Shown: positions 1 to 64,000 of the stretch, one piece after another | Position numbering within the stretch: position 1 is the first letter of the stretch | Layout: each line of letters begins with the position of its first letter | Source of the DNA: Stenotrophomonas maltophilia R551-3 | GTDB taxonomy: Bacteria; Pseudomonadota; Gammaproteobacteria; Xanthomonadales; Xanthomonadaceae | Direction: 5' to 3' | NCBI RefSeq assembly: GCF_000020665.1 | Contig: NC_011071.1 | Coordinates: 672,501 to 736,500, forward strand | DNA: 64,000 nucleotides | Translations under genes and position numbers: made by a program | The notes under the pieces: generated by a model | The model's database searches: none | What the model saw: the letters and a program-made list of their open reading frames with translations, nothing else | Told to the model about the DNA's origin: nothing

Positions 1-93
1 GCCGCCTTGCGTGGGCAACCACTGCCCGAGTTCTCACCCGTCGTCCACGGTGGCGCTGCCAACCACCCTCATCCGCATGAAGTGATGCCATGA
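1..93 (+). CDS. C-terminal end of an unidentified gene (cut by window edge)
   Basis: Frame 1 is open from the window edge to a TGA at 91-93 and gives about 30 residues ending in a His/Pro-rich tail (ANHPHPHEVMP). The stop overlaps the ATG of the next gene in an ATGA at 90-93. That coupling recurs downstream in this operon and suggests that the fragment belongs to the same polysaccharide operon. The product cannot be identified from so short a tail. A diguanylate cyclase or glycan-modifying enzyme would fit the context, but nothing here shows it. Confidence 0.6.
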   Translation, partial: AALRGQPLPEFSPVVHGGAANHPHPHEVMP

Positions 94-2291
94 CCCAGAC
101 CGGCCGCTCTCCCTTGTTTGCTTCCGCTGCCGCGTTCGTCCTCTCGGGCGTGGTCGCCAGTGCCCATGCCGCCGACAGCGTTGCCGGCCAGTTCGCCGAA
201 TGGAGCGGCGACAGTACGGTGAACCGGCAGATGAGCCTGCGCGAACTCGGCTTCCGCCAGCCGCTGGTATTGAGCGGGCAGGAAAGCCAGCGAGAGATTT
301 ACCTGCCGGTGCCGGCCGGTGTCGCCACCCGCGACGCGCAGCTGCAGCTGGACGGGCGCTATGTGCGCGGCCACGCTGGGCGCACTTCCGGTTTGTGGTC
401 GGTCGACGGCGACCCGATCGCCGCGCGTTCGATCACCGATGCGCAGGGCGACGCCAGCCAGCTGCTGGCCATCGATGGCGAACCGCGCCAGAACGGTTTC
501 GTGCGGGTCGGCGTCGGCTGGTGGTCGATCGTTTCCGATTACCAGTGCGCCGACCAGAGCGCACCGGCCAACGTGCTGCGGTTGTCGCCGGATTCGCGTT
601 TCAGCTACCGCTTCGACGGCCGCGCCGTGGACACCGTGGCCAAGGCCTGGGGCGCGCTGCCGCCACGGGTGCGCCTGCTGGTGGATGGCAGAGCTCTGCA
701 GGCGCCTGTCTATGATGCCGCCTGGCGCATCGGTACCGCGCTGCAGGCCGGTGGCAAGCAGGTGCAGGTGGTCGCGCTGCCGAAGGTTGGCGACAGCGTC
801 GACCTGACCGGCATCAGCATCCCGGCCAGCCTGCAGGGCGTGCCGGCCTATGCTGCGCTGGCGTCGGGCGAGCGCGCGTATGTGCTGAAGGATCTGGCCG
901 AAGTCGGTGTGCTGCTGTCGTTGCGTGACAGCGGGCCGTTGGCCGCCGATGCGATGATCGGCAGCGATGCGCTGAGGGCTGGAGTACGCGCGGCGCTGGA
1001 CGCGCTCGCTGCGCAGGTCGGCGCCACTGGCGCTGATGCGGGCACGGCGTTCGCCGCGTGGCGCGGTACCGGCATGGGCGGCCTGGAAAAGCCCGCAGAC
1101 AATGGCTCGGTCAGCGTGGTCGCCGTTGCCGGCCGTCCGACGCTGGTGGTCGATCCGGCGGCGGCCGGCAAGGTCGCCGGGTTGTTCGCCGATCAGTGGC
1201 GCAGCTATGCGCTGGGCCGCAGCCTGCAGGTCACCGCGGCCGGCATGCCGAAGCTCGACGGCGACCAGGTGCTGCTGAGTCGGCTCGGCAACATCGCAGG
1301 CACGATGGACGTGGTCACCCGCGCCGATCGCAGCGCCACCTTCGACCTCGGTGCGTTGTCGGCCGATGGCCGCCTGCCCGAGCAGGTGGTGATCGATGTC
1401 TCTGCGGCGCCGAACGCGGCCGGGCAGGGCGCGGTAGCCACGATCTATTTCAATGACTACCTGCTGGGTGGGAAGGTGCTGGCCGCCAATGGCCAGCCGC
1501 AGCGGCTGGTGGCCAAGGTGCCGGCCTATGCACTGTCGGCGCGCAACGAGATCCGCGTCAGCTTCCTGCGCCAGCCGGCACGCCCGTACTGCCACGATCC
1601 GGCCACTGGCTATCCGGTCTCGATCCTGCCCAGCAGCCACCTGACCCTTGCCAAGCGTTCGCTCGGCAGTGACTTCGTCGGTGCCAGCAGCCAGCTCTCG
1701 CGCGGCAGCCAGGTATTCGTGCCCGGCACCTGGCTGCAGGACGCGCCGACCTCGCTTGCCAAGGTCATCGCCATCGCCAGTGCAGTGGGTGCATCACCGG
1801 AGGCCTCGGAACTGAAGGTGGTCGACGCCGGTGCCGCGGTCAGTCCGGGAGCGCCGTGGCTGGCGTTCGGCGTGGCACCGGCCGGTGTCGATGTGGCCGG
1901 CCTGAAGGACGGCCACCTGCTGATCGGCGGCACGCCGCAGCCGCTGCTGGATGTCAGCGGCCTGGACCGCGCCGCGGTGGTGCAGGTCGGCACCTCCGGC
2001 GGCCAGCTCGGCGTGTTGTACAGCGACCTGGGTGCGCAGGCACCGTCGTTCGGCGCGCCGTTCCGGTTGCTGCGTGGTGATCTCGCCGTGCTCGACGGCA
2101 GTGATGCCGTCCGTGAGTTCGACCGCCAGGACCCCTATGGGAGCCGCGTTGCCGAGGACGGCAATCCGCAATCGAAGTGGGAACGGCACATGGTCTGGTT
2201 GCTGCTGCTGGTCGGCGTGATCGTGTTCGCGCTGCTGGCTGCCCGCGTCACCCAGGTGCGCCGCCGCAAGTCCGCCAACACAGGGCACTGA
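90..2291 (+). CDS. BcsB-like periplasmic membrane-anchored subunit of a polysaccharide synthase
   Basis: The 733-residue product has a signal peptide (hydrophobic segment about residues 9-24, cleavage near AHA-A), a long beta-rich periplasmic body, and one C-terminal transmembrane helix (about 702-720) followed by a basic tail (RRRKS). This is the layout of the cellulose synthase B subunit (BcsB), the periplasmic partner that guides nascent glucan out of the synthase. The assignment rests on architecture, overall resemblance and context: the next gene is a processive family-2 glycosyltransferase starting 6 bases after this stop. The start overlaps the preceding stop (ATGA). It is probably not true cellulose machinery, because the neighbours are NfrB/NfrA-like rather than BcsA/BcsC. 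E. coli nfrAB has no such partner that I know of. Confidence 0.7.
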   Translation: MTQTGRSPLFASAAAFVLSGVVASAHAADSVAGQFAEWSGDSTVNRQMSLRELGFRQPLVLSGQESQREIYLPVPAGVATRDAQLQLDGRYVRGHAGRTSGLWSVDGDPIAARSITDAQGDASQLLAIDGEPRQNGFVRVGVGWWSIVSDYQCADQSAPANVLRLSPDSRFSYRFDGRAVDTVAKAWGALPPRVRLLVDGRALQAPVYDAAWRIGTALQAGGKQVQVVALPKVGDSVDLTGISIPASLQGVPAYAALASGERAYVLKDLAEVGVLLSLRDSGPLAADAMIGSDALRAGVRAALDALAAQVGATGADAGTAFAAWRGTGMGGLEKPADNGSVSVVAVAGRPTLVVDPAAAGKVAGLFADQWRSYALGRSLQVTAAGMPKLDGDQVLLSRLGNIAGTMDVVTRADRSATFDLGALSADGRLPEQVVIDVSAAPNAAGQGAVATIYFNDYLLGGKVLAANGQPQRLVAKVPAYALSARNEIRVSFLRQPARPYCHDPATGYPVSILPSSHLTLAKRSLGSDFVGASSQLSRGSQVFVPGTWLQDAPTSLAKVIAIASAVGASPEASELKVVDAGAAVSPGAPWLAFGVAPAGVDVAGLKDGHLLIGGTPQPLLDVSGLDRAAVVQVGTSGGQLGVLYSDLGAQAPSFGAPFRLLRGDLAVLDGSDAVREFDRQDPYGSRVAEDGNPQSKWERHMVWLLLLVGVIVFALLAARVTQVRRRKSANTGH

Positions 2292-2297
2292 TCCACC

Positions 2298-4445
2298 GTG
2301 GACGGTCTGTTCTGGAACATCCAGCTGGCCAACTACTACGCCGCACTGGAAGCCACGGCGGCGGCGGTGGCCGTGCTGATCCTGATCTCCAGTCTCGATG
2401 ACCTGTTCATCGATGTCTGGTACTGGGTCCGCGAAAGCTGGCGCGCGCTCACCATCAAGCGTCGCGATGCCTACAAGCCGTTGACCCAGGAAGACCTGCT
2501 GCAGCGACCGGAGCAGCCGCTGGCGATCATGGTGCCAGCGTGGATGGAGTACGACGTCATCGCGCAGATGGTCGAGAACATGATCAACGTACTCGACTAC
2601 CGCGAGTACGTCGTGTTCGTCGGCACCTATCCCAACGACCAGCAGACCATTGATGAAGTGGAGCGCATGCGCCGCCGCTACAAGCGCCTGCGCCGCGTGG
2701 AAGTGCCGCACGACGGGCCGACCAGCAAGGCCGACTGCCTGAACTGGCTGATCCTGGCCATCTTTGAGTACGAGAAGCGCCACGACATCGAGTTCGCCGG
2801 TGTGATCCTGCACGACAGCGAGGACGTGCTGCATCCGATGGAACTGCGCTTCTACAACTACCTGCTGCCACGCAAGGACATGATCCAGCTGCCGGTTACC
2901 TCGCTGGACCGCGAGTGGTACGAGCTGGTGGCCGGCGTTTACATGGACGAGTTCGCCGAATGGCATGCCAAGGATCTGGTGGTGCGCGAGAGCGTGTCCG
3001 GCATGGTGCCCTCGGCGGGCGTCGGTACCTGCTTCTCGCGACGCGCGCTGCTGGCGTTGAGTGCACAGACCGACAACCAGCCCTTCAACACCGACAGCCT
3101 CACCGAAGACTACGACGTCGGTGCACGACTGGCGGCGATGGGCATGCAGTCGATCTTCGCGCGCTTCCCGGTGCAGTTCCGCGTGCGCCGGCCCTCGTGG
3201 TTCGGCTGGGGCCCGGTGCGCGAACGCACCCAGCAGATGGCCCTGTGCGTGCGCGAGTACTTCCCCGACAACTTCCGCGCTTCCTACCGGCAGAAGGCAC
3301 GCTGGGTGCTGGGCATCGGCCTGCAGAGCTGGGAGTCGCTGGGCTGGCGCGGCTCGCTGGCCACCAAATACCTGCTGGCGCGAGACCGCAAGGGCATCAT
3401 CACCTCGTTCGTCAGCATCATCGCCTACGTCATCTTCCTGCAGCTGCTGTTGTTCTGGCTGCTGAAAATGACCGGGGTATGGACGATGCAGTTTCCCAGC
3501 GTGTTCCAGCCCGGTACCTGGCAGATGAACGTGGCGCTGCTGACCACGGCTGCACTGGCGACCCGCGTCGTGCAGCGCTTCTACTTCGTCAACCGGCTGT
3601 ATGGCTGGGAACATGCGCTGATGTCGATCCCGCGCATGGTGGTCGGCAACATGATCAATTTCATGGCCACCGCGCGTGCCTGGAAGGTGTTCCTGGCCTA
3701 CCTGCTGTTCGGCAAGCGCATGGTCTGGGACAAGACCATGCACGATTTCCCGGATGCGGCGCAGCTGGTACAGACCCGCAAGCAGCTGGGCGAACTGCTG
3801 GGCACCTGGCAGGCCGTTGAACCCGAACGCCTGCAGCAGGCGCTGGACCAGCAGCATGCCGGCCGGCAGCAGCCGTTGGGCCGCATCCTGCTTACCCAGG
3901 GCTGGCTGGACGATGAAACACTGGCCGAGGCGATCGCCTTCCAGGGTGACCTGCCACGCGCGGTGATCGACGTGGATTACCTGCGTGCCTGCCAGTTCCC
4001 GGTCAGTGCCGATGCCTGCGTGCAATGGCGGATGCTGCCGCTGCCGCCGCGTCAGGAAGGTACCCTGCGGCTGGCCGTGGCCAGCCCATTGCCCGAAGAG
4101 GCATTGGCACTGCTGAAGCAGGAAACCCGCAGCGAGCACATTGAACAGAGCATCGCCCGCGAAAGCGAGATCAACGCGGGACTGCGCCTGATCGGTGGCG
4201 ACCGGCAGTGGCACCTGGACAACGTGCCACTGCTGGGCGACCTGCTGGTGGAAATGCGCCTGATCGATCACGCACGCTTCGAGATCGCACTGGACGACTA
4301 CAAGCCGCAGCGCGACGGCCGCATCGGCGATTACCTGGTGAAGCAGGGCATCACCACCGAGGAGGCCGTGGCCCAGGCCATGCAGGAACAGCGCCGGCGT
4401 GCGGCCACGCTGCAGTCGCCGCCTCCCGGAGCCTTGCCGGCATGA
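2298..4445 (+). CDS. nfrB: NfrB-like inner-membrane glycosyltransferase with two C-terminal MshEN modules
   Basis: The 715-residue protein starts with GTG. It has an N-terminal transmembrane segment (about 13-33) and a family-2 glycosyltransferase domain: acidic HDSED at 172-176, TED at 269-271, and a processive-synthase QxxRW as QKARW at 332-336. Membrane helices follow between about 370 and 480. The C-terminus has four 24-residue motifs of the LG-x2-LL/LV-x2-G-x-I-x4-L-x2-A-x3-Q type at 496-519, 526-549, 645-668 and 675-698. These form two tandem pairs with 6-residue linkers, the signature of the MshEN c-di-GMP-binding domain. E. coli NfrB is a c-di-GMP-controlled glycan synthase needed for phage N4 infection. 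The sugar substrate here is unknown. Confidence 0.88.
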   Translation: MDGLFWNIQLANYYAALEATAAAVAVLILISSLDDLFIDVWYWVRESWRALTIKRRDAYKPLTQEDLLQRPEQPLAIMVPAWMEYDVIAQMVENMINVLDYREYVVFVGTYPNDQQTIDEVERMRRRYKRLRRVEVPHDGPTSKADCLNWLILAIFEYEKRHDIEFAGVILHDSEDVLHPMELRFYNYLLPRKDMIQLPVTSLDREWYELVAGVYMDEFAEWHAKDLVVRESVSGMVPSAGVGTCFSRRALLALSAQTDNQPFNTDSLTEDYDVGARLAAMGMQSIFARFPVQFRVRRPSWFGWGPVRERTQQMALCVREYFPDNFRASYRQKARWVLGIGLQSWESLGWRGSLATKYLLARDRKGIITSFVSIIAYVIFLQLLLFWLLKMTGVWTMQFPSVFQPGTWQMNVALLTTAALATRVVQRFYFVNRLYGWEHALMSIPRMVVGNMINFMATARAWKVFLAYLLFGKRMVWDKTMHDFPDAAQLVQTRKQLGELLGTWQAVEPERLQQALDQQHAGRQQPLGRILLTQGWLDDETLAEAIAFQGDLPRAVIDVDYLRACQFPVSADACVQWRMLPLPPRQEGTLRLAVASPLPEEALALLKQETRSEHIEQSIARESEINAGLRLIGGDRQWHLDNVPLLGDLLVEMRLIDHARFEIALDDYKPQRDGRIGDYLVKQGITTEEAVAQAMQEQRRRAATLQSPPPGALPA

Positions 4446-7264
4446 AGACCACGCTGCTGTCCACCGTCATTGCTATCGCGCTGGCTACAGCCACCGCACC
4501 GGTACTGGCACAGGCCGATGCGCCGCTGCCATTGTCCGGTGCGGCCTACCGCATCGCCGAGCAGGCGTTTGCCGCCTATGAACGTGGCGATTACCCCGCG
4601 GCCTACCAGCAGTCCAGTGAAGCGATCCGGCTGCGCCCGGATGTGGTGCGGCTGCGCCTGCTGCAGATCTATGCGCTGCAGAAGCTCGGTCGTGGCGCAG
4701 AAGCGCAGCAGCGGGCGCGCCGTGCGCTGGACGCGGGGATGAAGGATCCGGCTTTGCCGGCGCTGGCCGCCGCTGTGCCCAAGACGACCACAGGTGCGGC
4801 GCGTAGCGCAGCGTTGCCACGTGCGTCCGCCACGGCGGCCGACCGCAACAGCCGGCAGGCCTACCTGCTGGCAACCGAAGCCTATGCGGCCTACGACGCC
4901 GGGCAGATGGGCATTGCCGCCAGCAAGGCCGAGCAGGCGTTCCGGCAGCAGCCGAAGCAGGGCGCGTGGGCGCTGCTGTGGGTGGCGGCGCTGGAGGCTC
5001 AGCAACAGCCCGAACAGGCCGACGTCGCCATCAGCACCGCGCTGCAGCTGGGGGCACCCAACGTCGAGGAACTGCGCGCGCGCCGCGTGGTGCTGACGCG
5101 CCAACGCGCGCTGCTGCTGGCCCAGCAAGCCTATCGATCGCTGTCCGCAGGTGATGATGCCGCGGCCATTGGACATGCGCGCGACGCCGTGAAGCTGGCA
5201 CCGGAGGTGGCTTCATACCGGTTGCTGCTGATCACCGCGCAGCTGCAGGGCGATCAGCTGGCCGACGCTGAGCACAGTGCCGATCAGGCACTGCAGGTGG
5301 ATGCCAACGACCTCAATGCACGGGTCATGCGCGGTTACCTGCGCCAGCGCCAGGGCAGCACGTTGCGGGCCAATGAGGATTTCGACGCCGCGCTTGCCAC
5401 GCCGGGATCAACCGCGCAGCAGCGCAACGTGCGCCTGCTCGCGGTGGATGCGGCACTGGCTGCCGGCGATCGGGTGCGTGCGGCTGCACTGCTGGCACCG
5501 TTGCAGGCGCCAGTGCCAGCAGATGAAAAAGACGCACGGGCACAGCTGCTGTTGCAGCAGGGCATCGAGCAGCGCGCCAAGGCGATTAGCTCCAGTCGCG
5601 CGCTTCCCCGCATCAGCGCCGAGGCCTACCCGGCACCGGTCCAGCACTGCCAGTCCGGTGACAGCAGCAACGTCTGCGAGCTGATGCCGGCCGACCTTCA
5701 GGGGGATGGCGGTGCCGCGCAGCGTGCCTACGCTGCCTATGCACGCAGGGACTACGCTGACGCCATCGGTGAGGCACGGCAGGCCGTACAACTCGCACCG
5801 GAGGACGTGAACCTGCAGGGCCTGCTGACCACCGCGCTGGCAGCGGGCAACCGCGTCCAGCAGGACGAAGCGCGGCAGCGCCTGGATGCGGCACTGGCGC
5901 AGCACCCTGATGATGCGGGCGCGCTGATGCAGCGCGGCTACCTCAACCAGAAGGCACGCGAACCGGCGCGCGCACTGGCCGACTTCCATGCCGCCGAGGC
6001 CACCGGCAAGGCACCGAAAAGCGTAGTCCTCGACCAGGCCTACGCCAGCGCCGCCAACGGCGATCATCCACAGGCGGTGACGCTGCTGCGTAGCGCGATT
6101 GATCGCGCCGATGCCGGTGAGCTGCCGCTGGATGAGCACCAGCGATACAACGTGCGCAATGCCATCGCCAATTATTCGCGCGAGTGGGGCGTGATCGCCT
6201 CGGCGGGTTTCCGGGGTGCGCGCCAGGCCGCAACCAATGTCGGCGGTGCGGCGATCAGTACGCCCGGCGATTCGGTGTTCAGTACACTGGAGGCGTTCTG
6301 GCGGCCCCCGGCCTTCAACGACCAGCATGGCACGCTGGAGCTCTACGCACGCCTGCTCAACACGCTGTACGACGAGGGTGGCACCTACGAGTCGATCCGT
6401 GCGGTGGATCCGTGCACCGGCGAATCAACGCCGGATGCGCGTGCACGCGCCGAGCGCCTCAGTCATTCGCGTTCGACCACGGGTTGGCCATCCACCATCG
6501 CTTCCTTCGGCATGCGCTATGCGTTCGGCCAGACCGGGCTCAGTGCCGGTATCGAGCGCAGACAGTTCCTCGGCAGTGCCACCCGCCAGGGCGAGGTCTA
6601 CCCCGCATCGGCGGCCGTGCAATGCCGCCTGCAGCTGGCGCTGAACCCACCACTGGAAGCCAGTACGCTGGCGCGCTACCGGTTGGCCAGTGGTTCCGGT
6701 GGATGGATGTCCTACCTGACCTACGGCTACTACCACGGCACCGATCTGCGCACCGATGTGAACCAGTGGTGGATGGTCAGTGGCTACGCGCAGGGGGGAT
6801 ATACCTGGGACGACAACGGTGCCAGCTTCACCCTTGACGCGCTCGATGCCAACGGCACACCGGTGCGGCGCGTGGGCGAGGCCAATGGCCGTCTGCATCG
6901 CGAACAGTGGTTCGCCGCTGGTGAACTACGTGCCGGCCGCAGTTTCCGCTTCGGTTCCGGGCAGACCCACTGGGTGGTCACGCCCTATGTGGTGATAGGT
7001 GCGGACTGGCTGGACCAGCGCTCGCGCGTGCGCGACCTCCGCTACCCGCTGTTGCCGTCGCAGTCGTTCGCGCTCAACGACAGCCAGCGCAGCTGGTCAC
7101 TCGGCGCGGGCCCGGGCGTGGGCGTGCGCTACTGGTTCCGCGAGGACCACTACAACACGCCGCGCTCCTACCTGGATCTGACCGTGCAGTACCGCTTTGC
7201 GATCGGCGGCGGTGATACGCAGCGCGCCAAGGGCCTGTTCGCCACCGCCATCCTCTACTACTGA
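4442..7264 (+). CDS. nfrA: NfrA-like outer-membrane glycan export / phage-receptor protein
   Basis: The start chosen is the ATG in the ATGA overlap with nfrB, giving 940 residues with a clear signal peptide (MKTTLLSTVIAIALATATA, cleavage near VLAQA). The central part is Ala/Leu/Gln-rich with repeated AYxAYxxGxYxxA helices, typical TPR repeats. The last roughly 330 residues are aromatic- and Gly-rich beta-strand sequence ending in a YRFAIGG...AILYY tail, like the NfrA C-terminal domain. NfrA of E. coli is the outer-membrane partner of NfrB and receptor for phage N4; TPR-plus-barrel is also the plan of the BcsC exporter. An upstream in-frame extension exists but lies inside nfrB and would bury the signal peptide. 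The end overlaps the convergent gene by 7 bases. Confidence 0.85.
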   Translation: MKTTLLSTVIAIALATATAPVLAQADAPLPLSGAAYRIAEQAFAAYERGDYPAAYQQSSEAIRLRPDVVRLRLLQIYALQKLGRGAEAQQRARRALDAGMKDPALPALAAAVPKTTTGAARSAALPRASATAADRNSRQAYLLATEAYAAYDAGQMGIAASKAEQAFRQQPKQGAWALLWVAALEAQQQPEQADVAISTALQLGAPNVEELRARRVVLTRQRALLLAQQAYRSLSAGDDAAAIGHARDAVKLAPEVASYRLLLITAQLQGDQLADAEHSADQALQVDANDLNARVMRGYLRQRQGSTLRANEDFDAALATPGSTAQQRNVRLLAVDAALAAGDRVRAAALLAPLQAPVPADEKDARAQLLLQQGIEQRAKAISSSRALPRISAEAYPAPVQHCQSGDSSNVCELMPADLQGDGGAAQRAYAAYARRDYADAIGEARQAVQLAPEDVNLQGLLTTALAAGNRVQQDEARQRLDAALAQHPDDAGALMQRGYLNQKAREPARALADFHAAEATGKAPKSVVLDQAYASAANGDHPQAVTLLRSAIDRADAGELPLDEHQRYNVRNAIANYSREWGVIASAGFRGARQAATNVGGAAISTPGDSVFSTLEAFWRPPAFNDQHGTLELYARLLNTLYDEGGTYESIRAVDPCTGESTPDARARAERLSHSRSTTGWPSTIASFGMRYAFGQTGLSAGIERRQFLGSATRQGEVYPASAAVQCRLQLALNPPLEASTLARYRLASGSGGWMSYLTYGYYHGTDLRTDVNQWWMVSGYAQGGYTWDDNGASFTLDALDANGTPVRRVGEANGRLHREQWFAAGELRAGRSFRFGSGQTHWVVTPYVVIGADWLDQRSRVRDLRYPLLPSQSFALNDSQRSWSLGAGPGVGVRYWFREDHYNTPRSYLDLTVQYRFAIGGGDTQRAKGLFATAILYY

Positions 7265-8262
7265 GGCAGGCCCCAACGTCGTCGCAGCGCCGCGGCCTGC
7301 GGGGTGTCCTGGGTCAGCCACGGCTCCAGTGCATAGACCAGCACGTGTTGCGCGCCGCTGTCGCGTGCCCATGCCAACTGCCGCTGGATGCGTGCGGCAT
7401 CGGCGGTTTCGCCCTTGAATCCGCTGCCGTCGGCAGGGCCGCCGGGCAGTTCGCGGAACAGTTCAACGATCGCATCGAAACCAATGCCATGTGCATGGAA
7501 ATGATCGAGCAGCGGTTGCAGCTGCTGCACGTTGCCGGCACCGGCTACACCCACACCGTCCTGCACCATCGGCCGCACCGCCGCTTGGGCCAGCACGGCC
7601 TGCCACAGCGTGACCAGGTTGCCATCGGTCTGCAGGCGGCTGAAGTAGCAGGACATCGCGCAGTCACCACCGCGTGCGCTGGCCGCCTGCACCAGCCCGT
7701 GCAGCCACTGCGCCAGCCAGTGCTGGCGGGCCGGATCGGCCCAGTGGTACTGCTCCAGCTCGTAGGGCAGGTACCAGCCCCCGAAGGCCGGCTGCTGCGC
7801 CCAGGGCGCCTGTGCCAACCAGCTGCGTGCATGCCCCAGGCTCTCGGCCAGGAAGGCCTGCAGCGTGGCATCGTCTGCGCCGATGGCCTGCCACCAGCGT
7901 TGCTGGAAGGGCAGGCCGACGCGGATGCGGATGTCGTTCTCGCTGGCAGCGGTGAACAGCTGCTGCAGGCTGCCGTCGGGCAATGACCAGTCGCCGTCAC
8001 TGCCACCGACGATGCCGGTCCATTGCAGCACCAGCTGCCTGCAGCCCAGCGTACGTGCAAGCTTCAAGGATCGCTGCCAGTCGGCCAGGCCCCACTGCAG
8101 GTGGCTGCGCCAGGGCTGCAGGAAGGAGCCATCCACCTGCACCGGCAGCGAGCAGCCGGGCAGGGTGGCGAGCGTACCGGCCAACGGCGCCAGTACTGCC
8201 GCACGCAGCAGCCGGCGGCGCAACGGCGAGGACGGATCAGCAGGAAGGACTGGCGGTGGCAT
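7258..8262 (-). CDS. DUF4434-like TIM-barrel lipoprotein, possible glycan hydrolase
   Basis: The 334-residue product starts at MPPPVLPADP. It has a basic twin-arginine-like region (LRRRLLRAAV, 15-24) and a lipobox ending TLPGC (Cys37), so it is probably a lipoprotein. The rest looks like a glycoside-hydrolase-type alpha/beta barrel related to DUF4434: QLVLQWTG, conserved Trp/Glu in WYLPYELEQYHW, and a C-terminal VLVYALEPW strand. Its stop overlaps the nfrA stop tail-to-tail. A role in trimming the polymer made by the neighbouring synthase is plausible but inferred. A longer reading frame begins in the palindromic repeat at 8310 and is less likely. Confidence 0.6.
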   Translation of the reverse strand: MPPPVLPADPSSPLRRRLLRAAVLAPLAGTLATLPGCSLPVQVDGSFLQPWRSHLQWGLADWQRSLKLARTLGCRQLVLQWTGIVGGSDGDWSLPDGSLQQLFTAASENDIRIRVGLPFQQRWWQAIGADDATLQAFLAESLGHARSWLAQAPWAQQPAFGGWYLPYELEQYHWADPARQHWLAQWLHGLVQAASARGGDCAMSCYFSRLQTDGNLVTLWQAVLAQAAVRPMVQDGVGVAGAGNVQQLQPLLDHFHAHGIGFDAIVELFRELPGGPADGSGFKGETADAARIQRQLAWARDSGAQHVLVYALEPWLTQDTPQAAALRRRWGLPQ

Positions 8263-8309
8263 GCCCGCATCATCCCAAAGCACCGTGCGCGGCAGGTGAA
8301 CCACCGCCC

Positions 8310-8333
8310 GGTAGTGCCGGCCGCTGGCCGGCA
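8310..8333. repeat. SMAG-type GTAG palindrome (single)
   Basis: GGTAGTGCCGGCCGC / GGCCGGCAC palindrome between two minus-strand genes. It begins with the GTAG tetranucleotide that defines SMAG elements. It is one of more than a dozen copies in the window. Confidence 0.8.
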
Positions 8334-8344
8334 CCGCCCAACGC

Positions 8345-9661
<1,317 letters not shown>

Positions 9662-9680
9662 GGGGAATCTCGCGACAATA

Positions 9681-9803
9681 AGGTGTCACGACCAACGGTC
9701 GTGACCTACCCGAATGCAGAACGTGGGTACCGACCGTTGGTGGTGGGTACCGACCGTTGGTCGGTACGCTTCAAAGCGCCACCACCAACGGTGGTGACCT
9801 ACC
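9681..9803. repeat. Cluster of SMAG-like palindromes (GACCGTTGGTC variant)
   Basis: Four related units: a palindrome ending CTACC at 9681-9710, a truncated unit at about 9725-9742, a full GGGTACCGACCGTTGGTCGGTAC-like unit at about 9744-9766, and an inverted unit ending CTACC at 9803. The flanking GTAG/CTAC ends face outward. They fill the gap between ettA and the purine permease. Confidence 0.75.
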
Positions 9804-9811
9804 GAAATGAG

Positions 9812-9835
9812 AAAGGCCGCGCGAGCGCGGCCTTT
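9812..9835 (-). terminator. Hairpin terminator downstream of ettA
   Basis: AAAGGCCGCG - CGAG - CGCGGCCTTT, a perfect 10-bp stem with a 4-base loop, located 9 bases past the ettA stop. The A/T ends of the stem give a short U tract on the minus strand. Confidence 0.75.
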
Positions 9836-9844
9836 CCGGTTGCC

Positions 9845-11509
<1,665 letters not shown>

Positions 11510-11599
11510 GAGGTCTCCGTAGGCGCGGCCCTGCGCCCGATCCGTCACGGGGAGCTTCCCGTTGCGGCAGCGGGCACAGACTGAAAAGGAATACCGCCA

Positions 11600-11605
11600 A
11601 TTATA
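11600..11605 (-). promoter_or_regulatory. Candidate -10 box of ettA
   Basis: The minus strand reads TATAAT here, about 90 bases before the ettA start. No good -35 is visible at the usual distance; a GGAAGCGGTTCC palindrome-like motif lies directly upstream instead. Confidence 0.45.
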
Positions 11606-11608
11606 GCC

Positions 11609-11715
11609 GGAACCGCTTCCGCACCGCGCCCGGGCAGGGGCTGCCGGGCTGGCTGCGGCCTGAATACTGCGTCACAGTCCCGCAGCAGGAAGCGTTTCCA
11701 GCTGGAAGCGGTTCA
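11609..11715. promoter_or_regulatory. Three copies of a GGAAGCG(G/T)TTCC motif between divergent genes
   Basis: Imperfect palindromes at 11609-11620 (minus orientation GGAAGCGGTTCC), 11688-11699 (GGAAGCGTTTCC) and 11704-11715 (GGAAGCGGTTCA) lie between ettA and the RcnB-like gene. The first abuts the ettA -10 box. They resemble operators of LacI-type regulators; the function is inferred. Confidence 0.4.
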
Positions 11716-11764
11716 GATCGGGTGCGCAATATGGGCTCACCACCCACCCAAGCAGAGGTCTGAC

Positions 11765-12238
11765 ATGCGCATCAATCGAGTAATGGCCGGCGCCGTGGCC
11801 TCTGTGCTGGCGCTCGGCGCGGTGGCCCCGGCCTTCGCCGACAACGACCATCGCCATGACCACGACCGCCGTGAGTGGCGCGAGGATCGCCGCGAATGGC
11901 GCCAGGACCGTCGTGAGTGGGAACGTGATCGTCGCGAGGCCCGGCGCGACTATCGCCAGGATCGCCGTGAATGGCACCGCGACCATGATCGCTACTACCG
12001 CCCGGCGCCGCCGCGGGTGGTGTACCGCCCGGCCTATGGCCCGGGCTATGGCTGGAAGGTCGGCCACCGCTACCGCGATTACTACCGCGGCCCGGTCTAC
12101 GTGGTGAACGATTACCCGCGCTACCAGCTGCGCCGCCCGCCTTACGGGCACCAGTGGATCCGCGATGACCGCGGCAACATGCTGCTGGTGGCCATCGCGA
12201 CCGGCGTGATCGCCCAGTACGTGCTCAGCAGCCGCTGA
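11765..12238 (+). CDS. RcnB-family secreted protein rich in Arg/Trp/Asp repeats
   Basis: The 157-residue product has a signal peptide ([20 protein letters not shown], cleavage after AFA). A His/Asp start (DNDHRHDHD) leads into seven-residue DRREW(R/H)x repeats from about residue 34 to 77. A Tyr/Pro/Arg region follows, then the RcnB-like end [22 protein letters not shown]. RcnB of E. coli is a periplasmic protein affecting Ni/Co homeostasis; many members of the family are uncharacterised. A Shine-Dalgarno-like AGAGG lies 5 bases before the ATG. Metal binding is a guess from the His/Asp cluster. Confidence 0.75.
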
Positions 12239-12249
12239 AGATCGCGCTC

Positions 12250-12288
12250 GGGGTCGGATCCCTTTGCAACGCAAAGGGCTCTGCCCCC
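12250..12288. repeat. GGGTCGGATCC...GGGCTCTGCCCC palindromic repeat (family B)
   Basis: About 39 bases with outer arms GGGGTC/(GA)CCCC and inner arms CCCTTTG/CAAAGGG. It is one of nine similar elements in the window, here in the glyA leader region. Confidence 0.7.
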
Positions 12289-12309
12289 GCAACGCCACTC
12301 GAAACCATA

Positions 12310-12342
12310 CGGGGCCGAATTCCTTCGGGGATGCCGGCCCCG
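12310..12342 (+). terminator. Hairpin in the gap before glyA
   Basis: CGGGGCCG and CGGCCCCG arms (8 bp) enclose a 17-base loop that contains a small CC-TTCG-GG hairpin. A short TCCGTTTC follows. It may end the RcnB-like transcript or act as a glyA leader structure; the U tract is weak. Confidence 0.4.
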
Positions 12343-12425
12343 TCCGTTTCGGCCCCGGCAGGCCGGTGCGGGGCTACAATCGGGGGCTGAGCCGTACCCC
12401 TTTTCCCTGCCTGCTGGAGTACCCG

Positions 12426-13679
12426 ATGTTCCCGCGTGACGTCCGCATCGAATCCTACGATCCCGAACTGGCCAAGGCCATCGCCGCTGAGACCCAGCGC
12501 CAGGAAGACCACGTCGAGCTGATCGCCAGCGAGAACTACACCAGCCCGGCGGTGATGGAAGCCCAGGGCAGCCAGCTGACCAACAAGTACGCCGAAGGCT
12601 ACCCGGGCAAGCGCTACTACGGTGGCTGCGAATACGTGGACATCGCCGAGCAGCTGGCGATCGACCGTCTGAAGCAGCTGTTCGGCGCCGACTACGCCAA
12701 CGTGCAGCCGCACAGTGGTTCGCAGGCCAACCAGGCCGTGTACTTCGCCCTGCTGCAGCCGGGTGACACCATCCTCGGCATGAGCCTGGCCCACGGCGGC
12801 CACCTCACCCACGGTGCCAAGGTGAACGCCTCGGGCAAGCTGTTCAACGCCGTGCAGTACGGCGTGAACGACCAGGGCCTGATCGACTACGACGAAGTCG
12901 AGCGCCTGGCCCTGGAGCACAAGCCGAAGATGGTCGTGGCCGGCTTCTCGGCCTACTCGCAGGTGATCGACTGGGCGCGCTTCCGCGCCATCGCCGACAA
13001 GGTCGGTGCCTACCTGTTCGTCGACATGGCACACGTCGCCGGCCTGGTTGCTGCTGGCGTCTACCCGAGCCCGCTGGAACATGCGCACGTGGTCACCTCG
13101 ACCACCCACAAGACCCTGCGCGGCCCGCGCGGCGGCATCATCGTCGCCAAGGGCGCCGGCGAAGACCTGGTCAAGAAGCTGCAGTCGATCGTGTTCCCGG
13201 GCATCCAGGGTGGTCCGCTGATGCACGTCATCGCCGGCAAGGCCGTGGCCTTCAAGGAAGCGCTGGAACCGGGCTTCAAGGCCTACCAGCAGCAGGTGGT
13301 GAAGAACGCCCAGGCGATGGCCAACACGCTCATTGCGCGCGGCTACAAGATCGTCTCCGGTGGCACCCAGAACCACCTGATGCTGGTCGACATGATCGGC
13401 AAGGACGTGTCCGGCAAGGACGCGGAAGCCGCGCTGGGCAAGGCCCACATCACCGTCAACAAGAACTCGGTGCCGAACGACCCGCGTTCGCCGTTCGTCA
13501 CTTCGGGCCTGCGCCTGGGCACCCCGGCGGTGACCACCCGTGGCTACGTCGAACAGGACTGCGTGGACCTGGCCAACTGGATCGCCGACGTGCTCGACGC
13601 GCCGAGCGATGACGCCGTCATCGCCCGCGTGCGCGACGCCGTCAGCGCGCAGTGCCGCAAGTACCCGGTCTACGGTTGA
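12426..13679 (+). CDS. glyA: Serine hydroxymethyltransferase
   Basis: The 417 residues match the usual length. The PLP-binding lysine is Lys229 in [33 protein letters not shown] and [18 protein letters not shown] are classic SHMT segments. The enzyme interconverts serine + tetrahydrofolate and glycine + methylene-tetrahydrofolate, the main one-carbon source in the cytosol; metF later in the window draws on the same methylene-THF pool. The start at [12 protein letters not shown] agrees with family N-termini; upstream in-frame sequence lies in the leader hairpin. CTGGAG precedes the ATG. Confidence 0.98.
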
Positions 13680-13687
13680 TCGAAGCA

Positions 13688-13785
13688 GGGGTCAGAGCCC
13701 TTTCCTGACGGAAAGGGATCCGACCCCTAAACCCGGATCGAAGCAGGGGTCAGATCCCTTCCCGCAGGGAAGGGCTCTGACCCCT
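13688..13785. repeat. Two family-B repeats in opposite orientation
   Basis: One unit at 13688-13728 (GGGGTCAGAGCCCTTTCC...GGATCCGACCCCT) and a second at 13746-13785 with the GGATC and AGAGCC halves exchanged, each preceded by GATCGAAGCA. They can fold as strong hairpins and may act as terminators for glyA. Confidence 0.75.
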
Positions 13786-13803
13786 GCATTGGAGTAACCG
13801 CGC

Positions 13804-14223
13804 ATGGATGAGCGCCACCTCAAGTACCTCTACACCGCGCTGGCGGTGCTGTTTGGCCTGCCCAGCCTGGCGATGGGCGGCGCGGCGGCGATGATGCTGC
13901 TGTTGATGGGCCTGGGCCAGTTTGGTCACGGCACCCTGACATCGGTGACGCTGATGCCGCTGTGGGGCCTGGCCGGCATTGCCGGCTGTCTGGCTTGGCT
14001 GTGGCTCAGTGCCGGTTACCTGATGCACGGACGTGCGGGTCTGCGGGTGCGGCCGGTCTGGTGGTGGATGTTGCTGGCCGGAGGTCTCGCCGCCTTGCCG
14101 CCGCTGGGGCTGGCGCTGTGGTGGAGCGCCACCGTGCACGCCGAAGGCATCAGCCTGTTGCTGCTGGGCCCATCGATGCTGGTACCGGCCGCGATGCTGG
14201 TATGGCTCAAGCGCCGCGAATGA
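13804..14223 (+). CDS. Small four-helix membrane protein, copy 1 of a tandem pair
   Basis: The 139-residue hydrophobic protein has about four transmembrane segments (roughly 9-35, 47-70, 80-101 and 111-132), a short cytosolic MDERHLK start and a KRRE end. It is unrecognised, but shares its plan and motifs with the next gene: MDER start, (L/V)GLP, GLAGIAGCLAWLWLS versus SAGILGLLSWLWLS, and GLR. A local duplication is therefore likely. It lies 27 bases upstream of its paralogue, probably in one transcript, isolated from glyA by repeat hairpins. Confidence 0.7.
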   Translation: MDERHLKYLYTALAVLFGLPSLAMGGAAAMMLLLMGLGQFGHGTLTSVTLMPLWGLAGIAGCLAWLWLSAGYLMHGRAGLRVRPVWWWMLLAGGLAALPPLGLALWWSATVHAEGISLLLLGPSMLVPAAMLVWLKRRE

Positions 14224-14250
14224 CACGGCCCATGGAAGGAAATCGACTGC

Positions 14251-14700
14251 ATGGATGAGCGTCTGCACAAACGCTGGATGGCGATCGCCGGCCTGCTGGT
14301 GGGCCTGCCCACCGTAGCCGCCGGAGGCACGGGTGCCGTGCTGGGGCTGATGGTCGTATGGGATGGCAAGTACCTGACCGGCGACGAGCACAGGATCCTG
14401 CTGCTGTGGTCGTCGGCCGGAATTCTTGGCCTGCTGTCCTGGCTGTGGCTGAGCGGACTCTTCCTGTGGCGTGGTCTTGCCGGCCTGCGCCAATCGCCGG
14501 TTGTCGCCTGGGTGGGTCTGGCGCTTGGGGCCCTGGCTGCGCTGGGCGTGGTCGCCGCCACGCTGTACTTCACCTTCAAGCGGGGGGAAATCTCGACATT
14601 GGCCTTCCTCGGCTTTGGCCCACCGCTGCTGGTGATGGGGGGGCATCTGGCGTGGTTGCGTTGGGCTCGCGCGGCCTCGGTGCCGCCCGCACCCGGTTGA
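14251..14700 (+). CDS. Small four-helix membrane protein, copy 2 of a tandem pair
   Basis: The 149-residue paralogue of the preceding gene has the same MDER(L/H) opening and about four hydrophobic segments (8-33, 48-72, 82-108 and 118-138). It is more diverged in the loops and has a Pro-rich C-terminus (SVPPAPG). No enzymatic motif is visible. The ORF is intact with normal GC-rich codon use, so it is probably expressed. Function unknown. Confidence 0.7.
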   Translation: MDERLHKRWMAIAGLLVGLPTVAAGGTGAVLGLMVVWDGKYLTGDEHRILLLWSSAGILGLLSWLWLSGLFLWRGLAGLRQSPVVAWVGLALGALAALGVVAATLYFTFKRGEISTLAFLGFGPPLLVMGGHLAWLRWARAASVPPAPG

Positions 14701-14848
14701 GCGGGTAGTCCAGACCTCGTTGGACGCTCTGATTGGCTGAAACGCAGGCGCTTCCGCGCAGACAGCATTTGCTGCTACGCCCTTTCTCAGGTACCTTTGC
14801 GACGCTGCCATGACCGTGGCAATAGGTACTCCCTGAGCCAGGCGTTCC

Positions 14849-15370
14849 ATGCATTGCCCCTTCTGCCAACATGCCGATACCCGGGTCATCGACTCGCGCG
14901 TCTCCGAAGACGGCGCGACGATCCGTCGTCGGCGTGAATGCGAAGCCTGTGGCGAGCGCTTCAGCACCATGGAGACGGTGGAGCTGAAGCTGCCGGCCAT
15001 CGTCAAGAGCGATGGCACCCGCGAGGCGTTCGACCAGCGCAAGGTCCGCGCTGGCTTCGACCGCGCGCTGCAGAAGCGTGCCGTGGCCGAAGACAAGATC
15101 GAAGCGGCGGTGCGTGCGGTGGTCCACCAGCTGCGCATCAGCGGCGAGCGCGAAGTACCCTCGATCAAGGTCGGCGAGTTCGTCATGAACGAACTGCGCA
15201 AGCTGGATCATGTCGGCTATGTGCGCTTTGCCTCGGTGTACCGCAGCTTCGAGGACGTGGCCGATTTCCGCGAGGAGATCGAGAAGCTGGAGCGCGATCT
15301 GCCCTCCAGTACCGAACAGCTGCAGCTGCTGGGCGATGTGATTGCCCTGACCAAGAAGAAGAAGGGCTGA
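14849..15370 (+). CDS. nrdR: Transcriptional repressor NrdR
   Basis: The 173-residue product has the zinc ribbon Cys3-Cys6 / Cys31-Cys34 (MHCPFC and [11 protein letters not shown]) followed by an ATP-cone domain ([19 protein letters not shown]). NrdR senses nucleotide status and represses ribonucleotide reductase genes by binding NrdR boxes. Immediate linkage to ribD is the common gammaproteobacterial arrangement. The C-terminal KKKKG tail extends past the cone. Confidence 0.96.
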
Positions 15371-15383
15371 CCGCCTCTGCCTT

Positions 15384-15409
15384 GGTGGGTGCCAACCGTT
15401 GGTTGGCAC
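15384..15409. repeat. SMAG-like palindrome between nrdR and ribD
   Basis: GGTGGGTGCCAACC / GGTTGGCAC palindrome, a variant with GGTGGG instead of GGTAG, 13 bases after the nrdR stop. Confidence 0.65.
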
Positions 15410-15449
15410 TGATGGCGTGCATCCACACCGGCGGCGTTACCATGGCCGC

Positions 15450-16535
15450 ATGACCAACCCGTTCTCCGTCCTTGACCACCTGCACATGGCCAACGCACTG
15501 CGTCTGGCCGAGCGTGCCGCCTACACCACCCGCCCCAACCCGATGGTCGGCTGCGTGATCGCCCACGGCGAACGTGTGGTCGGGCAGGGCTGGCACCAGC
15601 GCGCCGGTGGACCGCACGCCGAAGTGTTCGCGCTGCGCGAGGCCGGCAGCGAGGCTCGTGGTGCCACCGCCTACGTCACGCTGGAACCCTGCGCACACTA
15701 CGGTCGTACGCCGCCGTGTGCGCTGGCCCTGATCGAAGCGGGCGTGTCGCGCGTCGTTGCCGCGATGCGCGATCCGTTCCCGAAGGTCGATGGTGGTGGC
15801 TTCGATCTGCTGCGCAATGCCGGCATCGAGGTCGCCGAAGGGCTGATGGCGGCGCAGGCGCGTGAGCTCAACAAGGGCTTCCTGTCGCGCGTGGAGCGCA
15901 ACCGACCGTGGTTGCGGGTGAAGCTGGCCGCCAGCCTCGATGGCCGTACCGCGATGGCCGATGGCAGCTCCAAGTGGATCACCGGGCCGGCCGCGCGCGA
16001 AGACGTGCAGCACTGGCGCGCGCGTGCGGGTGCGATCCTCACCGGCGCCGACACGGTGCTGGCTGATGATCCGATGCTGACCGTGCGCCTGGCCGATACC
16101 GAGGTGATGCCACCACTGCGCGTGGTGCTGGATTCGCGCCTGCGTTCGCTCGAATGCAGCCGTGTGCGCGAGGGCGGGGCACCGACGCTGTATCTGCACG
16201 CTGCTGCAGTGAGCGCACCGGATGCGGCCGACGCAGAATTTGCCAGCGTGCCCAGTGCTGACGGCCGTCTCGATCTTGGCGCGGTGCTGGCACTGCTGGC
16301 CGAACGCGGCATCAACGAGGTGCATACCGAAGCCGGTGCGACGCTGGCCGGTGCCTTGCTGCGCGGCGGCTGGGTGGACGAACTGCTGCTGTATCAGGCG
16401 CCCACGCTGCTGGGCGATAACGGTCGTCCGCTGCTGGCCGGTCTCGGTATCGATGCCATGGACCAGCAGCGTCGCCTGCGTGTGGTTGACCAGCGTCAGG
16501 TCGGTGAGGACATCAGGCTGCTGCTGCGCCCGTAA
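15450..16535 (+). CDS. ribD: Bifunctional riboflavin deaminase/reductase RibD
   Basis: The 361-residue protein has an N-terminal deaminase domain with zinc ligands His56 (HAE, Glu58 catalytic), Cys81 and Cys90 (PCAHYGRTPPC). A C-terminal reductase domain has VKLAASLDGRTAMADG, SKWITGPAAR and a late VHTEAGATLAGALL strand. It deaminates and reduces the pyrimidine intermediate after GTP cyclohydrolase II. The start at MTNPFSVLD is the most upstream sensible one. MANALRLAER, 36 bases later, is an alternative because no strong ribosome site precedes either. Confidence 0.95.
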   Translation: MTNPFSVLDHLHMANALRLAERAAYTTRPNPMVGCVIAHGERVVGQGWHQRAGGPHAEVFALREAGSEARGATAYVTLEPCAHYGRTPPCALALIEAGVSRVVAAMRDPFPKVDGGGFDLLRNAGIEVAEGLMAAQARELNKGFLSRVERNRPWLRVKLAASLDGRTAMADGSSKWITGPAAREDVQHWRARAGAILTGADTVLADDPMLTVRLADTEVMPPLRVVLDSRLRSLECSRVREGGAPTLYLHAAAVSAPDAADAEFASVPSADGRLDLGAVLALLAERGINEVHTEAGATLAGALLRGGWVDELLLYQAPTLLGDNGRPLLAGLGIDAMDQQRRLRVVDQRQVGEDIRLLLRP

Positions 16536-16570
16536 GGGAATGACGCGAAGCAGGGGCGACGCCCTTGTCG

Positions 16571-16966
16571 TCAGGCATCCTCGTCGTCTTCTTCGCCGAT
16601 GGGGCACTGGCCCTTCCACTGCTGCTTCCACAGCGCATGCAGGTTGCGGCAGTACGCGCCCAGTACCTCGCCCGGCAGGTTCTTCGCCTTCAATCGCAGC
16701 TGGTGACGGGTAAAACCGTCGTCGTACTCATGCGGCAATACCAGCACTGCGCACTGATCGTGATACATCAGGAACGCGTGGCAGTCGTCGTCTTCGCTCA
16801 TCCACGCATCCAGCTGCCTGTCGCTCAGCAGGGTTGACTCGAAGGCAACCGCTGGGATGACCGAGAAGGTCGTAATCCTGGACTTGGGTACTTTGGCTTG
16901 CCCGCACGCCGTCAACGCCAGCAGCGCCATCAGCATGACCATGGTCGACGTCGTGCGGTGTTTCAT
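16571..16966 (-). CDS. Hypothetical lipoprotein
   Basis: The 131-residue product starts MKHRTTSTMVMLMALLALTAC, a lipoprotein signal with Cys21 in LTAC. The mature part is acidic and has four further cysteines, one in SEDDDCHAF, one in YHDQCAVLVLPHEYDDGF, and two in the C-terminal AYCRNLHALW / GQCPIGEEDDEDA. No family is recognised. It converges on ribD, with 35 bases between stops. A longer GTG-initiated frame from 17068 would disrupt the signal and is not preferred. Confidence 0.7.
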   Translation of the reverse strand: MKHRTTSTMVMLMALLALTACGQAKVPKSRITTFSVIPAVAFESTLLSDRQLDAWMSEDDDCHAFLMYHDQCAVLVLPHEYDDGFTRHQLRLKAKNLPGEVLGAYCRNLHALWKQQWKGQCPIGEEDDEDA

Positions 16967-17068
16967 GCGGTTGCCCCGATGGAAGAGGGCAACAGCATTG
17001 ACCATGCAGGTCGCACAGGGCCATGCAATGGTTCTGAAAGTGCGGATGCAGTCGTCATCCGTGACCAC

Positions 17069-17093
17069 GAGCCGAGCGTGGGCTCGGCTCTAC
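17069..17093. repeat. SMAG-like palindrome (GAGCCGAGC variant)
   Basis: GAGCCGAGC-GTG-GGCTCGGCTCTAC, ending in CTAC. It matches the units at 23323-23411 and sits between two minus-strand genes. Confidence 0.65.
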
Positions 17094-17100
17094 ACGTGGC

Positions 17101-17985
17101 TTACGCGCACTCGTCGGTCCACATCATCTCGGCGATCGGGCGCAGTGCCTTGCACTCCTGCGTCATCTCATCGGCCGACTGCACCTGGGCCTTGGCCTTC
17201 AGTTCCTCGGCCATGGCGTCCACACCGCTGATCTGGTCCGGTGCGATCTTCGCCACGCAGGCACGATGCTGCTGCAGCAGCAGGTCGCAGCCCGGTACGC
17301 CGGTCACCTTCGGCGCGTTGGCCGCCTGCGCGTCCTGCATCCAGTCCTCGAACGGTGCCAGCGCGCCGGTCACGGTGCCCACCAGATCATCGAAGTTACC
17401 GCTGTACCAGTAGCCGTTGTCCTTGGCCGGGTACAGGGTGAAGGTGCCGCTGACCGGCACGCGCGCGCCACTCTGCAGCGCTTGGGTGTAGGCATCGGTG
17501 AACTGCTTGCGCGAGGCCGGGCTGGCGTCGGATGCAAGGCTGGCAGCGAACAGCGGGCGCACCTTGCCCAGGTCGGGCAGCTGGCAGCTGTAGGTGATCC
17601 GCGCCAGCTTCTGGTCTTCAACGTAATCGTTGTCTTCGATTACGCTCTTGGTCGCGCGGCACTTCGAATCACGCAGCGCTTTGGCATACAGCGCTTCGGT
17701 GGCTGCAGCGTCGACCTTGGCGCCGGTGCTGGCCAGTACGGTCTGCCAGGGTTCGGCCAATGCCTTGGCCAGCGCACCCGGGTTCGGGGTCACAGCGTCC
17801 TGGCCTTCGAATGCCGGTTTCAGTGCGTCGTTGAGCGTGCGCGTGGCGGCCGCGTCGTCTTCCAGCAGGGTGCGTGCATACAGGTCGAACGCCTGTTCGG
17901 GCGACAGCGTGGCCGGGGCGGCCGTGGCGATCAGCGGCGCGCACAGCAGCATGCTGGCCAGCAGAGTACGGGTGGGGGTCTTCAT
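17101..17985 (-). CDS. Hypothetical secreted protein
   Basis: The 294-residue product has a typical signal peptide (MKTPTRTLLASMLLCAPLIA, cleavage after TAA-AP). The mature protein is largely helical (LSPEQAFDLYARTLLEDDAAATRTLNDAL) and contains six cysteines spread in pairs (SKCRATK, ITYSCQLP, GCDLLLQQHRAC, QECKALR, DEC at the end), suggesting periplasmic disulfides. I recognise no domain. It is transcribed alone or with the downstream lipoprotein. Codon use matches its neighbours, so there is no sign of recent transfer. Confidence 0.75.
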   Translation of the reverse strand: MKTPTRTLLASMLLCAPLIATAAPATLSPEQAFDLYARTLLEDDAAATRTLNDALKPAFEGQDAVTPNPGALAKALAEPWQTVLASTGAKVDAAATEALYAKALRDSKCRATKSVIEDNDYVEDQKLARITYSCQLPDLGKVRPLFAASLASDASPASRKQFTDAYTQALQSGARVPVSGTFTLYPAKDNGYWYSGNFDDLVGTVTGALAPFEDWMQDAQAANAPKVTGVPGCDLLLQQHRACVAKIAPDQISGVDAMAEELKAKAQVQSADEMTQECKALRPIAEMMWTDECA

Positions 17986-18080
17986 GACGGTGTTTTCCTG
18001 TTCCAGAGGCGCGCAAGCCTAGCGCATCTGCGTGGGCTTTCGATGGCGCGATGGGGTCACGAGGTCGTGTATGTCGGCCA

Positions 18081-18108
18081 AAAAAACGGGCCCCTTGCGG
18101 GGCCCGTT
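18081..18108 (-). terminator. Rho-independent terminator of the Ax21-like gene
   Basis: Perfect stem AACGGGCCCC / GGGGCCCGTT with a TTGC loop (18085-18108). On the minus strand it is followed by TTTTTT, 30 bases past the Ax21-like stop. Confidence 0.9.
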
Positions 18109-18137
18109 CGATCGCACGACGAGGAGCGATCGTTGGA

Positions 18138-18758
18138 TCAGAAGCTGGCGCGGATGCCGGCCGAGTACTGGGTGACGTCGCGGTAGCCGGAGATCTCGCC
18201 CACCAGACCCCAGGTCTTGGTGAAGTTGATCTGGCCACCGATGGTGCCGACCCAGGTGCCCTTGTAGTTGTTGCCGCCGTCCATGTAACCGGCCTTGGCC
18301 CAGGCTTCGGTCATGCGCGACGGCTTGCCGCGGATGCCCATGGTGGCGCGGGCCAGGTTGGTGTGGTCCTTGTAGCGGTCGCTGTAGCCGTCGTAACGAT
18401 CGGTCAGTTCAGCGTTCTGGCGCACCCAGGCAATGTCGGCGGTGAAGTCGACGCGATCGGTCCACGGCATGTGGTAGCCGATGCCCAGCTCCGGCTGATT
18501 CAGTTCAACCTTCAGCGAACCGTCGCTGTAGTGGTAGGTCTTGCTGGTGCGCGACCAGCCACCGAACACGTAGACCTGCTCGGCCACGGCGACCGAGCCA
18601 CGCAGGTAGCCACCGTCAACCTTCGGGTCGTCCAGTGCGTTGTCGTCAACCTTGACCTGCGTCCAGCCGCCTTCGACGTAGGTGTAGCTCAGGGCGTCAG
18701 CCGAAGCCGTGAACGGAGCGGCGGCCAGCAGAGCGGCCACGATCAGGATCTTGCGCAT
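18138..18758 (-). CDS. Ax21-family outer-membrane protein
   Basis: The 206-residue product has a signal peptide (MRKILIVAALLAAAPFTASA) followed by LSYTYVEGGWTQVKVDD, a characteristic Ax21 opening. Alternating amphipathic beta strands follow and the C-terminus ends in GIRASF with terminal Phe, the outer-membrane barrel signal. Ax21 of Xanthomonas/Stenotrophomonas was first described as a quorum/immune signal. It was later understood as an outer-membrane-vesicle-associated barrel protein with roles in motility and biofilm. It has its own terminator. The start is chosen at the signal peptide; an in-frame start 81 bases upstream is unlikely. Confidence 0.88.
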   Translation of the reverse strand: MRKILIVAALLAAAPFTASADALSYTYVEGGWTQVKVDDNALDDPKVDGGYLRGSVAVAEQVYVFGGWSRTSKTYHYSDGSLKVELNQPELGIGYHMPWTDRVDFTADIAWVRQNAELTDRYDGYSDRYKDHTNLARATMGIRGKPSRMTEAWAKAGYMDGGNNYKGTWVGTIGGQINFTKTWGLVGEISGYRDVTQYSAGIRASF

Positions 18759-19062
18759 GGGAATTCCTGTGAATTTCAGTCCATTGGCGGACCTGCCCAG
18801 CGGGCGGCCCGTGGCGACCTCATGTCGTCCGGTGCGCATGTTAATGAAATTTTTACAGATTGCGAGCGACGGCCGTCACAGCCTGCGGCAGATTTGGCCG
18901 GGGTCGGATCCGTTTTCCAGAGGAGAACGGCTCTGACCCCCTGCGCTGCCACGGACCCATTGGGGGTCAGAGCCCTTTCCTGCGGAAAGGGATCCGACCC
19001 CGTCATCCACCCTGTTCAGCGGGGGCTGGTACACTACGCCGGCCGGTTCGCCGGTACACAAA
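18759..19062. other. Divergent gap between Ax21-like gene and the FMN riboswitch
   Basis: About 300 bases without a gene. An AT-richer stretch at 18838-18862 (TTAATGAAATTTTTACAG) probably holds the Ax21-like promoter. Two family-B repeats follow, then GGTACACTACGCCGG, a possible -10 region (TACACT, 19030-19035) for the rib operon. Confidence 0.5.
18900..19001. repeat. Two family-B repeats in opposite orientation
   Basis: Units at 18900-18940 (GGGGTCGGATCC...GGCTCTGACCCC) and 18963-19001 (GGGGTCAGAGCCC...GGATCCGACCCC), inverted relative to each other, the same arrangement as downstream of glyA. Confidence 0.75.
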
Positions 19063-19202
19063 CGTCTTCAGGGCGGGGTGCGATTCCCCACCGGCGGTAG
19101 GTGCGCAAGCACGAGCCCGCGAGCGCTCCGGCCTTACCGCCGGGGGTCAGCAGATCCGGTCCAATGCCGGAGCCGACGGTATAGTCCGGATGAAAGAAGA
19201 CG
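19063..19202 (+). promoter_or_regulatory. FMN riboswitch (RFN element)
   Basis: The closing P1 stem is CGTCTTC (19063-19069) with GAAGACG (19196-19202). Inside are the conserved blocks CAGGGCGGGGTGCGATTCCC, CACCGGCGGTA, GAGCCCGCGAGCG, GGTCAGCAGATCCGGT and CCGGAGCCGACGGTATAGTC, ending GGATGAAAGAAGAC. These are textbook RFN sequences. It should switch off the ribE operon when FMN is abundant. Downstream, CAGGGCC-TTTGT-GGCCCTG (19209-19227) could be part of the expression platform; a T run (GTTTTTC) follows only after 24 bases, so translation-level or Rho-assisted control is possible. Confidence 0.97.
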
Positions 19203-19282
19203 GTGCTACAGGGCCTTTGTGGCCCTGCGCCCGCCTGTTTGCCTTGCGGCGTTTTTCGCTCACTTTTCGCGGAGAACGTTTC

Positions 19283-19909
19283 TTGTTTACTGGAATCATC
19301 GAAGGCGTCGGCCGTCTGGCCGCACGCGAATCCATCGGCGGCGATGTCCGCTTCACCTTCAACGTCGGGAACCTGCCGTTCGACAACGTGCAGATGGGCG
19401 AGAGCATCGCCATCAACGGCGTCTGCCTTACCGTCATTGCGTTCGACGCCAGCAGCTTCCAGGCCGATGCGTCCACCGAGACCCTGGGCCTGACCACGCT
19501 CGGCCAGCTGTCCGAAGGGGCGGTCATCAACCTGGAGCGCGCCATGCGCCCGACCGACCGCCTCGGCGGCCATCTGGTCAGCGGCCACGTGGACGGTCTC
19601 GGCCAGGTGCTGTCCATCCACGAAGACGCGCGTGCCCAGCGTTGGCGTTTCGCCGCGCCGGCCTCGCTGCGCCGCTACATCGCCAAGAAGGGCTCGATCT
19701 GCGTGGACGGCGTCAGCCTCACCGTCAACGAAGTGGATGATGAGGGCTTCGAAGTCGCCCTGATCCCGCACACCGTGGCCAACACCGCCTTCTCCGCCGC
19801 GGGCGTGGGCAGTGCGGTCAACCTTGAAATCGACCTGGTCGCCCGATACGTGGAGCGCCTGATCAGTGTGCCGGCCAACGGTCAGCACCCGCATGGAGAT
19901 GCAGCATGA
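19283..19909 (+). CDS. ribE: Riboflavin synthase alpha chain
   Basis: The family start is (M)FTGIIEGVGRL. The codon in that position is TTG at 19283, with GGAG 8 bases upstream, so I start here rather than at upstream in-frame codons that run through the riboswitch. The 208-residue product has the two homologous lumazine-binding barrels, each with GHxxSGHVD/SICVDGVSLTVN-type motifs (LGGHLVSGHVDG; KGSICVDGVSLTVNEV). It dismutates two 6,7-dimethyl-8-ribityllumazines to riboflavin. Its stop overlaps the next ATG. Confidence 0.95.
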   Translation: MFTGIIEGVGRLAARESIGGDVRFTFNVGNLPFDNVQMGESIAINGVCLTVIAFDASSFQADASTETLGLTTLGQLSEGAVINLERAMRPTDRLGGHLVSGHVDGLGQVLSIHEDARAQRWRFAAPASLRRYIAKKGSICVDGVSLTVNEVDDEGFEVALIPHTVANTAFSAAGVGSAVNLEIDLVARYVERLISVPANGQHPHGDAA

Positions 19910-21006
19910 ATTTCGCCCCGATTCCGGAGATCCTGGAAGACATCCGCCTGGGCCGCATGGTCGTCATCGTCGATGACGAAGACCGCGAGAACGAAGGCGA
20001 CCTGATCATGGCCGCCGAGCTGGTCAAGGCCAGCGACATCAACTTCATGGTCACCCATGGCCGTGGCCTGGTGTGCCTGCCGCTGAACCGTACCCGCGCC
20101 GCCGATCTCGGCCTGGCGCCGATGGTGCAGGCCAATACCGCGCAGTTCCAGACCAATTTCACGGTCAGCATCGAGGCCGCCGAGGGTGTCACCACCGGCA
20201 TCTCGGCGCATGACCGCGCGCATACCATCCGTACTGCGGTGAAGCCCAATGCCAAGCCGTCGGACCTGCACCAGCCGGGCCACATCTTCCCGCTGATCGC
20301 CCAGCCGGGCGGCGTGCTGACCCGCGCCGGCCACACCGAGGCGGCCGTGGACATGGCCATGCTGGCCGGGTTGGAACCGGCCGGAGTGCTTGTGGAGATC
20401 CTGAACCCGGATGGCAGCATGGCGCGCCGCCCGGAACTGGAAGTGTTCGCCCGCGAGCACGGCCTGAAGATGGGCTCCATCGCCGACCTGATCGCCTACC
20501 GCCTGGCCACCGAAAAGACCGTCGAGCGCGTGGACGAGCGCGAGATCGAGACCGAGTTCGGCCCGTTCAAGCTGGTGACCTACCGCGACCGCATCGCCCA
20601 CGACGTGCATTTCGCCCTGGTGCGCGGCACCCCGGATGCGGACACCCCGACCCTGGTCCGCGTGCAGGTGGAAAACCCGCTGGCCGACCTGCTGCACTGG
20701 CGCCGTGATGATTTCGGCGTGGCTGCTACCGATGCCCTGCGCGCCATCGATGCCGAGGGCGCGGGCGTGATGGTGGTGCTGTCGGCCCCGCGCGACGGCG
20801 AGGCCCTGCTGGCCCGCCTGCGCCAGCAGCCGGCGCCGGTGGTACCGGGCAAGGACAAGGATGTGAGCCAGTGGCGCCGCAATGGTGCCGGCGCGCAGAT
20901 CCTGTCCGACCTGGGCTTGGGCAAGCTGCGGGTACTGGGCACCCCGCGTCGCCAGATCGGGCTGGCCGGGTACGGCCTGGAAGTGGTGGAGACGGTTACC
21001 CTGTAA
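19906..21006 (+). CDS. ribB: RibBX: 3,4-dihydroxy-2-butanone-4-phosphate synthase with degenerate RibA-like domain
   Basis: The 366-residue product has an N-terminal RibB domain (about 1-205) carrying DDEDRENEGDLIMAAE, HGRGLVCLPL and GHTEAAVDMAMLAGL, intact for making the four-carbon precursor from ribulose 5-phosphate. The C-terminal GTP cyclohydrolase II-like domain (about 210-366) has no cysteine at all. The zinc ligands of RibA (ECLTGD...RCDCG) are replaced by VQVENPLADLLHWRRDDFG. That makes it the RibBX form described in Proteobacteria, with RibA activity expected from another gene. It is often annotated ribBA, which would be misleading here. Confidence 0.88.
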   Translation: MNFAPIPEILEDIRLGRMVVIVDDEDRENEGDLIMAAELVKASDINFMVTHGRGLVCLPLNRTRAADLGLAPMVQANTAQFQTNFTVSIEAAEGVTTGISAHDRAHTIRTAVKPNAKPSDLHQPGHIFPLIAQPGGVLTRAGHTEAAVDMAMLAGLEPAGVLVEILNPDGSMARRPELEVFAREHGLKMGSIADLIAYRLATEKTVERVDEREIETEFGPFKLVTYRDRIAHDVHFALVRGTPDADTPTLVRVQVENPLADLLHWRRDDFGVAATDALRAIDAEGAGVMVVLSAPRDGEALLARLRQQPAPVVPGKDKDVSQWRRNGAGAQILSDLGLGKLRVLGTPRRQIGLAGYGLEVVETVTL

Positions 21007-21008
21007 TG

Positions 21009-21112
21009 GGTAGTGCCGGCCGCTGGCCGGCAACTGCATCCCCGGGATTGCTGGCCAGCGGCCGGCACTACCACACCTCCGCCAAAGGTGGGTGCCGACC
21101 GTTGGTCGGCAC
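21009..21112. repeat. SMAG dimer plus a third unit
   Basis: GGTAGTGCCGGCCGCTGGCC at 21009 pairs with an inverted copy ending GGCACTACC at 21072. A GGTGGGTGCCGACCGTTGGT unit follows at 21087-21112. The cluster separates ribBX from ribH and could stabilise or attenuate the transcript. Confidence 0.8.
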
Positions 21113-21191
21113 ACCCTGCAGGCCCCCGCCAACCACGGCCGGGGCCCATCCACGCTAGAATTACCCCCTTATCGAGTCCCCCAAGCCGCAT

Positions 21192-21659
21192 ATGAGCCAC
21201 TACGAAGGCGATCTTCGCACTCCCGAATCGGCGCGCTTCGCCATCCTGGCCAGCCGCTGGAATGCCCGCATCACCGACACGCTGGTCGCTGGCGCACGCC
21301 AGAGCCTGGCCGGCAACGGCATTGCCGAAGCCAACATCGACGTGATCCGCGTACCGGGTGCCTGGGAACTGCCGCTGGTCGCCGCGCGTCTGGCCGCCGC
21401 CCATGAGCACGCCGCCATCCTCACCCTGGGCTGCGTGATCCGTGGCGATACCCGCCACTACGAACACGTGGCCGACCGCTGCGCCGAAGGTCTGATGCGC
21501 GTGCAGCTGGACTTCGGCGTGCCGGTACTGAACGGCGTGCTGGCGGTTGAACGCGCCGAAGACGCCGAGGCCCGCGCAGGCGGCAGCCATGGCAACAAGG
21601 GCGAGGAAGTCGCACTCGCCGCATTGGAAATGGTCAACCTGCTGGAGCAACTGCCATGA
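21192..21659 (+). CDS. ribH: 6,7-dimethyl-8-ribityllumazine synthase
   Basis: The 155 residues include the substrate-contact motifs [25 protein letters not shown] and [16 protein letters not shown] (catalytic His in the RHYEHV segment). A long LNGVLAV strand and a C-terminal [15 protein letters not shown] helix follow. It condenses the RibB and RibD products to give the substrate of RibE and normally forms a 60-mer or pentamer. The end overlaps nusB in ATGA at 21656. Confidence 0.96.
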
Positions 21660-22135
21660 ACAAGAACACCCAGGGCAAGCCCTCCGGTAAGCCCGTCCGC
21701 CGCGATGGCGTCGACCCGGTGCTGCGCTCGCGCGCGCGCCGTCGTGCCGTACAGGCCATCTACGCCTGGCAGATCTCCGGCGGCAACGCACAGTCGCTGA
21801 TCGCCCAGTTCGCCCACGAGCAGGCGCGCGAAATCGCCGATCTGGCGTACTTCGAAGCGCTGATGCATGGCGTGCTCGACAACCGCCGCGACATCGACGA
21901 GGCCCTCGGCCCGTACCTGGACCGTGGCATTGAAGAAGTGGATGCGATCGAACGCGCCGTGCTGCGCCTGGCCGGTTATGAGCTGCGCTACCGCCTGGAC
22001 GTGCCGTACCGCGTAGTGATCAACGAAGCCATCGAATCGGCCAAGCGTTTTGGTTCCGAACACGGCCATACCTACGTCAACGGCGTGCTGGATCGTGCCG
22101 CCGTGGAATTGCGCAAGGTCGAATCGGGTCACTGA
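21656..22135 (+). CDS. nusB: Transcription antitermination protein NusB
   Basis: The 159 residues are all-helical, with [16 protein letters not shown] at the N-terminus (RNA-binding Arg cluster), [30 protein letters not shown] in the middle and [22 protein letters not shown] at the end, all standard NusB. It works with NusE/S10 at boxA during rRNA transcription. The unusually basic first 20 residues ([12 protein letters not shown]) extend the family N-terminus. Confidence 0.96.
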
Positions 22136-22144
22136 CCCGCCTGC

Positions 22145-22211
22145 GGTAGTGCCGGCCGTTGGCCGGCAGCTGCAGGGATCCTGAGGTTGCCGGCCAGCGG
22201 CCGGCACTACC
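22145..22211. repeat. SMAG dimer between nusB and thiL
   Basis: GGTAGTGCCGGCCGTTGGCC and an inverted GGCCAGCGGCCGGCACTACC, 67 bases overall, with GTAG/CTAC outermost. Confidence 0.8.
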
Positions 22212-22255
22212 GCCCACCGCGCCCTGCGCGGCACGTACAACAGCGGGAACGCCCC

Positions 22256-23218
22256 ATGTCCCTGGCCGAATTCGCCCTCATCGACCGCATCCGCGCCCGC
22301 ACCCTCGAGCGCGACGACATCCTGCTCGGCATCGGCGACGACGCTGCGTTGCTGCAGCCGCGCGCCAATGAGCAACTGGTGGTCACCGCCGATACGCTCA
22401 ACAGCGGGGTGCACTTCCCAGTCGAGACCCCTGCGTTCGATATCGGTTGGAAGACGCTGGCGGTCAACCTCTCCGATCTCGCAGCGATGGGTGCACGCCC
22501 GGCCTGGTGCACGCTGGCGCTGTCGTTGCCGGAAGCGTCTGAAGACTGGATCGATGCGTTCGCCGATGGCTTCTTCGCACTGGCCGACCAGCACGACATC
22601 GCGCTGATCGGTGGCGACACCACACGTGGCCCACTGTCGTTGTCGGTGACCGCGATGGGCCAGGTCGGTCGTGGCCAGGCCCTGCGTCGCGACCGCGCGC
22701 AGCTTGGCGATGACATCTGGGTGAGCGGCACACTCGGCGATGCCGCCGGTGCGCTGCGCCTCTGGCAGCAGGCCGCATTGAGCGTCGCCACCGCCACGTT
22801 GCTGGCCGACTACGAAAGCCTGCGCCTGCGCCTGCTGCGGCCGACGCCGCGGGTCACCCTCGGCCTGCGCCTGCGTGCCTTCGCGCATGCAGCGGTGGAT
22901 GTGTCCGACGGCCTGCTGGCCGATCTGGGCCATATCGCCACGCGCAGCAGCGTGGCCGCGCATGTGGATGCCGACTCGTTGCCGATCTCGCACGCGCTGC
23001 GTGAGCTGCTCGGCCGCGACGATGCGCGCGACTGCGCACTGCGCGGTGGCGACGACTACGAACTGTGCTTCACCGCCGCCGCCGACCAGCGCGACGCGCT
23101 GCACTACCTGGCCGAATCGCTGGACGTGCCGCTCACCCGCATCGGCCGCATCGCCGAAGGGCAGGGCGTGCACTTGGATGGCGAAGCCGCCAACGGCGGT
23201 TACCAGCACTTCGCCTGA
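22256..23218 (+). CDS. thiL: Thiamine-monophosphate kinase
   Basis: The 320-residue protein starts MSLAEFALIDRIRARTLERDD, the family opening. Motifs: GIGDDAALL near 30, NLSDLAAMGARP, GGDTTRG, DVSDGLLADLGHI and GGDDYELCFT. It phosphorylates thiamine phosphate to the coenzyme thiamine diphosphate. Linkage to nusB and ribH is common in gammaproteobacteria. Earlier in-frame codons lie in the SMAG repeat and are rejected. Confidence 0.96.
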   Translation: MSLAEFALIDRIRARTLERDDILLGIGDDAALLQPRANEQLVVTADTLNSGVHFPVETPAFDIGWKTLAVNLSDLAAMGARPAWCTLALSLPEASEDWIDAFADGFFALADQHDIALIGGDTTRGPLSLSVTAMGQVGRGQALRRDRAQLGDDIWVSGTLGDAAGALRLWQQAALSVATATLLADYESLRLRLLRPTPRVTLGLRLRAFAHAAVDVSDGLLADLGHIATRSSVAAHVDADSLPISHALRELLGRDDARDCALRGGDDYELCFTAAADQRDALHYLAESLDVPLTRIGRIAEGQGVHLDGEAANGGYQHFA

Positions 23219-23449
23219 TCCGGAACGCCGGACATGGCCCGGCGCTGCCACGCGACTGAAACCGCCGGGCATGATCGGGTGCTGCCGTATCGGTGCGCGG
23301 TTGCTGGATGACATCGACGCTGCAGAGCCGAGCCTACGCTCGGCTCACGCGCGAAGCGCGGCTTTCATCGCGATGTGGCTCAAGGGCAGCCGAGCATGGG
23401 CTCGGCTCTACAAATGTCGCTAAGCTGCCTGCAACTGCACACCCAGTAC
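23219..23449. repeat. Gene-free gap with degenerate SMAG-like palindromes
   Basis: Contains GCCGGACATGGCCCGGCG / CGCCGGGCATGATCGGG (about 23226-23279), AGAGCCGAGCCTACGCTCGGCT (23323-23345) and CAGCCGAGCATGGGCTCGGC (23387 onward, ending CTAC at 23411). No gene is seen. Confidence 0.6.
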
Positions 23450-23635
23450 TCAGTCAGCCTGCGGCTGCCTGCCGCGACGCTGCTGCAGGCAGGACTCACA
23501 CGTGACCGTTGCCAGCGACCGCGCATCGTTGGCCGCGGCCAGGGCCTGCTCCAGGATCGGCGCGAGGTCATGTGGCAGGCGCGCAGCGGCTTCGCCAAGA
23601 GTGGTGATGACATGGGGATAGAGAGGCTTGTACAT
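23450..23635 (-). CDS. Possible small protein
   Basis: A 61-residue frame MYKPLYPHVITTLGEAAARL... with AAGGA 7 bases before the ATG and high G/C third positions. It is helical, ending in TVTCESCLQQRRGRQPQAD, with one CxxC pair. An in-frame start at 23701 would give 83 residues. No family is recognised. Coding status is uncertain; a different overlapping frame (23380-23766) looks worse. Confidence 0.4.
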   Translation of the reverse strand: MYKPLYPHVITTLGEAAARLPHDLAPILEQALAAANDARSLATVTCESCLQQRRGRQPQAD

Positions 23636-23976
23636 CTCGGCATCCTTGTTCGCAGGGCGTGGGCGCTGTTGCTTCGACCCAACCCGTTCGGCGGTTGCCA
23701 ACGGCTCACAGAGATGCCGATGGTGCTGTCACTGCAGGCTCGCTGGACCAGGCAGCTGGCGCTCACGGCGGGCGTGGGTCAGAGCTGTGTGGTGCTGTTG
23801 GCGATATGTTCCTGGCAAAGGCGCAGTTTTCCCATGCAACAAGTTGCAAAGCACACTGGACACCGGATGGAGCTTCAGTTGACGGCTGGCAGCGTGAAGG
23901 TCCGTAGCGGGCACAGTGCGACGCCTCCAGCAGGGGAGGGCTCCTGCGGGTCGTCGTCAACACATTGGCAGTGGCA
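23636..23976. other. Gap with no convincing gene
   Basis: About 340 bases, slightly AT-richer around 23800-23880. I see no conserved motif, no clear coding frame and no strong hairpin. It may hold the promoter of the small protein on the minus strand. Confidence 0.4.
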
Positions 23977-25362
23977 CTACACCGGCGGCAGCACCTTGCC
24001 GGGGTTGAGGATGCCGTCCGGGTCCAGCGCGGCCTTGATCGCTCGCATCGTCGCCAGCGTTTCTGCGGTGAAGGCCTTCGCCATGAAATCTCGCTTGGCC
24101 AGGCCAATGCCGTGTTCCCCCGACAGCGTGCCGCCCAACGCCAGCGTCAGCTCGAAGATCTTTGGCAGCGCTGCATGCGCGCGCGCGTTCTCGTCGGCAT
24201 CATCCGGGTGGTAGAGGATGTTGACGTGCAGGTTGCCGTTGCCGGCATGGCCGAAGGTGACGATGGTGAGTGCGTAGTCACGTGCCAGTGCCTGCACGCC
24301 GGCCACCAGTTCCGGAATGCGCGACACCGGTACCACCACGTCTTCGTTGATCTTGCCCGGCGCGACGCTGCGCAGTGCGGGCGACAGCGCCTTGCGTGCG
24401 GCCCACAGCTGGTCGCGTGCGCGGCCTTCCATCGCCACGTCCAGCTCGATCATGCCGTCGCCTTCCGCAGCGCTGGCCAGCGCCTGCAGCAGGTAGGGCA
24501 GGGTGTCGTGGTCACCATCGGCTTCGACCAGCAGCATCGCACCGGCCTGGGGAACATCGGCGCCGTTGAGGCGCAGCAGCTCCAGGCTGCGCGCGTCCAT
24601 GAACTCGAGGCGGGTCGGTACCACAGGCTGTGACATCAACCGCGACACTGCGGCAGCGGCGGCATCGGCATCGCGGTACAGCACGCGCAGACCAGCCTGG
24701 CTGACCGGCAGCGGGGTCAGTTTCAGGGTGGCTTCCACGATCAATGCCAGCGTGCCTTCGCTGCCCACCAGCAGGTGCGTGAGGTCGTAGCCAGTGGCGT
24801 CCTTGGTGTAGGCGCCGCCGCAGCGGATCACGTCGCCGGTGCCGGTCACTGCCACCAGGCCCAGCACGTTGTCGCGGCTGGTGCCGTACTTCACCGCGCG
24901 TGGGCCACCGGCGTTGCAGGCGAGGTTGCCGCCGATGCTGCAGATCTCGGCGCTGGAAGGGTCCGGTGCCCAGAACAGGCCATGCGGGGCCAGCGCCTGC
25001 TGCAGGGTGCCATTGAGCACACCCGGCTGCACGACCGCGCAACGATCACCGGCGCGGATCTCGACGATGCGATTCATGCGGGTGAACGACAGCACGATGC
25101 TGCCCGGCTGTGGGACGGCGGCACCGGTAGTGCCGGTACCGGCACCGCGCGCGACCAGCGCCACGCCATGCGCGCGGCAGGCACGCACCAATGCCTGCAC
25201 CTGTTCGATGTCGGCCGGCAGCGCCACCGCTGCGGGACGCTGGTGACGCCATGAGTTGTCCTGCGCGTTGGCCTCCAGCGCGCTGTCATCCATGCGCCAG
25301 CCCTCCGCGCCCAGCAGGGCGGACAGTTCGGCAATCAGGGCAGCAGGCAGGACAGGACTCAT
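23977..25362 (-). CDS. FAD-binding 2-hydroxyacid oxidoreductase (GlcD/D-2-hydroxyglutarate dehydrogenase type)
   Basis: The 461-residue product has an FAD_binding_4 domain with RGAGTGTTGAAVP (about 71-83), CSIGGNLACNAGGPRAVKYG and TGYDLTHLLVGSEGTL. The C-terminal FAD-oxidase domain has HAGNGNLHVN, LSGEHGIGLAKRDFM and LDPDGILNPGKVLP. This family oxidises D-lactate, glycolate or D-2-hydroxyglutarate. The exact substrate is not readable, and the absence of glcE/glcF next door argues against glycolate oxidase. The start at MSPVLPAALIAE overlaps the stop of the upstream membrane gene (ATGA at 25359-25362). Confidence 0.88.
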   Translation of the reverse strand: MSPVLPAALIAELSALLGAEGWRMDDSALEANAQDNSWRHQRPAAVALPADIEQVQALVRACRAHGVALVARGAGTGTTGAAVPQPGSIVLSFTRMNRIVEIRAGDRCAVVQPGVLNGTLQQALAPHGLFWAPDPSSAEICSIGGNLACNAGGPRAVKYGTSRDNVLGLVAVTGTGDVIRCGGAYTKDATGYDLTHLLVGSEGTLALIVEATLKLTPLPVSQAGLRVLYRDADAAAAAVSRLMSQPVVPTRLEFMDARSLELLRLNGADVPQAGAMLLVEADGDHDTLPYLLQALASAAEGDGMIELDVAMEGRARDQLWAARKALSPALRSVAPGKINEDVVVPVSRIPELVAGVQALARDYALTIVTFGHAGNGNLHVNILYHPDDADENARAHAALPKIFELTLALGGTLSGEHGIGLAKRDFMAKAFTAETLATMRAIKAALDPDGILNPGKVLPPV

Positions 25363-25940
25363 GACGGGTCTCGTGGGGTAGCAGGAGCGGGTTGGATCAG
25401 TTTCCAGGCGACGACGGCTGTGGCCAGCGGCAGCCACACCCAGCGCAGTTCAGAGAGCAGGGTGGCCACGCCACGCGCGCTGAAGAACTGCGGCGCGAAC
25501 GGTGAAACGCGGATCGGTCGCCACGGTGCGAAGAAGCGTTGTTCACTCCACGGCCAGGCCAGCGCAACGCCGAGGCCACCGGAGGTCATCGCATCCAGCA
25601 GCGGATGGCTGGCGGCACAGACGAAGACGAGTGTCGCTGCTTGCAAGGTAGGTGCCAACCTTGGTTGGCACGGAACCGCCGACCAAGGTCGGCTGCTACC
25701 AAAGAACGCCAACACTGCGGCCAATGTCGCCAGCACGCAGGCAAACAGCAACGAATGGCTGGCACCGCGATGTCCGAACGCATCGGCATAGGGAATGTGC
25801 AGTGCAAAGGCCAGCACATCGGCATCGGGCAGCATCGCTGCGATCACGCCGGCCACGAGCAGGCGCGGCGGGATGCGGCCACGATCAGCGGCGCACCACA
25901 GTGCCAACGGCACAGCGGCATGGGTGATGATCGAAGGCAT
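25359..25940 (-). CDS. Membrane-bound metal-dependent hydrolase (YdjM/DUF457 type) with in-frame SMAG insertion
   Basis: The 193-residue product begins MPSIITHAAVPLALW and has HRGASHSLLFA and ASHPLLDAMTSGGLGVALAWP, the His/Asp motifs of the YdjM-like predicted hydrolases (DUF457), with four or five hydrophobic segments. A 54-base SMAG-type dimer (25647-25700) lies inside the gene. It adds about 18 residues (SSRPWSAVPCQPRLAPT region) between two helices without breaking the frame. Substrate unknown. It is translationally coupled to the oxidoreductase. Confidence 0.8.
   Translation of the reverse strand: MPSIITHAAVPLALWCAADRGRIPPRLLVAGVIAAMLPDADVLAFALHIPYADAFGHRGASHSLLFACVLATLAAVLAFFGSSRPWSAVPCQPRLAPTLQAATLVFVCAASHPLLDAMTSGGLGVALAWPWSEQRFFAPWRPIRVSPFAPQFFSARGVATLLSELRWVWLPLATAVVAWKLIQPAPATPRDPS
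25647..25700. repeat. SMAG-type dimer inside a coding sequence
   Basis: GGTAGGTGCCAACCTTGGTTGGCAC-like unit followed by an inverted GCCGACCAAGGTCGGC unit ending GCTACC, 54 bases (18 codons). A near-identical dimer lies upstream of the same gene at 25983-26033. Confidence 0.85.
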
Positions 25941-25954
25941 CAGTCACGCACCGT

Positions 25955-26033
25955 GGTAGTGCCGGCCAGGCTGCGCTCTGGCAGGTGCCAACCTTGGTTG
26001 GCACAGAAGCGCCGACCAAGGTCGGCCTCTACC
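25955..26033. repeat. SMAG units upstream of the membrane hydrolase gene
   Basis: A GGTAGTGCCGGCCAGGCTGC unit with an imperfect arm at 25955-25980, then a GGTGCCAACCTTGGTTGGCA / GCCGACCAAGGTCGGC dimer ending CTACC at 26033. Confidence 0.8.
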
Positions 26034-26050
26034 AGAGCGGACGGTAACCA

Positions 26051-26419
26051 TCAGCAGTCATCCAGCCGGAATGCATCACGCAGCCACCGCAGCTGCGGCG
26101 GTTCACCACTGGCTTCAACCACATCGAAACGGCAGGGCGCATTGGCCAGTGCCGGGTTGTCCTGCAGGTACAGCTGCGCGGCATGCGCCAGGCGCCGGCA
26201 TTTGCGCGCATCCACCGAAGCGGCGCCGCCACCGAAATCGGAGCGTGCGCGGTAGCGCACTTCCACGAACACCACGGTGCCGGCATCGTCCATCACCAGG
26301 TCCAGTTCACCGCCGCGATAACGCACGTTGCGCGCACGCGGCTGCAGCCCGGCCTGTTGCAGATGCTGCTCGGCGGCGGCTTCCACCGCCGAGCCACGTT
26401 GGCTGCGCTCAGCGACCAC
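26051..26419 (-). CDS. yraN: YraN-family (UPF0102) predicted endonuclease
   Basis: The 122-residue product has [33 protein letters not shown] and [21 protein letters not shown], the restriction-endonuclease-like core of YraN (E in GELDLV, E/V in VEVR). It follows lpoA (YraM), the conserved yraM-yraN order downstream of divergent rsmI (yraL). I use the GTG at 26419, overlapping the lpoA stop by 11 bases; ATG at 26446 would give 131 residues and is also possible. Confidence 0.88.
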
Positions 26420-28130
26420 CGACGATCGGCATCGGCCGGCCGCCATTGAAGGTCGACCATGCCGGCTGGCGCAGGATGTTGCCGTTGCTGTCCAGGAACA
26501 GGGTGCCGGTGGCACCGTCCAGGCCGCCTTCGTTGGACAGCTTGTCCAGGTAGGCGGTGATCTTCCAGGCATCCGCACCGAAGGCGAACAGGCGGCCGGC
26601 CGCACCGCGTGCGCTCGGCAGGGTGCTGGCCACCTGGCTGGCCGAGGGCAGGCCGGACACGCTGCGCACGTTCCAGGCTTCGTTCGGGTAGACGATGCCG
26701 TCCAGCGCCACGTCTTCTTCCGCCTTGCCGCTGCCGACCGTCAACTGCGAGGTGCCGACGCGGGTGGCGCCACCGGCGCCGGCCAGCGCCAGCTGCGGCG
26801 CCAGCAGGCGGGCCTGCGGCGCGCGCACGGCAAGGAACACGGCGTCGACCTGGCCGGCATTGCGCACCTGCGCGCCGACATCACCGACGGCATCGCTGAC
26901 GTTGAAGGTAGCCACGACCTGGCCACCGCGCTGGGCAAAACGCTGTGCGAAGGCAGCGGCGGAACGACGGCCGGTGTCGTCATTGCTGCTGATCACCAGC
27001 GCGCGGTTGCGTTCGCGGCCACGCAGGTACTCGGCGGCGACGATGCCGTCGTCTTCCGGTGCCAGCGAGAAACCAGCGCTGCCGGCCGGCGGTGCATCCT
27101 TGCCGCGGTTCAGCGCCAGCACCGGTACCTGCAACTGCTGGCGGCCATACACCGCGTCCACCTCGTCGCGGCCCAGCGGACCGACCACGAAGTCGACACC
27201 GGAGGCGACGGCCTTGTCGTAGGCAGCGAGGGCACCGGCCGGGGTGCCGGCGGTGTCGAAGAAATTGATGTCCGGGCGGCGACGGCTTTCACCGTAGTAG
27301 GCGCTCAGCAGGCCATCGCGCACCGGCTGCGCGGCGGTGGCCAGGCGACCACTGAGCGGCAGCAGCACCGCCAGCTTGGCCGGCGGGCGATAGCCGTCGC
27401 TCATCGCCGGCGGGCGCTTGCTGGTATCGAACTGGGCTGCGCCGTCGCGGTCGAACGGGCGCGGCAGCGGCAGGCCACGTGCGATCAGCGCGCGGCCTGC
27501 GAAGTTGTACAGCGGGTCATTGGCTGGCAGGGCGGCGGCACGGCTGCGCAGGGTGGCATCGTCGAGGGTGCCGAGCAGGCCGGAGATTGCAGCCTGGTTC
27601 TCGCTGCGCGCGCTGCCGGTCAGGCCGGCATGGGCGCGGGCACGCTCGTTGGCAGCGCCGAATGCATCGCCGGTGCCCTGCAGGGCCTGGGCGCGGGCCA
27701 GCAGCCAGCGGGTGCGCAGGCCGACCGCAACACTGTCGGCATGATCCTTCAGCAGTGCCAGTGCCTGCGCCGGTTGCTTGTCGGCCAGCGCCAGCTCGGC
27801 GCCGGTCAACTGGTAACGCTGCAGGCTGGCGCCGGACAGCTGGCGGGCGGTGAGCTGGCCCAGCAGGCTGCGCGCGCGCGCGCTGTCGCCAGCCAGGTGC
27901 CAGGCCCAGGCCGCGTCGGCCAGCGCGTTGCTGCGGGCACCGCCGCGCAGGGTGGCGGCCAGGCCTTCCAGCTGCAGTGCGGCGTCGCGCGGCTTGCCCT
28001 GTTCGATCAGCGCCAGCGCCTGGCTCTGGGCCGGCGATTCGGGTGCACTGGTCAGGCTGGTGGTGGCACAGCCGGCCAGCAGCATCAGCGACAACGACAG
28101 GGCGGAGATCCGTGCGGCGGGCTTGTTCAT
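26409..28130 (-). CDS. lpoA: Penicillin-binding protein activator LpoA
   Basis: The 573-residue outer-membrane lipoprotein has a signal [21 protein letters not shown] with acylated Cys21. An N-terminal TPR-like helical half is followed by a periplasmic-binding-like half ([28 protein letters not shown], then [16 protein letters not shown] and ALNRGKD). LpoA stimulates PBP1a transpeptidation. It is divergent from rsmI with 81 bases between the starts. Confidence 0.93.
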
Positions 28131-28211
28131 GATCGGGTCCATGCGATGAGGGCAGCGGCCTTGGCCGGGTACACGCTACGATTCTACCCTTGCCCCGTGA
28201 GTACCGCTGAA

Positions 28212-29030
28212 ATGAGTGTCCCAACCCTGTACGTCGTCGCCACCCCGATCGGCAACCTGGCCGATCTGAGCCCGCGCGCGCAGGAGGTGCTGCGTTCGGT
28301 GGCGGCCATCTGTGCCGAAGACACTCGTCGCAGCGGCCAGCTGTTGTCCCGTTTCGGCATCCAGCAGCCGCTGGTGGCCCTGCATGAACACAATGAGGAA
28401 GCCCTGGCCCAGCGCCTGGTCTCGCGCCTGCAGGCCGGCGAATCGCTGGCACTGGTCAGCGATGCCGGCACCCCGCTGGTCAGCGATCCCGGTTTCCGCC
28501 TGGTGCGTGCCGCGCGTGCGGCAGGCATCAAGGTCAGCCCGATTCCCGGCGCCTGCGCCGCCATCGCCGCGCTGAGCGTGGCCGGCCTGCCCAGCGACCG
28601 CTTCAGCTTCGAGGGCTTCCTGCCGGCCAAGGCCAGCGGTCGCCGCGACCGCCTGCAGGCGCTGGCCGGTGAAGTGCGCACGATGGTTTTCTACGAATCC
28701 TCGCACCGGATCACCGAGTCGTTGGCTGACATGGCGGCGATCTTCGGCGGCGAGCGCCCGGCGGTGCTGGCCCGAGAGCTGACCAAGCTGTTCGAGACCG
28801 TGCTCGATGGTGACCTGGCCGGTCTGTTGGCCAAGGTTGAGGCCGATGACAACCAGCGCAAGGGCGAGTTCGTGGTGATGGTGCAGGGCGCCGGTGATGA
28901 CGAGGAAGCGCAGCTGGCCCATGGCCGCCAGGTCTACGCCAAGCTCAGCGAGCACCTGCCGCCGTCGACCGCTGCCAAGCTGGCCGCCGAGTTGACCGGC
29001 GCACCGCGCAAGGCATTGTACGGGTCCTGA
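28212..29030 (+). CDS. rsmI: 16S rRNA (cytidine(1402)-2'-O)-methyltransferase
   Basis: The 272-residue tetrapyrrole-methylase-fold enzyme begins MSVPTLYVVATPIGNLADLS. It has CAEDTRRSGQLL, ALHEHNEE, VSDAGTPLVSDPGFRLV and GACAAIAALSVAGLPSDRFSFEGFLP. RsmI methylates the ribose of C1402 in the decoding centre. A GTG 15 bases upstream (28197) is an alternative start. Much longer in-frame readings run antisense through lpoA and are not real. Confidence 0.95.
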   Translation: MSVPTLYVVATPIGNLADLSPRAQEVLRSVAAICAEDTRRSGQLLSRFGIQQPLVALHEHNEEALAQRLVSRLQAGESLALVSDAGTPLVSDPGFRLVRAARAAGIKVSPIPGACAAIAALSVAGLPSDRFSFEGFLPAKASGRRDRLQALAGEVRTMVFYESSHRITESLADMAAIFGGERPAVLARELTKLFETVLDGDLAGLLAKVEADDNQRKGEFVVMVQGAGDDEEAQLAHGRQVYAKLSEHLPPSTAAKLAAELTGAPRKALYGS

Positions 29031-29032
29031 TC

Positions 29033-29105
29033 GGTAGCGCCGGGCCATGCCCGGCGAGCGCGTAGCGCGGCATCGAACAGCCGCCGGGCATGGCCCGGCG
29101 CTACC
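29033..29105. repeat. SMAG dimer (GCCGGGC variant) before rnpB
   Basis: GGTAGCGCCGGGCCATGCCCGGCG and an inverted CGCCGGGCATGGCCCGGCGC ending CTACC, between rsmI and the RNase P RNA promoter. Confidence 0.8.
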
Positions 29106-29138
29106 AGAACGCGACGGGCAGGAAGTGCCCATGTACGC

Positions 29139-29144
29139 TAGAAT
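29139..29144 (+). promoter_or_regulatory. -10 box of rnpB
   Basis: TAGAAT, 8 bases before the predicted 5' end of the RNase P RNA. The -35 region (around 29116-29121) is poorly conserved. Confidence 0.6.
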
Positions 29145-29151
29145 ACGCGCT

Positions 29152-29510
29152 GGCGGAGCCGGCCAGACAGTCGCGTCATCCCTTCGGGGGTGCCGAGGAA
29201 AGTCCGGGCTCCATAGGGCAAGGTGCCAGGTAACGCCTGGGCGGCGCAAGCCGACGGAAAGTGCAACAGAAAGATACCGCCTACGTCTTCTTCGGAAGGC
29301 CGGTAAGGGTGAAATGGTGCGGTAAGAGCGCACCGCGAGTCTGGCAACAGACCGGCACGGCAAACCCCACCTGGAGCAAGACCAAATAGGGATCCTTTGG
29401 CGCGGCCCGCGTTGGATCCGGGTAGGTTGCTTGAGCGTTGCGGTGACGTAACGCCTAGAGGAATGACTGTCCACGACAGAACCCGGCTTATCGGCCGGCT
29501 CCGCCTCCTT
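29152..29510 (+). ncRNA. rnpB: RNase P RNA (bacterial class A)
   Basis: The 5' GGCGGAGCCGGCC (29152-29164) pairs perfectly over 13 bases with GGCCGGCTCCGCC (29493-29505) to form P1. Conserved cores are present: GAGGAAAGTCCGGGCTCC, the CAACAGAAAGATA block, GGTAAGGGTGAAATGGTGCG, CAAACCCC and, near the 3' end, AGAGGAATGACTGTCC with ACAGAACCCGGCTTA. It is the catalytic RNA that matures tRNA 5' ends. It is flanked on both sides by SMAG dimers. Confidence 0.98.
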
Positions 29511-29535
29511 CTTCCATATGCGTGAACCGCGCATC

Positions 29536-29612
29536 GGTAGTGCCGGCCGCTGGTCGGCAGCGTCACGATGCCTGCAGGGCGGACAGAGTGCCGGCCAGCG
29601 GCCGGCACTACC
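29536..29612. repeat. SMAG dimer after rnpB
   Basis: GGTAGTGCCGGCCGCTGGTCGG at 29536 and an inverted GCCGGCCAGCGGCCGGCAC ending CTACC at 29612, with CAGC/CAGG spacer. Confidence 0.8.
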
Positions 29613-29629
29613 TCGACGCCGCGTGTTCC

Positions 29630-30109
29630 TCAACCCGGCGTGCGGTACTGCCCGGCGGAGATGAACTGCGAGAAGCGCTCGCACCACACCACGACCGTGG
29701 TGTAGTCGTCCACGTTGACGTCATCGGGTACATCGACCAGGAAGCGGTTGAAGGTCTTCACCTCGCCGATGCGCCGGGCCTGTGCCTTGATCTTCAGGAA
29801 GTCGGCCTTGTTGTCGACGAAGTCGCGGACCAGGTACACCTTGTAATCCGGGCCCGGCCCCATCTTGCCGTCGAAGGCGACCTGGCGCGGGCTGACGCTG
29901 ACTTTGCCTTCCGCCCAATGCACTGCATCGCTGCCCTTGAGGTCGCGGCGAAAGGTGGTGCGGTAGGGGGCATCAGTCATGGCGGCCTGCACCTGTGCGA
30001 CCGGCGGGTCATCGGGGGCAATCAGGATCGGCAGGAAGTACACGCCCAAGCCGAAGCCAAGGCCGAGGGTGAGCAGGTGGGTGACGATCAGGATGAGGAT
30101 GCGGCGCAT
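29630..30109 (-). CDS. DM13-domain membrane-anchored protein
   Basis: The 159-residue product has an N-terminal signal anchor (MRRILILIVTHLLTLGLGFG) followed by a periplasmic DM13-like domain: LKGSDAVHWAEGKVSVSPRQ, FDGKMGPGPDYKVYLV and DDYTTVVVWCERFSQFISAGQYR (single Cys near the end, as in DM13). DM13 is a predicted redox/haem-like domain; no biochemical role is established for bacterial stand-alone forms. GGAGG is 4 bases before the ATG. A TATAAA on the minus strand at 30186-30191 could be its -10 box. Confidence 0.8.
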   Translation of the reverse strand: MRRILILIVTHLLTLGLGFGLGVYFLPILIAPDDPPVAQVQAAMTDAPYRTTFRRDLKGSDAVHWAEGKVSVSPRQVAFDGKMGPGPDYKVYLVRDFVDNKADFLKIKAQARRIGEVKTFNRFLVDVPDDVNVDDYTTVVVWCERFSQFISAGQYRTPG

Positions 30110-30348
30110 GGGGCCTCCATGGGGGTTGCGGTCGATCGCGCGGCGGGGTGCCGGGCGCCACCACCCTGGGAGGTCAGGGGCGACATTTATAGACACAGTG
30201 CCGATTGCGAAAAGGGCACAGTGGGCGGACTGCGACGCCGGAGCCCCTGTGGCGTGGGCGGATCGCGGTCGCGGTTGGAAGCTGAATGACGTTTCGAGCC
30301 CGTTGCGATGACGACTGCCGTCGCGTGGATCGCGACAACGCGATGCCC
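30110..30348. other. Upstream region of the DM13 gene
   Basis: No coding sequence supported. It holds a candidate minus-strand -10 (TATAAA, 30186-30191) and an otherwise plain GC-rich leader. Confidence 0.4.
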
Positions 30349-30463
30349 GGTAGTGCCGGCCGCCGGCCGGCAGCTTCATGGCGCATCCAAAGATCCAGAG
30401 GTTGCCGGCCAGCGGCCGGCACTACCCTGCTGGAAAGGAATTCCCGCCAGCGGCCGGCACGAC
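30349..30463. repeat. SMAG dimer plus half unit
   Basis: GGTAGTGCCGGCCGCCGGCC at 30349 pairs with an inverted unit ending CACTACC at 30426. A further GCCAGCGGCCGGCACGAC half-unit lies at 30446-30463, just past the stop of the NRDE gene. Confidence 0.8.
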
Positions 30464-30467
30464 CCGG

Positions 30468-31220
30468 TCAGAAAATGACGTGACTCTGTCCGTTGGCTGC
30501 GCCCTGTGGGCCGAAGCGGCGCTCGTGGATCTCGCCATGGCCGTCGGCGTCGATCAGCAGTACGGTGCTGGCACGGGTGCCGTAGTCGTCGCCGCGGATG
30601 AAGGCCGGGCTCAGCCAGCGCTCGCGTTCCAGGCCGATGCCGGTGTCGGGCAGGTCGCTGTCGGCAGGGCGGTGTTCGTCGGCCAGCGCGGCCCAGAGCG
30701 GGGCCAGCTCGTCGTCGCCGGACTGCAGCCACGCCGACAGCGCGGCCATCAGCCGCCGGGTCTTCGGCCAGGGCGCGTCCAGCGCACCGTTGGACATGCC
30801 ATGCACGCCCGGGCCCAGGCTCTGCCGCTCGGCGGGGTGGTTGCCCAGGAACTCCAGGCTGTGGCCGTCGGCCAGCAACAGGTTGAACGGCGCGTAGGCG
30901 CCGGCCACCGTTCCCAATCGGTCGATATGCACGGCGGCCGGGTCGCGGCCGCGCAGGAAGTCGGCCACCAGCGCGCCCCGTGAAGGACCGGTCTGGGCGG
31001 CCAGCGGATCACGCACATTGGTGACCACCGCCATCCGGCCCGAGGCGCCGACGCCGGCCCAGCCGCCGCCGGAGCGCAGGTCGCGTCCGCCGATGACGGA
31101 GGTCTCATCTTGCCAGGCGGCCAGCGCCGCCGTGGGACGGGCGTGGAACTCATCACGGTTGCCGGTCATCACCAGCCGCCAGCGCGGGTGGTGCATCCAG
31201 CCGAGAGCGAGCAGGCACAT
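30468..31220 (-). CDS. NRDE-family (TANGO2-like) protein
   Basis: The 250-residue product begins MCLLALGWMHHPRWRLVMTGNRDEFHARPT, with the defining Asn-Arg-Asp-Glu and the Cys2 that becomes N-terminal. IGGRDLRSGGGWAGV and ISNGALDAPWPK-like segments follow (here MSNGALDAPWPKTRRL). The family resembles Ntn-type folds; eukaryotic TANGO2 is linked to haem and lipid homeostasis, but the bacterial role is unknown. It is divergent from mraZ with a 320-base gap. Confidence 0.85.
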   Translation of the reverse strand: MCLLALGWMHHPRWRLVMTGNRDEFHARPTAALAAWQDETSVIGGRDLRSGGGWAGVGASGRMAVVTNVRDPLAAQTGPSRGALVADFLRGRDPAAVHIDRLGTVAGAYAPFNLLLADGHSLEFLGNHPAERQSLGPGVHGMSNGALDAPWPKTRRLMAALSAWLQSGDDELAPLWAALADEHRPADSDLPDTGIGLERERWLSPAFIRGDDYGTRASTVLLIDADGHGEIHERRFGPQGAANGQSHVIF

Positions 31221-31435
31221 GGCCTCATTGTGCACGGTTTGCGCAGTCTGGCGCCGCTTCCGACCCGTTTTGGATGAATGCGCGGCCGATGTTTCACGCG
31301 CCGTCCACAGCCCTGAACTTCCGTTCAATCTCAAAAAATGAGACGGATCAGCAACTTGTGGATAAGCCTTGAACAATTCTCTAAAGGTTGTTGCAAGCCA
31401 TTGATGCGGCTGGCGATTTCCCCGCTGAAAAGTTG

Positions 31436-31463
31436 TTGACAACCTTCGGCCCGCTGCTAAGGT
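31436..31463 (+). promoter_or_regulatory. Candidate promoter of the mraZ-dcw operon
   Basis: TTGACA (31436-31441), a 16-base spacer and TAAGGT (31458-31463) with an upstream TG (extended -10). It lies about 80 bases before mraZ, immediately upstream of the GGG repeats. Confidence 0.55.
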
Positions 31464-31497
31464 GGGCATCAGAGGGAAATCCGGGTGTTTTGTGGGT
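31463..31497 (+). promoter_or_regulatory. Probable MraZ-binding repeats
   Basis: GGG triplets at 31464, 31474, 31483 and 31494 (TGGGC, AGGGA, CGGGT, TGGGT), spaced 9-11 bases, the pattern of the TGGGN-N5 direct repeats through which MraZ represses its own operon. They overlap the expected transcription start. Confidence 0.65.
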
Positions 31498-31543
31498 TTT
31501 CGTGGTTCAATGTTTCACCGGGCGAAGGATAGGTGCACGCGTC

Positions 31544-31990
31544 GTGTTCCAGGGCGAGACGGCCATCACAGTTGACGATAAAGGGCGCATGGCGGTTCCC
31601 ACCGCTTACCGCGACCTCGTCGCGCGCGCCAGCAACAACCGTCTCGTGCTGACCTACAACCCGTTCGAAGCCGGCTGCCTGTGGCTGTACGCAGAGTCGG
31701 AATGGGAGCGGGTCCGCGACGATGTGATGTCCAAGCCCAACACCCAGCGCGTCGTGCGCCTGTTGCAGCAGAAGCTGGTCGGTTCGGCCGCCCATCTCGA
31801 GCTGGACGGCAACGGTCGCATCAGCATCCCCGCCAGCCACCGCGGTGCGGTGGGCATTGAGAAGAAGGCGGTATTGCTCGGTATGGGCGACAAGTTCGAA
31901 TTGTGGAGCGAGCAGGCGCATCGGGCCCTGATCCAGCAGACGTTGTCTGACGAGGATCTGGGTGATGGGTTGCTCGACCTGAAGTTGTGA
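31544..31990 (+). CDS. mraZ: Transcriptional regulator MraZ
   Basis: The 148-residue product has two AbrB-like SpoVT folds: [22 protein letters not shown] and [20 protein letters not shown], each with the DxxGRxxxP motif. The start is a GTG in GTGTTCCAGGGC, because the family begins (M)FQGE; upstream in-frame codons run through the operator. MraZ forms rings and represses the dcw operon. rsmH follows with a GTGA overlap. Confidence 0.95.
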
Positions 31991-32973
31991 GCCGGGGTGC
32001 CCGGATGCGCCCAGAAGCGCAGGCCGGTCACCTTCCGGTGTCGCAGTCGCCGGCGGTGCATCTGCCGGTCCTGTACACCCAGGTCCTTGAAGGCCTGAGG
32101 GTGATCGAAAACGGACGTTATCTGGATGGCACGTTCGGTCGTGGCGGTCATGCACGTGGCGTGCTCACCCAGCTCGGTCCCGAGGGGCGCCTGCTGGTCA
32201 TGGACAAGGATCCGGAAGCCATCGCCGTTGCCGAGCGCGATTTCGCGCCGGACCCGCGCGTGTCCATCTTCCGTGGCAGCTTCGCACAGCTGCTGCAGTG
32301 GGATGCGACGGCCGAAGGCCTGGACGGCGTGCTGTTCGACCTGGGCGTGTCGTCGCCGCAGCTGGACGTGGCCGAACGTGGCTTCAGCTTCGGCAAGGAC
32401 GGCCCGCTGGACATGCGCATGGACCCGGACAGCGGTGAAAGTGCAGCGCAGTGGATCAACCGCGTCGAAGACCGCGAGATTGCCGACGTGCTGTGGACCT
32501 ACGGCGAAGAGCGCCAGAGCCGCCGTATCGCCCGTGCCATCGTCGCCCGCCGCGAGAAGCAGCCGTTCTCCCGTACCGCCGAACTGGCCGAGTTGATCGC
32601 CTCGGTGATGCCGCGCGGAAAAGACAAGATCCACCCGGCCACGCGCAGCTTCCAGGCCATCCGCATCCACATCAACCGCGAGCTGGCCGACCTGGAAGCC
32701 GGGCTTGATGCGGCCGTGGAACGGCTCAAGCCCGGCGGCCGCCTGGCGATCATCAGCTTCCACTCGCTGGAAGACCGCATCGTCAAGCAGTACATGAACC
32801 GCCTGGCCAAGGCGCCGCCGGCCAACCGCCGCCTGCCCGAGGCGGAGGTGTTCGTACCGACGCTGGATCTGATCGGCGGTGCCATCAAGGCCACCGACGA
32901 AGAACTGGCGGCCAACCCGCGTGCCCGCAGCGCCGTGCTGCGCGTGGCCCAGAAGCGGGAGGCCGATGCATGA
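31987..32973 (+). CDS. rsmH: 16S rRNA (cytosine(1402)-N4)-methyltransferase
   Basis: The 328-residue product has [28 protein letters not shown] (SAM motif), [26 protein letters not shown] and the C-terminal [13 protein letters not shown]. It methylates N4 of C1402; RsmI (also in this window) adds the 2'-O-methyl to the same nucleotide. The start is GTG in a GTGA overlap with mraZ. ATG at 32005 would give 322 residues. Confidence 0.95.
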
Positions 32974-33233
32974 GCCGGCTGCTGCTGATCATCCTGTTGG
33001 CCTCGACCGTGGCCTCGGCGATCGGCGTCGTGTTCGTGCGTCACCGTCACCGGCAGACGTTCATCGAGCTGTCGCGCGCCGAGCGCAAGCGCGATGACAT
33101 CAATCTGGAATTCGGTCGTCTGCAGCTGGAACAGGCAACGCTGGCCGAAGCCAACCGTGTGGATCGCATCGCCCGCGAGAAGCTCGGCATGAAGTTCCCC
33201 GAGGCCGCCGACATCGTGGTGGTGCGCCCATGA
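32970..33233 (+). CDS. ftsL: Cell division protein FtsL
   Basis: The 87-residue bitopic protein has one transmembrane helix (about 3-23) followed by a periplasmic coiled coil with a heptad pattern ([25 protein letters not shown]) and [11 protein letters not shown] near the end. It forms the FtsQLB divisome subcomplex. Both its start and its stop are 4-base overlaps. Confidence 0.93.
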
Positions 33234-35074
33234 GCAAGACCGGCCGCAACCGCCCGCGCAACGCCTTCAACCTGCGCCAGCGCCTGCGCTGGGTGGCGTT
33301 GGCGCTCGGCCTGTGTTCGGTGTCGCTGGTGGGCCGTGCGGCCTACGTGCAGATCATCAACAGCGATTTCTACCAGCGCCAGGGCGAGGCCCGCTACCTG
33401 CGCGAGCTGCCGATCAAGACCTCGCGCGGCATGATCACCGACCGCAACGGCGAGCCGTTGGCGGTATCGACCCCGGTCGCCTCGATCTGGGTCAATCCGC
33501 AGGACCTGCTGCGTTCGCCCGAGCGCATCCCTGAGCTGGCCCAGGCAGTCGGCATGTCGGTGGACGAGCTGAGCAGCCGCCTGTCGCAGAAGTCGGACAA
33601 GGAATTCATGTACCTGCGTCGCCGGATCAATCCGGACGAGGCAGAGAAGGTGGTCGCGCTGAAGATTCCAGGCGTGGCCGCGCAGCGCGAGTTCCGTCGC
33701 TTCTACCCGCAGGGTGAGGCGATGGCGCACGTGCTGGGTTTCACCAACATCGACGACCGCGGCCAGGAAGGCCTGGAGTTGGCATTCGACGAATGGCTGC
33801 GTGGCAAGGCCGGCGCCAAGCGGGTGATCCGCAACCGCAAGGGCGAGACCGTCGAGAGCGATCTGCTGCGCGCCGCCGAACCGGGCAAGGACCTGACCCT
33901 CAGCATCGACCGCCGCATCCAGTACCTGGCGTTCAAGGAACTGCGCAACGCGCTGGTGGCCAACAAGGCGGCCGGCGGTTCGATGGTGATCATGGACGTG
34001 ACCACCGGCGAGATCCTGGCCATGGTCAACCTGCCGACCTACAACCCGAATTCGGTGGGTGGCGCGGCCCCGGATACCCGCCGCAACCGCGCGGTGACCG
34101 ACCTGGTCGAGCCGGGTTCGACGATGAAGCCGCTGACCATCGCCACCGCGCTGCAGGCCGGTGCGGTGACCAAGGACACCGTCATCGACACCAATCCGGG
34201 CTACATGCAGGTGGCCCGCTTCACCATCCGCGACGTGCCGCGCAACAACGGCGTGCTGAACGTGACCGGTGTGATCACCCGCAGTTCCAACATCGGTGCG
34301 GCCAAGGTGGCGGCGAAGATGCCGGACCAGGTGTTCTACGACGGCGTGCGCCGCTTCGGCTACGGCTCGGTGCCGCACAGCGGTTTCCCGGGTGAATCCG
34401 GTGGTGTGGTGCGACGCCCTGCGAACTGGGACGGTGCCACCAAGACCACCATGTCCTACGGCTATGGCCTGAACGTGACGCCGCTGCAGATCGCCACCGC
34501 CTATTCGGCGTTGGCCAACGGCGGCAAGCTGATCGCGCCGACCTTCGTCAAAGGCCAGCGCAACGAGGCGCATCAGATCATCGATGAGAGCGTCGCCAGG
34601 CAGGTTGTGGCGATGATGGAAACGGTGGTCACCCAGGGTGGTGCCAAGCAGGCAGCGGTGCTGGGCTACCGCGTGGCCGGCAAGACCGGTACCGCGCGCA
34701 AGACCGGTCCTGGCGGTTACGAGCGCGGCCACTACAACGCGCTGTTTGCCGGCGTGGTGCCGGCCACCAACCCGCGTTTTGCCACCGTCATCGTCATCAA
34801 CGACCCGCAGGCCGGCAAGTTCTACGGTGGCCTGGTATCGGCGCCGGTCTACCACAACGTGATGGAAGGCACCCTGCGCCTGATGGACGTGCCGCTGGAC
34901 GACCTGCAGTCGTGGCTGGCCGCACAGCAGTCCGGCAAGGTCGGCCATTCGGCCTCGATCCTGCCGGCGCCACCGGCCGAGGCCGCGCTGCCGGTCGATG
35001 CCGCCGCTGAATTCGATGCTGCGCTGCCCAGCGCGCATGCCCAGACGCCGCCCGCTACGGGAGGCACGCAATGA
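33230..35074 (+). CDS. ftsI: Peptidoglycan transpeptidase FtsI (PBP3)
   Basis: The 614-residue class B PBP has a short cytosolic N-terminus, a TM helix (about 20-40), a pedestal domain with [18 protein letters not shown], and a transpeptidase domain. Active site: Ser297 in STMK (297-300), SSN (352-354) and KTGT (485-488). It makes septal cross-links with FtsW. The C-terminal tail after about 560 is Ala/Pro-rich and longer than in E. coli. Confidence 0.97.
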
Positions 35075-36579
35075 GTCCTTCGATGTTGCTTTCGCAGTTG
35101 CTTCCGGACGTTGCTCTTGCAGGGCACGACCCCGTTCTGACCGGCCTGGTGCTGGACAGCCGCGCCGTGCGCCCCGGCAATGCCTTCGTCGCCATCGCCG
35201 GTTTCGGCGCGCATGGCCTGGGCTTTGTCGAGCAGGCCCGTGCGGCGGGCGCCGGCGCCATCCTGTTCGAACCGCCGGCACCGGCCGAGCTGCCGGCACC
35301 GGTTGATGCAATCGCCGTGCCGGGCCTGCGCGCGCGCATGGGTGCGATGGCCGACCAGTTCCATGGCGCACCGTCGCGGGCGATGGCGATGGTCGGCGTG
35401 ACCGGCACCAACGGCAAGACCTCCACCGTGCAGCTGCTGGCCCAGGCCTGGCACCTGCTCGGAACGCCCAGTGGCAGTATCGGCACGTTGGGCGCCGGAC
35501 TTTATGGTGCGGTTGAACCGACCGGTTTCACCACGCCGCTGGTGCTGCAGATGCATGCGCTGCTGGCGCAGCTGCGTGACGCCGGCGCGCGCGCGGTGGC
35601 GATGGAAGTCAGCTCGCATGCGCTGGACCAGGGCCGCGTGGATGCGGTGCACTACGACGTGGCGGTGTTCACCAACCTCACCCGCGATCACCTGGACTAC
35701 CACGGCGACATGGCCAGCTACGGCGCGGCCAAGGCGCGGTTGTTCCATCGTCCGGGCCTGAAGGCCGCTGTGATCAATCTTGACGACGCATTCGGTCGCC
35801 AGCTGTTCGCCGGCCTGCCGGCGGGCGTGCAGCCGATCGGCCTGAGCTCGCGCGGTGCCACCGATGCCATCGTGCGCGCCGAGGCGCTGCAACTGGACGG
35901 CCGTGGCATTGCCTTCGAACTGGCCATCGACGGCCAGCGCGCGGCGGTGCAGTCGCCTTTGCTGGGCCGCTTCAATGTGGACAACCTGCTGGCCGTGGCC
36001 GGTACCCTGCATGCGCAGGGCCAGCCGCTGGCGCGCATTGCCGAGGTGCTGTCGGCGCTGCAGCCGATCCGCGGCCGCATGAACCGCCTCGGTGGCGAGG
36101 ATGGCCTGCCGACCGTGGTGGTGGATTACGCCCACACCCCGGACGCACTGGAACAGGCGCTGGACAGCCTGCATGGCCACCTGCAGGGCACGCTGTTCTG
36201 CGTGTTCGGCTGCGGTGGCGAGCGTGATACCGGCAAGCGCCCGCAGATGGCCGCGATCGCCGAGCGCCTGGCCAACCAGGTCATCGTTACCGACGACAAT
36301 CCGCGTGGCGAAGATGGCGACGTGATCGTGGCCGACATCCTGGCCGGATTTACCGATGCCTCCGCCGTGACCGTGCAGCGCAGCCGCGCGCGTGCGATCG
36401 GCCTGGCGGTGAAGCGCGCCAATGCAGGCGACATCATCCTGATTGCCGGCAAGGGCCACGAGCCGTACCAGGAAGTGAATGGCGTGCGCCATGACTTCGA
36501 TGACACCGAAGTGGCTGCGGCTGCACTGGCGGCCAAGGCCGGTGTGCTGGCGGCCCAGGCCGGGGAGGGCATCGCATGA
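35071..36579 (+). CDS. murE: UDP-MurNAc-tripeptide synthetase MurE (meso-DAP adding)
   Basis: The 502-residue product has P-loop [24 protein letters not shown], and DNPR at 409-412, the motif that selects meso-diaminopimelate rather than lysine. Domain order is UDP-MurNAc binding, ATPase, then C-terminal amino-acid-binding domain. ATGA overlaps occur at both ends. Confidence 0.96.
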
Positions 36580-37970
36580 AGCGCACCCTGCTTTCGCTGA
36601 TCGCACACTGGGCCGGCGGCGAGATCCACGGCGATGACGTCGCCATCGATGCGGTCAGCAATGACACCCGCAATCTCGGCCCGGGCAGCCTGTATGTGGC
36701 GCTGCGCGGCGAGCGTTTCGATGGCCATGACTTTGCCGCCGACGCGCAGGCGCGCGGTGCCAGCGCGCTGCTGGTCGAGCGCCTGCTGCCGATCGAACTG
36801 CCGCAGGTGCTGGTGGCCGACAGCGAACTGGCGCTGGCGAAGATCGCCACCGGCATGCAGCGTGACCGTGATACCGAGGTGTTCGCGATCACCGGCAGCA
36901 ACGGCAAGACCAGCGTGAAGAGCCTGCTGCTGTCGATCCTGCAGCAGGTGGCCCGTCATGCGCACAAGGTGGTCTACGCCAACCCGGGCAACCGCAACAA
37001 CGAGATCGGCCTGCCGCTGGCGGTGATCGATGCCCCGGAAGATGCCGACTACGCTGTCTACGAGATGGGCGCGGGCAAGCCGGGTGACATCGCCTACCTG
37101 ACCGATATCGCCCGCCCGCGTTATGCGCTGGTCAACAACATCGCCCCGGCACACCTGGAGCGGATGGGCAGCCTGCTCGGCGTCGCCGTCACCAAGGGCG
37201 CGATCTATGCCGCGCTGCCCGCCGATGGTGTAGCCGTGATCAACGTCGACGATGCCTACGGCCGCTGGTTCGAACAGCATTTCGTCGGCACCCCGGCGCG
37301 CTGCCGCGTACTGCGCTATGGGCTGGAGCACACCGCCGATGTCACCGCGCGTGATATCCGCGCCGGTGCGCAGGGCAGCCAGTTCACCCTGGTGTCGCCG
37401 ATGGGCGAAGCCCGCGTGGTGCTGGGTCTGCCGGGCCGCCACAACGTCAGCAACGCGCTGGCCGCGGCCAGCCTGGCACTGGCCGCCGGTATCGAGCTGG
37501 CGCTGGTCGCAGCCGGCCTGGCCGATGCGCAGCCGGTGCCGGGCCGTCAGATCGCGCATCAGCTGCACAACGGTGCGGTGCTGGTGGACGACAGCTACAA
37601 CGCCAACCCGGGTTCGCTGGCTGCGGCCATCGATGCCCTGGCGGCGGCTCCGGAAGAAGGCTGGCTGGTGCTTGGCGACATGCGCGAGCTGGGCCCGGAT
37701 GCCGAAGCGCTGCATGCGCAGGCCGGCCTGCGCGCCCGCGCGGCTGGCCTGAAGCGCCTGTATGCGCTGGGTCCGCTCAGCGCCGCTGCCGCCACCGCCT
37801 TCGGCGAAGGCGGCCGTCATTTCGCCACCCATGACGCGCTGTCGCAGGCGCTGAAGGACGAGCTGCACGCTGGCGTGCGCTGCCTGGTCAAGGGTTCCCG
37901 TGGCAGCGCCATGGACACGATTGTCAAAGCGCTGCTGGCGCAAGGAGAGGAATCCCCGCATGTTGTATGA
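36576..37970 (+). CDS. murF: UDP-MurNAc-pentapeptide synthetase MurF
   Basis: The 464-residue product has [23 protein letters not shown]-loop [34 protein letters not shown] and [10 protein letters not shown]. It adds D-Ala-D-Ala to the UDP-MurNAc-tripeptide. Its end overlaps the mraY start by 11 bases. Confidence 0.96.
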
Positions 37971-39045
37971 ACTGGCTCGATGGTTGCAGCAGTTGGAGAG
38001 CCTGTTCGGGCTGTTCAACTACCAGACGTTCCGCGCCATCCTTGCCGCGTTGACGGCCCTGTTCCTGTCGCTGTGGCTCGGCCCGGCGATGATCCGCAAG
38101 CTTGCCCAGTTCAAGGGCGGCCAGCCGATCCGCAAGGACGGTCCGCAGACCCATTTCTCCAAGGCCGGTACGCCGACCATGGGCGGTTCGCTGATCCTGC
38201 TCACCATCACCCTGTCGGTGCTGATGTGGGCCGACCTGCGTAACCGCTACGTGTGGCTGGTGCTGGCGGTCATGCTGTGCTTCGGCGCCATCGGCTGGTA
38301 CGACGACTGGATCAAGATCGTCCGCCGCGACCCGAACGGCCTGAAGTCGCGCTGGAAGTACCTGCTGCAGTCGATCTTCGGCCTGGCCGCTGGTCTGTTC
38401 CTGTTCTATACGGCCGATGTGCCGGCGGCGCTGACCTTCTATATCCCGATGTTCAAGTCGGTGGCGCTGCCGCTGGCCGGCATCGGCTTCGTGACCATCG
38501 CCTACTTCTGGATCGTCGGCTTCTCCAACGCGGTGAACCTGACCGACGGCCTGGACGGCCTGGCGATCATGCCGACGGTGCTGGTGGCCTGCGCGCTGGG
38601 CGTGTTCGCCTATGCCTCGGGCAACGTGGTGTTCGCCAACTACCTGCAGATCCCGCAGATCCCGGGCGCCGGTGAGCTGGTCATCATCTGCGCGGCCATC
38701 GCTGGCGCAGGCCTGGGCTTCCTGTGGTTCAACACCTATCCGGCGATGGTGTTCATGGGCGACATCGGCGCACTGGCGCTGGGTGCGGTGCTGGGCACGA
38801 TCGCGGTGATCACCCGCCAGGAGCTGGTGCTGGTGATCATGGGCGGCGTGTTCGTCATCGAAACGCTGTCGGTGATGATCCAGGTCGCCTCGTTCAAGCT
38901 GACCGGCAAGCGCGTGTTCCGCATGGCGCCGATCCATCACCACTTCGAACTGAAGGGCTGGCCCGAGCCGCGCGTGATCGTGCGCTTCTGGATCATCTCC
39001 GTCGTGCTCGTGCTGATCGGCCTGGCCACGTTGAAGGTGCGCTGA
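37960..39045 (+). CDS. mraY: Phospho-MurNAc-pentapeptide translocase MraY
   Basis: The 361-residue polytopic protein has about ten TM helices. Family motifs: GxPxMGG loop ([13 protein letters not shown]), GWYDDWIK with the DD pair, [31 protein letters not shown] and the C-terminal [14 protein letters not shown]. It forms lipid I. AAGGAGAGG lies 6-8 bases before the ATG, inside murF. Confidence 0.97.
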
Positions 39046-39046
39046 G

Positions 39047-40372
39047 ATGAACGACCTGTCCCGCCAGGCAACACGCCTTGAAGCCATCGAAGGCAGCTAC
39101 GACAAGTGGCTGCTGGGCGCGATCATCGCGCTCACGGGCATCGGCGTGGTGATGGTGGCGTCCAGCTCGATCGCCCTGATGAGCAGCCCGTTCTACTACC
39201 TCAACCGCCACCTGATCTTCCTGGCGGTAGGCATCGTGCTGGCGGTCGTTGCCGCCCGCACCGAGCTGAAGTCCATCGAGCAGTACAACCAGATGCTGCT
39301 GCTGGGCTGCTTCGTGCTGCTGCTGGCGGTGTTCGCGCCGGGCCTGGGCAGCACCGTCAACGGCGCGCGCCGCTGGATCAACCTGGGCATCTCCAAGTTC
39401 CAGACGGTCGAAGCGGTGAAGGTGCTCTACATCGTCTGGCTGTCCAGCTACCTGGTGCGCTTCCGCGACGAGGTCAACGCGACCTGGCCGGCGATGCTCA
39501 AGCCGCTGGGCGTGGCCGGTGCGCTGGTGCTGTTGCTGCTGCTGCAGCCGGACTTCGGTTCGTCCACCCTGCTGCTGGCGATCACCGCCGGCATGCTGGT
39601 GCTGGGCGGGGTGAACATGCCGCGCATGTCGATGCCGGTGATCATCGGCCTGGTCGGCATGAGCGCGCTGGCGATCATCGAGCCGTACCGCATGCGCCGC
39701 ATCACCTCCTTCCTCGACCCGTGGGCCGACCAGCAGGGCGACGGCTACCAGCTGTCCAACGCGCTGATGGCCGTGGGCCGCGGCGAGTGGACCGGCGTTG
39801 GCCTGGGCAACTCGGTGCAGAAGCTGTACTACCTGCCGGAAGCACATACCGACTTCATCTTCTCGGTCACCGCCGAGGAGTTCGGCTTCCTTGGCACCTG
39901 CGTGATCGTGGCCCTGTACGCGCTGCTGGTCGGCCGCACCTTCTGGCTGGGCATGCGCTGCGTGGAAATGAAGCGTCACTTCTCCGGCTACATTGCCTTC
40001 GGCATCGGCCTGTGGATCAGCATGCAGACCTTCGTCTCGATCGGCGTGAACCTGGGCATCCTGCCGACCAAGGGCCTGACCCTGCCGCTGATCTCCTCCG
40101 GCGGTTCGTCGGTGCTGATGACCTGCGTGGCGATGGGCCTGCTGCTGCGCGTGTCCTATGAACTCAAGCGTGCCGAGCGTCGCCAGGCCGTGCGTATCGG
40201 TGGTGGCGACGAGGCCGTGGCCGATGCGCCCGTGGACGCGCCGGCCGCACCGGCTGCGGCCAGCGTGCCGATGAGCGCCGAACCGGTGGCCGCCGCTGCC
40301 GGGCCGGCCGCCGCACGTGGCACCAGCCGCCTGCAGTCGCGCATCGAACCGACCTTCGGGAGGCTGTCATGA
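39047..40372 (+). CDS. ftsW: Septal peptidoglycan glycosyltransferase FtsW
   Basis: The 441-residue SEDS protein has about ten TM helices. It carries [38 protein letters not shown] and [15 protein letters not shown]. It polymerises septal glycan together with FtsI. It starts 1 base after the mraY stop; no murD lies between them. The C-terminal Ala/Pro-rich extension ([20 protein letters not shown]) is longer than usual. Confidence 0.96.
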
Positions 40373-41457
40373 GCGCAGCCACCCATAGCGTGCGCCCGGT
40401 GATGATCCTGGCCGGTGGCACCGGCGGTCACATCTTCCCCGGCCTGGCCGTGGCCCGCGTGCTGCGCGAGCGTGGCGTGCCGGTCACCTGGATGGGCGCC
40501 GATGGTGCGATGGAAACCCGTCTGGTGCCGCAGCACGACATTCCGATCGACACCCTGGCCATCACCGGCCTGCGCGGCAAGGGCAAGCTGGCCCTGCTCG
40601 GTGCACCGTGGCGGTTGATGCGCGCGCTGCGCGCCGCCGGCATGATCATCCGCAAGCGCCAGCCGCGCGCGGTGATTGCCTTCGGTGGCTTTGCCTCCGG
40701 TCCGGGCGGCATGGCCACGCGCCTGCACGGGCTGCCGTTGATCGTGCATGAGCAGAACCGTGCGCCGGGCCTGACCAACCGCATCCTGTCGCGTTATGCG
40801 CGCCGCCTGTTGACCGGTTTCCCGGGCACCTTCGCCAAGCGCGAGGAGTTCATCGGCAACCCGGTGCGTGCCGAAATCGCCGCCATCGCACCGCCGGAAC
40901 AGCGCTTCGCCGACCGCCAGGGTCCGCTGCGCGTGCTGGTGGTCGGTGGCAGCCAGGGCGCGCGTGCGCTCAACACCGGCGTGCCGCAGGCCATCGCTGC
41001 GCTGGGTGCCACGGTGCCGGTGCAGGTACGCCACCAGAGTGGCGAAAAAATGCATGCCGAAGCGGTCGAGGCATATGCCAAGGCCGGCGTGCAGGCTGAA
41101 ATCACGCCGTTCATCGCCGACATGGCCGAGGCCTTTGCCTGGGCCGATCTGGTGGTGTGCCGTGCCGGCGCTTCCACTCTGGCCGAGCTGTGCGCGGTCG
41201 GTGTCGGCAGCGTGCTGGTGCCATTCCCGGCCGCCGTCGACGATCACCAGACCCGCAACGCGGAGTACCTGGTCGAGCGCGGCGCGGCGGTTTTGCTGAA
41301 GCAGGACGGAACGCTGGCTGACGGCATTGCCGCACTGCTGCGCGATCTGTCCGAAAATCCCGCCCGCCGCATGCAGATGGCGCAAGCCGCGCGTGCCCTG
41401 GCCAAGGTCGATGCCGCCGAGCGCATCGCCGATATCATTCTCGAGGAAGCTGTATGA
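40369..41457 (+). CDS. murG: UDP-GlcNAc:lipid I transferase MurG
   Basis: The 362-residue GT-B enzyme has the N-terminal glycine-rich loop [19 protein letters not shown](F)ASGPG-like [39 protein letters not shown] and [15 protein letters not shown]. It converts lipid I to lipid II at the inner face of the membrane. ATGA overlap with ftsW. Confidence 0.96.
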
Positions 41458-41497
41458 AGAAGGCATGCCACCGCGCCTGCCCTGCGCGAGGCCGCGC

Positions 41498-42934
41498 ATG
41501 ATCCGTCGCCTGCACGACACCAACGACCTGGTGCGCGCGTTCCCGCGCGTGCATTTCGTCGGCATCGGCGGCACCGGCATGAGCGGTATCGCTGAAGTGA
41601 TGCTGACGCTGGGCTATGAAGTGTCCGGCTCGGACAACGCCGACAACGTGGCGACCCGCCGCCTGGCCAGCCTGGGTGCGCGCATCATGCGCGGCCATTC
41701 CGCTGCCAACGTGCTGGGCACCGACTGCGTGGTGGTCTCCAGTGCCATCCGCGAAGACAACCCGGAACTGATGGAAGCGCGCAGCCAGCGCATTCCGATC
41801 ATGCCGCGTGCGGCGATGCTGGCCGAGCTGATGCGCTTCCGCCGCGGCATCGCGGTGGCCGGTACCCATGGCAAGACCACCACCACCAGCCTCACCGCTG
41901 CGGTGCTGAGCGAAGGTGGGCTGGACCCGACCTTCGTGATCGGTGGCCAGCTGCTGGCCGCCGGTGCCAACGCCAAGCTGGGTGGTGGCCAGTGGCTGGT
42001 GGCCGAGGCCGACGAAAGCGATGGCAGCTTCCTGCGCCTGAATCCGCTGATGTCGATCATCACCAACATTGATGCGGATCATCTGGAAAACTACGGCAAC
42101 GACTTCGCCCGCGTGCAGGCGGCGTTCGCCGAGTTCCTGCAGCGCCTGCCGTTCTACGGCCTGGCGGTGCTGTGCATCGATGATCCGGAAGTGGCGGCAC
42201 TGGCCGCCAAGACCCCGCGCCACGTGATGAGCTACGGCATGAGCCCGCAGGCCGACGTACGCGCCGAGAACGTGGTGCAGGAAGGTTCGCGCATGCGCTT
42301 CACCCTGCGCCTGCCGCAGGGCACCAGCCAGGAAGTGGTGCTGGCGCTGCCGGGCAAGCACAACGTACTCAACGCGCTGGCCGCCGCTGCGGTGGGCTGG
42401 CAGCTGGGCGTGGCGCCGGACGCGATCGCGCGTGCGCTGGAAGGTTTCGCCGGTGTTGGCCGTCGCTTCAACGATCTGGGCGAAGTGACCACCGCCAGCG
42501 GTGCCAAGGTCCGCATCATCGACGACTACGGTCATCACCCGAGCGAGCTGGAGGCGGTGTTCGCCGCCGCCCGTGGTGGCTGGGCTGACAAGCGTCTGGT
42601 GGTGGCCTTCCAGCCGCACCGCTACAGCCGTACCCGCGACCAGTTCGACAAGTTCGCCGCGGTGCTGTCCAGCGTCGATGCACTGGTGCTGAGCGAGGTC
42701 TACCCGGCCGGCGAGGAACCGATTGCCGGTGCCGATTCGCATGCGCTGGCCCGCGCCATCCGCGCGCGCGGCCGCAGCGAACCGGTGGTGGTGGGCAAGG
42801 CCGCCGAGCTGGCCAGCGTGCTGCCGGACGTGCTGCAGGACGGTGACCTGCTGCTGATGATGGGCGCCGGCGACATCGGTGCCGTAGCCACCCATATCGC
42901 GGTGGAAGGCTTCAAGGGGGAGGGCGAGGCGTGA
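41498..42934 (+). CDS. murC: UDP-MurNAc:L-alanine ligase MurC
   Basis: The 478-residue product has [15 protein letters not shown], the P-loop [35 protein letters not shown] and [12 protein letters not shown]. It starts at [17 protein letters not shown] with GAGG 6 bases upstream; ATG at 41465 is an in-frame alternative. A 40-base gap from murG is one of the few breaks in the overlap chain. Confidence 0.95.
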
Positions 42935-43893
42935 GCGCGCTGACCTTCCCGCCGCTGCGAGTGACCGACCCGGCCGTGTTCGGCCGCGTCGCCGTGCTGC
43001 TGGGCGGCAGCTCCAGCGAACGCGAGGTGTCGCTGGACTCCGGCCGCAACGTGCTCGAAGCCCTGCAGTCGCGTGGCGTCGATGCGTTCGCCGTGGACGG
43101 CATCCCGGCGCTGGCCAAGGCGCTCGCCGCCGGTGGCATCGATCGCGTGTTCAACATCCTGCACGGCCACAACGGTGGCGGTGAGGACGGCATCGTGCAG
43201 GGCCTGATGGACGCCTTCGGCGTGCCGTATACCGGCTCGAACGTGCTGGGTTCGGCGCTGAGCATGGACAAGATCCGCACCAAGCAGGTGTGGCTGTCGC
43301 TGGGCCTGCCGACCCCGCAGTACCGCAAGGTCACTGCCGAGGACGTGCACGCCAATGCCGCCGCGCTGGGCTTGCCGGTGGTGGTGAAGCCGGCCAACGA
43401 AGGCTCCAGCGTGGGCATCAGCCGGGTCACCGATGACGCCGGCCTGGACGAAGCGGTGGCCCTGGCCGCGCGCTACGACGGCCAGCTGCTGATGGAACAG
43501 ATGGTGATCGGCGACGAACTGACCGTGGCCATCCTCGGCGATGTCGCGCTGCCGTCGATCCGCATCGTGCCCAAGGGCCAGTGGTACGACTACAACGCCA
43601 AGTACATCGCCGAAGACACCCAGTACCTGTGCCCGGGCCTGGACGGGGATGCCGAAGATGAAATCCGCCGCATTGCGCTGGCTGCATTCCGTGCTGCCGG
43701 CTGCCGTGGCTGGGGCCGCGTGGACGTGATGCGCGACCGCGACAGCGGCCGCTTCTTCCTGCTGGAAGTGAACACCGCGCCGGGCATGACCAGCCATTCG
43801 CTGGTGCCCAAGGCCGCACGCCAGGCCGGCATCGGTTTCGAGGAACTGGTGTGGCGCGTGCTGGAACAGACCCTGGAGGCATCGCACGCATGA
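42931..43893 (+). CDS. ddl: D-alanine--D-alanine ligase
   Basis: The 320-residue ATP-grasp enzyme has [59 protein letters not shown] and [18 protein letters not shown]. The GTG start overlaps the murC stop as GTGA. It supplies the dipeptide used by MurF. Confidence 0.96.
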
Positions 43894-44639
43894 ACGCGCT
43901 GCTGCGCATCTTCGTCTGGCTGTTGGCCTTGTCGGTGGTTGCTCTGCCGGTGGTGGCCGTGGTCAATGGCTGGGTCGGCGCAGAGCGCTGGCCGCTGGCG
44001 AAGCTGCGCGTGCACGGTGAGTTCAAGCGGGTGCCGGCCGAGCAGTTGCAGCAGGTGCTGATGCCTTATGCGCGATCTGGTTTCTTCGCAGTCAAGCTGC
44101 AGGACGCGCAGGACGCGCTGGAAAAGCTGCCGTGGGTGGAAAGCGCGCGGGTGCGCAAGCAGTGGCCGGATGTGCTGGAAGTGACTCTGGTCGAGCACAA
44201 GCCGTTCGCGCGCTGGGGCAACGATCGCCTGGTTTCCGAGCAGGGCAAGCTGTTCCCCACGCCGAAGAAACTGGCCGACCTGGCGCTGCCCGAACTGGAC
44301 GGCCCGGACAGCCAGACCGAAGAAGTGATGAAGCTGTACAGCGACTCGCGTGCATTGTTCGCACCGGCCGGCGTCGACGTGCGCCGGGTGACGATGGATG
44401 CGCGCGGCAGCTGGTCGCTGGTGCTCAGCAATGGCACCGAAGTGGTGGTCGGCCGCGATGACGCGCGCTCGCGCATGCAGCGCTTCGTCAAGGTGCTGCC
44501 GCAGCTCAATCGTCAGGACGCGCCGATCGAGCGCGCCGACCTCCGTTACACCAATGGTTTCACGCTGAGCTGGGGTACCCCGGCCACGTCGGCGAAAACG
44601 CCGGCGACCCCGGCCAGAAGCACGCAGGAAAGAACATGA
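43890..44639 (+). CDS. ftsQ: Cell division protein FtsQ
   Basis: The 249-residue bitopic protein has a TM helix at about 4-26, a POTRA domain ([24 protein letters not shown] ... [28 protein letters not shown]) and a C-terminal beta domain ([15 protein letters not shown]). It is the scaffold linking FtsL/FtsB to the divisome. The final 20 residues are Thr/Ala/Pro-rich and look disordered. ATGA overlaps on both sides. Confidence 0.93.
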
Positions 44640-45871
44640 ATCGCAAGGGTGACAAATCGCTGATCGTTGGCCTGGACATCGGCACCTCCAAGGTGGTGGC
44701 GCTGGTGGGTGAGTATTCGCCGGGCAATCCGATCGAAGTGATCGGTATCGGCTCGCATGAATCGCGTGGGCTCAAGCGCGGCGTGGTGGTGGACATCGAA
44801 TCGACCGTGCAGTCGATCCAGCGCGCGGTGGAAGAAGCCGAGCTGATGGCCGGCTGCGAGATCCGCTCGGTGTATGCCTCGATCTCCGGCAACCACGTGC
44901 AGTGCAAGAACTCGCCCGGCATCGTGCCGATCCGCGACGGCGAAGTGACCTGGGGCGACCTGGATCGCGTGCTCGATGCGGCCAAGGCGGTGGCGATCCC
45001 GGCCGACCAGAAGATCCTGCACGCGATTCCGCGCGAGTACGTGCTGGACGATTCGCAGGAAGGCATCCGCAACCCGGTCGGCATGACCGGCGTGCGCCTG
45101 GAAGTGCATGCACACCTGGTGGTGTGCGCGCAGTCGGCCGCGGCCAACATCAGCAAGTGCGTGCAGCGCTGCGGCCTGCAGGTGGACGACCTGGTGCTGT
45201 CCTCGCTGGCCTCCAGCGTGGCGGTGCTGACCGCCGACGAGCGCGAGCTGGGCGTGGTGCTGGTCGACATGGGCGCCGGCACCACCGACATCGCGGTGTT
45301 CGTGCAGGGTGCGATCTGCCATACCGCCTCGCTGCCGATCGCCGGCGACCACGTCACCAACGACATCGCGCACATGCTGCGCACGCCGACCCCGGAAGCC
45401 GAGCAGATCAAGGTGCGCTACGCCTGCGCCCTGGCCCAGCTGGCCACCGCCGAGGAAAGCATCCAGGTGCCGTCGGTGGGCGATCGTCCGCCGCGCCGCA
45501 TGCCGCGCCACTCGCTGGCGCAGGCCGTGCAGGGCCGCTACGAGGAAATCTTCGAGATGGTGCAGGCCGAACTGCGCCGCTCCGGCTTCGAGGAACTGGT
45601 GCGCGCCGGCATGGTGCTGACCGGTGGTGCGTCGAAGATGGAAGGCGTGGTCGAGCTGGCCGAGGAAATGCTGCAGATGCCGGTGCGCGTGGGCATCCCG
45701 CAGCACGTCACCGGCCTCGGTGAAGTGGTCGGCAACCCGGTGCATGCCACCGGCGTGGGCCTGCTGCTGATGGGGAGCCAGATCGAGCACCCGCGCCGGC
45801 CGTCGCTGCCGACCGGGCGCGCGGGAAGCATGTTCAAGAAACTCAAGACGTGGTTCCGCGGCGAGTTCTGA
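44636..45871 (+). CDS. ftsA: Cell division protein FtsA
   Basis: The 411-residue actin-like ATPase begins SLIVGLDIGTSKVVALVGEY. It has KGDKSLIVG upstream, HAIPREYVLDDSQEGIRNP, VDMGAGTTDIAVF and LTGGASKMEGVVELAEEML. It ends in the amphipathic membrane-targeting helix MFKKLKTWFRGEF. It tethers FtsZ to the membrane. The stretch RPPRRMPRHSLAQAVQGRY is the usual basic loop. Confidence 0.96.
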   Translation: MNRKGDKSLIVGLDIGTSKVVALVGEYSPGNPIEVIGIGSHESRGLKRGVVVDIESTVQSIQRAVEEAELMAGCEIRSVYASISGNHVQCKNSPGIVPIRDGEVTWGDLDRVLDAAKAVAIPADQKILHAIPREYVLDDSQEGIRNPVGMTGVRLEVHAHLVVCAQSAAANISKCVQRCGLQVDDLVLSSLASSVAVLTADERELGVVLVDMGAGTTDIAVFVQGAICHTASLPIAGDHVTNDIAHMLRTPTPEAEQIKVRYACALAQLATAEESIQVPSVGDRPPRRMPRHSLAQAVQGRYEEIFEMVQAELRRSGFEELVRAGMVLTGGASKMEGVVELAEEMLQMPVRVGIPQHVTGLGEVVGNPVHATGVGLLLMGSQIEHPRRPSLPTGRAGSMFKKLKTWFRGEF

Positions 45872-46041
45872 CGCGGAACCGGTAAACCCCGGCATCGCCC
45901 GGGCGCAACACCTGCAGTACCCGCAACACAACGCAGCACCTGCAACACACAACCCACACAGCCGCAACGCCGGCATGCAGCAGGAAGGCAGGACGCCCGA
46001 ATGCCCATGCCAGCCGAAGCGGATACAACGAGGACACGGAC

Positions 46042-47277
46042 ATGGCGCATTTTGAACTGATCGAAAAGATGGCACCCAATGCGGTGATCAAGGTGGTTGG
46101 CGTGGGCGGCGGCGGCGGCAATGCCGTGGCGCACATGGTCAACTCGGCGGTGGATGGCGTGGAATTCATCACGGCCAACACCGACTCGCAGGCCATCAAG
46201 AATTGCGGTGCCAAGCTGCAGCTGCAGCTGGGTACCAACGTGACCAAGGGCCTGGGCGCAGGCGCGAACCCGGAAGTCGGCCGCCAGGCTGCTCTGGAAG
46301 ATCGTGAGCGCATCATGGACGCGCTGCAGGGTGCGGACATGGTGTTCATCACCGCCGGCATGGGCGGCGGCACCGGCACCGGTGCGGCGCCGGTGGTGGC
46401 ACAGCTGGCCAAGGAAATGGGCATCCTGACCGTGGCCGTGGTCACCAAGCCGTTCCCGTTCGAAGGCCGTCGCCGCATGCAGGTCGCGCTGAAGGGCATC
46501 GAAGAACTGAGCCAGCACTGCGACTCGCTGATCACCATCCCGAACGAGAAGCTGATCACCGTGCTGGGTCGCAACGCGACCATGATCCAGGCCTTCCGTG
46601 CCGCCAACGACGTGCTGCAGGGCGCCGTGCAGGGCATCGCCGACCTGATCGTGCGTCCGGGCCTGATCAACGTCGACTTTGCCGACGTGCGCACCGTCAT
46701 GTCCGAAATGGGCCTGGCAATGATGGGTACCGGTACCGCCCGCGGCGATGACCGCGCGCAGGCCGCTGCCGAATCGGCGATCCAGAACCCGCTGCTGGAC
46801 GACGTGAACCTGGCCGGTGCCAACGGCATCCTGGTCAACATCACCGCCGGCGCCGACTTCACCATGGCCGAGTTCGACGAGATCGGCCGCACCATCGACG
46901 GCTTCGCTTCCGAAGACGCCACCGTGGTGGTCGGTACCGTGCTCGACCCGGACATGCAGGATGAAGTGCGCGTGACCGTGGTCGCCACCGGCCTGAACCG
47001 CGTCTCGGCCAGCAAGTCCCAGCGTCCGGGCGAACGTGCGCCGATCAAGCTGGTCCGCAACGCCACCACCGGCCAGCCGGAGTTCGGCGAGTTCGACAAT
47101 GGCGGCGACGCCGTGTCGAAGGCGGTGGGTGGCATGGGCCTGGGCCTGCGTCGCGCCAGCAGCGATACCGCGGCAGCCTCCGCTCCGTCGGCCCCGGCCG
47201 CTTCGGCCCCGGCTGCGGCGGAACTGCCGAACGATTACCTGGACATCCCGGCCTTCCTGCGCCGCCAGGCGGACTAA
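46042..47277 (+). CDS. ftsZ: Cell division GTPase FtsZ
   Basis: The 411-residue tubulin homologue has [14 protein letters not shown], the [20 protein letters not shown] signature, [20 protein letters not shown] and a conserved C-terminal peptide ([15 protein letters not shown]) that binds FtsA/ZipA. A 170-base gap with a purine-rich GAGGACACGG before the ATG separates it from ftsA and probably holds an extra promoter. Confidence 0.98.
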
Positions 47278-47286
47278 GCGGGGCGG

Positions 47287-47310
47287 CCCGGGGCTTGTCC
47301 TCCCCGGGTT
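47287..47310 (+). terminator. Hairpin after ftsZ
   Basis: CCCGGGG / CCCCGGG stem (7 bp) with an 8-base loop, 9 bases past the ftsZ stop. Only TT follows, so it may attenuate rather than fully stop transcription into lpxC. Confidence 0.45.
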
Positions 47311-47470
47311 GCGCCACCATGTCCTGAAAACGCGGGCGCCGGGCCAGGATGGGCCCGGCCGCCCTGCTTCACGCGCGTCCTACCGGCGCGCCGGTGTGTC
47401 CTGCCGGCGTTTCAGTCGGGGTAGGGGACCCTGCGTGTTAATCTAATGTGTCACTTCCGGTCCACCCCCC

Positions 47471-48382
47471 ATGATCCAGCAACGCACCCTCAAGAACACG
47501 ATCCGCGCCACCGGCGTTGGCCTGCACAGCGGTGACAAGGTCTACATGACCCTGCGCCCGGCACCGGTCAACCATGGAATCGTGTTCCGCCGCGTGGACC
47601 TGGACCCGGTGGTGGAAGTGCCGGCCAAGGCCGAACTGGTCACCGAAGTGACCCTGTGCACCGGCCTGACCTGCAACGACGCCAAGATCCAGACCGTCGA
47701 ACACCTGATGTCGGCGTTGGCCGGCCTGGGTGTGGACAACATCATCGTCGAACTGTCTTCGGCCGAGCTGCCGATCATGGACGGTTCGGCCGGTCCCTTC
47801 GTGTTCCTGCTGCAGTCGGCAGGCATCGTGGAACAGGATGCGCCCAAGCGCTTCATCCGCGTGCTGAAGACCGTGGAAGTGACCGAAGGCGACAAGGTGG
47901 CCCGCTTCACCCCGTATGAGGGCTACAAGCTGGGCTTCACCATCCAGTTCGACCACCCGATGATCCCGGCCAAGCAGTCGCGCCAGGAAATCGAGTTCTC
48001 GACGCTGGCCTACACCAAGGAAATCTCCCGCGCGCGCACCTTCGGCTTCATGCGCGACCTGGAGTACATGCGCGAGCGCAACCTGGGCCTGGGCGGTTCG
48101 ATGGACAACGCCATCGTGCTGGATGAGTTCCGCGTGCTCAACGAAGACGGCCTGCGCTATGCCGACGAATTCGTGCGCCACAAGATCCTCGATGCGATCG
48201 GCGACCTCTATCTGGCCGGTGGCCAGGTGCTGGGCGCCTACGAGGGCTTCAAGTCCGGCCACGCGCTCAACAACAAGCTGGTGCGGGCGCTGATGGCCGA
48301 TGCCACCGCCTGGGAGTGGGTCAGCTTCGACTCGCCGGCCACCCCGGACCCGGTCGAGTATGCGACGCCGGCTTACGCCTGA
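47471..48382 (+). CDS. lpxC: UDP-3-O-acyl-GlcNAc deacetylase LpxC
   Basis: The 303-residue product has zinc-site His78 in [44 protein letters not shown] and [14 protein letters not shown] with the later GHALNNKL. It catalyses the first committed step of lipid A synthesis. A TTAATCTAAT box (about 47438-47447) close before the start may be a -10 region. ftsZ-lpxC order is conserved in gammaproteobacteria. Confidence 0.97.
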
Positions 48383-48410
48383 TTCGCATAAGTTTTTGAA
48401 TTAAAAGAAA

Positions 48411-48441
48411 AAAGCGCCGCCTTCAAGGGCGGCGTTGTCGT
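48411..48441 (+). terminator. Terminator after lpxC
   Basis: CGCCGCC - TTCAAG - GGCGGCG (48415-48434) preceded by an A-rich run and followed by TTGTCGTTT. It ends the dcw transcription unit. Confidence 0.8.
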
Positions 48442-48664
48442 TTCAGACGCATGCCGCGCATTCAGCGCGCTTGAGGCGCGTCAAGGCCGGTTCGAGGTCA
48501 CGGTTTTGTGAACCTGTTGGATCGGAAGCCTGAATTTAACGCAGTTTTAACAACAATCTAACGACAGGGCTCCGGATGGCAGCTAGGATGCGACCCGGCC
48601 CCCGAAATGTTTCACGCCGTGGTGACACGCGCGACGGGGAGTGGAGCCGGATGCTCCGCTGTCA
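48442..48664. other. Gap between lpxC and convergent dciA
   Basis: About 220 bases. An AT-rich stretch GAATTTAACGCAGTTTTAAC (about 48532-48551) stands out. I see no secM-like leader gene and no clear coding frame. Confidence 0.4.
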
Positions 48665-49114
48665 TCAGGACCGCTTCTTCGGCTTCGAAGGAACGTCCTG
48701 CAGGCAAGCCAAGGCGTCGCGTAGCCCTTTGTGCGTGGCGGCTGAAACTGCGTGGGGTCCATTCCGGTTGTCGAGCGCTGGGGAGCGCGTGGGAGTGGAG
48801 GACGCAGTCTTGATGGTCACCTTGGTGGCCTTCAGCCCGATGGACCGGGCCGCGTCGAGCAACTGGGCTTCGGCAAGCCGCAACTTGGCATGCCAGACCG
48901 GGGATTCGACGAGAAAAACGAGGTGTTCCCCGTCCACATTGGCCAGCCGGCAACGGCTGCGCAGAGGTGGCGGCAACTGGGGGCGCAACTGACGGTCCAG
49001 CGCGTCGAGCCACAAGGCACGCCGCAGCGGGTTCCCGCTTTTGTCAGCCATCACCGCATCCAGCGCCGGTTTCGGCTTGGAGGCGGGGCGAACGCTGGAT
49101 TTCGGCTCAGACAT
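48665..49114 (-). CDS. dciA: DciA-like (DUF721) replicative helicase loader
   Basis: The 149-residue product has a basic N-terminus (SSVRPASKPKPALDAV) followed by a DUF721 domain: LWLDALDRQLRPQLPPPLRSRCRLANVDGEHLVFLVESPVWHAKLRLAEAQLL. DciA-type proteins interact with the DnaB helicase in bacteria lacking DnaC, and are often found between lpxC and secA, as here. The C-terminal tail is basic and probably disordered. Its start is only 12 bases from the divergent peptidase start. Confidence 0.85.
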   Translation of the reverse strand: MSEPKSSVRPASKPKPALDAVMADKSGNPLRRALWLDALDRQLRPQLPPPLRSRCRLANVDGEHLVFLVESPVWHAKLRLAEAQLLDAARSIGLKATKVTIKTASSTPTRSPALDNRNGPHAVSAATHKGLRDALACLQDVPSKPKKRS

Positions 49115-49126
49115 GAAAACTCACTG

Positions 49127-50083
49127 ATGGCATTCAAAAAGATCGTAATCAAAACGCGTGAAGGACAGGCCAAATCGTCGCCCATCGCGCGTTTGCGGTT
49201 CTATTTCGAGGACCGCCCCCGTGCCCTGCTGGGCAGCGTGCTCGGGGTAGGCTGCATTATCGGCCTTGCTGGCGGCATTGGCGCCAGCGCGCTGAATGAT
49301 TCCCGGCTGCAGGCCAAGGTCGAGCGCCAGGACGCGGAGCTGGCCAAGGTCCGGCGCGACGCGCAGACCCAGGTCAACGCGCTGGCAGCCCGCCTCGGCG
49401 AGCTGCAGGCCCAGGCCACCCGCCTCAACGCCCTCGGCGAACGGCTGACCCAGATGGGCAAGCTGGAAGACGGCGAGTTCGACTTCAACGAGACCCCCGG
49501 CCTCGGTGACGGCGATGCTGGTGGCCCGACCACCGACATCCCGGTCAAGGACGTCAACGCCGACTTACAGGTGCTGGAGCAGCGCTTCGCTGCTTCAGGC
49601 CGCCAGCTGTCGGTGATGGAATCGCTGATGTTCGACCACCAGCTGCAGCAGAACGCCGTGCCGTCGCGCATGCCGATCCGCAACAGCTACGTGACCTCCG
49701 GCTTCGGCACCCGTGCCGACCCGTTCGGCCGCGGTGCCGCCACCCACAAGGGCATGGACTTCCACGCCAGGGTCGGTGACCCGGTGATGGCCGTGGCCGA
49801 AGGCGTGGTCAGCTTCTCCGGTGTGAAGGGCGGCTACGGCAACGTCGTCGACGTCGACCACGGCAATGGCTATGTCACCCGCTACGCGCACAATTCGCGC
49901 CTGGTGGTGAAGGTCGGCGACCTGGTCCGTGCCGGCCAGGAAGTGGCCAAGGCCGGTTCCACCGGCCGTTCGACCGGTGCCCACGTGCACTTCGAGGTGT
50001 GGGAGAACGGCAACGTGGTCAACCCGCGCAAGTTCCTCGGCGACGGCGGCAACACGCCGGTCGGCCGCATCAGCCGCGGCTGA
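49127..50083 (+). CDS. M23-family metallopeptidase (peptidoglycan-acting, membrane-anchored)
   Basis: The 318-residue product has a short cytosolic start, a TM helix (about 34-55), a coiled coil (55-110), and a C-terminal LytM domain with zinc ligands His207 and Asp211 (HKGMD) and the HVH pair His286/His288. All catalytic positions are present, so it may be an active endopeptidase rather than an EnvC-type regulator. Its position before secA mirrors other gammaproteobacteria such as Pseudomonas. Confidence 0.9.
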   Translation: MAFKKIVIKTREGQAKSSPIARLRFYFEDRPRALLGSVLGVGCIIGLAGGIGASALNDSRLQAKVERQDAELAKVRRDAQTQVNALAARLGELQAQATRLNALGERLTQMGKLEDGEFDFNETPGLGDGDAGGPTTDIPVKDVNADLQVLEQRFAASGRQLSVMESLMFDHQLQQNAVPSRMPIRNSYVTSGFGTRADPFGRGAATHKGMDFHARVGDPVMAVAEGVVSFSGVKGGYGNVVDVDHGNGYVTRYAHNSRLVVKVGDLVRAGQEVAKAGSTGRSTGAHVHFEVWENGNVVNPRKFLGDGGNTPVGRISRG

Positions 50084-50087
50084 TGCC

Positions 50088-50128
50088 CGGGTCGGATCCC
50101 TTCCGCGCCGCGGGAGGGCTCTGACCCG
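50088..50128. repeat. Family-B repeat
   Basis: CGGGTCGGATCCCTTCCGCG...GGGAGGGCTCTGACCCG, directly after the peptidase stop; probably serves as a terminator hairpin. Confidence 0.7.
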
Positions 50129-50141
50129 ATGTGGTTGATCT

Positions 50142-50214
50142 GGTAGTGCCGGCCGCTGGCCGGCAATTCCTTGAGGTGGCCGAGCGAGGCTGCCGGCCAG
50201 CAGCCGGCACTACC
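50142..50214. repeat. SMAG dimer upstream of secA
   Basis: GGTAGTGCCGGCCGCTGGCC and inverted GCCGGCCAGCAGCCGGCACTACC, 73 bases in total. Confidence 0.8.
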
Positions 50215-50273
50215 GGGAACGTTCGGATGCCATTGCCGCCAAAGGGTTGAAACCCCTTGCGGCCGTCCCAAGC

Positions 50274-50319
50274 TACAATGGGTGTTGCCATCGACAGGGC
50301 GCCAGGCGCCCTGTTTCGT
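50274..50319 (+). promoter_or_regulatory. secA leader: -10 box and hairpin
   Basis: TACAAT at 50274-50279 is a good -10 without an obvious -35 at 17 bases (TTGAAA at 50247 is too far). A palindrome CAGGGCGCC-A-GGCGCCCTG at 50295-50313 followed by TTTCGTTT could form a terminator-like structure in the leader, 70 bases before the secA start. Confidence 0.45.
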
Positions 50320-50381
50320 TTGCGACGGACGGATCCCAAGGGGGAGGCCGGGCGTCGTGTCCATCCAACCCGGTTCCTTCA

Positions 50382-53114
50382 ATGATCAACAGCCTGCTTA
50401 CCCGCGTATTTGGCAGTCGTAACGAACGACAGCTGCGCCAGCTCAACCGCATCGTCGCCAAGATCAATGCGCTGGAGCCGGAGATCGAGAAGCTTTCCGA
50501 CGAGCAGCTTCAGGCCAAGACGCCGGAGTTCAAGCAGCGCATCGCCGATGGTGAAGCCCTGGACAAGGTGCTGCCGGAAGCGTTCGCGGTCTGCCGCGAA
50601 GCCGGTCGCCGCGTGCTGGGCATGCGCCACTACGACGTGCAGCTGATCGGCGGCATGGTGCTTCACCTGGGCAAGATCGCAGAAATGCGCACCGGTGAAG
50701 GCAAGACCCTGGTGGCGACCCTGCCGGTGTACCTCAACGCACTGGAAGGCAAGGGCGTGCACGTGGTCACCGTGAACGACTACCTGGCCCGCCGCGACGC
50801 CGCGCAGATGGGCAAGCTGTACAACTGGCTGGGCCTGAGCGTGGGCGTGGTGTACCCGGGCATGCCGCACAGCGACAAGCGCGAAGCCTACGCCTCGGAC
50901 ATCACCTACGGCACCAACAACGAATTCGGTTTCGACTACCTGCGCGACAACATGGCGCTGTCCAAGGCCGACCGCTACCAGCGCGGCCTGCACTACGCCA
51001 TCGTCGACGAAGTCGACTCCATCCTGATCGACGAAGCGCGTACCCCGCTGATCATCTCCGGCCCGGCCGACGACTCCCCGGAGCTGTACATCCGGGTCAA
51101 CCGCGTCGTGCCGAACCTGGTCAAGCAGGAAGCGGAAGACGGCGAAGGCGACTTCTGGGTCGACGAGAAGGGCAAGCAGGTGCACCTGTCCGAAGCGGGC
51201 ATGGAGCACGCCGAGCAGCTGCTGGTCGAGGCCGGCATCCTCGACGGCGAGACCGAGGGCCTGTACGCGCCGCAGAACCTGACGGTGGTCCACCACCTCA
51301 ACGCCGCGCTGCGCGCGCACGCGATCTACCAGCGTGACGTGGACTACATCGTGCGCGATGGCGAAGTGGTCATCGTCGATGAGTTCACCGGCCGCACCCT
51401 GTCCGGCCGTCGCTGGTCCGATGGCCTGCACCAGGCGGTGGAAGCGAAGGAAGGCGTGCCGGTCCAGCGCGAGAACCAGACGCTGGCCAGCATCACCTTC
51501 CAGAACCTGTTCCGCATGTACAAGAAGCTGTCCGGCATGACCGGTACGGCCGATACCGAAGCCTTCGAATTCCAGAGCATCTATGGCCTGGAAGTGGTGG
51601 TGATCCCGACCAACCGCCCGACCATCCGCAAGGACAGCCCGGACCAGGTGTTCCTCAACCGCAAGGGCAAGTTCAACGCGGTGCTGGCCGACATCGAAGA
51701 GTGCGCCAAGCGCGGCCAGCCGGTGCTGGTGGGTACCACCTCGATCGAAACCTCGGAAATGCTGTCCGAGCATCTGGCCAAGGCCGGCGTGAAGCACGAA
51801 GTGCTGAACGCCAAGCAGCATGACCGCGAAGCGACCATCGTCGCCAATGCCGGCCGTCCGGCCGCGGTCACCATCGCTACCAACATGGCCGGCCGTGGTA
51901 CCGACATCGTGCTGGGCGGTTCACTGGAAGCGGAAATCCACGAACTGGGCGAGGATGCAACCGACGCGCAGAAGGCGGCGGTCAAGGCCGAATGGCAGCA
52001 GCGCCATGACGCAGTGAAGGCTGCCGGCGGCCTGCACATCGTCGGCACCGAGCGCCACGAATCGCGCCGTATCGACAACCAGCTGCGTGGCCGTTCGGGC
52101 CGCCAGGGTGACCCGGGTTCGTCCCGCTTCTACCTGTCGCTGGAAGACAACCTGATGCGCATCTTCGCCTCCGACTGGGTGCAGAAGGCCATGCGCATGA
52201 TGGGCATGAAGGAAGATGACGTCATCGAGGACCGCCTGGTCAGCCGCCAGATCGAGAAGGCGCAGCGCAAGGTCGAGGCCCACAACTTCGACATCCGCAA
52301 GAACCTGCTGGACTTCGACGACGTCAACAACGACCAGCGCAAGGTGATCTACGCCCAGCGCGACGAGCTGCTGGACGCCGAGTCGGTGAAGGACAACGTC
52401 GATGGCATCCGCGACGACGTGATCTTCGACATCGTCGCCCGCTTCGTGCCGCCGAACTCCATCGACGAGCAGTGGGACCTGCGTGGCCTGGAAGCGACCC
52501 TGGAGTCGGACTTCGGCCTGCAGATGTCGCTGACCGGTCTGGTCAAGGAACACGAGGAGCTGGACGCCGAAGCCATCGCCGCCAAGGTGCAGGAGCGCGT
52601 CAACCAGCACTTCGCCGAGAAGGAAGCTGGTGTTGGCGAAGAGACCATGCGCGCGCTGGAGAAGCACGTGATGTTGACCGTGCTGGACCAGAGCTGGAAG
52701 GAGCACCTGGCCCGCATGGATTACCTGCGCCAGGGCATCTACCTGCGTGGTTATGCGCAGAAGCAGCCGAAGCAGGAGTACAAGAAGGAAGCCTTCGAGC
52801 TGTTCTCGGACATGCTGGAGAACGTCAAGCGCGAAGTGGTGACCCTGCTGTCGCGCGTGCGCATCCGCAGCGACGAGGAAGTGCAGGCCCTGGAAGCAGC
52901 CGAGCGCCAGCAGGTCGAAGCCCGCCTGAGCCAGTCGCAGTTCCAGCACCAGGACGTTGGCAGCTACAGCGCCGACGAGGAAGCCGCGCAGGTGCAGGCC
53001 GCCCAGCAGGGCATCGCACAGGTGCAGCGTGACGAGCCGAAGATCGGCCGCAACGATCCGTGCCCCTGCGGCAGTGGCAAGAAGTACAAGCACTGCCACG
53101 GCCAGCTGAGCTGA
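50382..53114 (+). CDS. secA: Protein translocase ATPase SecA
   Basis: The 910-residue protein has Walker A MRTGEGKT (GEGKT 105-109), [19 protein letters not shown], the GTA-type [12 protein letters not shown] and [14 protein letters not shown] helicase motifs, [21 protein letters not shown], and a C-terminal zinc/SecB-binding tail [14 protein letters not shown]. It drives post-translational export through SecYEG. It starts at [16 protein letters not shown]; the in-frame sequence upstream is the leader. Confidence 0.98.
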
Positions 53115-53119
53115 CCCGA

Positions 53120-53149
53120 AGAGCCCCGCGAAAGCGGGGCTTTTCTTTC
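53120..53149 (+). terminator. Rho-independent terminator of secA
   Basis: AGCCCCGC - GAAA - GCGGGGCT followed by TTTCTTT; a strong classic terminator 7 bases past the stop. Confidence 0.92.
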
Positions 53150-53226
53150 ATGGCGGCTGTTTCGCTGGGCTGATCCGGCCGGATCCGAGATTGCGCGGCC
53201 CGCCCTGTTCTGGGCATGCTTCCCCC

Positions 53227-54183
53227 ATGCCTTCCCCCACCCGATCGATCCACGTCGTGGCCGCCGTCATCACCGACGCCCGTGGCCGCGTGCTGCTCAA
53301 CCGCCGTACCGAGAACCGCGACATGGCCGGCCTGTGGGAATTCCCCGGCGGCAAGCGCGAATCCGGCGAAACCTCCGAACAGGCGCTGGTGCGCGAGCTG
53401 CGCGAGGAACTGGGTATCGAGGCGGATGTCGGCGAGTGGCTGATGGACGTGCCACAGCGCTACCCGGACAAGCACCTGACCCTGGAAGTGCGCCATGTGC
53501 GCAGCTGGAAGGGTACCCCGCGCGGGCGCGAGGGCCAGGCCATCACCTGGGTGGCGCCGGACAAGCTGGGCCGCTACTCGATGCCGCCGGCCGACCTGCC
53601 GGTGGTGGCCGCCCTGCGCCAGCCCGACAGTTACCTGATCACGCCGGCGCCGGCCGACGATGACAGCGGCATACAGCACTGGCATGAGCAGCTGCAGCGC
53701 GCGGTAGGCGCGGGCCAGCAGCGCATCCAGTTGCGCCTGCCTCCGACGCATCCACAGCGGCAGGCGATGCTGGAACAGGCCCTGCGCACGCATCGGCGCA
53801 GCGGCGTGCAGTGGCTGCTCAACCGCGATATTGAACTGGCGCGCGCACTGGGCGTAGGCGTGCACCTGGGCAGCGAGCAGCTGCTGGAACTGGAGAAGCG
53901 CCCGCTGCCAGAGGGACAGCTGGTTGCCGCGTCCTGCCATGACCTGCGACAGCTGCAGGCTGCACAGCGGCTGGGCTGTGACTTCGCCGTGCTGGGCCCC
54001 GTGCAGGCCACGGCCAGCCATCCCGCTGCCACACCGATGGGCTGGGATGCCTTCGCCGCATTGCGCGCGCAGGTATCGCTGCCGATCTATGCACTGGGTG
54101 GCATGGGCAGCGGCCACATCGCCGAGGCGCGCCGCCATGGCGGGCAGGGCATCGCCGCCATCCGTGCGTTGTGGCCGGCGTGA
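53227..54183 (+). CDS. Nudix hydrolase (MutT-like) fused to a ThiE/TenI-like domain
   Basis: The 318-residue product has an N-terminal Nudix domain with the box GGKRESGETSEQALVRELRE-ELGI at about 41-64, preceded by VAAVITDARGRVLLNRRTENRDMAGLWEFP, close to MutT (8-oxo-dGTP hydrolase). The C-terminal part (about 150-318) is a thiamine-phosphate-synthase-like barrel: LNRDIELARALGVGVHLGSEQL, DFAVLGPVQATASHP, PIYALGGMGSGHIAEA. The fusion next to secA recurs in gammaproteobacteria. Whether the barrel is active is unclear. Confidence 0.88.
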   Translation: MPSPTRSIHVVAAVITDARGRVLLNRRTENRDMAGLWEFPGGKRESGETSEQALVRELREELGIEADVGEWLMDVPQRYPDKHLTLEVRHVRSWKGTPRGREGQAITWVAPDKLGRYSMPPADLPVVAALRQPDSYLITPAPADDDSGIQHWHEQLQRAVGAGQQRIQLRLPPTHPQRQAMLEQALRTHRRSGVQWLLNRDIELARALGVGVHLGSEQLLELEKRPLPEGQLVAASCHDLRQLQAAQRLGCDFAVLGPVQATASHPAATPMGWDAFAALRAQVSLPIYALGGMGSGHIAEARRHGGQGIAAIRALWPA

Positions 54184-54185
54184 CA

Positions 54186-54272
54186 GGGTCGGATCCCCGC
54201 AACGCGGGGCTCTGACCCCATCGCTGGAATCCGGGGGCGGAGTCCTTTCCGCAGGAAAGGGATCCGACCCCC
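54186..54272. repeat. Two family-B repeats
   Basis: Units at 54186-54219 (GGGTCGGATCCCC...GGGGCTCTGACCCC) and 54233-54272 (GGGGGCGGAGTCC...GGATCCGACCCCC) between convergent genes. Confidence 0.75.
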
Positions 54273-54277
54273 ACCGA

Positions 54278-54859
54278 TCACAGCGTGATCCAGAAGCACC
54301 CGTACTGTCGCCGCAACCCCAGCACCGTCGAAGCGCGCGACGCGCTGCCGGGCAGCGTCTGCTCCAGGCGCAGACCGATCGGATGCCGCGCGGCAGGAGA
54401 CTCAGGGTCGGATCCCTGCGCAGCAGGGCTCTGACCCTCCTCCTGCGAGGACGCCAGCGCCTGTGACGGATACACCGGCACCACGTCGACCAACGGCCGC
54501 CGCGCCAATGATTCCAACTGGCCGAGGATGCGCTGTGCGCCTGCGTCGGAGACTGCGCTCCACAGGTACAGCGAGGACAGCCGGTTCACATCATTGCTGA
54601 CGATGCCGGTGCGCAGCGCTTCCACCAGCTCACTCAACCGTCGCGGACAGCGCGCGCCGAGGGTGTCGCGCGGCATCGTGTTGCCGGTGGGCGCAGGCGG
54701 TGGCAACCGCGACCTCGCACCCAGGCTGTCGCAGGGCCGGTCGGTGTAGACACTCTGGCCCTGCGCATCGGTGCAGCGGTTCAGGCGCGTGGACTGCGCA
54801 TGGGCAGCGCTCGTTGCTGACCACAGTGGCAACAGCAGCAGGAAGAAAAGCCGGTTCAT
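54278..54859 (-). CDS. DUF4124-type secreted protein with in-frame family-B repeat
   Basis: The 193-residue product has a signal peptide (MNRLFFLLLLPLWSATSAAHA) followed by a DUF4124-like segment LNRCTDAQGQSVYTDRPCDSLG with the conserved Cys pair. The middle part (DTLGARCPRRLSELVEALRTG) is common to lysozyme-associated secreted proteins of this lineage. Near residues 140-150 the sequence GQSPAAQGSDP is encoded by a family-B palindrome (54405-54437), 11 codons in frame. Function unknown. Confidence 0.75.
   Translation of the reverse strand: MNRLFFLLLLPLWSATSAAHAQSTRLNRCTDAQGQSVYTDRPCDSLGARSRLPPPAPTGNTMPRDTLGARCPRRLSELVEALRTGIVSNDVNRLSSLYLWSAVSDAGAQRILGQLESLARRPLVDVVPVYPSQALASSQEEGQSPAAQGSDPESPAARHPIGLRLEQTLPGSASRASTVLGLRRQYGCFWITL
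54405..54437. repeat. Family-B repeat inside a coding sequence
   Basis: GGGTCGGATCCCTGCGCAGC...GGGCTCTGACCC within the DUF4124 gene; both arms match the intergenic copies, and the length (33 bases) preserves the frame. Confidence 0.8.
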
Positions 54860-54899
54860 CGACGCAGGGTAGCGCCGTTCAAGGCGACGTGGCGTGCTT

Positions 54900-55727
54900 T
54901 CAGCCCTGCAGCAGCTTCAGCACCGAGGTGGTCGGCTTGGCCAGATTCAGGGTGTAGAAGTGCAGGCCGGGCGCGCCGTCTTCGATCAGCCGTTGGCACA
55001 GCCGGGCCACCACTTCGGTGCCGAATGCACGCACCGATTCGGCGTCATCGCCATAGGCCTGCATCTTGCGGCTGATCCAGCGCGGAATCTCCGCACCGCA
55101 CTGTTCGGAGAAGCGGCGCAGCTGGCTGAAGTTGGCAATCGGCATGATGCCGGGGGTGATCGGCACCTGCACGCCCAGCCGCCGCACTTCATCGACGAAA
55201 TGGAAGTAGGCGTCAGGGTTGAAGAAGTACTGGGTGATCGCCGCATCGGCACCGGCGTCGATCTTGGCCTTGAAGTGCTTCAGGTCGGCCAGTGCGTCGG
55301 AAGCCTGCGGGTGCGTTTCCGGATAGGCGCCCACTTCGATGTGGAACGCATCGCCGTGCTCGGCACGGATGAAGTCGATCAGTTCGGCGGCATAGCGCAT
55401 GTCGCCGGGGAAACCCATGCCCGAGGGCAGGTCGCCGCGCAGCGCGACCAGACGCCGGCAACCGATCGCGCGGTACAGCTTGAGCAGCTCGCGGATTTCC
55501 TGACGGGTGCCGCCGACGCAGGACAGATGTGGTGCGGCATCGAAGCCATGGTGCTGGTTGAGGTGGCGCACGGTCTCCGAGGTATAGCTCAGGGTCGAGC
55601 CACCGGCACCGAAGGTGCACGACACGTACTCGGGACCGTAGTCCTTCAGCTTGGCGGCGGCGCGGTCCAGCTGGCTGCGCTGTTCGTCGGTCTTGGGCGG
55701 ATAGAACTCGAAGCTGATGGCGGTCAT
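54900..55727 (-). CDS. metF: 5,10-methylenetetrahydrofolate reductase
   Basis: The 275-residue TIM barrel begins ISFEFYPPKTDEQ (catalytic Glu in FEFYPPK). It has YVSCTFGAGGST, LVALRGDLPSG, FHIEVGAYPETHP, AAITQYFFNPDAYFHFVDEVR and the C-terminal LHFYTLNLAKPT. It reduces methylene-THF to methyl-THF for methionine synthesis. A minus-strand TATACT (55757-55762) about 30 bases upstream of the ATG may be the -10 box. I see no SAH/SAM riboswitch in the short leader. Confidence 0.96.
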   Translation of the reverse strand: MTAISFEFYPPKTDEQRSQLDRAAAKLKDYGPEYVSCTFGAGGSTLSYTSETVRHLNQHHGFDAAPHLSCVGGTRQEIRELLKLYRAIGCRRLVALRGDLPSGMGFPGDMRYAAELIDFIRAEHGDAFHIEVGAYPETHPQASDALADLKHFKAKIDAGADAAITQYFFNPDAYFHFVDEVRRLGVQVPITPGIMPIANFSQLRRFSEQCGAEIPRWISRKMQAYGDDAESVRAFGTEVVARLCQRLIEDGAPGLHFYTLNLAKPTTSVLKLLQG

Positions 55728-55931
55728 GGCACGGGCGGCAGCGGCGGGTGCGGATCAGTATATCGCTTCATCAAGATGGATGTGCATTGGATGTGTGAGG
55801 GCAGGCCGTCCGTCACTGGCGACCGTTCGCCCCGGCGCCCGGCCGTTGCTCCGGAATCGCAACCGGGCTGCTGCCGCTGGGGCCACGCTGACCCCAGACC
55901 CGGCAATACCCACCCGATGAAGGAGCAGACG

Positions 55932-56858
55932 ATGAAGATCTTCCTGGCACTCTGGTACGCGATGAAGGCCCTGGCCCGGCTGGTGATGATCGGCATGGCG
56001 ATGGCCGTGCTGGGTTCCGGTCCGGCCCATGCGGCCACTGCCATCACAGCCGGCAAGGTGCAGGTCGAGGTGGTCGGCAAGGGCCGCCCGCTGCTGATGA
56101 TCCCCGGCCTCAACAGCAGCGCCGAGGTCTGGCGCGAGACCTGCCTGGCCCTGAAGGATGTGCAGTGCCACCTGGTGCAGCTGCCGGGCTTTGCAGGCGC
56201 GGCAGCTGCCGATCCGCGCCCGGTCGAATTCCTGCCGGCGATGCGCGGGCAGCTGCTGGCCTACCTGCATGACCAGCACCTGGGGCCGGTGGTTGTGGTC
56301 GGCCACAGCCTCGGTGGCCTGCTGGGCCTGCAGATGGCGCAAGCTGAGCCGAAGGCGGTCAGTGCTCTGGTGGTGGTCGATGCGTTGCCGTTCCTGCCGG
56401 CCGCGCGTGACCCGAACGCCTCGGCTGACAGCGTGCGGCCGATGGCCGGCCAGCTGCGCAAGGGCATGCTGGCTGCTGACGCCGCGCAATGGCAGGCGCA
56501 GTTGAAGGCGGGCCTGCCGGGGATGACCCGCGATCCGCAGCGCCAGGCCGAACTAGGCCGCTGGGGCGAAGGCAGCGACCGCCAGACCACGGCTGATGCC
56601 ATGCATGCGGTGATGACCACCGACCTGCGCGACAGCATCGCCTCGATCAGCGCGCCGACACTGGTCCTGGGCAGCTGGGCCGGCTATCAGCCGATGGGCG
56701 CTACCGAGGACAGCACCCGGGCGGTGTTCCAGACCCAGTACGCGAAGCTGCACGGCGTGCAGATCGCGATGAGTGCGCAGGGCTTCCACTTCCTGATGTG
56801 GGATGATCCGCGCTGGTTGCAGGAGCAGGTGCAGCGTTTCCTCGCCGCACATCCCTGA
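55932..56858 (+). CDS. Secreted alpha/beta hydrolase
   Basis: The 308-residue product has a signal peptide (MKIFLALWYAMKALARLVMI..., cleavage near AHAAT). The fold shows the nucleophile elbow GHSLGG (VVVVGHSLGGLLGLQMAQ), the oxyanion segment MIPGLNSSAEVWRE and a C-terminal catalytic His in SAQGFHFLMWDDP. AGGAG is 6 bases upstream of the chosen ATG; ATG at 55917 is in frame but weaker. Substrate unknown. Confidence 0.85.
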   Translation: MKIFLALWYAMKALARLVMIGMAMAVLGSGPAHAATAITAGKVQVEVVGKGRPLLMIPGLNSSAEVWRETCLALKDVQCHLVQLPGFAGAAAADPRPVEFLPAMRGQLLAYLHDQHLGPVVVVGHSLGGLLGLQMAQAEPKAVSALVVVDALPFLPAARDPNASADSVRPMAGQLRKGMLAADAAQWQAQLKAGLPGMTRDPQRQAELGRWGEGSDRQTTADAMHAVMTTDLRDSIASISAPTLVLGSWAGYQPMGATEDSTRAVFQTQYAKLHGVQIAMSAQGFHFLMWDDPRWLQEQVQRFLAAHP

Positions 56859-56894
56859 CCGTTGTCCGCCCTCCTGCCACCGCCGAGAGCCCGC

Positions 56895-57944
56895 ATGGAC
56901 GCCACCACCTCATCCCATCGTTTCTGGACACTCAACGCATTGGCGTGGGCCGGCTATGCGATGTACAGCCTTTGGGTCGGGATGCGGATCGGGGGCGGCG
57001 TACTGTTCAGCGGCGTGGCCTTGATCAGCGTCAGCATCGCGGTCTCGCTCTGGCTGTGCAGCGGTGCATTGCGTTCGGTCGCGCTGCGCCAGCGCTGGTG
57101 GGACGGCGGGCTGGGCCTGCTGGTGTTGAAGCTGGCTGCCGGCGTGATGATCGGCGCCAGCGTTGCACAGGCGGTGACGGCTGCACTTCTGCTGCCGTCG
57201 CTGGCACTGGACTGGGTGCGGTTGCCCGGAGGGCACGCCGACTACCAATGGTCCTCGCTGCTGGTGTACTGGATGAACACCGCGCTGTTCCTGCTGATGT
57301 GGACCGGCCTGTGGGCAGGCTTGCATGGCCTGCGCCGCGCACGCCACAGTGAGCTGGCCCGCCTGCGTGCCGAAGCCGAGCGCAGTGCGCTGGAACGCGA
57401 TGCGCTGCGCGCACGGCTCAATCCGCACTTCATGTTCAACGCGTTGAACAACCTGCGTGCCTTGATCCTGGAAGATCCCGAGCGCGCACGCGACATGGTC
57501 ACCCGCTTGTCGCGCACGCTGCGCCAGGCGCTGGCACACAACCGCAGCGAGCAGGTGACTCTGGCCGAGGAACTGGCAGTGGTCGACGACTATCTCGCCA
57601 TCGAGGCGATCCACTTCGAACAGCGCCTGCAGGTGCAGCAGCACATCGATGCCGATGCCACCCAGGCACAGTTGCCGGCGATGGCGTTGCAGCTGCTGGT
57701 GGAGAACGCGATCAAGCACGGCATCGCCAGTCGCCCGGGTGGTGGTGACGTGCAGATCCGTGCCACGCTGGACAATGATGTGCTGCGCCTGCAGGTGGAC
57801 AACCCACTGGGCAGCGTCAGCGAGCCCACGCATGGCCATGGCGTCGGCCTGGCCTATCTGCGTGCGCAGCTCGGTTCGCGTGGTCGTTTCATCCTGCAGC
57901 CGGTCGGTGACCGCATGCAGGCCCTGCTGGAGATTCCGCAATGA
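56895..57944 (+). CDS. LytS/YpdA-type sensor histidine kinase
   Basis: The 349-residue product has four TM helices (about 11-30, 35-55, 73-100, 119-140), a coiled linker, and a His_kinase domain with the phosphoacceptor His178 in LNPHFMFNALNNLRAL, an N-box LLVENAIKHGI and GHGVGLAYLRAQL in place of a classic G-box. It is coupled by ATGA to a LytTR regulator, so the pair forms one signalling system. The signal is unknown. Confidence 0.9.
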   Translation: MDATTSSHRFWTLNALAWAGYAMYSLWVGMRIGGGVLFSGVALISVSIAVSLWLCSGALRSVALRQRWWDGGLGLLVLKLAAGVMIGASVAQAVTAALLLPSLALDWVRLPGGHADYQWSSLLVYWMNTALFLLMWTGLWAGLHGLRRARHSELARLRAEAERSALERDALRARLNPHFMFNALNNLRALILEDPERARDMVTRLSRTLRQALAHNRSEQVTLAEELAVVDDYLAIEAIHFEQRLQVQQHIDADATQAQLPAMALQLLVENAIKHGIASRPGGGDVQIRATLDNDVLRLQVDNPLGSVSEPTHGHGVGLAYLRAQLGSRGRFILQPVGDRMQALLEIPQ

Positions 57945-58672
57945 GTGGTGCGCTGCGCGTACTGATTGTCGATGACGCGCGGCTGGCGCGGCAGGAGCTG
58001 CGCACGCTGTTGTCGGCGCTGCCGTGGGTGCAGTGCGTGGGCGAAGCCGACGATGTGCCTGCCGCACGCGATGCGATCGCCACGCTGGCACCGGATCTGG
58101 TGCTGCTGGACGTGCAGATGCCCTCGGGCAGCGGCTTCGATGTGCTGGATGGTCTGGAGACGGTACCCGCCGTGGTGTTCGTCACCGCCTATGACACCTA
58201 CGCAGTGCGCGCGTTCCAGGCCAATGCGCTGGATTACCTGGTGAAGCCGGTGGAAGCGCCGCGGCTGCTGGAGGCGCTGCAGCGGGCGCGTGAGCGGGAG
58301 GTCGTGGCGGCAGAAGTGCCGGAATCGCGCGGCACGCTGGGCGCGCAGGACCAGGTGTTCGTGCGCGAGGGTGAGCGCTGCTGGTTCGTGGCGGTCTCCG
58401 AGATCCGCCGGCTGGTGGTGGATGGCAACTACACGCGGTTGTGGTTCCGCGACCAGAACGCGCTGCTGACCCGCAGCCTGAGTGCGCTGGAAGCACGCCT
58501 GCCCACGGAGCTGTTCTTCCGTGCCAACCGCAACACGCTGGTCAACCTGCGGCGCATCCGTGGTGTGACGCCCAGCATCGGCGACGGCTACGACCTGGCA
58601 CTGGATGACGGCAGCGAGGTGGAGGTTTCGCGGCGGCAGGCGCGTGAATTGCGCGAGCGGATGGCGTTGTAG
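57941..58672 (+). CDS. LytTR-family response regulator
   Basis: The 243-residue product has a receiver domain with acidic pocket Asp11/Asp12, phosphoacceptor Asp57 (LVLLDVQMPSG) and Lys102 (YLVKPVE). The LytTR DNA-binding domain follows (about 135-240) with IRRLVVDGNYTRLWF and FFRANRNTLVNLRRIRGV. It overlaps the kinase stop by 4 bases. Confidence 0.92.
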   Translation: MSGALRVLIVDDARLARQELRTLLSALPWVQCVGEADDVPAARDAIATLAPDLVLLDVQMPSGSGFDVLDGLETVPAVVFVTAYDTYAVRAFQANALDYLVKPVEAPRLLEALQRAREREVVAAEVPESRGTLGAQDQVFVREGERCWFVAVSEIRRLVVDGNYTRLWFRDQNALLTRSLSALEARLPTELFFRANRNTLVNLRRIRGVTPSIGDGYDLALDDGSEVEVSRRQARELRERMAL

Positions 58673-58678
58673 CTGCCG

Positions 58679-60160
58679 CTACAGCTCGGCGCTGACCGGG
58701 CTGGTGATGAAGCCCCATAGCAGGCGCGCCATCACCGCCGGTGAACGTGCCTGCGCGCGGGCGTAGGCGAGCAGTGCATCCAGCCGCGGGCGGTTGTAGA
58801 GGTGCCCGGCCAGAAGCACCGCGTGCACACGACGGGTATTGGTGGTGTCCTGCAGCGGGTTGCCATCGAGCAATACCAGGTCGGCGGCTTTGCCGACCTC
58901 GACACTGCCATGCGATGCCTGCAGCTCCAGATGACGCGCCGCGTGCAGCGTTGCCGCGCGCAGCACGTCGGCCTGGCTCAAGCCGGCCTGCCGCAGCCAC
59001 CGCAGTTCATCGTGGTAGCGGAAGCCGCCCAGCCCGGTATCGGTGCCGACCAGCACACTGACGCCGGCACGGTGCGCGGCACCGGTCAGGACCAGTCCAT
59101 GCGCGAAGTACACCTTCAACGCGTCTTCGCCGCGCAGGCCAGGATAGCGTTCGGTGGTGGCCATCAGATCATCGCGCCATGCCCAGCGCGAAAGTGGATC
59201 GAGATAGGCCAGGCGTGGATCGTTGATGAAGGCGGGGTCGCGCGCACGCGCATCCTCTTCGCGGGTGACATGGGTGGGTACGAACGCGGCGCCGCTGGCC
59301 TGCATCAAGCCGAACGCCTCATTGCACACGGAAGGCTGGTAGCCGCCGACCATGCGTTCGGCCAGTGCGGTCGGGTCTTCGCCATCCAGCGTACCGCCGC
59401 GCCACGCGGCGGCGTTGTCGAAGCAATGACGCACGAACAGATGGGCGTGTTCGAAGCTGCGTTGGCCTGCCTGCACCGCGTCTTCCAGAGGCACGGCCCT
59501 GGGCAGGTGGCCGACCAGCGGACGGCGTAGCTGCTGCGCCTCGGTGGCCAGCCGCTGGTAGGTATCCGCACGCAGCCGGTTGTAGACCTTCAACGCGTCG
59601 ACGCCGCGCGCGCTGTACGTGCGCGCACGCTGTGCCGCGGTGTCCGGCGCCAACGCTGGATCTTCGAAATAGAAGCTGGCGATCTGCACGAAGCGCGGTG
59701 CGACCTGCTGGCCGGCAACGGCCTGTGAGGTCCAGCGGCGCTTGTCGGCCACGCAGGCGATCAGCGGATCGGTAGCCTGCGGGCAGTCCATCATGTCGCG
59801 GGTACCGGTGATGCCGTTGGCCAGCATCAGCGGGAACTGCAGCTGCGGCGACAGCTGCAGGGCGTGGGTATGCATGTCCCAGAAGCCGGGCAGCAGCCAG
59901 CGGCCGCCGGCATCGAGCACTGGCAATGTGGTGTCCCGTGGCGTTTCGCCAATGGCGGTGATCGTGCCGCTGCGCACTGTCACTGTCGTGGGTTCGCTGA
60001 CCTGGCCGCGCGCGACGTCCACCACCCGCGCGTTGACGATCACGCGGCTGTTGCCCGGCTCGGGCAACGGCGGTGCACGCAGCGGCCAGAGCAGGGCGGC
60101 GGTGAACAGCAATGGCGGCGCCAGCAGGACGACAGCCAGCACCTTCAGTAAGCGTTTCAT
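58679..60160 (-). CDS. Membrane-anchored or secreted amidohydrolase
   Basis: The 493-residue product has an N-terminal hydrophobic segment (LLKVLAVVLLAPPLLFTAALL, about 4-26) and an amidohydrolase barrel: metal site HTH at 97-99 (FWDMHTHAL), GVDALKVYNRL with a probable carbamylated Lys, LVGHLPRAVPLEDA, HAHLFVRHC, VGTDTGLGGFRYHDELRWL and VGKAADLVLLDGNPL. The substrate (prolidase-, imidazolonepropionase- or lactonase-like) is not readable. Its ATG overlaps the stop of the histidine kinase, so it is the last gene of a signalling operon. Confidence 0.85.
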   Translation of the reverse strand: MKRLLKVLAVVLLAPPLLFTAALLWPLRAPPLPEPGNSRVIVNARVVDVARGQVSEPTTVTVRSGTITAIGETPRDTTLPVLDAGGRWLLPGFWDMHTHALQLSPQLQFPLMLANGITGTRDMMDCPQATDPLIACVADKRRWTSQAVAGQQVAPRFVQIASFYFEDPALAPDTAAQRARTYSARGVDALKVYNRLRADTYQRLATEAQQLRRPLVGHLPRAVPLEDAVQAGQRSFEHAHLFVRHCFDNAAAWRGGTLDGEDPTALAERMVGGYQPSVCNEAFGLMQASGAAFVPTHVTREEDARARDPAFINDPRLAYLDPLSRWAWRDDLMATTERYPGLRGEDALKVYFAHGLVLTGAAHRAGVSVLVGTDTGLGGFRYHDELRWLRQAGLSQADVLRAATLHAARHLELQASHGSVEVGKAADLVLLDGNPLQDTTNTRRVHAVLLAGHLYNRPRLDALLAYARAQARSPAVMARLLWGFITSPVSAEL

Positions 60161-61449
60161 GGGCCGCATTGCTGACCTCGAAGCTGCGCATGAACACCAC
60201 CGTCATTGGCCTGTATGTCCAGATGCAGGCCGTGGTGGTCGCAAAGCCGGCGCATGATCTCCAGCCCCAATCCGCTGCCGCTGCTGTCTGCGCGCTTCTG
60301 GAAGGGGCGGGGCGTGGGCCAGCTGCCCAGCGACGGTGTGGAGGAAGCGGTGTTGTAGACCTGCAGAACGCCTGTTTCGAACGTGATCGATACCGTGCCC
60401 TGCGGCGTGTGCGCGAAGGCGTTGCCGATCAGATTGGCCAGCACCACCTGCAGCGCAGCCTCTGGCGCGCGCAGTGCTGCGCCGCGGGGCACAGAGAGTT
60501 GCACGTCCACCGGCCGCGAGGCCAACAGCGGTGACTGCTCGACGATCACTCTCTCAAGTAGCGGAACGAGTCTGACCGGCCCGCAACATGCGTCTGCAGG
60601 TTCTTCGCGAGCCAGCGCCAGCAATGCGGTCATGGCTTGCTGCAGCTGCAGCGCCGACAGGCGGATGTGCTGCAGATGCTGTTGCCCGCGTGCGGACAGT
60701 CCAGCCTCACCGAGCAACTGGCCGGCCGCGCTGGAGATGACGCTCAACGGCGTACGCAGCTCGTGGCTGGCATCACGGGTGAAGGCATGCTCCCGTTCGA
60801 TGAACGCGGCAACCCGCTCCGACAAGCCATCCAGCGCGCGCGCAAGTACCCCGATTTCGTCATCGCCGAAACGGTCTGCCAGGTGAGTGCGCTGTCCAGA
60901 CGGTGGTTGCAGCGCTTCAACCTCATGGACCAGCGCATACAGGGGGCGTGTGGCGCGGCGCGCCAGCCAAAGCCCGAGCAGGATCGCGACCAGGATCATG
61001 CCCAGCGCCGTACCGCCCAGCAGCAGCACTACTCTATCGCGGACCGGACGGACCACCAGCTGTTCGCTGACTTCATACACCAGCCACGCGGGAGGCATGG
61101 ACGGGGAGGCCTGCAATCGCTTGACGTGGTAGTGGCGGCCCTGCTCGCCGCCGAACTCCGAGCGCCAGGGCTCCTCCGCGAACACGGTCCGCAGGTCGGC
61201 GGGAAATGTGGCAGGTGAGTCATGCAGCTGGACCGCTGCATCGGCGGGCAGGCCCCAGTGCCCCGTGCGGGCATGGTAGGCACGCTGCGCCTGCGCTTCA
61301 CGGTCCAGCTGGGCGTTGAAGATGCTGTCCTCCACCGCATACATGAAGACCAGCGAATACACTCCGAAGACCGAGGCAATCAGCAGCGCGAAGACGGTGA
61401 ACGCCACCACCAGGCGCCGGCGCAGGCGATGGACCGGGCGTGGCCTCAT
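60157..61449 (-). CDS. EnvZ/QseC-type sensor histidine kinase
   Basis: The 430-residue product has TM1 (about 11-35), a periplasmic sensor region (36-138), TM2 (139-162), a HAMP-like linker, and a kinase core with His229 (HELRTPLSVI), N-box NLIGNAFAHTP and G-box GSGLGLEIMRRL. It overlaps its regulator upstream and the amidohydrolase downstream by 4 bases each. Confidence 0.92.
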   Translation of the reverse strand: MRPRPVHRLRRRLVVAFTVFALLIASVFGVYSLVFMYAVEDSIFNAQLDREAQAQRAYHARTGHWGLPADAAVQLHDSPATFPADLRTVFAEEPWRSEFGGEQGRHYHVKRLQASPSMPPAWLVYEVSEQLVVRPVRDRVVLLLGGTALGMILVAILLGLWLARRATRPLYALVHEVEALQPPSGQRTHLADRFGDDEIGVLARALDGLSERVAAFIEREHAFTRDASHELRTPLSVISSAAGQLLGEAGLSARGQQHLQHIRLSALQLQQAMTALLALAREEPADACCGPVRLVPLLERVIVEQSPLLASRPVDVQLSVPRGAALRAPEAALQVVLANLIGNAFAHTPQGTVSITFETGVLQVYNTASSTPSLGSWPTPRPFQKRADSSGSGLGLEIMRRLCDHHGLHLDIQANDGGVHAQLRGQQCGP

Positions 61450-62135
61450 GGTGATGCTTCCAGACGGAAACCGACACCATGTACGGTACGCAGCATCTCG
61501 CTGTCGAAGGGTCGATCCAGTACCTGCCGCAACAGGTACAGATGCGAGCGTAGCGGGTCCGACGGTGGCGCTTCATCGCCCCACAAGCGCTGTACCAGTT
61601 CACTGCGGGTCACGGTGCACGGCCACGCTTCGGCCAGTTCGAGCAGGATGCGCTGAGCCAGCTGTGGCATCTCCAGCGCAACGCCATCACGCCACGCCTG
61701 GCCAGTGCGGCGATCGATGCACAGTGGGCCGATCTGCAACCGATGGGGCTGGTTGAGGCGATGGCGGCGCGCCAGCGCGAGACAGCGCGCCAGCAGCTCG
61801 GCATCGTCGAACGGCTTGATGAGGTAGTCATCTGCGCCGGCGGCGAAGCCCTGCAGTTTGTCGACCAGCGCGTCGCGTGCGGTCAGCATCAGCACAGGCA
61901 CGTGGCGGTCGCAGCCATCGCGCAGGCGACGGCACACAGTGGTCCCATCGATTCCCGGAAGGCCCAGGTCGAGCAGCACGACGTCCGGCGGATTGGCCAG
62001 GGCCATCCGCAGGCCGAGCTCGCCGTCGGCGGCGAAATCCACCTGGTGGCCCTGCGCCTGCAGCATGTCGACGATGGCCGAGGCCAAGGGCAGGTTGTCT
62101 TCGATCAACAGCAGGCGCAGGCGTTCGGCGTTCAT
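61446..62135 (-). CDS. OmpR-family response regulator
   Basis: The 229-residue product starts MNAERLRLLLIEDN. It has Glu12/Asp13 pocket residues, phosphoacceptor Asp56 (VVLLDLGLPG) and Lys107 (YLIKPFD), and a winged-helix domain (about 130-229) with VTRSELVQRLWGDEAPPSDPLRSHLYLLR. The ATG lies 2 bases after the upstream stop; a TTG at 62141 overlapping that stop is an alternative. Confidence 0.92.
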   Translation of the reverse strand: MNAERLRLLLIEDNLPLASAIVDMLQAQGHQVDFAADGELGLRMALANPPDVVLLDLGLPGIDGTTVCRRLRDGCDRHVPVLMLTARDALVDKLQGFAAGADDYLIKPFDDAELLARCLALARRHRLNQPHRLQIGPLCIDRRTGQAWRDGVALEMPQLAQRILLELAEAWPCTVTRSELVQRLWGDEAPPSDPLRSHLYLLRQVLDRPFDSEMLRTVHGVGFRLEASP

Positions 62136-62137
62136 GG

Positions 62138-63268
62138 TCAAGGCTGCATGCGGGCCAGAAGTGCCTTAGCTTCTTCCAGTGCAGGTTGTTTTTCCAGCAC
62201 GGCCTGCAGTTGCGTGCGGGCGTGCGTGGCATCGCCCAGACGCCAGTGCGCTTCGGCCATCGCCACGTCGAGGCGCGGTTCGTCCATGTGTGGACGGGCC
62301 AACTGCATGATCGCCAACGCATCGGCGATCGCTGCCGGCGTCTGTGCAGCCTGCAGCTGGTAGAAGCCAAGGATGCCGATCAGTTCGACGTGGTAATCCA
62401 CGGGGTGCCGAGCCAGCTGCTGGACGGCCTGCTCGTCGCGCAGCTTCAGGTGCCGCTCCACCAGCGCCATGCTGCGCTCGTCGCGCCAGGGTTCACGGGC
62501 CACCGGTACCTGTCCGCTGGCACGCACGAAGGCCTCGGCCAGCACGGGAGTGGAATAAGGATTCTGTCCGGTTACGAGGCGTCCATCCACCACCACCTTT
62601 GGCATCATCAGTGGCGCTTCCTGCCAACGGGCCCCGAGTTCACGCATGCGTGGCTCCAGCTGGAAGGCAAATTCCTTCGCCCAGCGCTTGCCGAACAGTG
62701 CCTCCTCCTCCTCGCTGAAACCGGTCATGGAGCGGCCTTCCACCAGTGCGCGACCATTGCCAAGGCGGATGCCTGCCAGCGCCGCCGGACCATGACAGAC
62801 CGCTGCGACTACGCCGCCTTGTTCCCATATGGTGGCAATCGTGCGCTGCAGCGCGCTGTCAGCCGGCAGATCGAACATGGCGCCCTTGCCGCCGATCACC
62901 AGCACGCCGCGATAGTCGCCTGCCCGCAGTTGCGCCGTTGGCAGCGTAGCGGCCAGTGCGCGGACGGCCAGGGGATCAGCCAGAACCGCAGCGTTGAAGG
63001 GTTCCGCGGCGTTGTACTTGTCGGCTTCCACGGCGCCGCCGCGTGGGCTGGCCACATCGATTTCGAAGCCGTTGCGCCGAAGTATCAGCCAGGCCTGGGC
63101 GAACTCGTCCATCTCGAAGCCTGGTCGGATACGGCCCTGATCGCGACCTTCGCTGCTGACGACCAGCAGCACGCGCGGTGGCTGTGTGGGATCGGCGGTT
63201 GAGGCGACCACGGGTCCGTGGAGGATGGCCATCACGCAGGCCAGCAGCAGGGGAGGGAAGCGGTTCAT
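62138..63268 (-). CDS. Secreted DJ-1/PfpI-like protein with TPR-like C-terminus
   Basis: The 376-residue product has a signal peptide (MNRFPPLLLACVMAILHGPV, cleavage near VAS-TAD). A class-I glutaminase-like domain (about 30-260) has the nucleophile elbow VVAAVCHGPAAL (Cys158-His159) and VIGGKGAMFDLP, as in the DJ-1/PfpI/HchA superfamily. A helical tail (about 290-376) looks TPR-like (ARPHMDEPRLDVAMAEAHWRLGDATHARTQLQAVLEKQPALEEA). A periplasmic location is unusual for this family. It is the first gene of the operon that continues with the OmpR-type regulator. Confidence 0.8.
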   Translation of the reverse strand: MNRFPPLLLACVMAILHGPVVASTADPTQPPRVLLVVSSEGRDQGRIRPGFEMDEFAQAWLILRRNGFEIDVASPRGGAVEADKYNAAEPFNAAVLADPLAVRALAATLPTAQLRAGDYRGVLVIGGKGAMFDLPADSALQRTIATIWEQGGVVAAVCHGPAALAGIRLGNGRALVEGRSMTGFSEEEEALFGKRWAKEFAFQLEPRMRELGARWQEAPLMMPKVVVDGRLVTGQNPYSTPVLAEAFVRASGQVPVAREPWRDERSMALVERHLKLRDEQAVQQLARHPVDYHVELIGILGFYQLQAAQTPAAIADALAIMQLARPHMDEPRLDVAMAEAHWRLGDATHARTQLQAVLEKQPALEEAKALLARMQP

Positions 63269-63373
63269 GCTCGGGTTTCCTGGGAATGTGCAGGCACTGT
63301 GCCGTGCAGATGTGAAGCAGACTTCAAGTCGCTTGGCCGGTACCCTGAACACTTGTTCCTGCACTGTGCCGCC

Positions 63374-63931
63374 ATGTCCATCGTCCTCACCGATTTCGCC
63401 CGCCCCCGCCTGTTTCCACGCGTTCCGCGCGGCAACACCATCCAGGATTGCAGCGCAGAGCAGTTCGAGGCACACCTCAACGCGCACGCCCCGCTGAAGG
63501 TGCTCGATGGCTATGCGCCGTTCTGCAAGCTGTTCGTCTACGAGAACTGGACCAGCACGCGCTGCCTGACGGTGCCGGTCAGCGATGCCAACCGCCACCA
63601 GCTGCGCAGCGGCTACGAGGCACGCAACCGCGAGGAGCTGCCGGTGCTGGTGCGCTGGTTCGAGGGCGTGGAGTCGCCGCGTGCGAGCTACCTGGTGGTG
63701 ATCCTGTACAGCGCCGAGCAGCTGGCGAAGGAAGGTTCACCGATCGAGGCTGACTGGGGCATCGTCGGCTGCATCTATACCGCCGAACCGGAAGAGGTGC
63801 CGATGGCGCCGATCACGATGATGCGCAATGCGCTGGGTGTGGAAGAGGGCGGTTCCGGCGTGCCGCTGGATCGTGAGGCCTACCGGCGTTCCGTCGAGTT
63901 CTGGGAGAACAACGCCAACTGGCGTCCCTGA
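63374..63931 (+). CDS. DUF3228 family protein
   Basis: The 185-residue cytosolic protein has RLFPRVPRGNTIQDCSAEQFEAHLN, HAPLKVLDGYAPFCKLFVYENWTSTRC, RSGYEARNREELPVLVRWFEGVE, DWGIVGCIYTAEPEEVPMAPITMMRNALG and EFWENNANWRP, which I recognise as DUF3228. No function is established. It begins at MSIVLTDFARP; longer in-frame readings upstream run antisense through the PfpI-like gene. Confidence 0.82.
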   Translation: MSIVLTDFARPRLFPRVPRGNTIQDCSAEQFEAHLNAHAPLKVLDGYAPFCKLFVYENWTSTRCLTVPVSDANRHQLRSGYEARNREELPVLVRWFEGVESPRASYLVVILYSAEQLAKEGSPIEADWGIVGCIYTAEPEEVPMAPITMMRNALGVEEGGSGVPLDREAYRRSVEFWENNANWRP

Positions 63932-63966
63932 CTCGGATCCCCGTATCGCGGGGGCGCTGACCGGGT
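63932..63966. repeat. Degenerate family-B repeat at window end
   Basis: CTCGGATCCCCG...CGGGGGCGCTGACCGGGTC; arms recognisable but with changes. The last 34 bases of the window hold nothing I can assign. Confidence 0.55.
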
Positions 63967-64000
63967 CATTCGACCCCACGCGCACGCGCCATGCCCAGCT

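Follow-up and report, generated by a model that had tools for sequence, protein, structure and literature searches.

A BcsB-equipped nfr-type locus for predicted surface glycan secretion in Stenotrophomonas maltophilia R551-3 and its relatives

The nfrBA-ybcH/WecB pathway of Escherichia coli K-12 (N4 glycan receptor, NGR) has been published together with its c-di-GMP control and its role in phage infection, and the accessible text of the two reports places ybcH in the nfr operon and wecB in the ECA operon (PMC8669469; PMC8669472). K-12 has no bcsB at the nfr locus, as the initial annotation of the DNA studied here had supposed for E. coli. In the accessible part of a 2025 report, the PGR locus pgrA-G of Acinetobacter baumannii includes homologues of BcsB (PgrD), NfrB (PgrC), and WecB (PgrF) as well as an outer-membrane porin (PgrG); PgrE is said to resemble the C-terminus of PgaB, and deletion of pgrD abolished the adsorption of phage StAb3 (PMC12507263). 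A BcsB homologue in the nfr cluster of Achromobacter xylosoxidans was published in 2021, and O-acetyltransferase homologues are mentioned in the same available text (PMC8669472). As far as our literature search and the text available to it reached, these two reports (PMC8669472; PMC12507263) are the only ones in which BcsB is paired with NfrB. Within that literature, the member described here with its wecB and DUF4434 ends, the evidence for its fold, the clade-wide division of NfrB into BcsB-equipped and BcsB-less systems, and the prediction of a glycosidase are new.

The S. maltophilia locus was analyzed in a 64-kb stretch of the R551-3 genome (the window) and comprises the following features.

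1 to 93, forward strand: 3′ end of wecB, encoding a UDP-GlcNAc 2-epimerase of 394 aa from the listed start (PF02350, 366.5 bits)
Genome C1:671409-672593, forward strand: whole wecB gene, mostly upstream of the window
90 to 2291, forward strand: BcsB-fold periplasmic subunit (Pfam BcsB, AlphaFold model, fold searches, hhalign)
2298 to 4445, forward strand: NfrB-type GT2 polysaccharide synthase with C-terminal MshEN (NF012033, PF13641, PF13632, PF05157)
3783 to 3944, forward strand: MshEN motif region of NfrB, residues 496-549 (NF053729, 72.7 bits; cut-off 38)
4442 to 7264, forward strand: NfrA, 940 aa, TPR and outer-membrane C-terminal domain (PF13283 NfrA_C, 85.2 bits)
7258 to 8334, reverse strand: DUF4434 (YbcH-type) protein, predicted glycoside-hydrolase-like TIM barrel (PF14488, 160.5 bits)

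The end of wecB overlaps the start codon of the bcsB-like gene as ATGA (90-93), a gap of 6 bases separates the latter from nfrB, and nfrB and nfrA overlap again as ATGA; the reading frames of the locus genes in the window are intact. By this spacing (ATGA, 6 bases, ATGA), wecB, bcsB, nfrB, and nfrA form one operon and would be transcribed as a single transcript. The DUF4434 gene is convergent with nfrA, with a tail overlap of 7 bases, and thus stands outside the operon here. The coordinates bear out the trio of bcsB-like gene, nfrB, and nfrA with its 6-base and ATGA coupling given in the initial annotation, which had these three middle genes right and missed both ends of the set, namely wecB, lying mostly outside the window, and the DUF4434 gene. 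The DNA that precedes the window holds a set of fimbrial genes, with subunit, chaperone, usher, and adhesin-like ORFs recognized by eye (L003:5600-10641; genome C1:666100-671141). It is on the strand of wecB, ends 267 bases 5′ of the start listed for that gene, and calls to mind the SMF-1 fimbria known from S. maltophilia.

An MshEN GT2 synthase, NfrA, a DUF4434 protein, and dependence on a WecB-type epimerase are common to this locus and the E. coli system as the accessible text describes it (PMC8669469; PMC8669472), whereas bcsB and wecB in the operon and a convergent DUF4434 gene set the Stenotrophomonas locus apart. With the cellulose synthase Bcs it shares the BcsB fold, the C-terminal helix, and the logic of synthase, partner, and exporter, but NfrB is not BcsA, and WecB belongs to the operon. 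The initial annotation was right that NfrB and NfrA are coupled to a subunit with the BcsB fold. As a parallel, E. coli nfrBA-ybcH/WecB with BcsB added is closer than the bcsB-bcsA-bcsC order it drew on, because no PilZ domain was found, MshEN is present, and the operon includes the epimerase gene. The likeness to PGR is drawn from the published description of PgrC and PgrD, not from their sequences, and the accessible text shows a difference in gene content, including a DGC-like protein without the GGDEF motif (PMC12507263). PgrE may correspond to the DUF4434 protein. A search of 244 genomes from one order for the nfr locus of Acinetobacter gave three matches, none of them known to come from that genus. 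The published Achromobacter cluster comprises nfrA, nfrB, wecB, and bcsB (PMC8669472). In the Achromobacter loci of our survey (L129, L132, and L133), NfrB belongs to the same clade as that of the window, and BcsB was found by the same profile, but NfrB is shorter (564-575 aa) and by eye holds the first MshEN half only.

Structural comparison of the 90-2291 product, based on its AlphaFold model and fold searches, returned BcsB chains of cellulose synthases as all 22 of the best matches, the opposite of the lack of likeness to BcsB on which the initial annotation had said its proposal would fall. In the predicted structure, the BcsB fold spans most of the chain, and a C-terminal helix (residues 696-731) is suited as a membrane anchor. 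Pfam PF03170 matched the protein with 28.4 bits (cut-off 21), falling to 19.5 bits, below the cut-off, in a six-frame search, and the scores for the equivalogs of cellulose BcsB were far under their cut-offs (NF008324, 19 vs 972 bits; NF008330, 11.8 vs 945 bits). A sequence search against the PDB gave two chance matches only; the kinship came from the fold comparison.

The synthase scored 1212 bits against NF012033 (PRK15489, a sibling family; cut-off 537) and 32.6 bits against PF05157 MshEN (cut-off 23.1), and its score against NF008411, the equivalog for E. coli NfrB, was under the cut-off (652.9 vs 1170 bits). The GT2 motifs DxD, TED, and QxxRW are present (D173, T269-E270-D271, and Q332-R335-W336) and invariant in 15 sequences. 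Residues D169, D267, W330, L490, and G491 of E. coli NfrB correspond to D173, D271, W336, L497, and G498 here, and L537 is replaced by I546. According to the available text on E. coli, D169, D267, and W330 serve catalysis and L490, G491, and L537 serve c-di-GMP binding, and mutants at the first five of these positions lost N4 plating or showed it reduced (PMC8669469). Judged from this alignment, NfrB is a protein that keeps its catalytic and c-di-GMP-binding residues, and it would be active and under c-di-GMP control in R551-3. No PilZ domain was found in it by Pfam, and its regulatory domain is MshEN. NfrB proteins of 562-575 aa were observed in Achromobacter and Variovorax (L129, L132, L133, and L145); by eye, they end without the C-terminal part in which the window NfrB holds a second MshEN-like motif pair.

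NfrA also gave TPR matches, which were under their cut-offs. The DUF4434 protein scored below the YbcH-type equivalog NF007404 (69.2 bits vs a cut-off of 344), and its model is an eight-stranded barrel with two invariant glutamates, E192 where strand 4 ends and E291 where strand 7 ends. Its structural rows in VIA-align are mostly glycosidases, and sugar isomerases and epimerases also rank high in Foldseek, so the barrel alone is not proof of a hydrolase. We thus predict from the model a TIM-barrel glycosidase with a conserved glutamate pair. A literature search on DUF4434 found no papers.

The operon WecB is the sole Epimerase_2 protein over the cut-off in the 4.57-Mb genome (PF02350), the second-best match reaching 25.1 bits against a cut-off of 30.6. 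This status fits a rule stated in the available text on E. coli, by which wecB travels with nfrB loci where no other pathway supplies the epimerase (PMC8669469). The presence of WecB is by itself no proof of the polymerized sugar, which we infer to be ManNAc.

Taken together, we consider wecB-bcsB-nfrB-nfrA to encode, with a probability of roughly 0.8, a BcsB-equipped form of the NGR/PGR kind of system, in which secretion of a surface glycan containing ManNAc depends on a synthase under c-di-GMP control. Its substrate, the topology of its complex, and a role as phage receptor are proposed as follows. WecB would convert UDP-GlcNAc to UDP-ManNAc, and NfrB, activated by c-di-GMP at MshEN, would polymerize UDP-ManNAc and pass the chain through the inner membrane. 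Held by its C-terminal helix, the BcsB-like protein would take up the chain in the periplasm via lectin-like domains, and the TPR domain and barrel of NfrA would export it through the outer membrane, with the glycan possibly serving as a phage receptor at the surface. In other synthase systems, periplasmic hydrolases trim or clear chains; the DUF4434 protein may likewise trim or clear stray ones.

To determine how widely the arrangement occurs, relatives were gathered by whole-genome and contig searches with NfrB, and their neighboring genes were then taken. Genomes with NfrB numbered 9 of 198 in the family (E up to 1e-60) and, with E up to 1e-100, 7 of 369 in the class and 14 of 398 in the phylum; of the nine genomes listed as own or same genus, four carried it. 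By neighboring genes, eight of the nine family loci, two of the seven class loci, and six of the 14 phylum loci were BcsB-equipped; the class count leaves aside a locus with a divergent BcsB (L042), some genomes occur in more than one draw, and split bcsB genes, including that of G071, were scored as present. A further sample, the named loci, consisted of the best 80 of at least 565 matches to the window, 79 of them with a readable nfrB frame, and this choice of best matches favors the BcsB-equipped clade. Of these 79, 77 have bcsB ahead of nfrB and in the same orientation, 68 have wecB (some of them in part), 68 have nfrA, and 56 have DUF4434; some of the 23 loci with no DUF4434 match have too little flank, and contig ends account for some of the missing genes. 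The locus left out, L115, has an nfrB frame that runs off the contig, and a bcsB ORF (544-2799) precedes it. The order wecB-bcsB-nfrB-nfrA is conserved across genera and was found in Xanthomonas, Pseudoxanthomonas, Pseudomonas, Burkholderiales, and Hyphomicrobiales. Together with the Achromobacter (2021) and Acinetobacter (2025) precedents, this distribution does not sustain the suggestion of a separate system in Stenotrophomonas. Over the 62 loci in which all four genes were long enough, the distance matrices of the four proteins correlate with one another (Spearman coefficients of 0.42-0.59), and for each pair none of 500 permutations was as high.

Several loci depart from this layout. The bcsB-like gene of Stenotrophomonas geniculata ATCC 19374 is broken into a pair of ORFs that overlap (L055:4792-6994; L031:5106-7308); the two records are seemingly one genome, and the split may be real or an assembly error. 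In Marinicella sp. W31 (L120), wecB, bcsB, and nfrA are each broken into several short ORFs and nfrB is intact, grouping with the NfrB of Martelella (Hyphomicrobiales) in a quick tree. Two wecB-nfrB loci (L142 and L144) are located on Zymomonas plasmids of 30 and 53 kb, and on plasmid pZA1001 a Tn3 transposase gene follows nfrB in the place of nfrA.

Near-identical rows were removed before tree building, leaving 61 of 110. The quick tree covered all 61, and a careful tree of the NfrB catalytic domain was built after dropping the long branches L039 and L047 and the divergent L040-L042. In the careful tree, 41 BcsB-equipped rows and Collimonas form one NfrB clade (support 100/99) apart from E. 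coli NfrB; the next row is Burkholderia pyrrocinia (L139; 100/98), and neither it nor any of the ten E. coli-type rows or remaining outliers has BcsB at the locus. Presence of BcsB required two label changes on this tree, whereas shuffled labels needed 13.4 (none of 500 shuffles was as low), and three on the quick tree with the divergent rows included, compared with 16.4. The best reading of these trees is that BcsB was recruited by one NfrB branch; because they are unrooted, gain is preferred to loss by parsimony.

The two named loci without bcsB (among the best 80 of at least 565 matches) are those of Collimonas strains, in whose genomes no BcsB was detected by a profile of the window BcsB family (E up to 1) or by Pfam BcsB (E up to 0.01). 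Their NfrB nests in the BcsB-equipped clade; the labelling with one origin occurred in 4% of 200 bootstrap trees. It has the clade residue at 21 of 22 diagnostic positions, a lead at most since these were picked after looking; at the sole exception, position 437, W is found in 39 of the 41 BcsB-equipped rows and P in both Collimonas. Collimonas as a proven case of BcsB loss was set aside, as the AU test does not reject its placement outside the clade (p = 0.356).

Two further loci bear on the history of BcsB. In L042:6762-13768 (G348), a divergent BcsB, WecB, a TPR protein, and a distant NfrB are encoded in a row; this BcsB scores 140 bits against Pfam and 27.7 against the iterated profile of the window BcsB family, and the A2 search of its genome did not list it. 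The TPR protein matches the NfrA profile weakly (34.5 bits), which makes this another arrangement. Genome G398 has an nfr locus without BcsB, and elsewhere (L146:7613-16824) a second BcsB-type gene, nearer to the window family (202 bits), beside a different GT2 gene and genes for an unknown protein, a GH113 protein, and a CotH-kinase protein. The start of this GT2 resembles MshEN, with no Pfam call for that domain, and it scores 27.1 bits against the NfrB profile; the cluster is possibly another c-di-GMP-linked synthase cluster. From these two cases, BcsB seems to join such synthases more than once. A more far-reaching reading, to which we give slightly under even odds, is that BcsB is no integral part of this synthase type and instead a detachable module acquired once by one NfrB branch and transferred through alpha-, beta-, and gammaproteobacteria, that the L042 branch acquired a different BcsB independently, and that Collimonas has none detectable in its genome.

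The alternative that BcsB is an ancestral partner of NfrB lost by E. coli would agree with the joint action of BcsB and synthase in cellulose systems. It would also agree with the need for the BcsB homologue in Acinetobacter phage adsorption, as given in the accessible text (PMC12507263), and with the related BcsB next to another synthase in G398; divergent or missed BcsB genes may also be present in outlying loci, as in L042. We regard it as unlikely, because two label changes suffice and a gain on one branch is thus cheaper than an ancestral BcsB: the E. coli-type rows, L139, and the other outlying rows have no BcsB at the locus, on a tree whose root was not inferred.

Cellulose or a similar glucan as the product, with NfrB in the place of BcsA and BcsB indicating what is made, is suggested by the BcsB fold and by cellulose-type BcsB genes in the vicinity. 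Of the four family members of other genera whose nfr locus is BcsB-equipped, three have such a gene at a distance of about 7-8 kb from it (G111:C1:3998350-4000200, G134:C1:4418345-4420195, and G172:C22:290899-292734, at 723-761 bits; not G186). This reading is highly improbable: an ATGA overlap ties an epimerase gene to the operon, NfrB has MshEN and no PilZ was found in it, the BcsB-like protein scores far under the cellulose BcsB equivalogs, and the cellulose-type BcsB in those three genomes is additional to that of the nfr locus and hence a separate gene. Least probable of all is a relic kept by chance whose BcsB-like protein no longer works with NfrB, for although NfrB is patchy (four of nine own or same-genus genomes, 9 of 198 in the family) and genes are split in S. 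geniculata and Marinicella (L120), the window frames are intact, the couplings tight, and the catalytic residues kept, the BcsB-like protein shares 96% identity with that of S. maltophilia NEC1 and 57% with that of Pseudoxanthomonas, and the same order occurs in several families.

The phage side was approached through N4 gp65, which is annotated as tail sheath and receptor-binding protein. Relatives of gp65 were found in 62 phage records, named for Escherichia (19), Achromobacter (17), Pseudomonas (13), Acinetobacter (9), and Delftia (2) or without a genus (2), and none of the 62, two of which name no host genus, is named for Stenotrophomonas or Xanthomonas. Phages with gp65 relatives thus include those of Escherichia, where E. 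coli has the nfr locus form that lacks BcsB, and those of Achromobacter and Pseudomonas syringae; in our survey, genomes of Achromobacter and of the P. syringae group carry the BcsB-equipped locus. Residues 53-473 of gp65 (L135:17774-19036) alone match 178 records; among the 40 matches listed are weak ones to Acinetobacter phage Mystique (29% over 113 residues, E 4e-5) and to Justusliebigvirus phages, as well as five Campylobacter-named and two Klebsiella-named phage records. The same stretch recurs in phages Loki (in the whole-gp65 search), Halfdan, and Ab_SZ3. In the accessible text of the respective reports, the host range of Mystique correlates with the PGR locus (PMC12507263), Justusliebigvirus phages Bas60-62 use NGR (PMC11990801), and the Achromobacter phages were already noted (PMC8669472). 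Residues 53-473 are, by sequence, a candidate marker of phages using NGR/PGR-type glycans, and the matches suggest, without proving, that BcsB-equipped and BcsB-less NfrB forms make related glycans. A kinship between the TIM barrel of phage gp65 and the host DUF4434 protein was considered and found unsupported (hhalign probability 0.1).

If the proposed reading of the operon is true, a glycan phage receptor would be predicted in S. maltophilia and its Xanthomonas relatives. In cellulose synthases, BcsB and the catalytic subunit act as a pair, which makes it difficult to tell the individual roles of BcsB apart. NfrB occurs in nature with BcsB, in the clade of the window, and without it, in E. 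coli, possibly making related glycans, and therefore a direct test of the role of BcsB is possible. If BcsB is indeed a detachable module, NfrB systems with and without it would make the same kind of glycan, and their comparison would separate a catalytic role of BcsB from guidance of the chain in the periplasm. The Stenotrophomonas cluster, set beside an E. coli version without BcsB, is thus a good place to ask what this subunit does.
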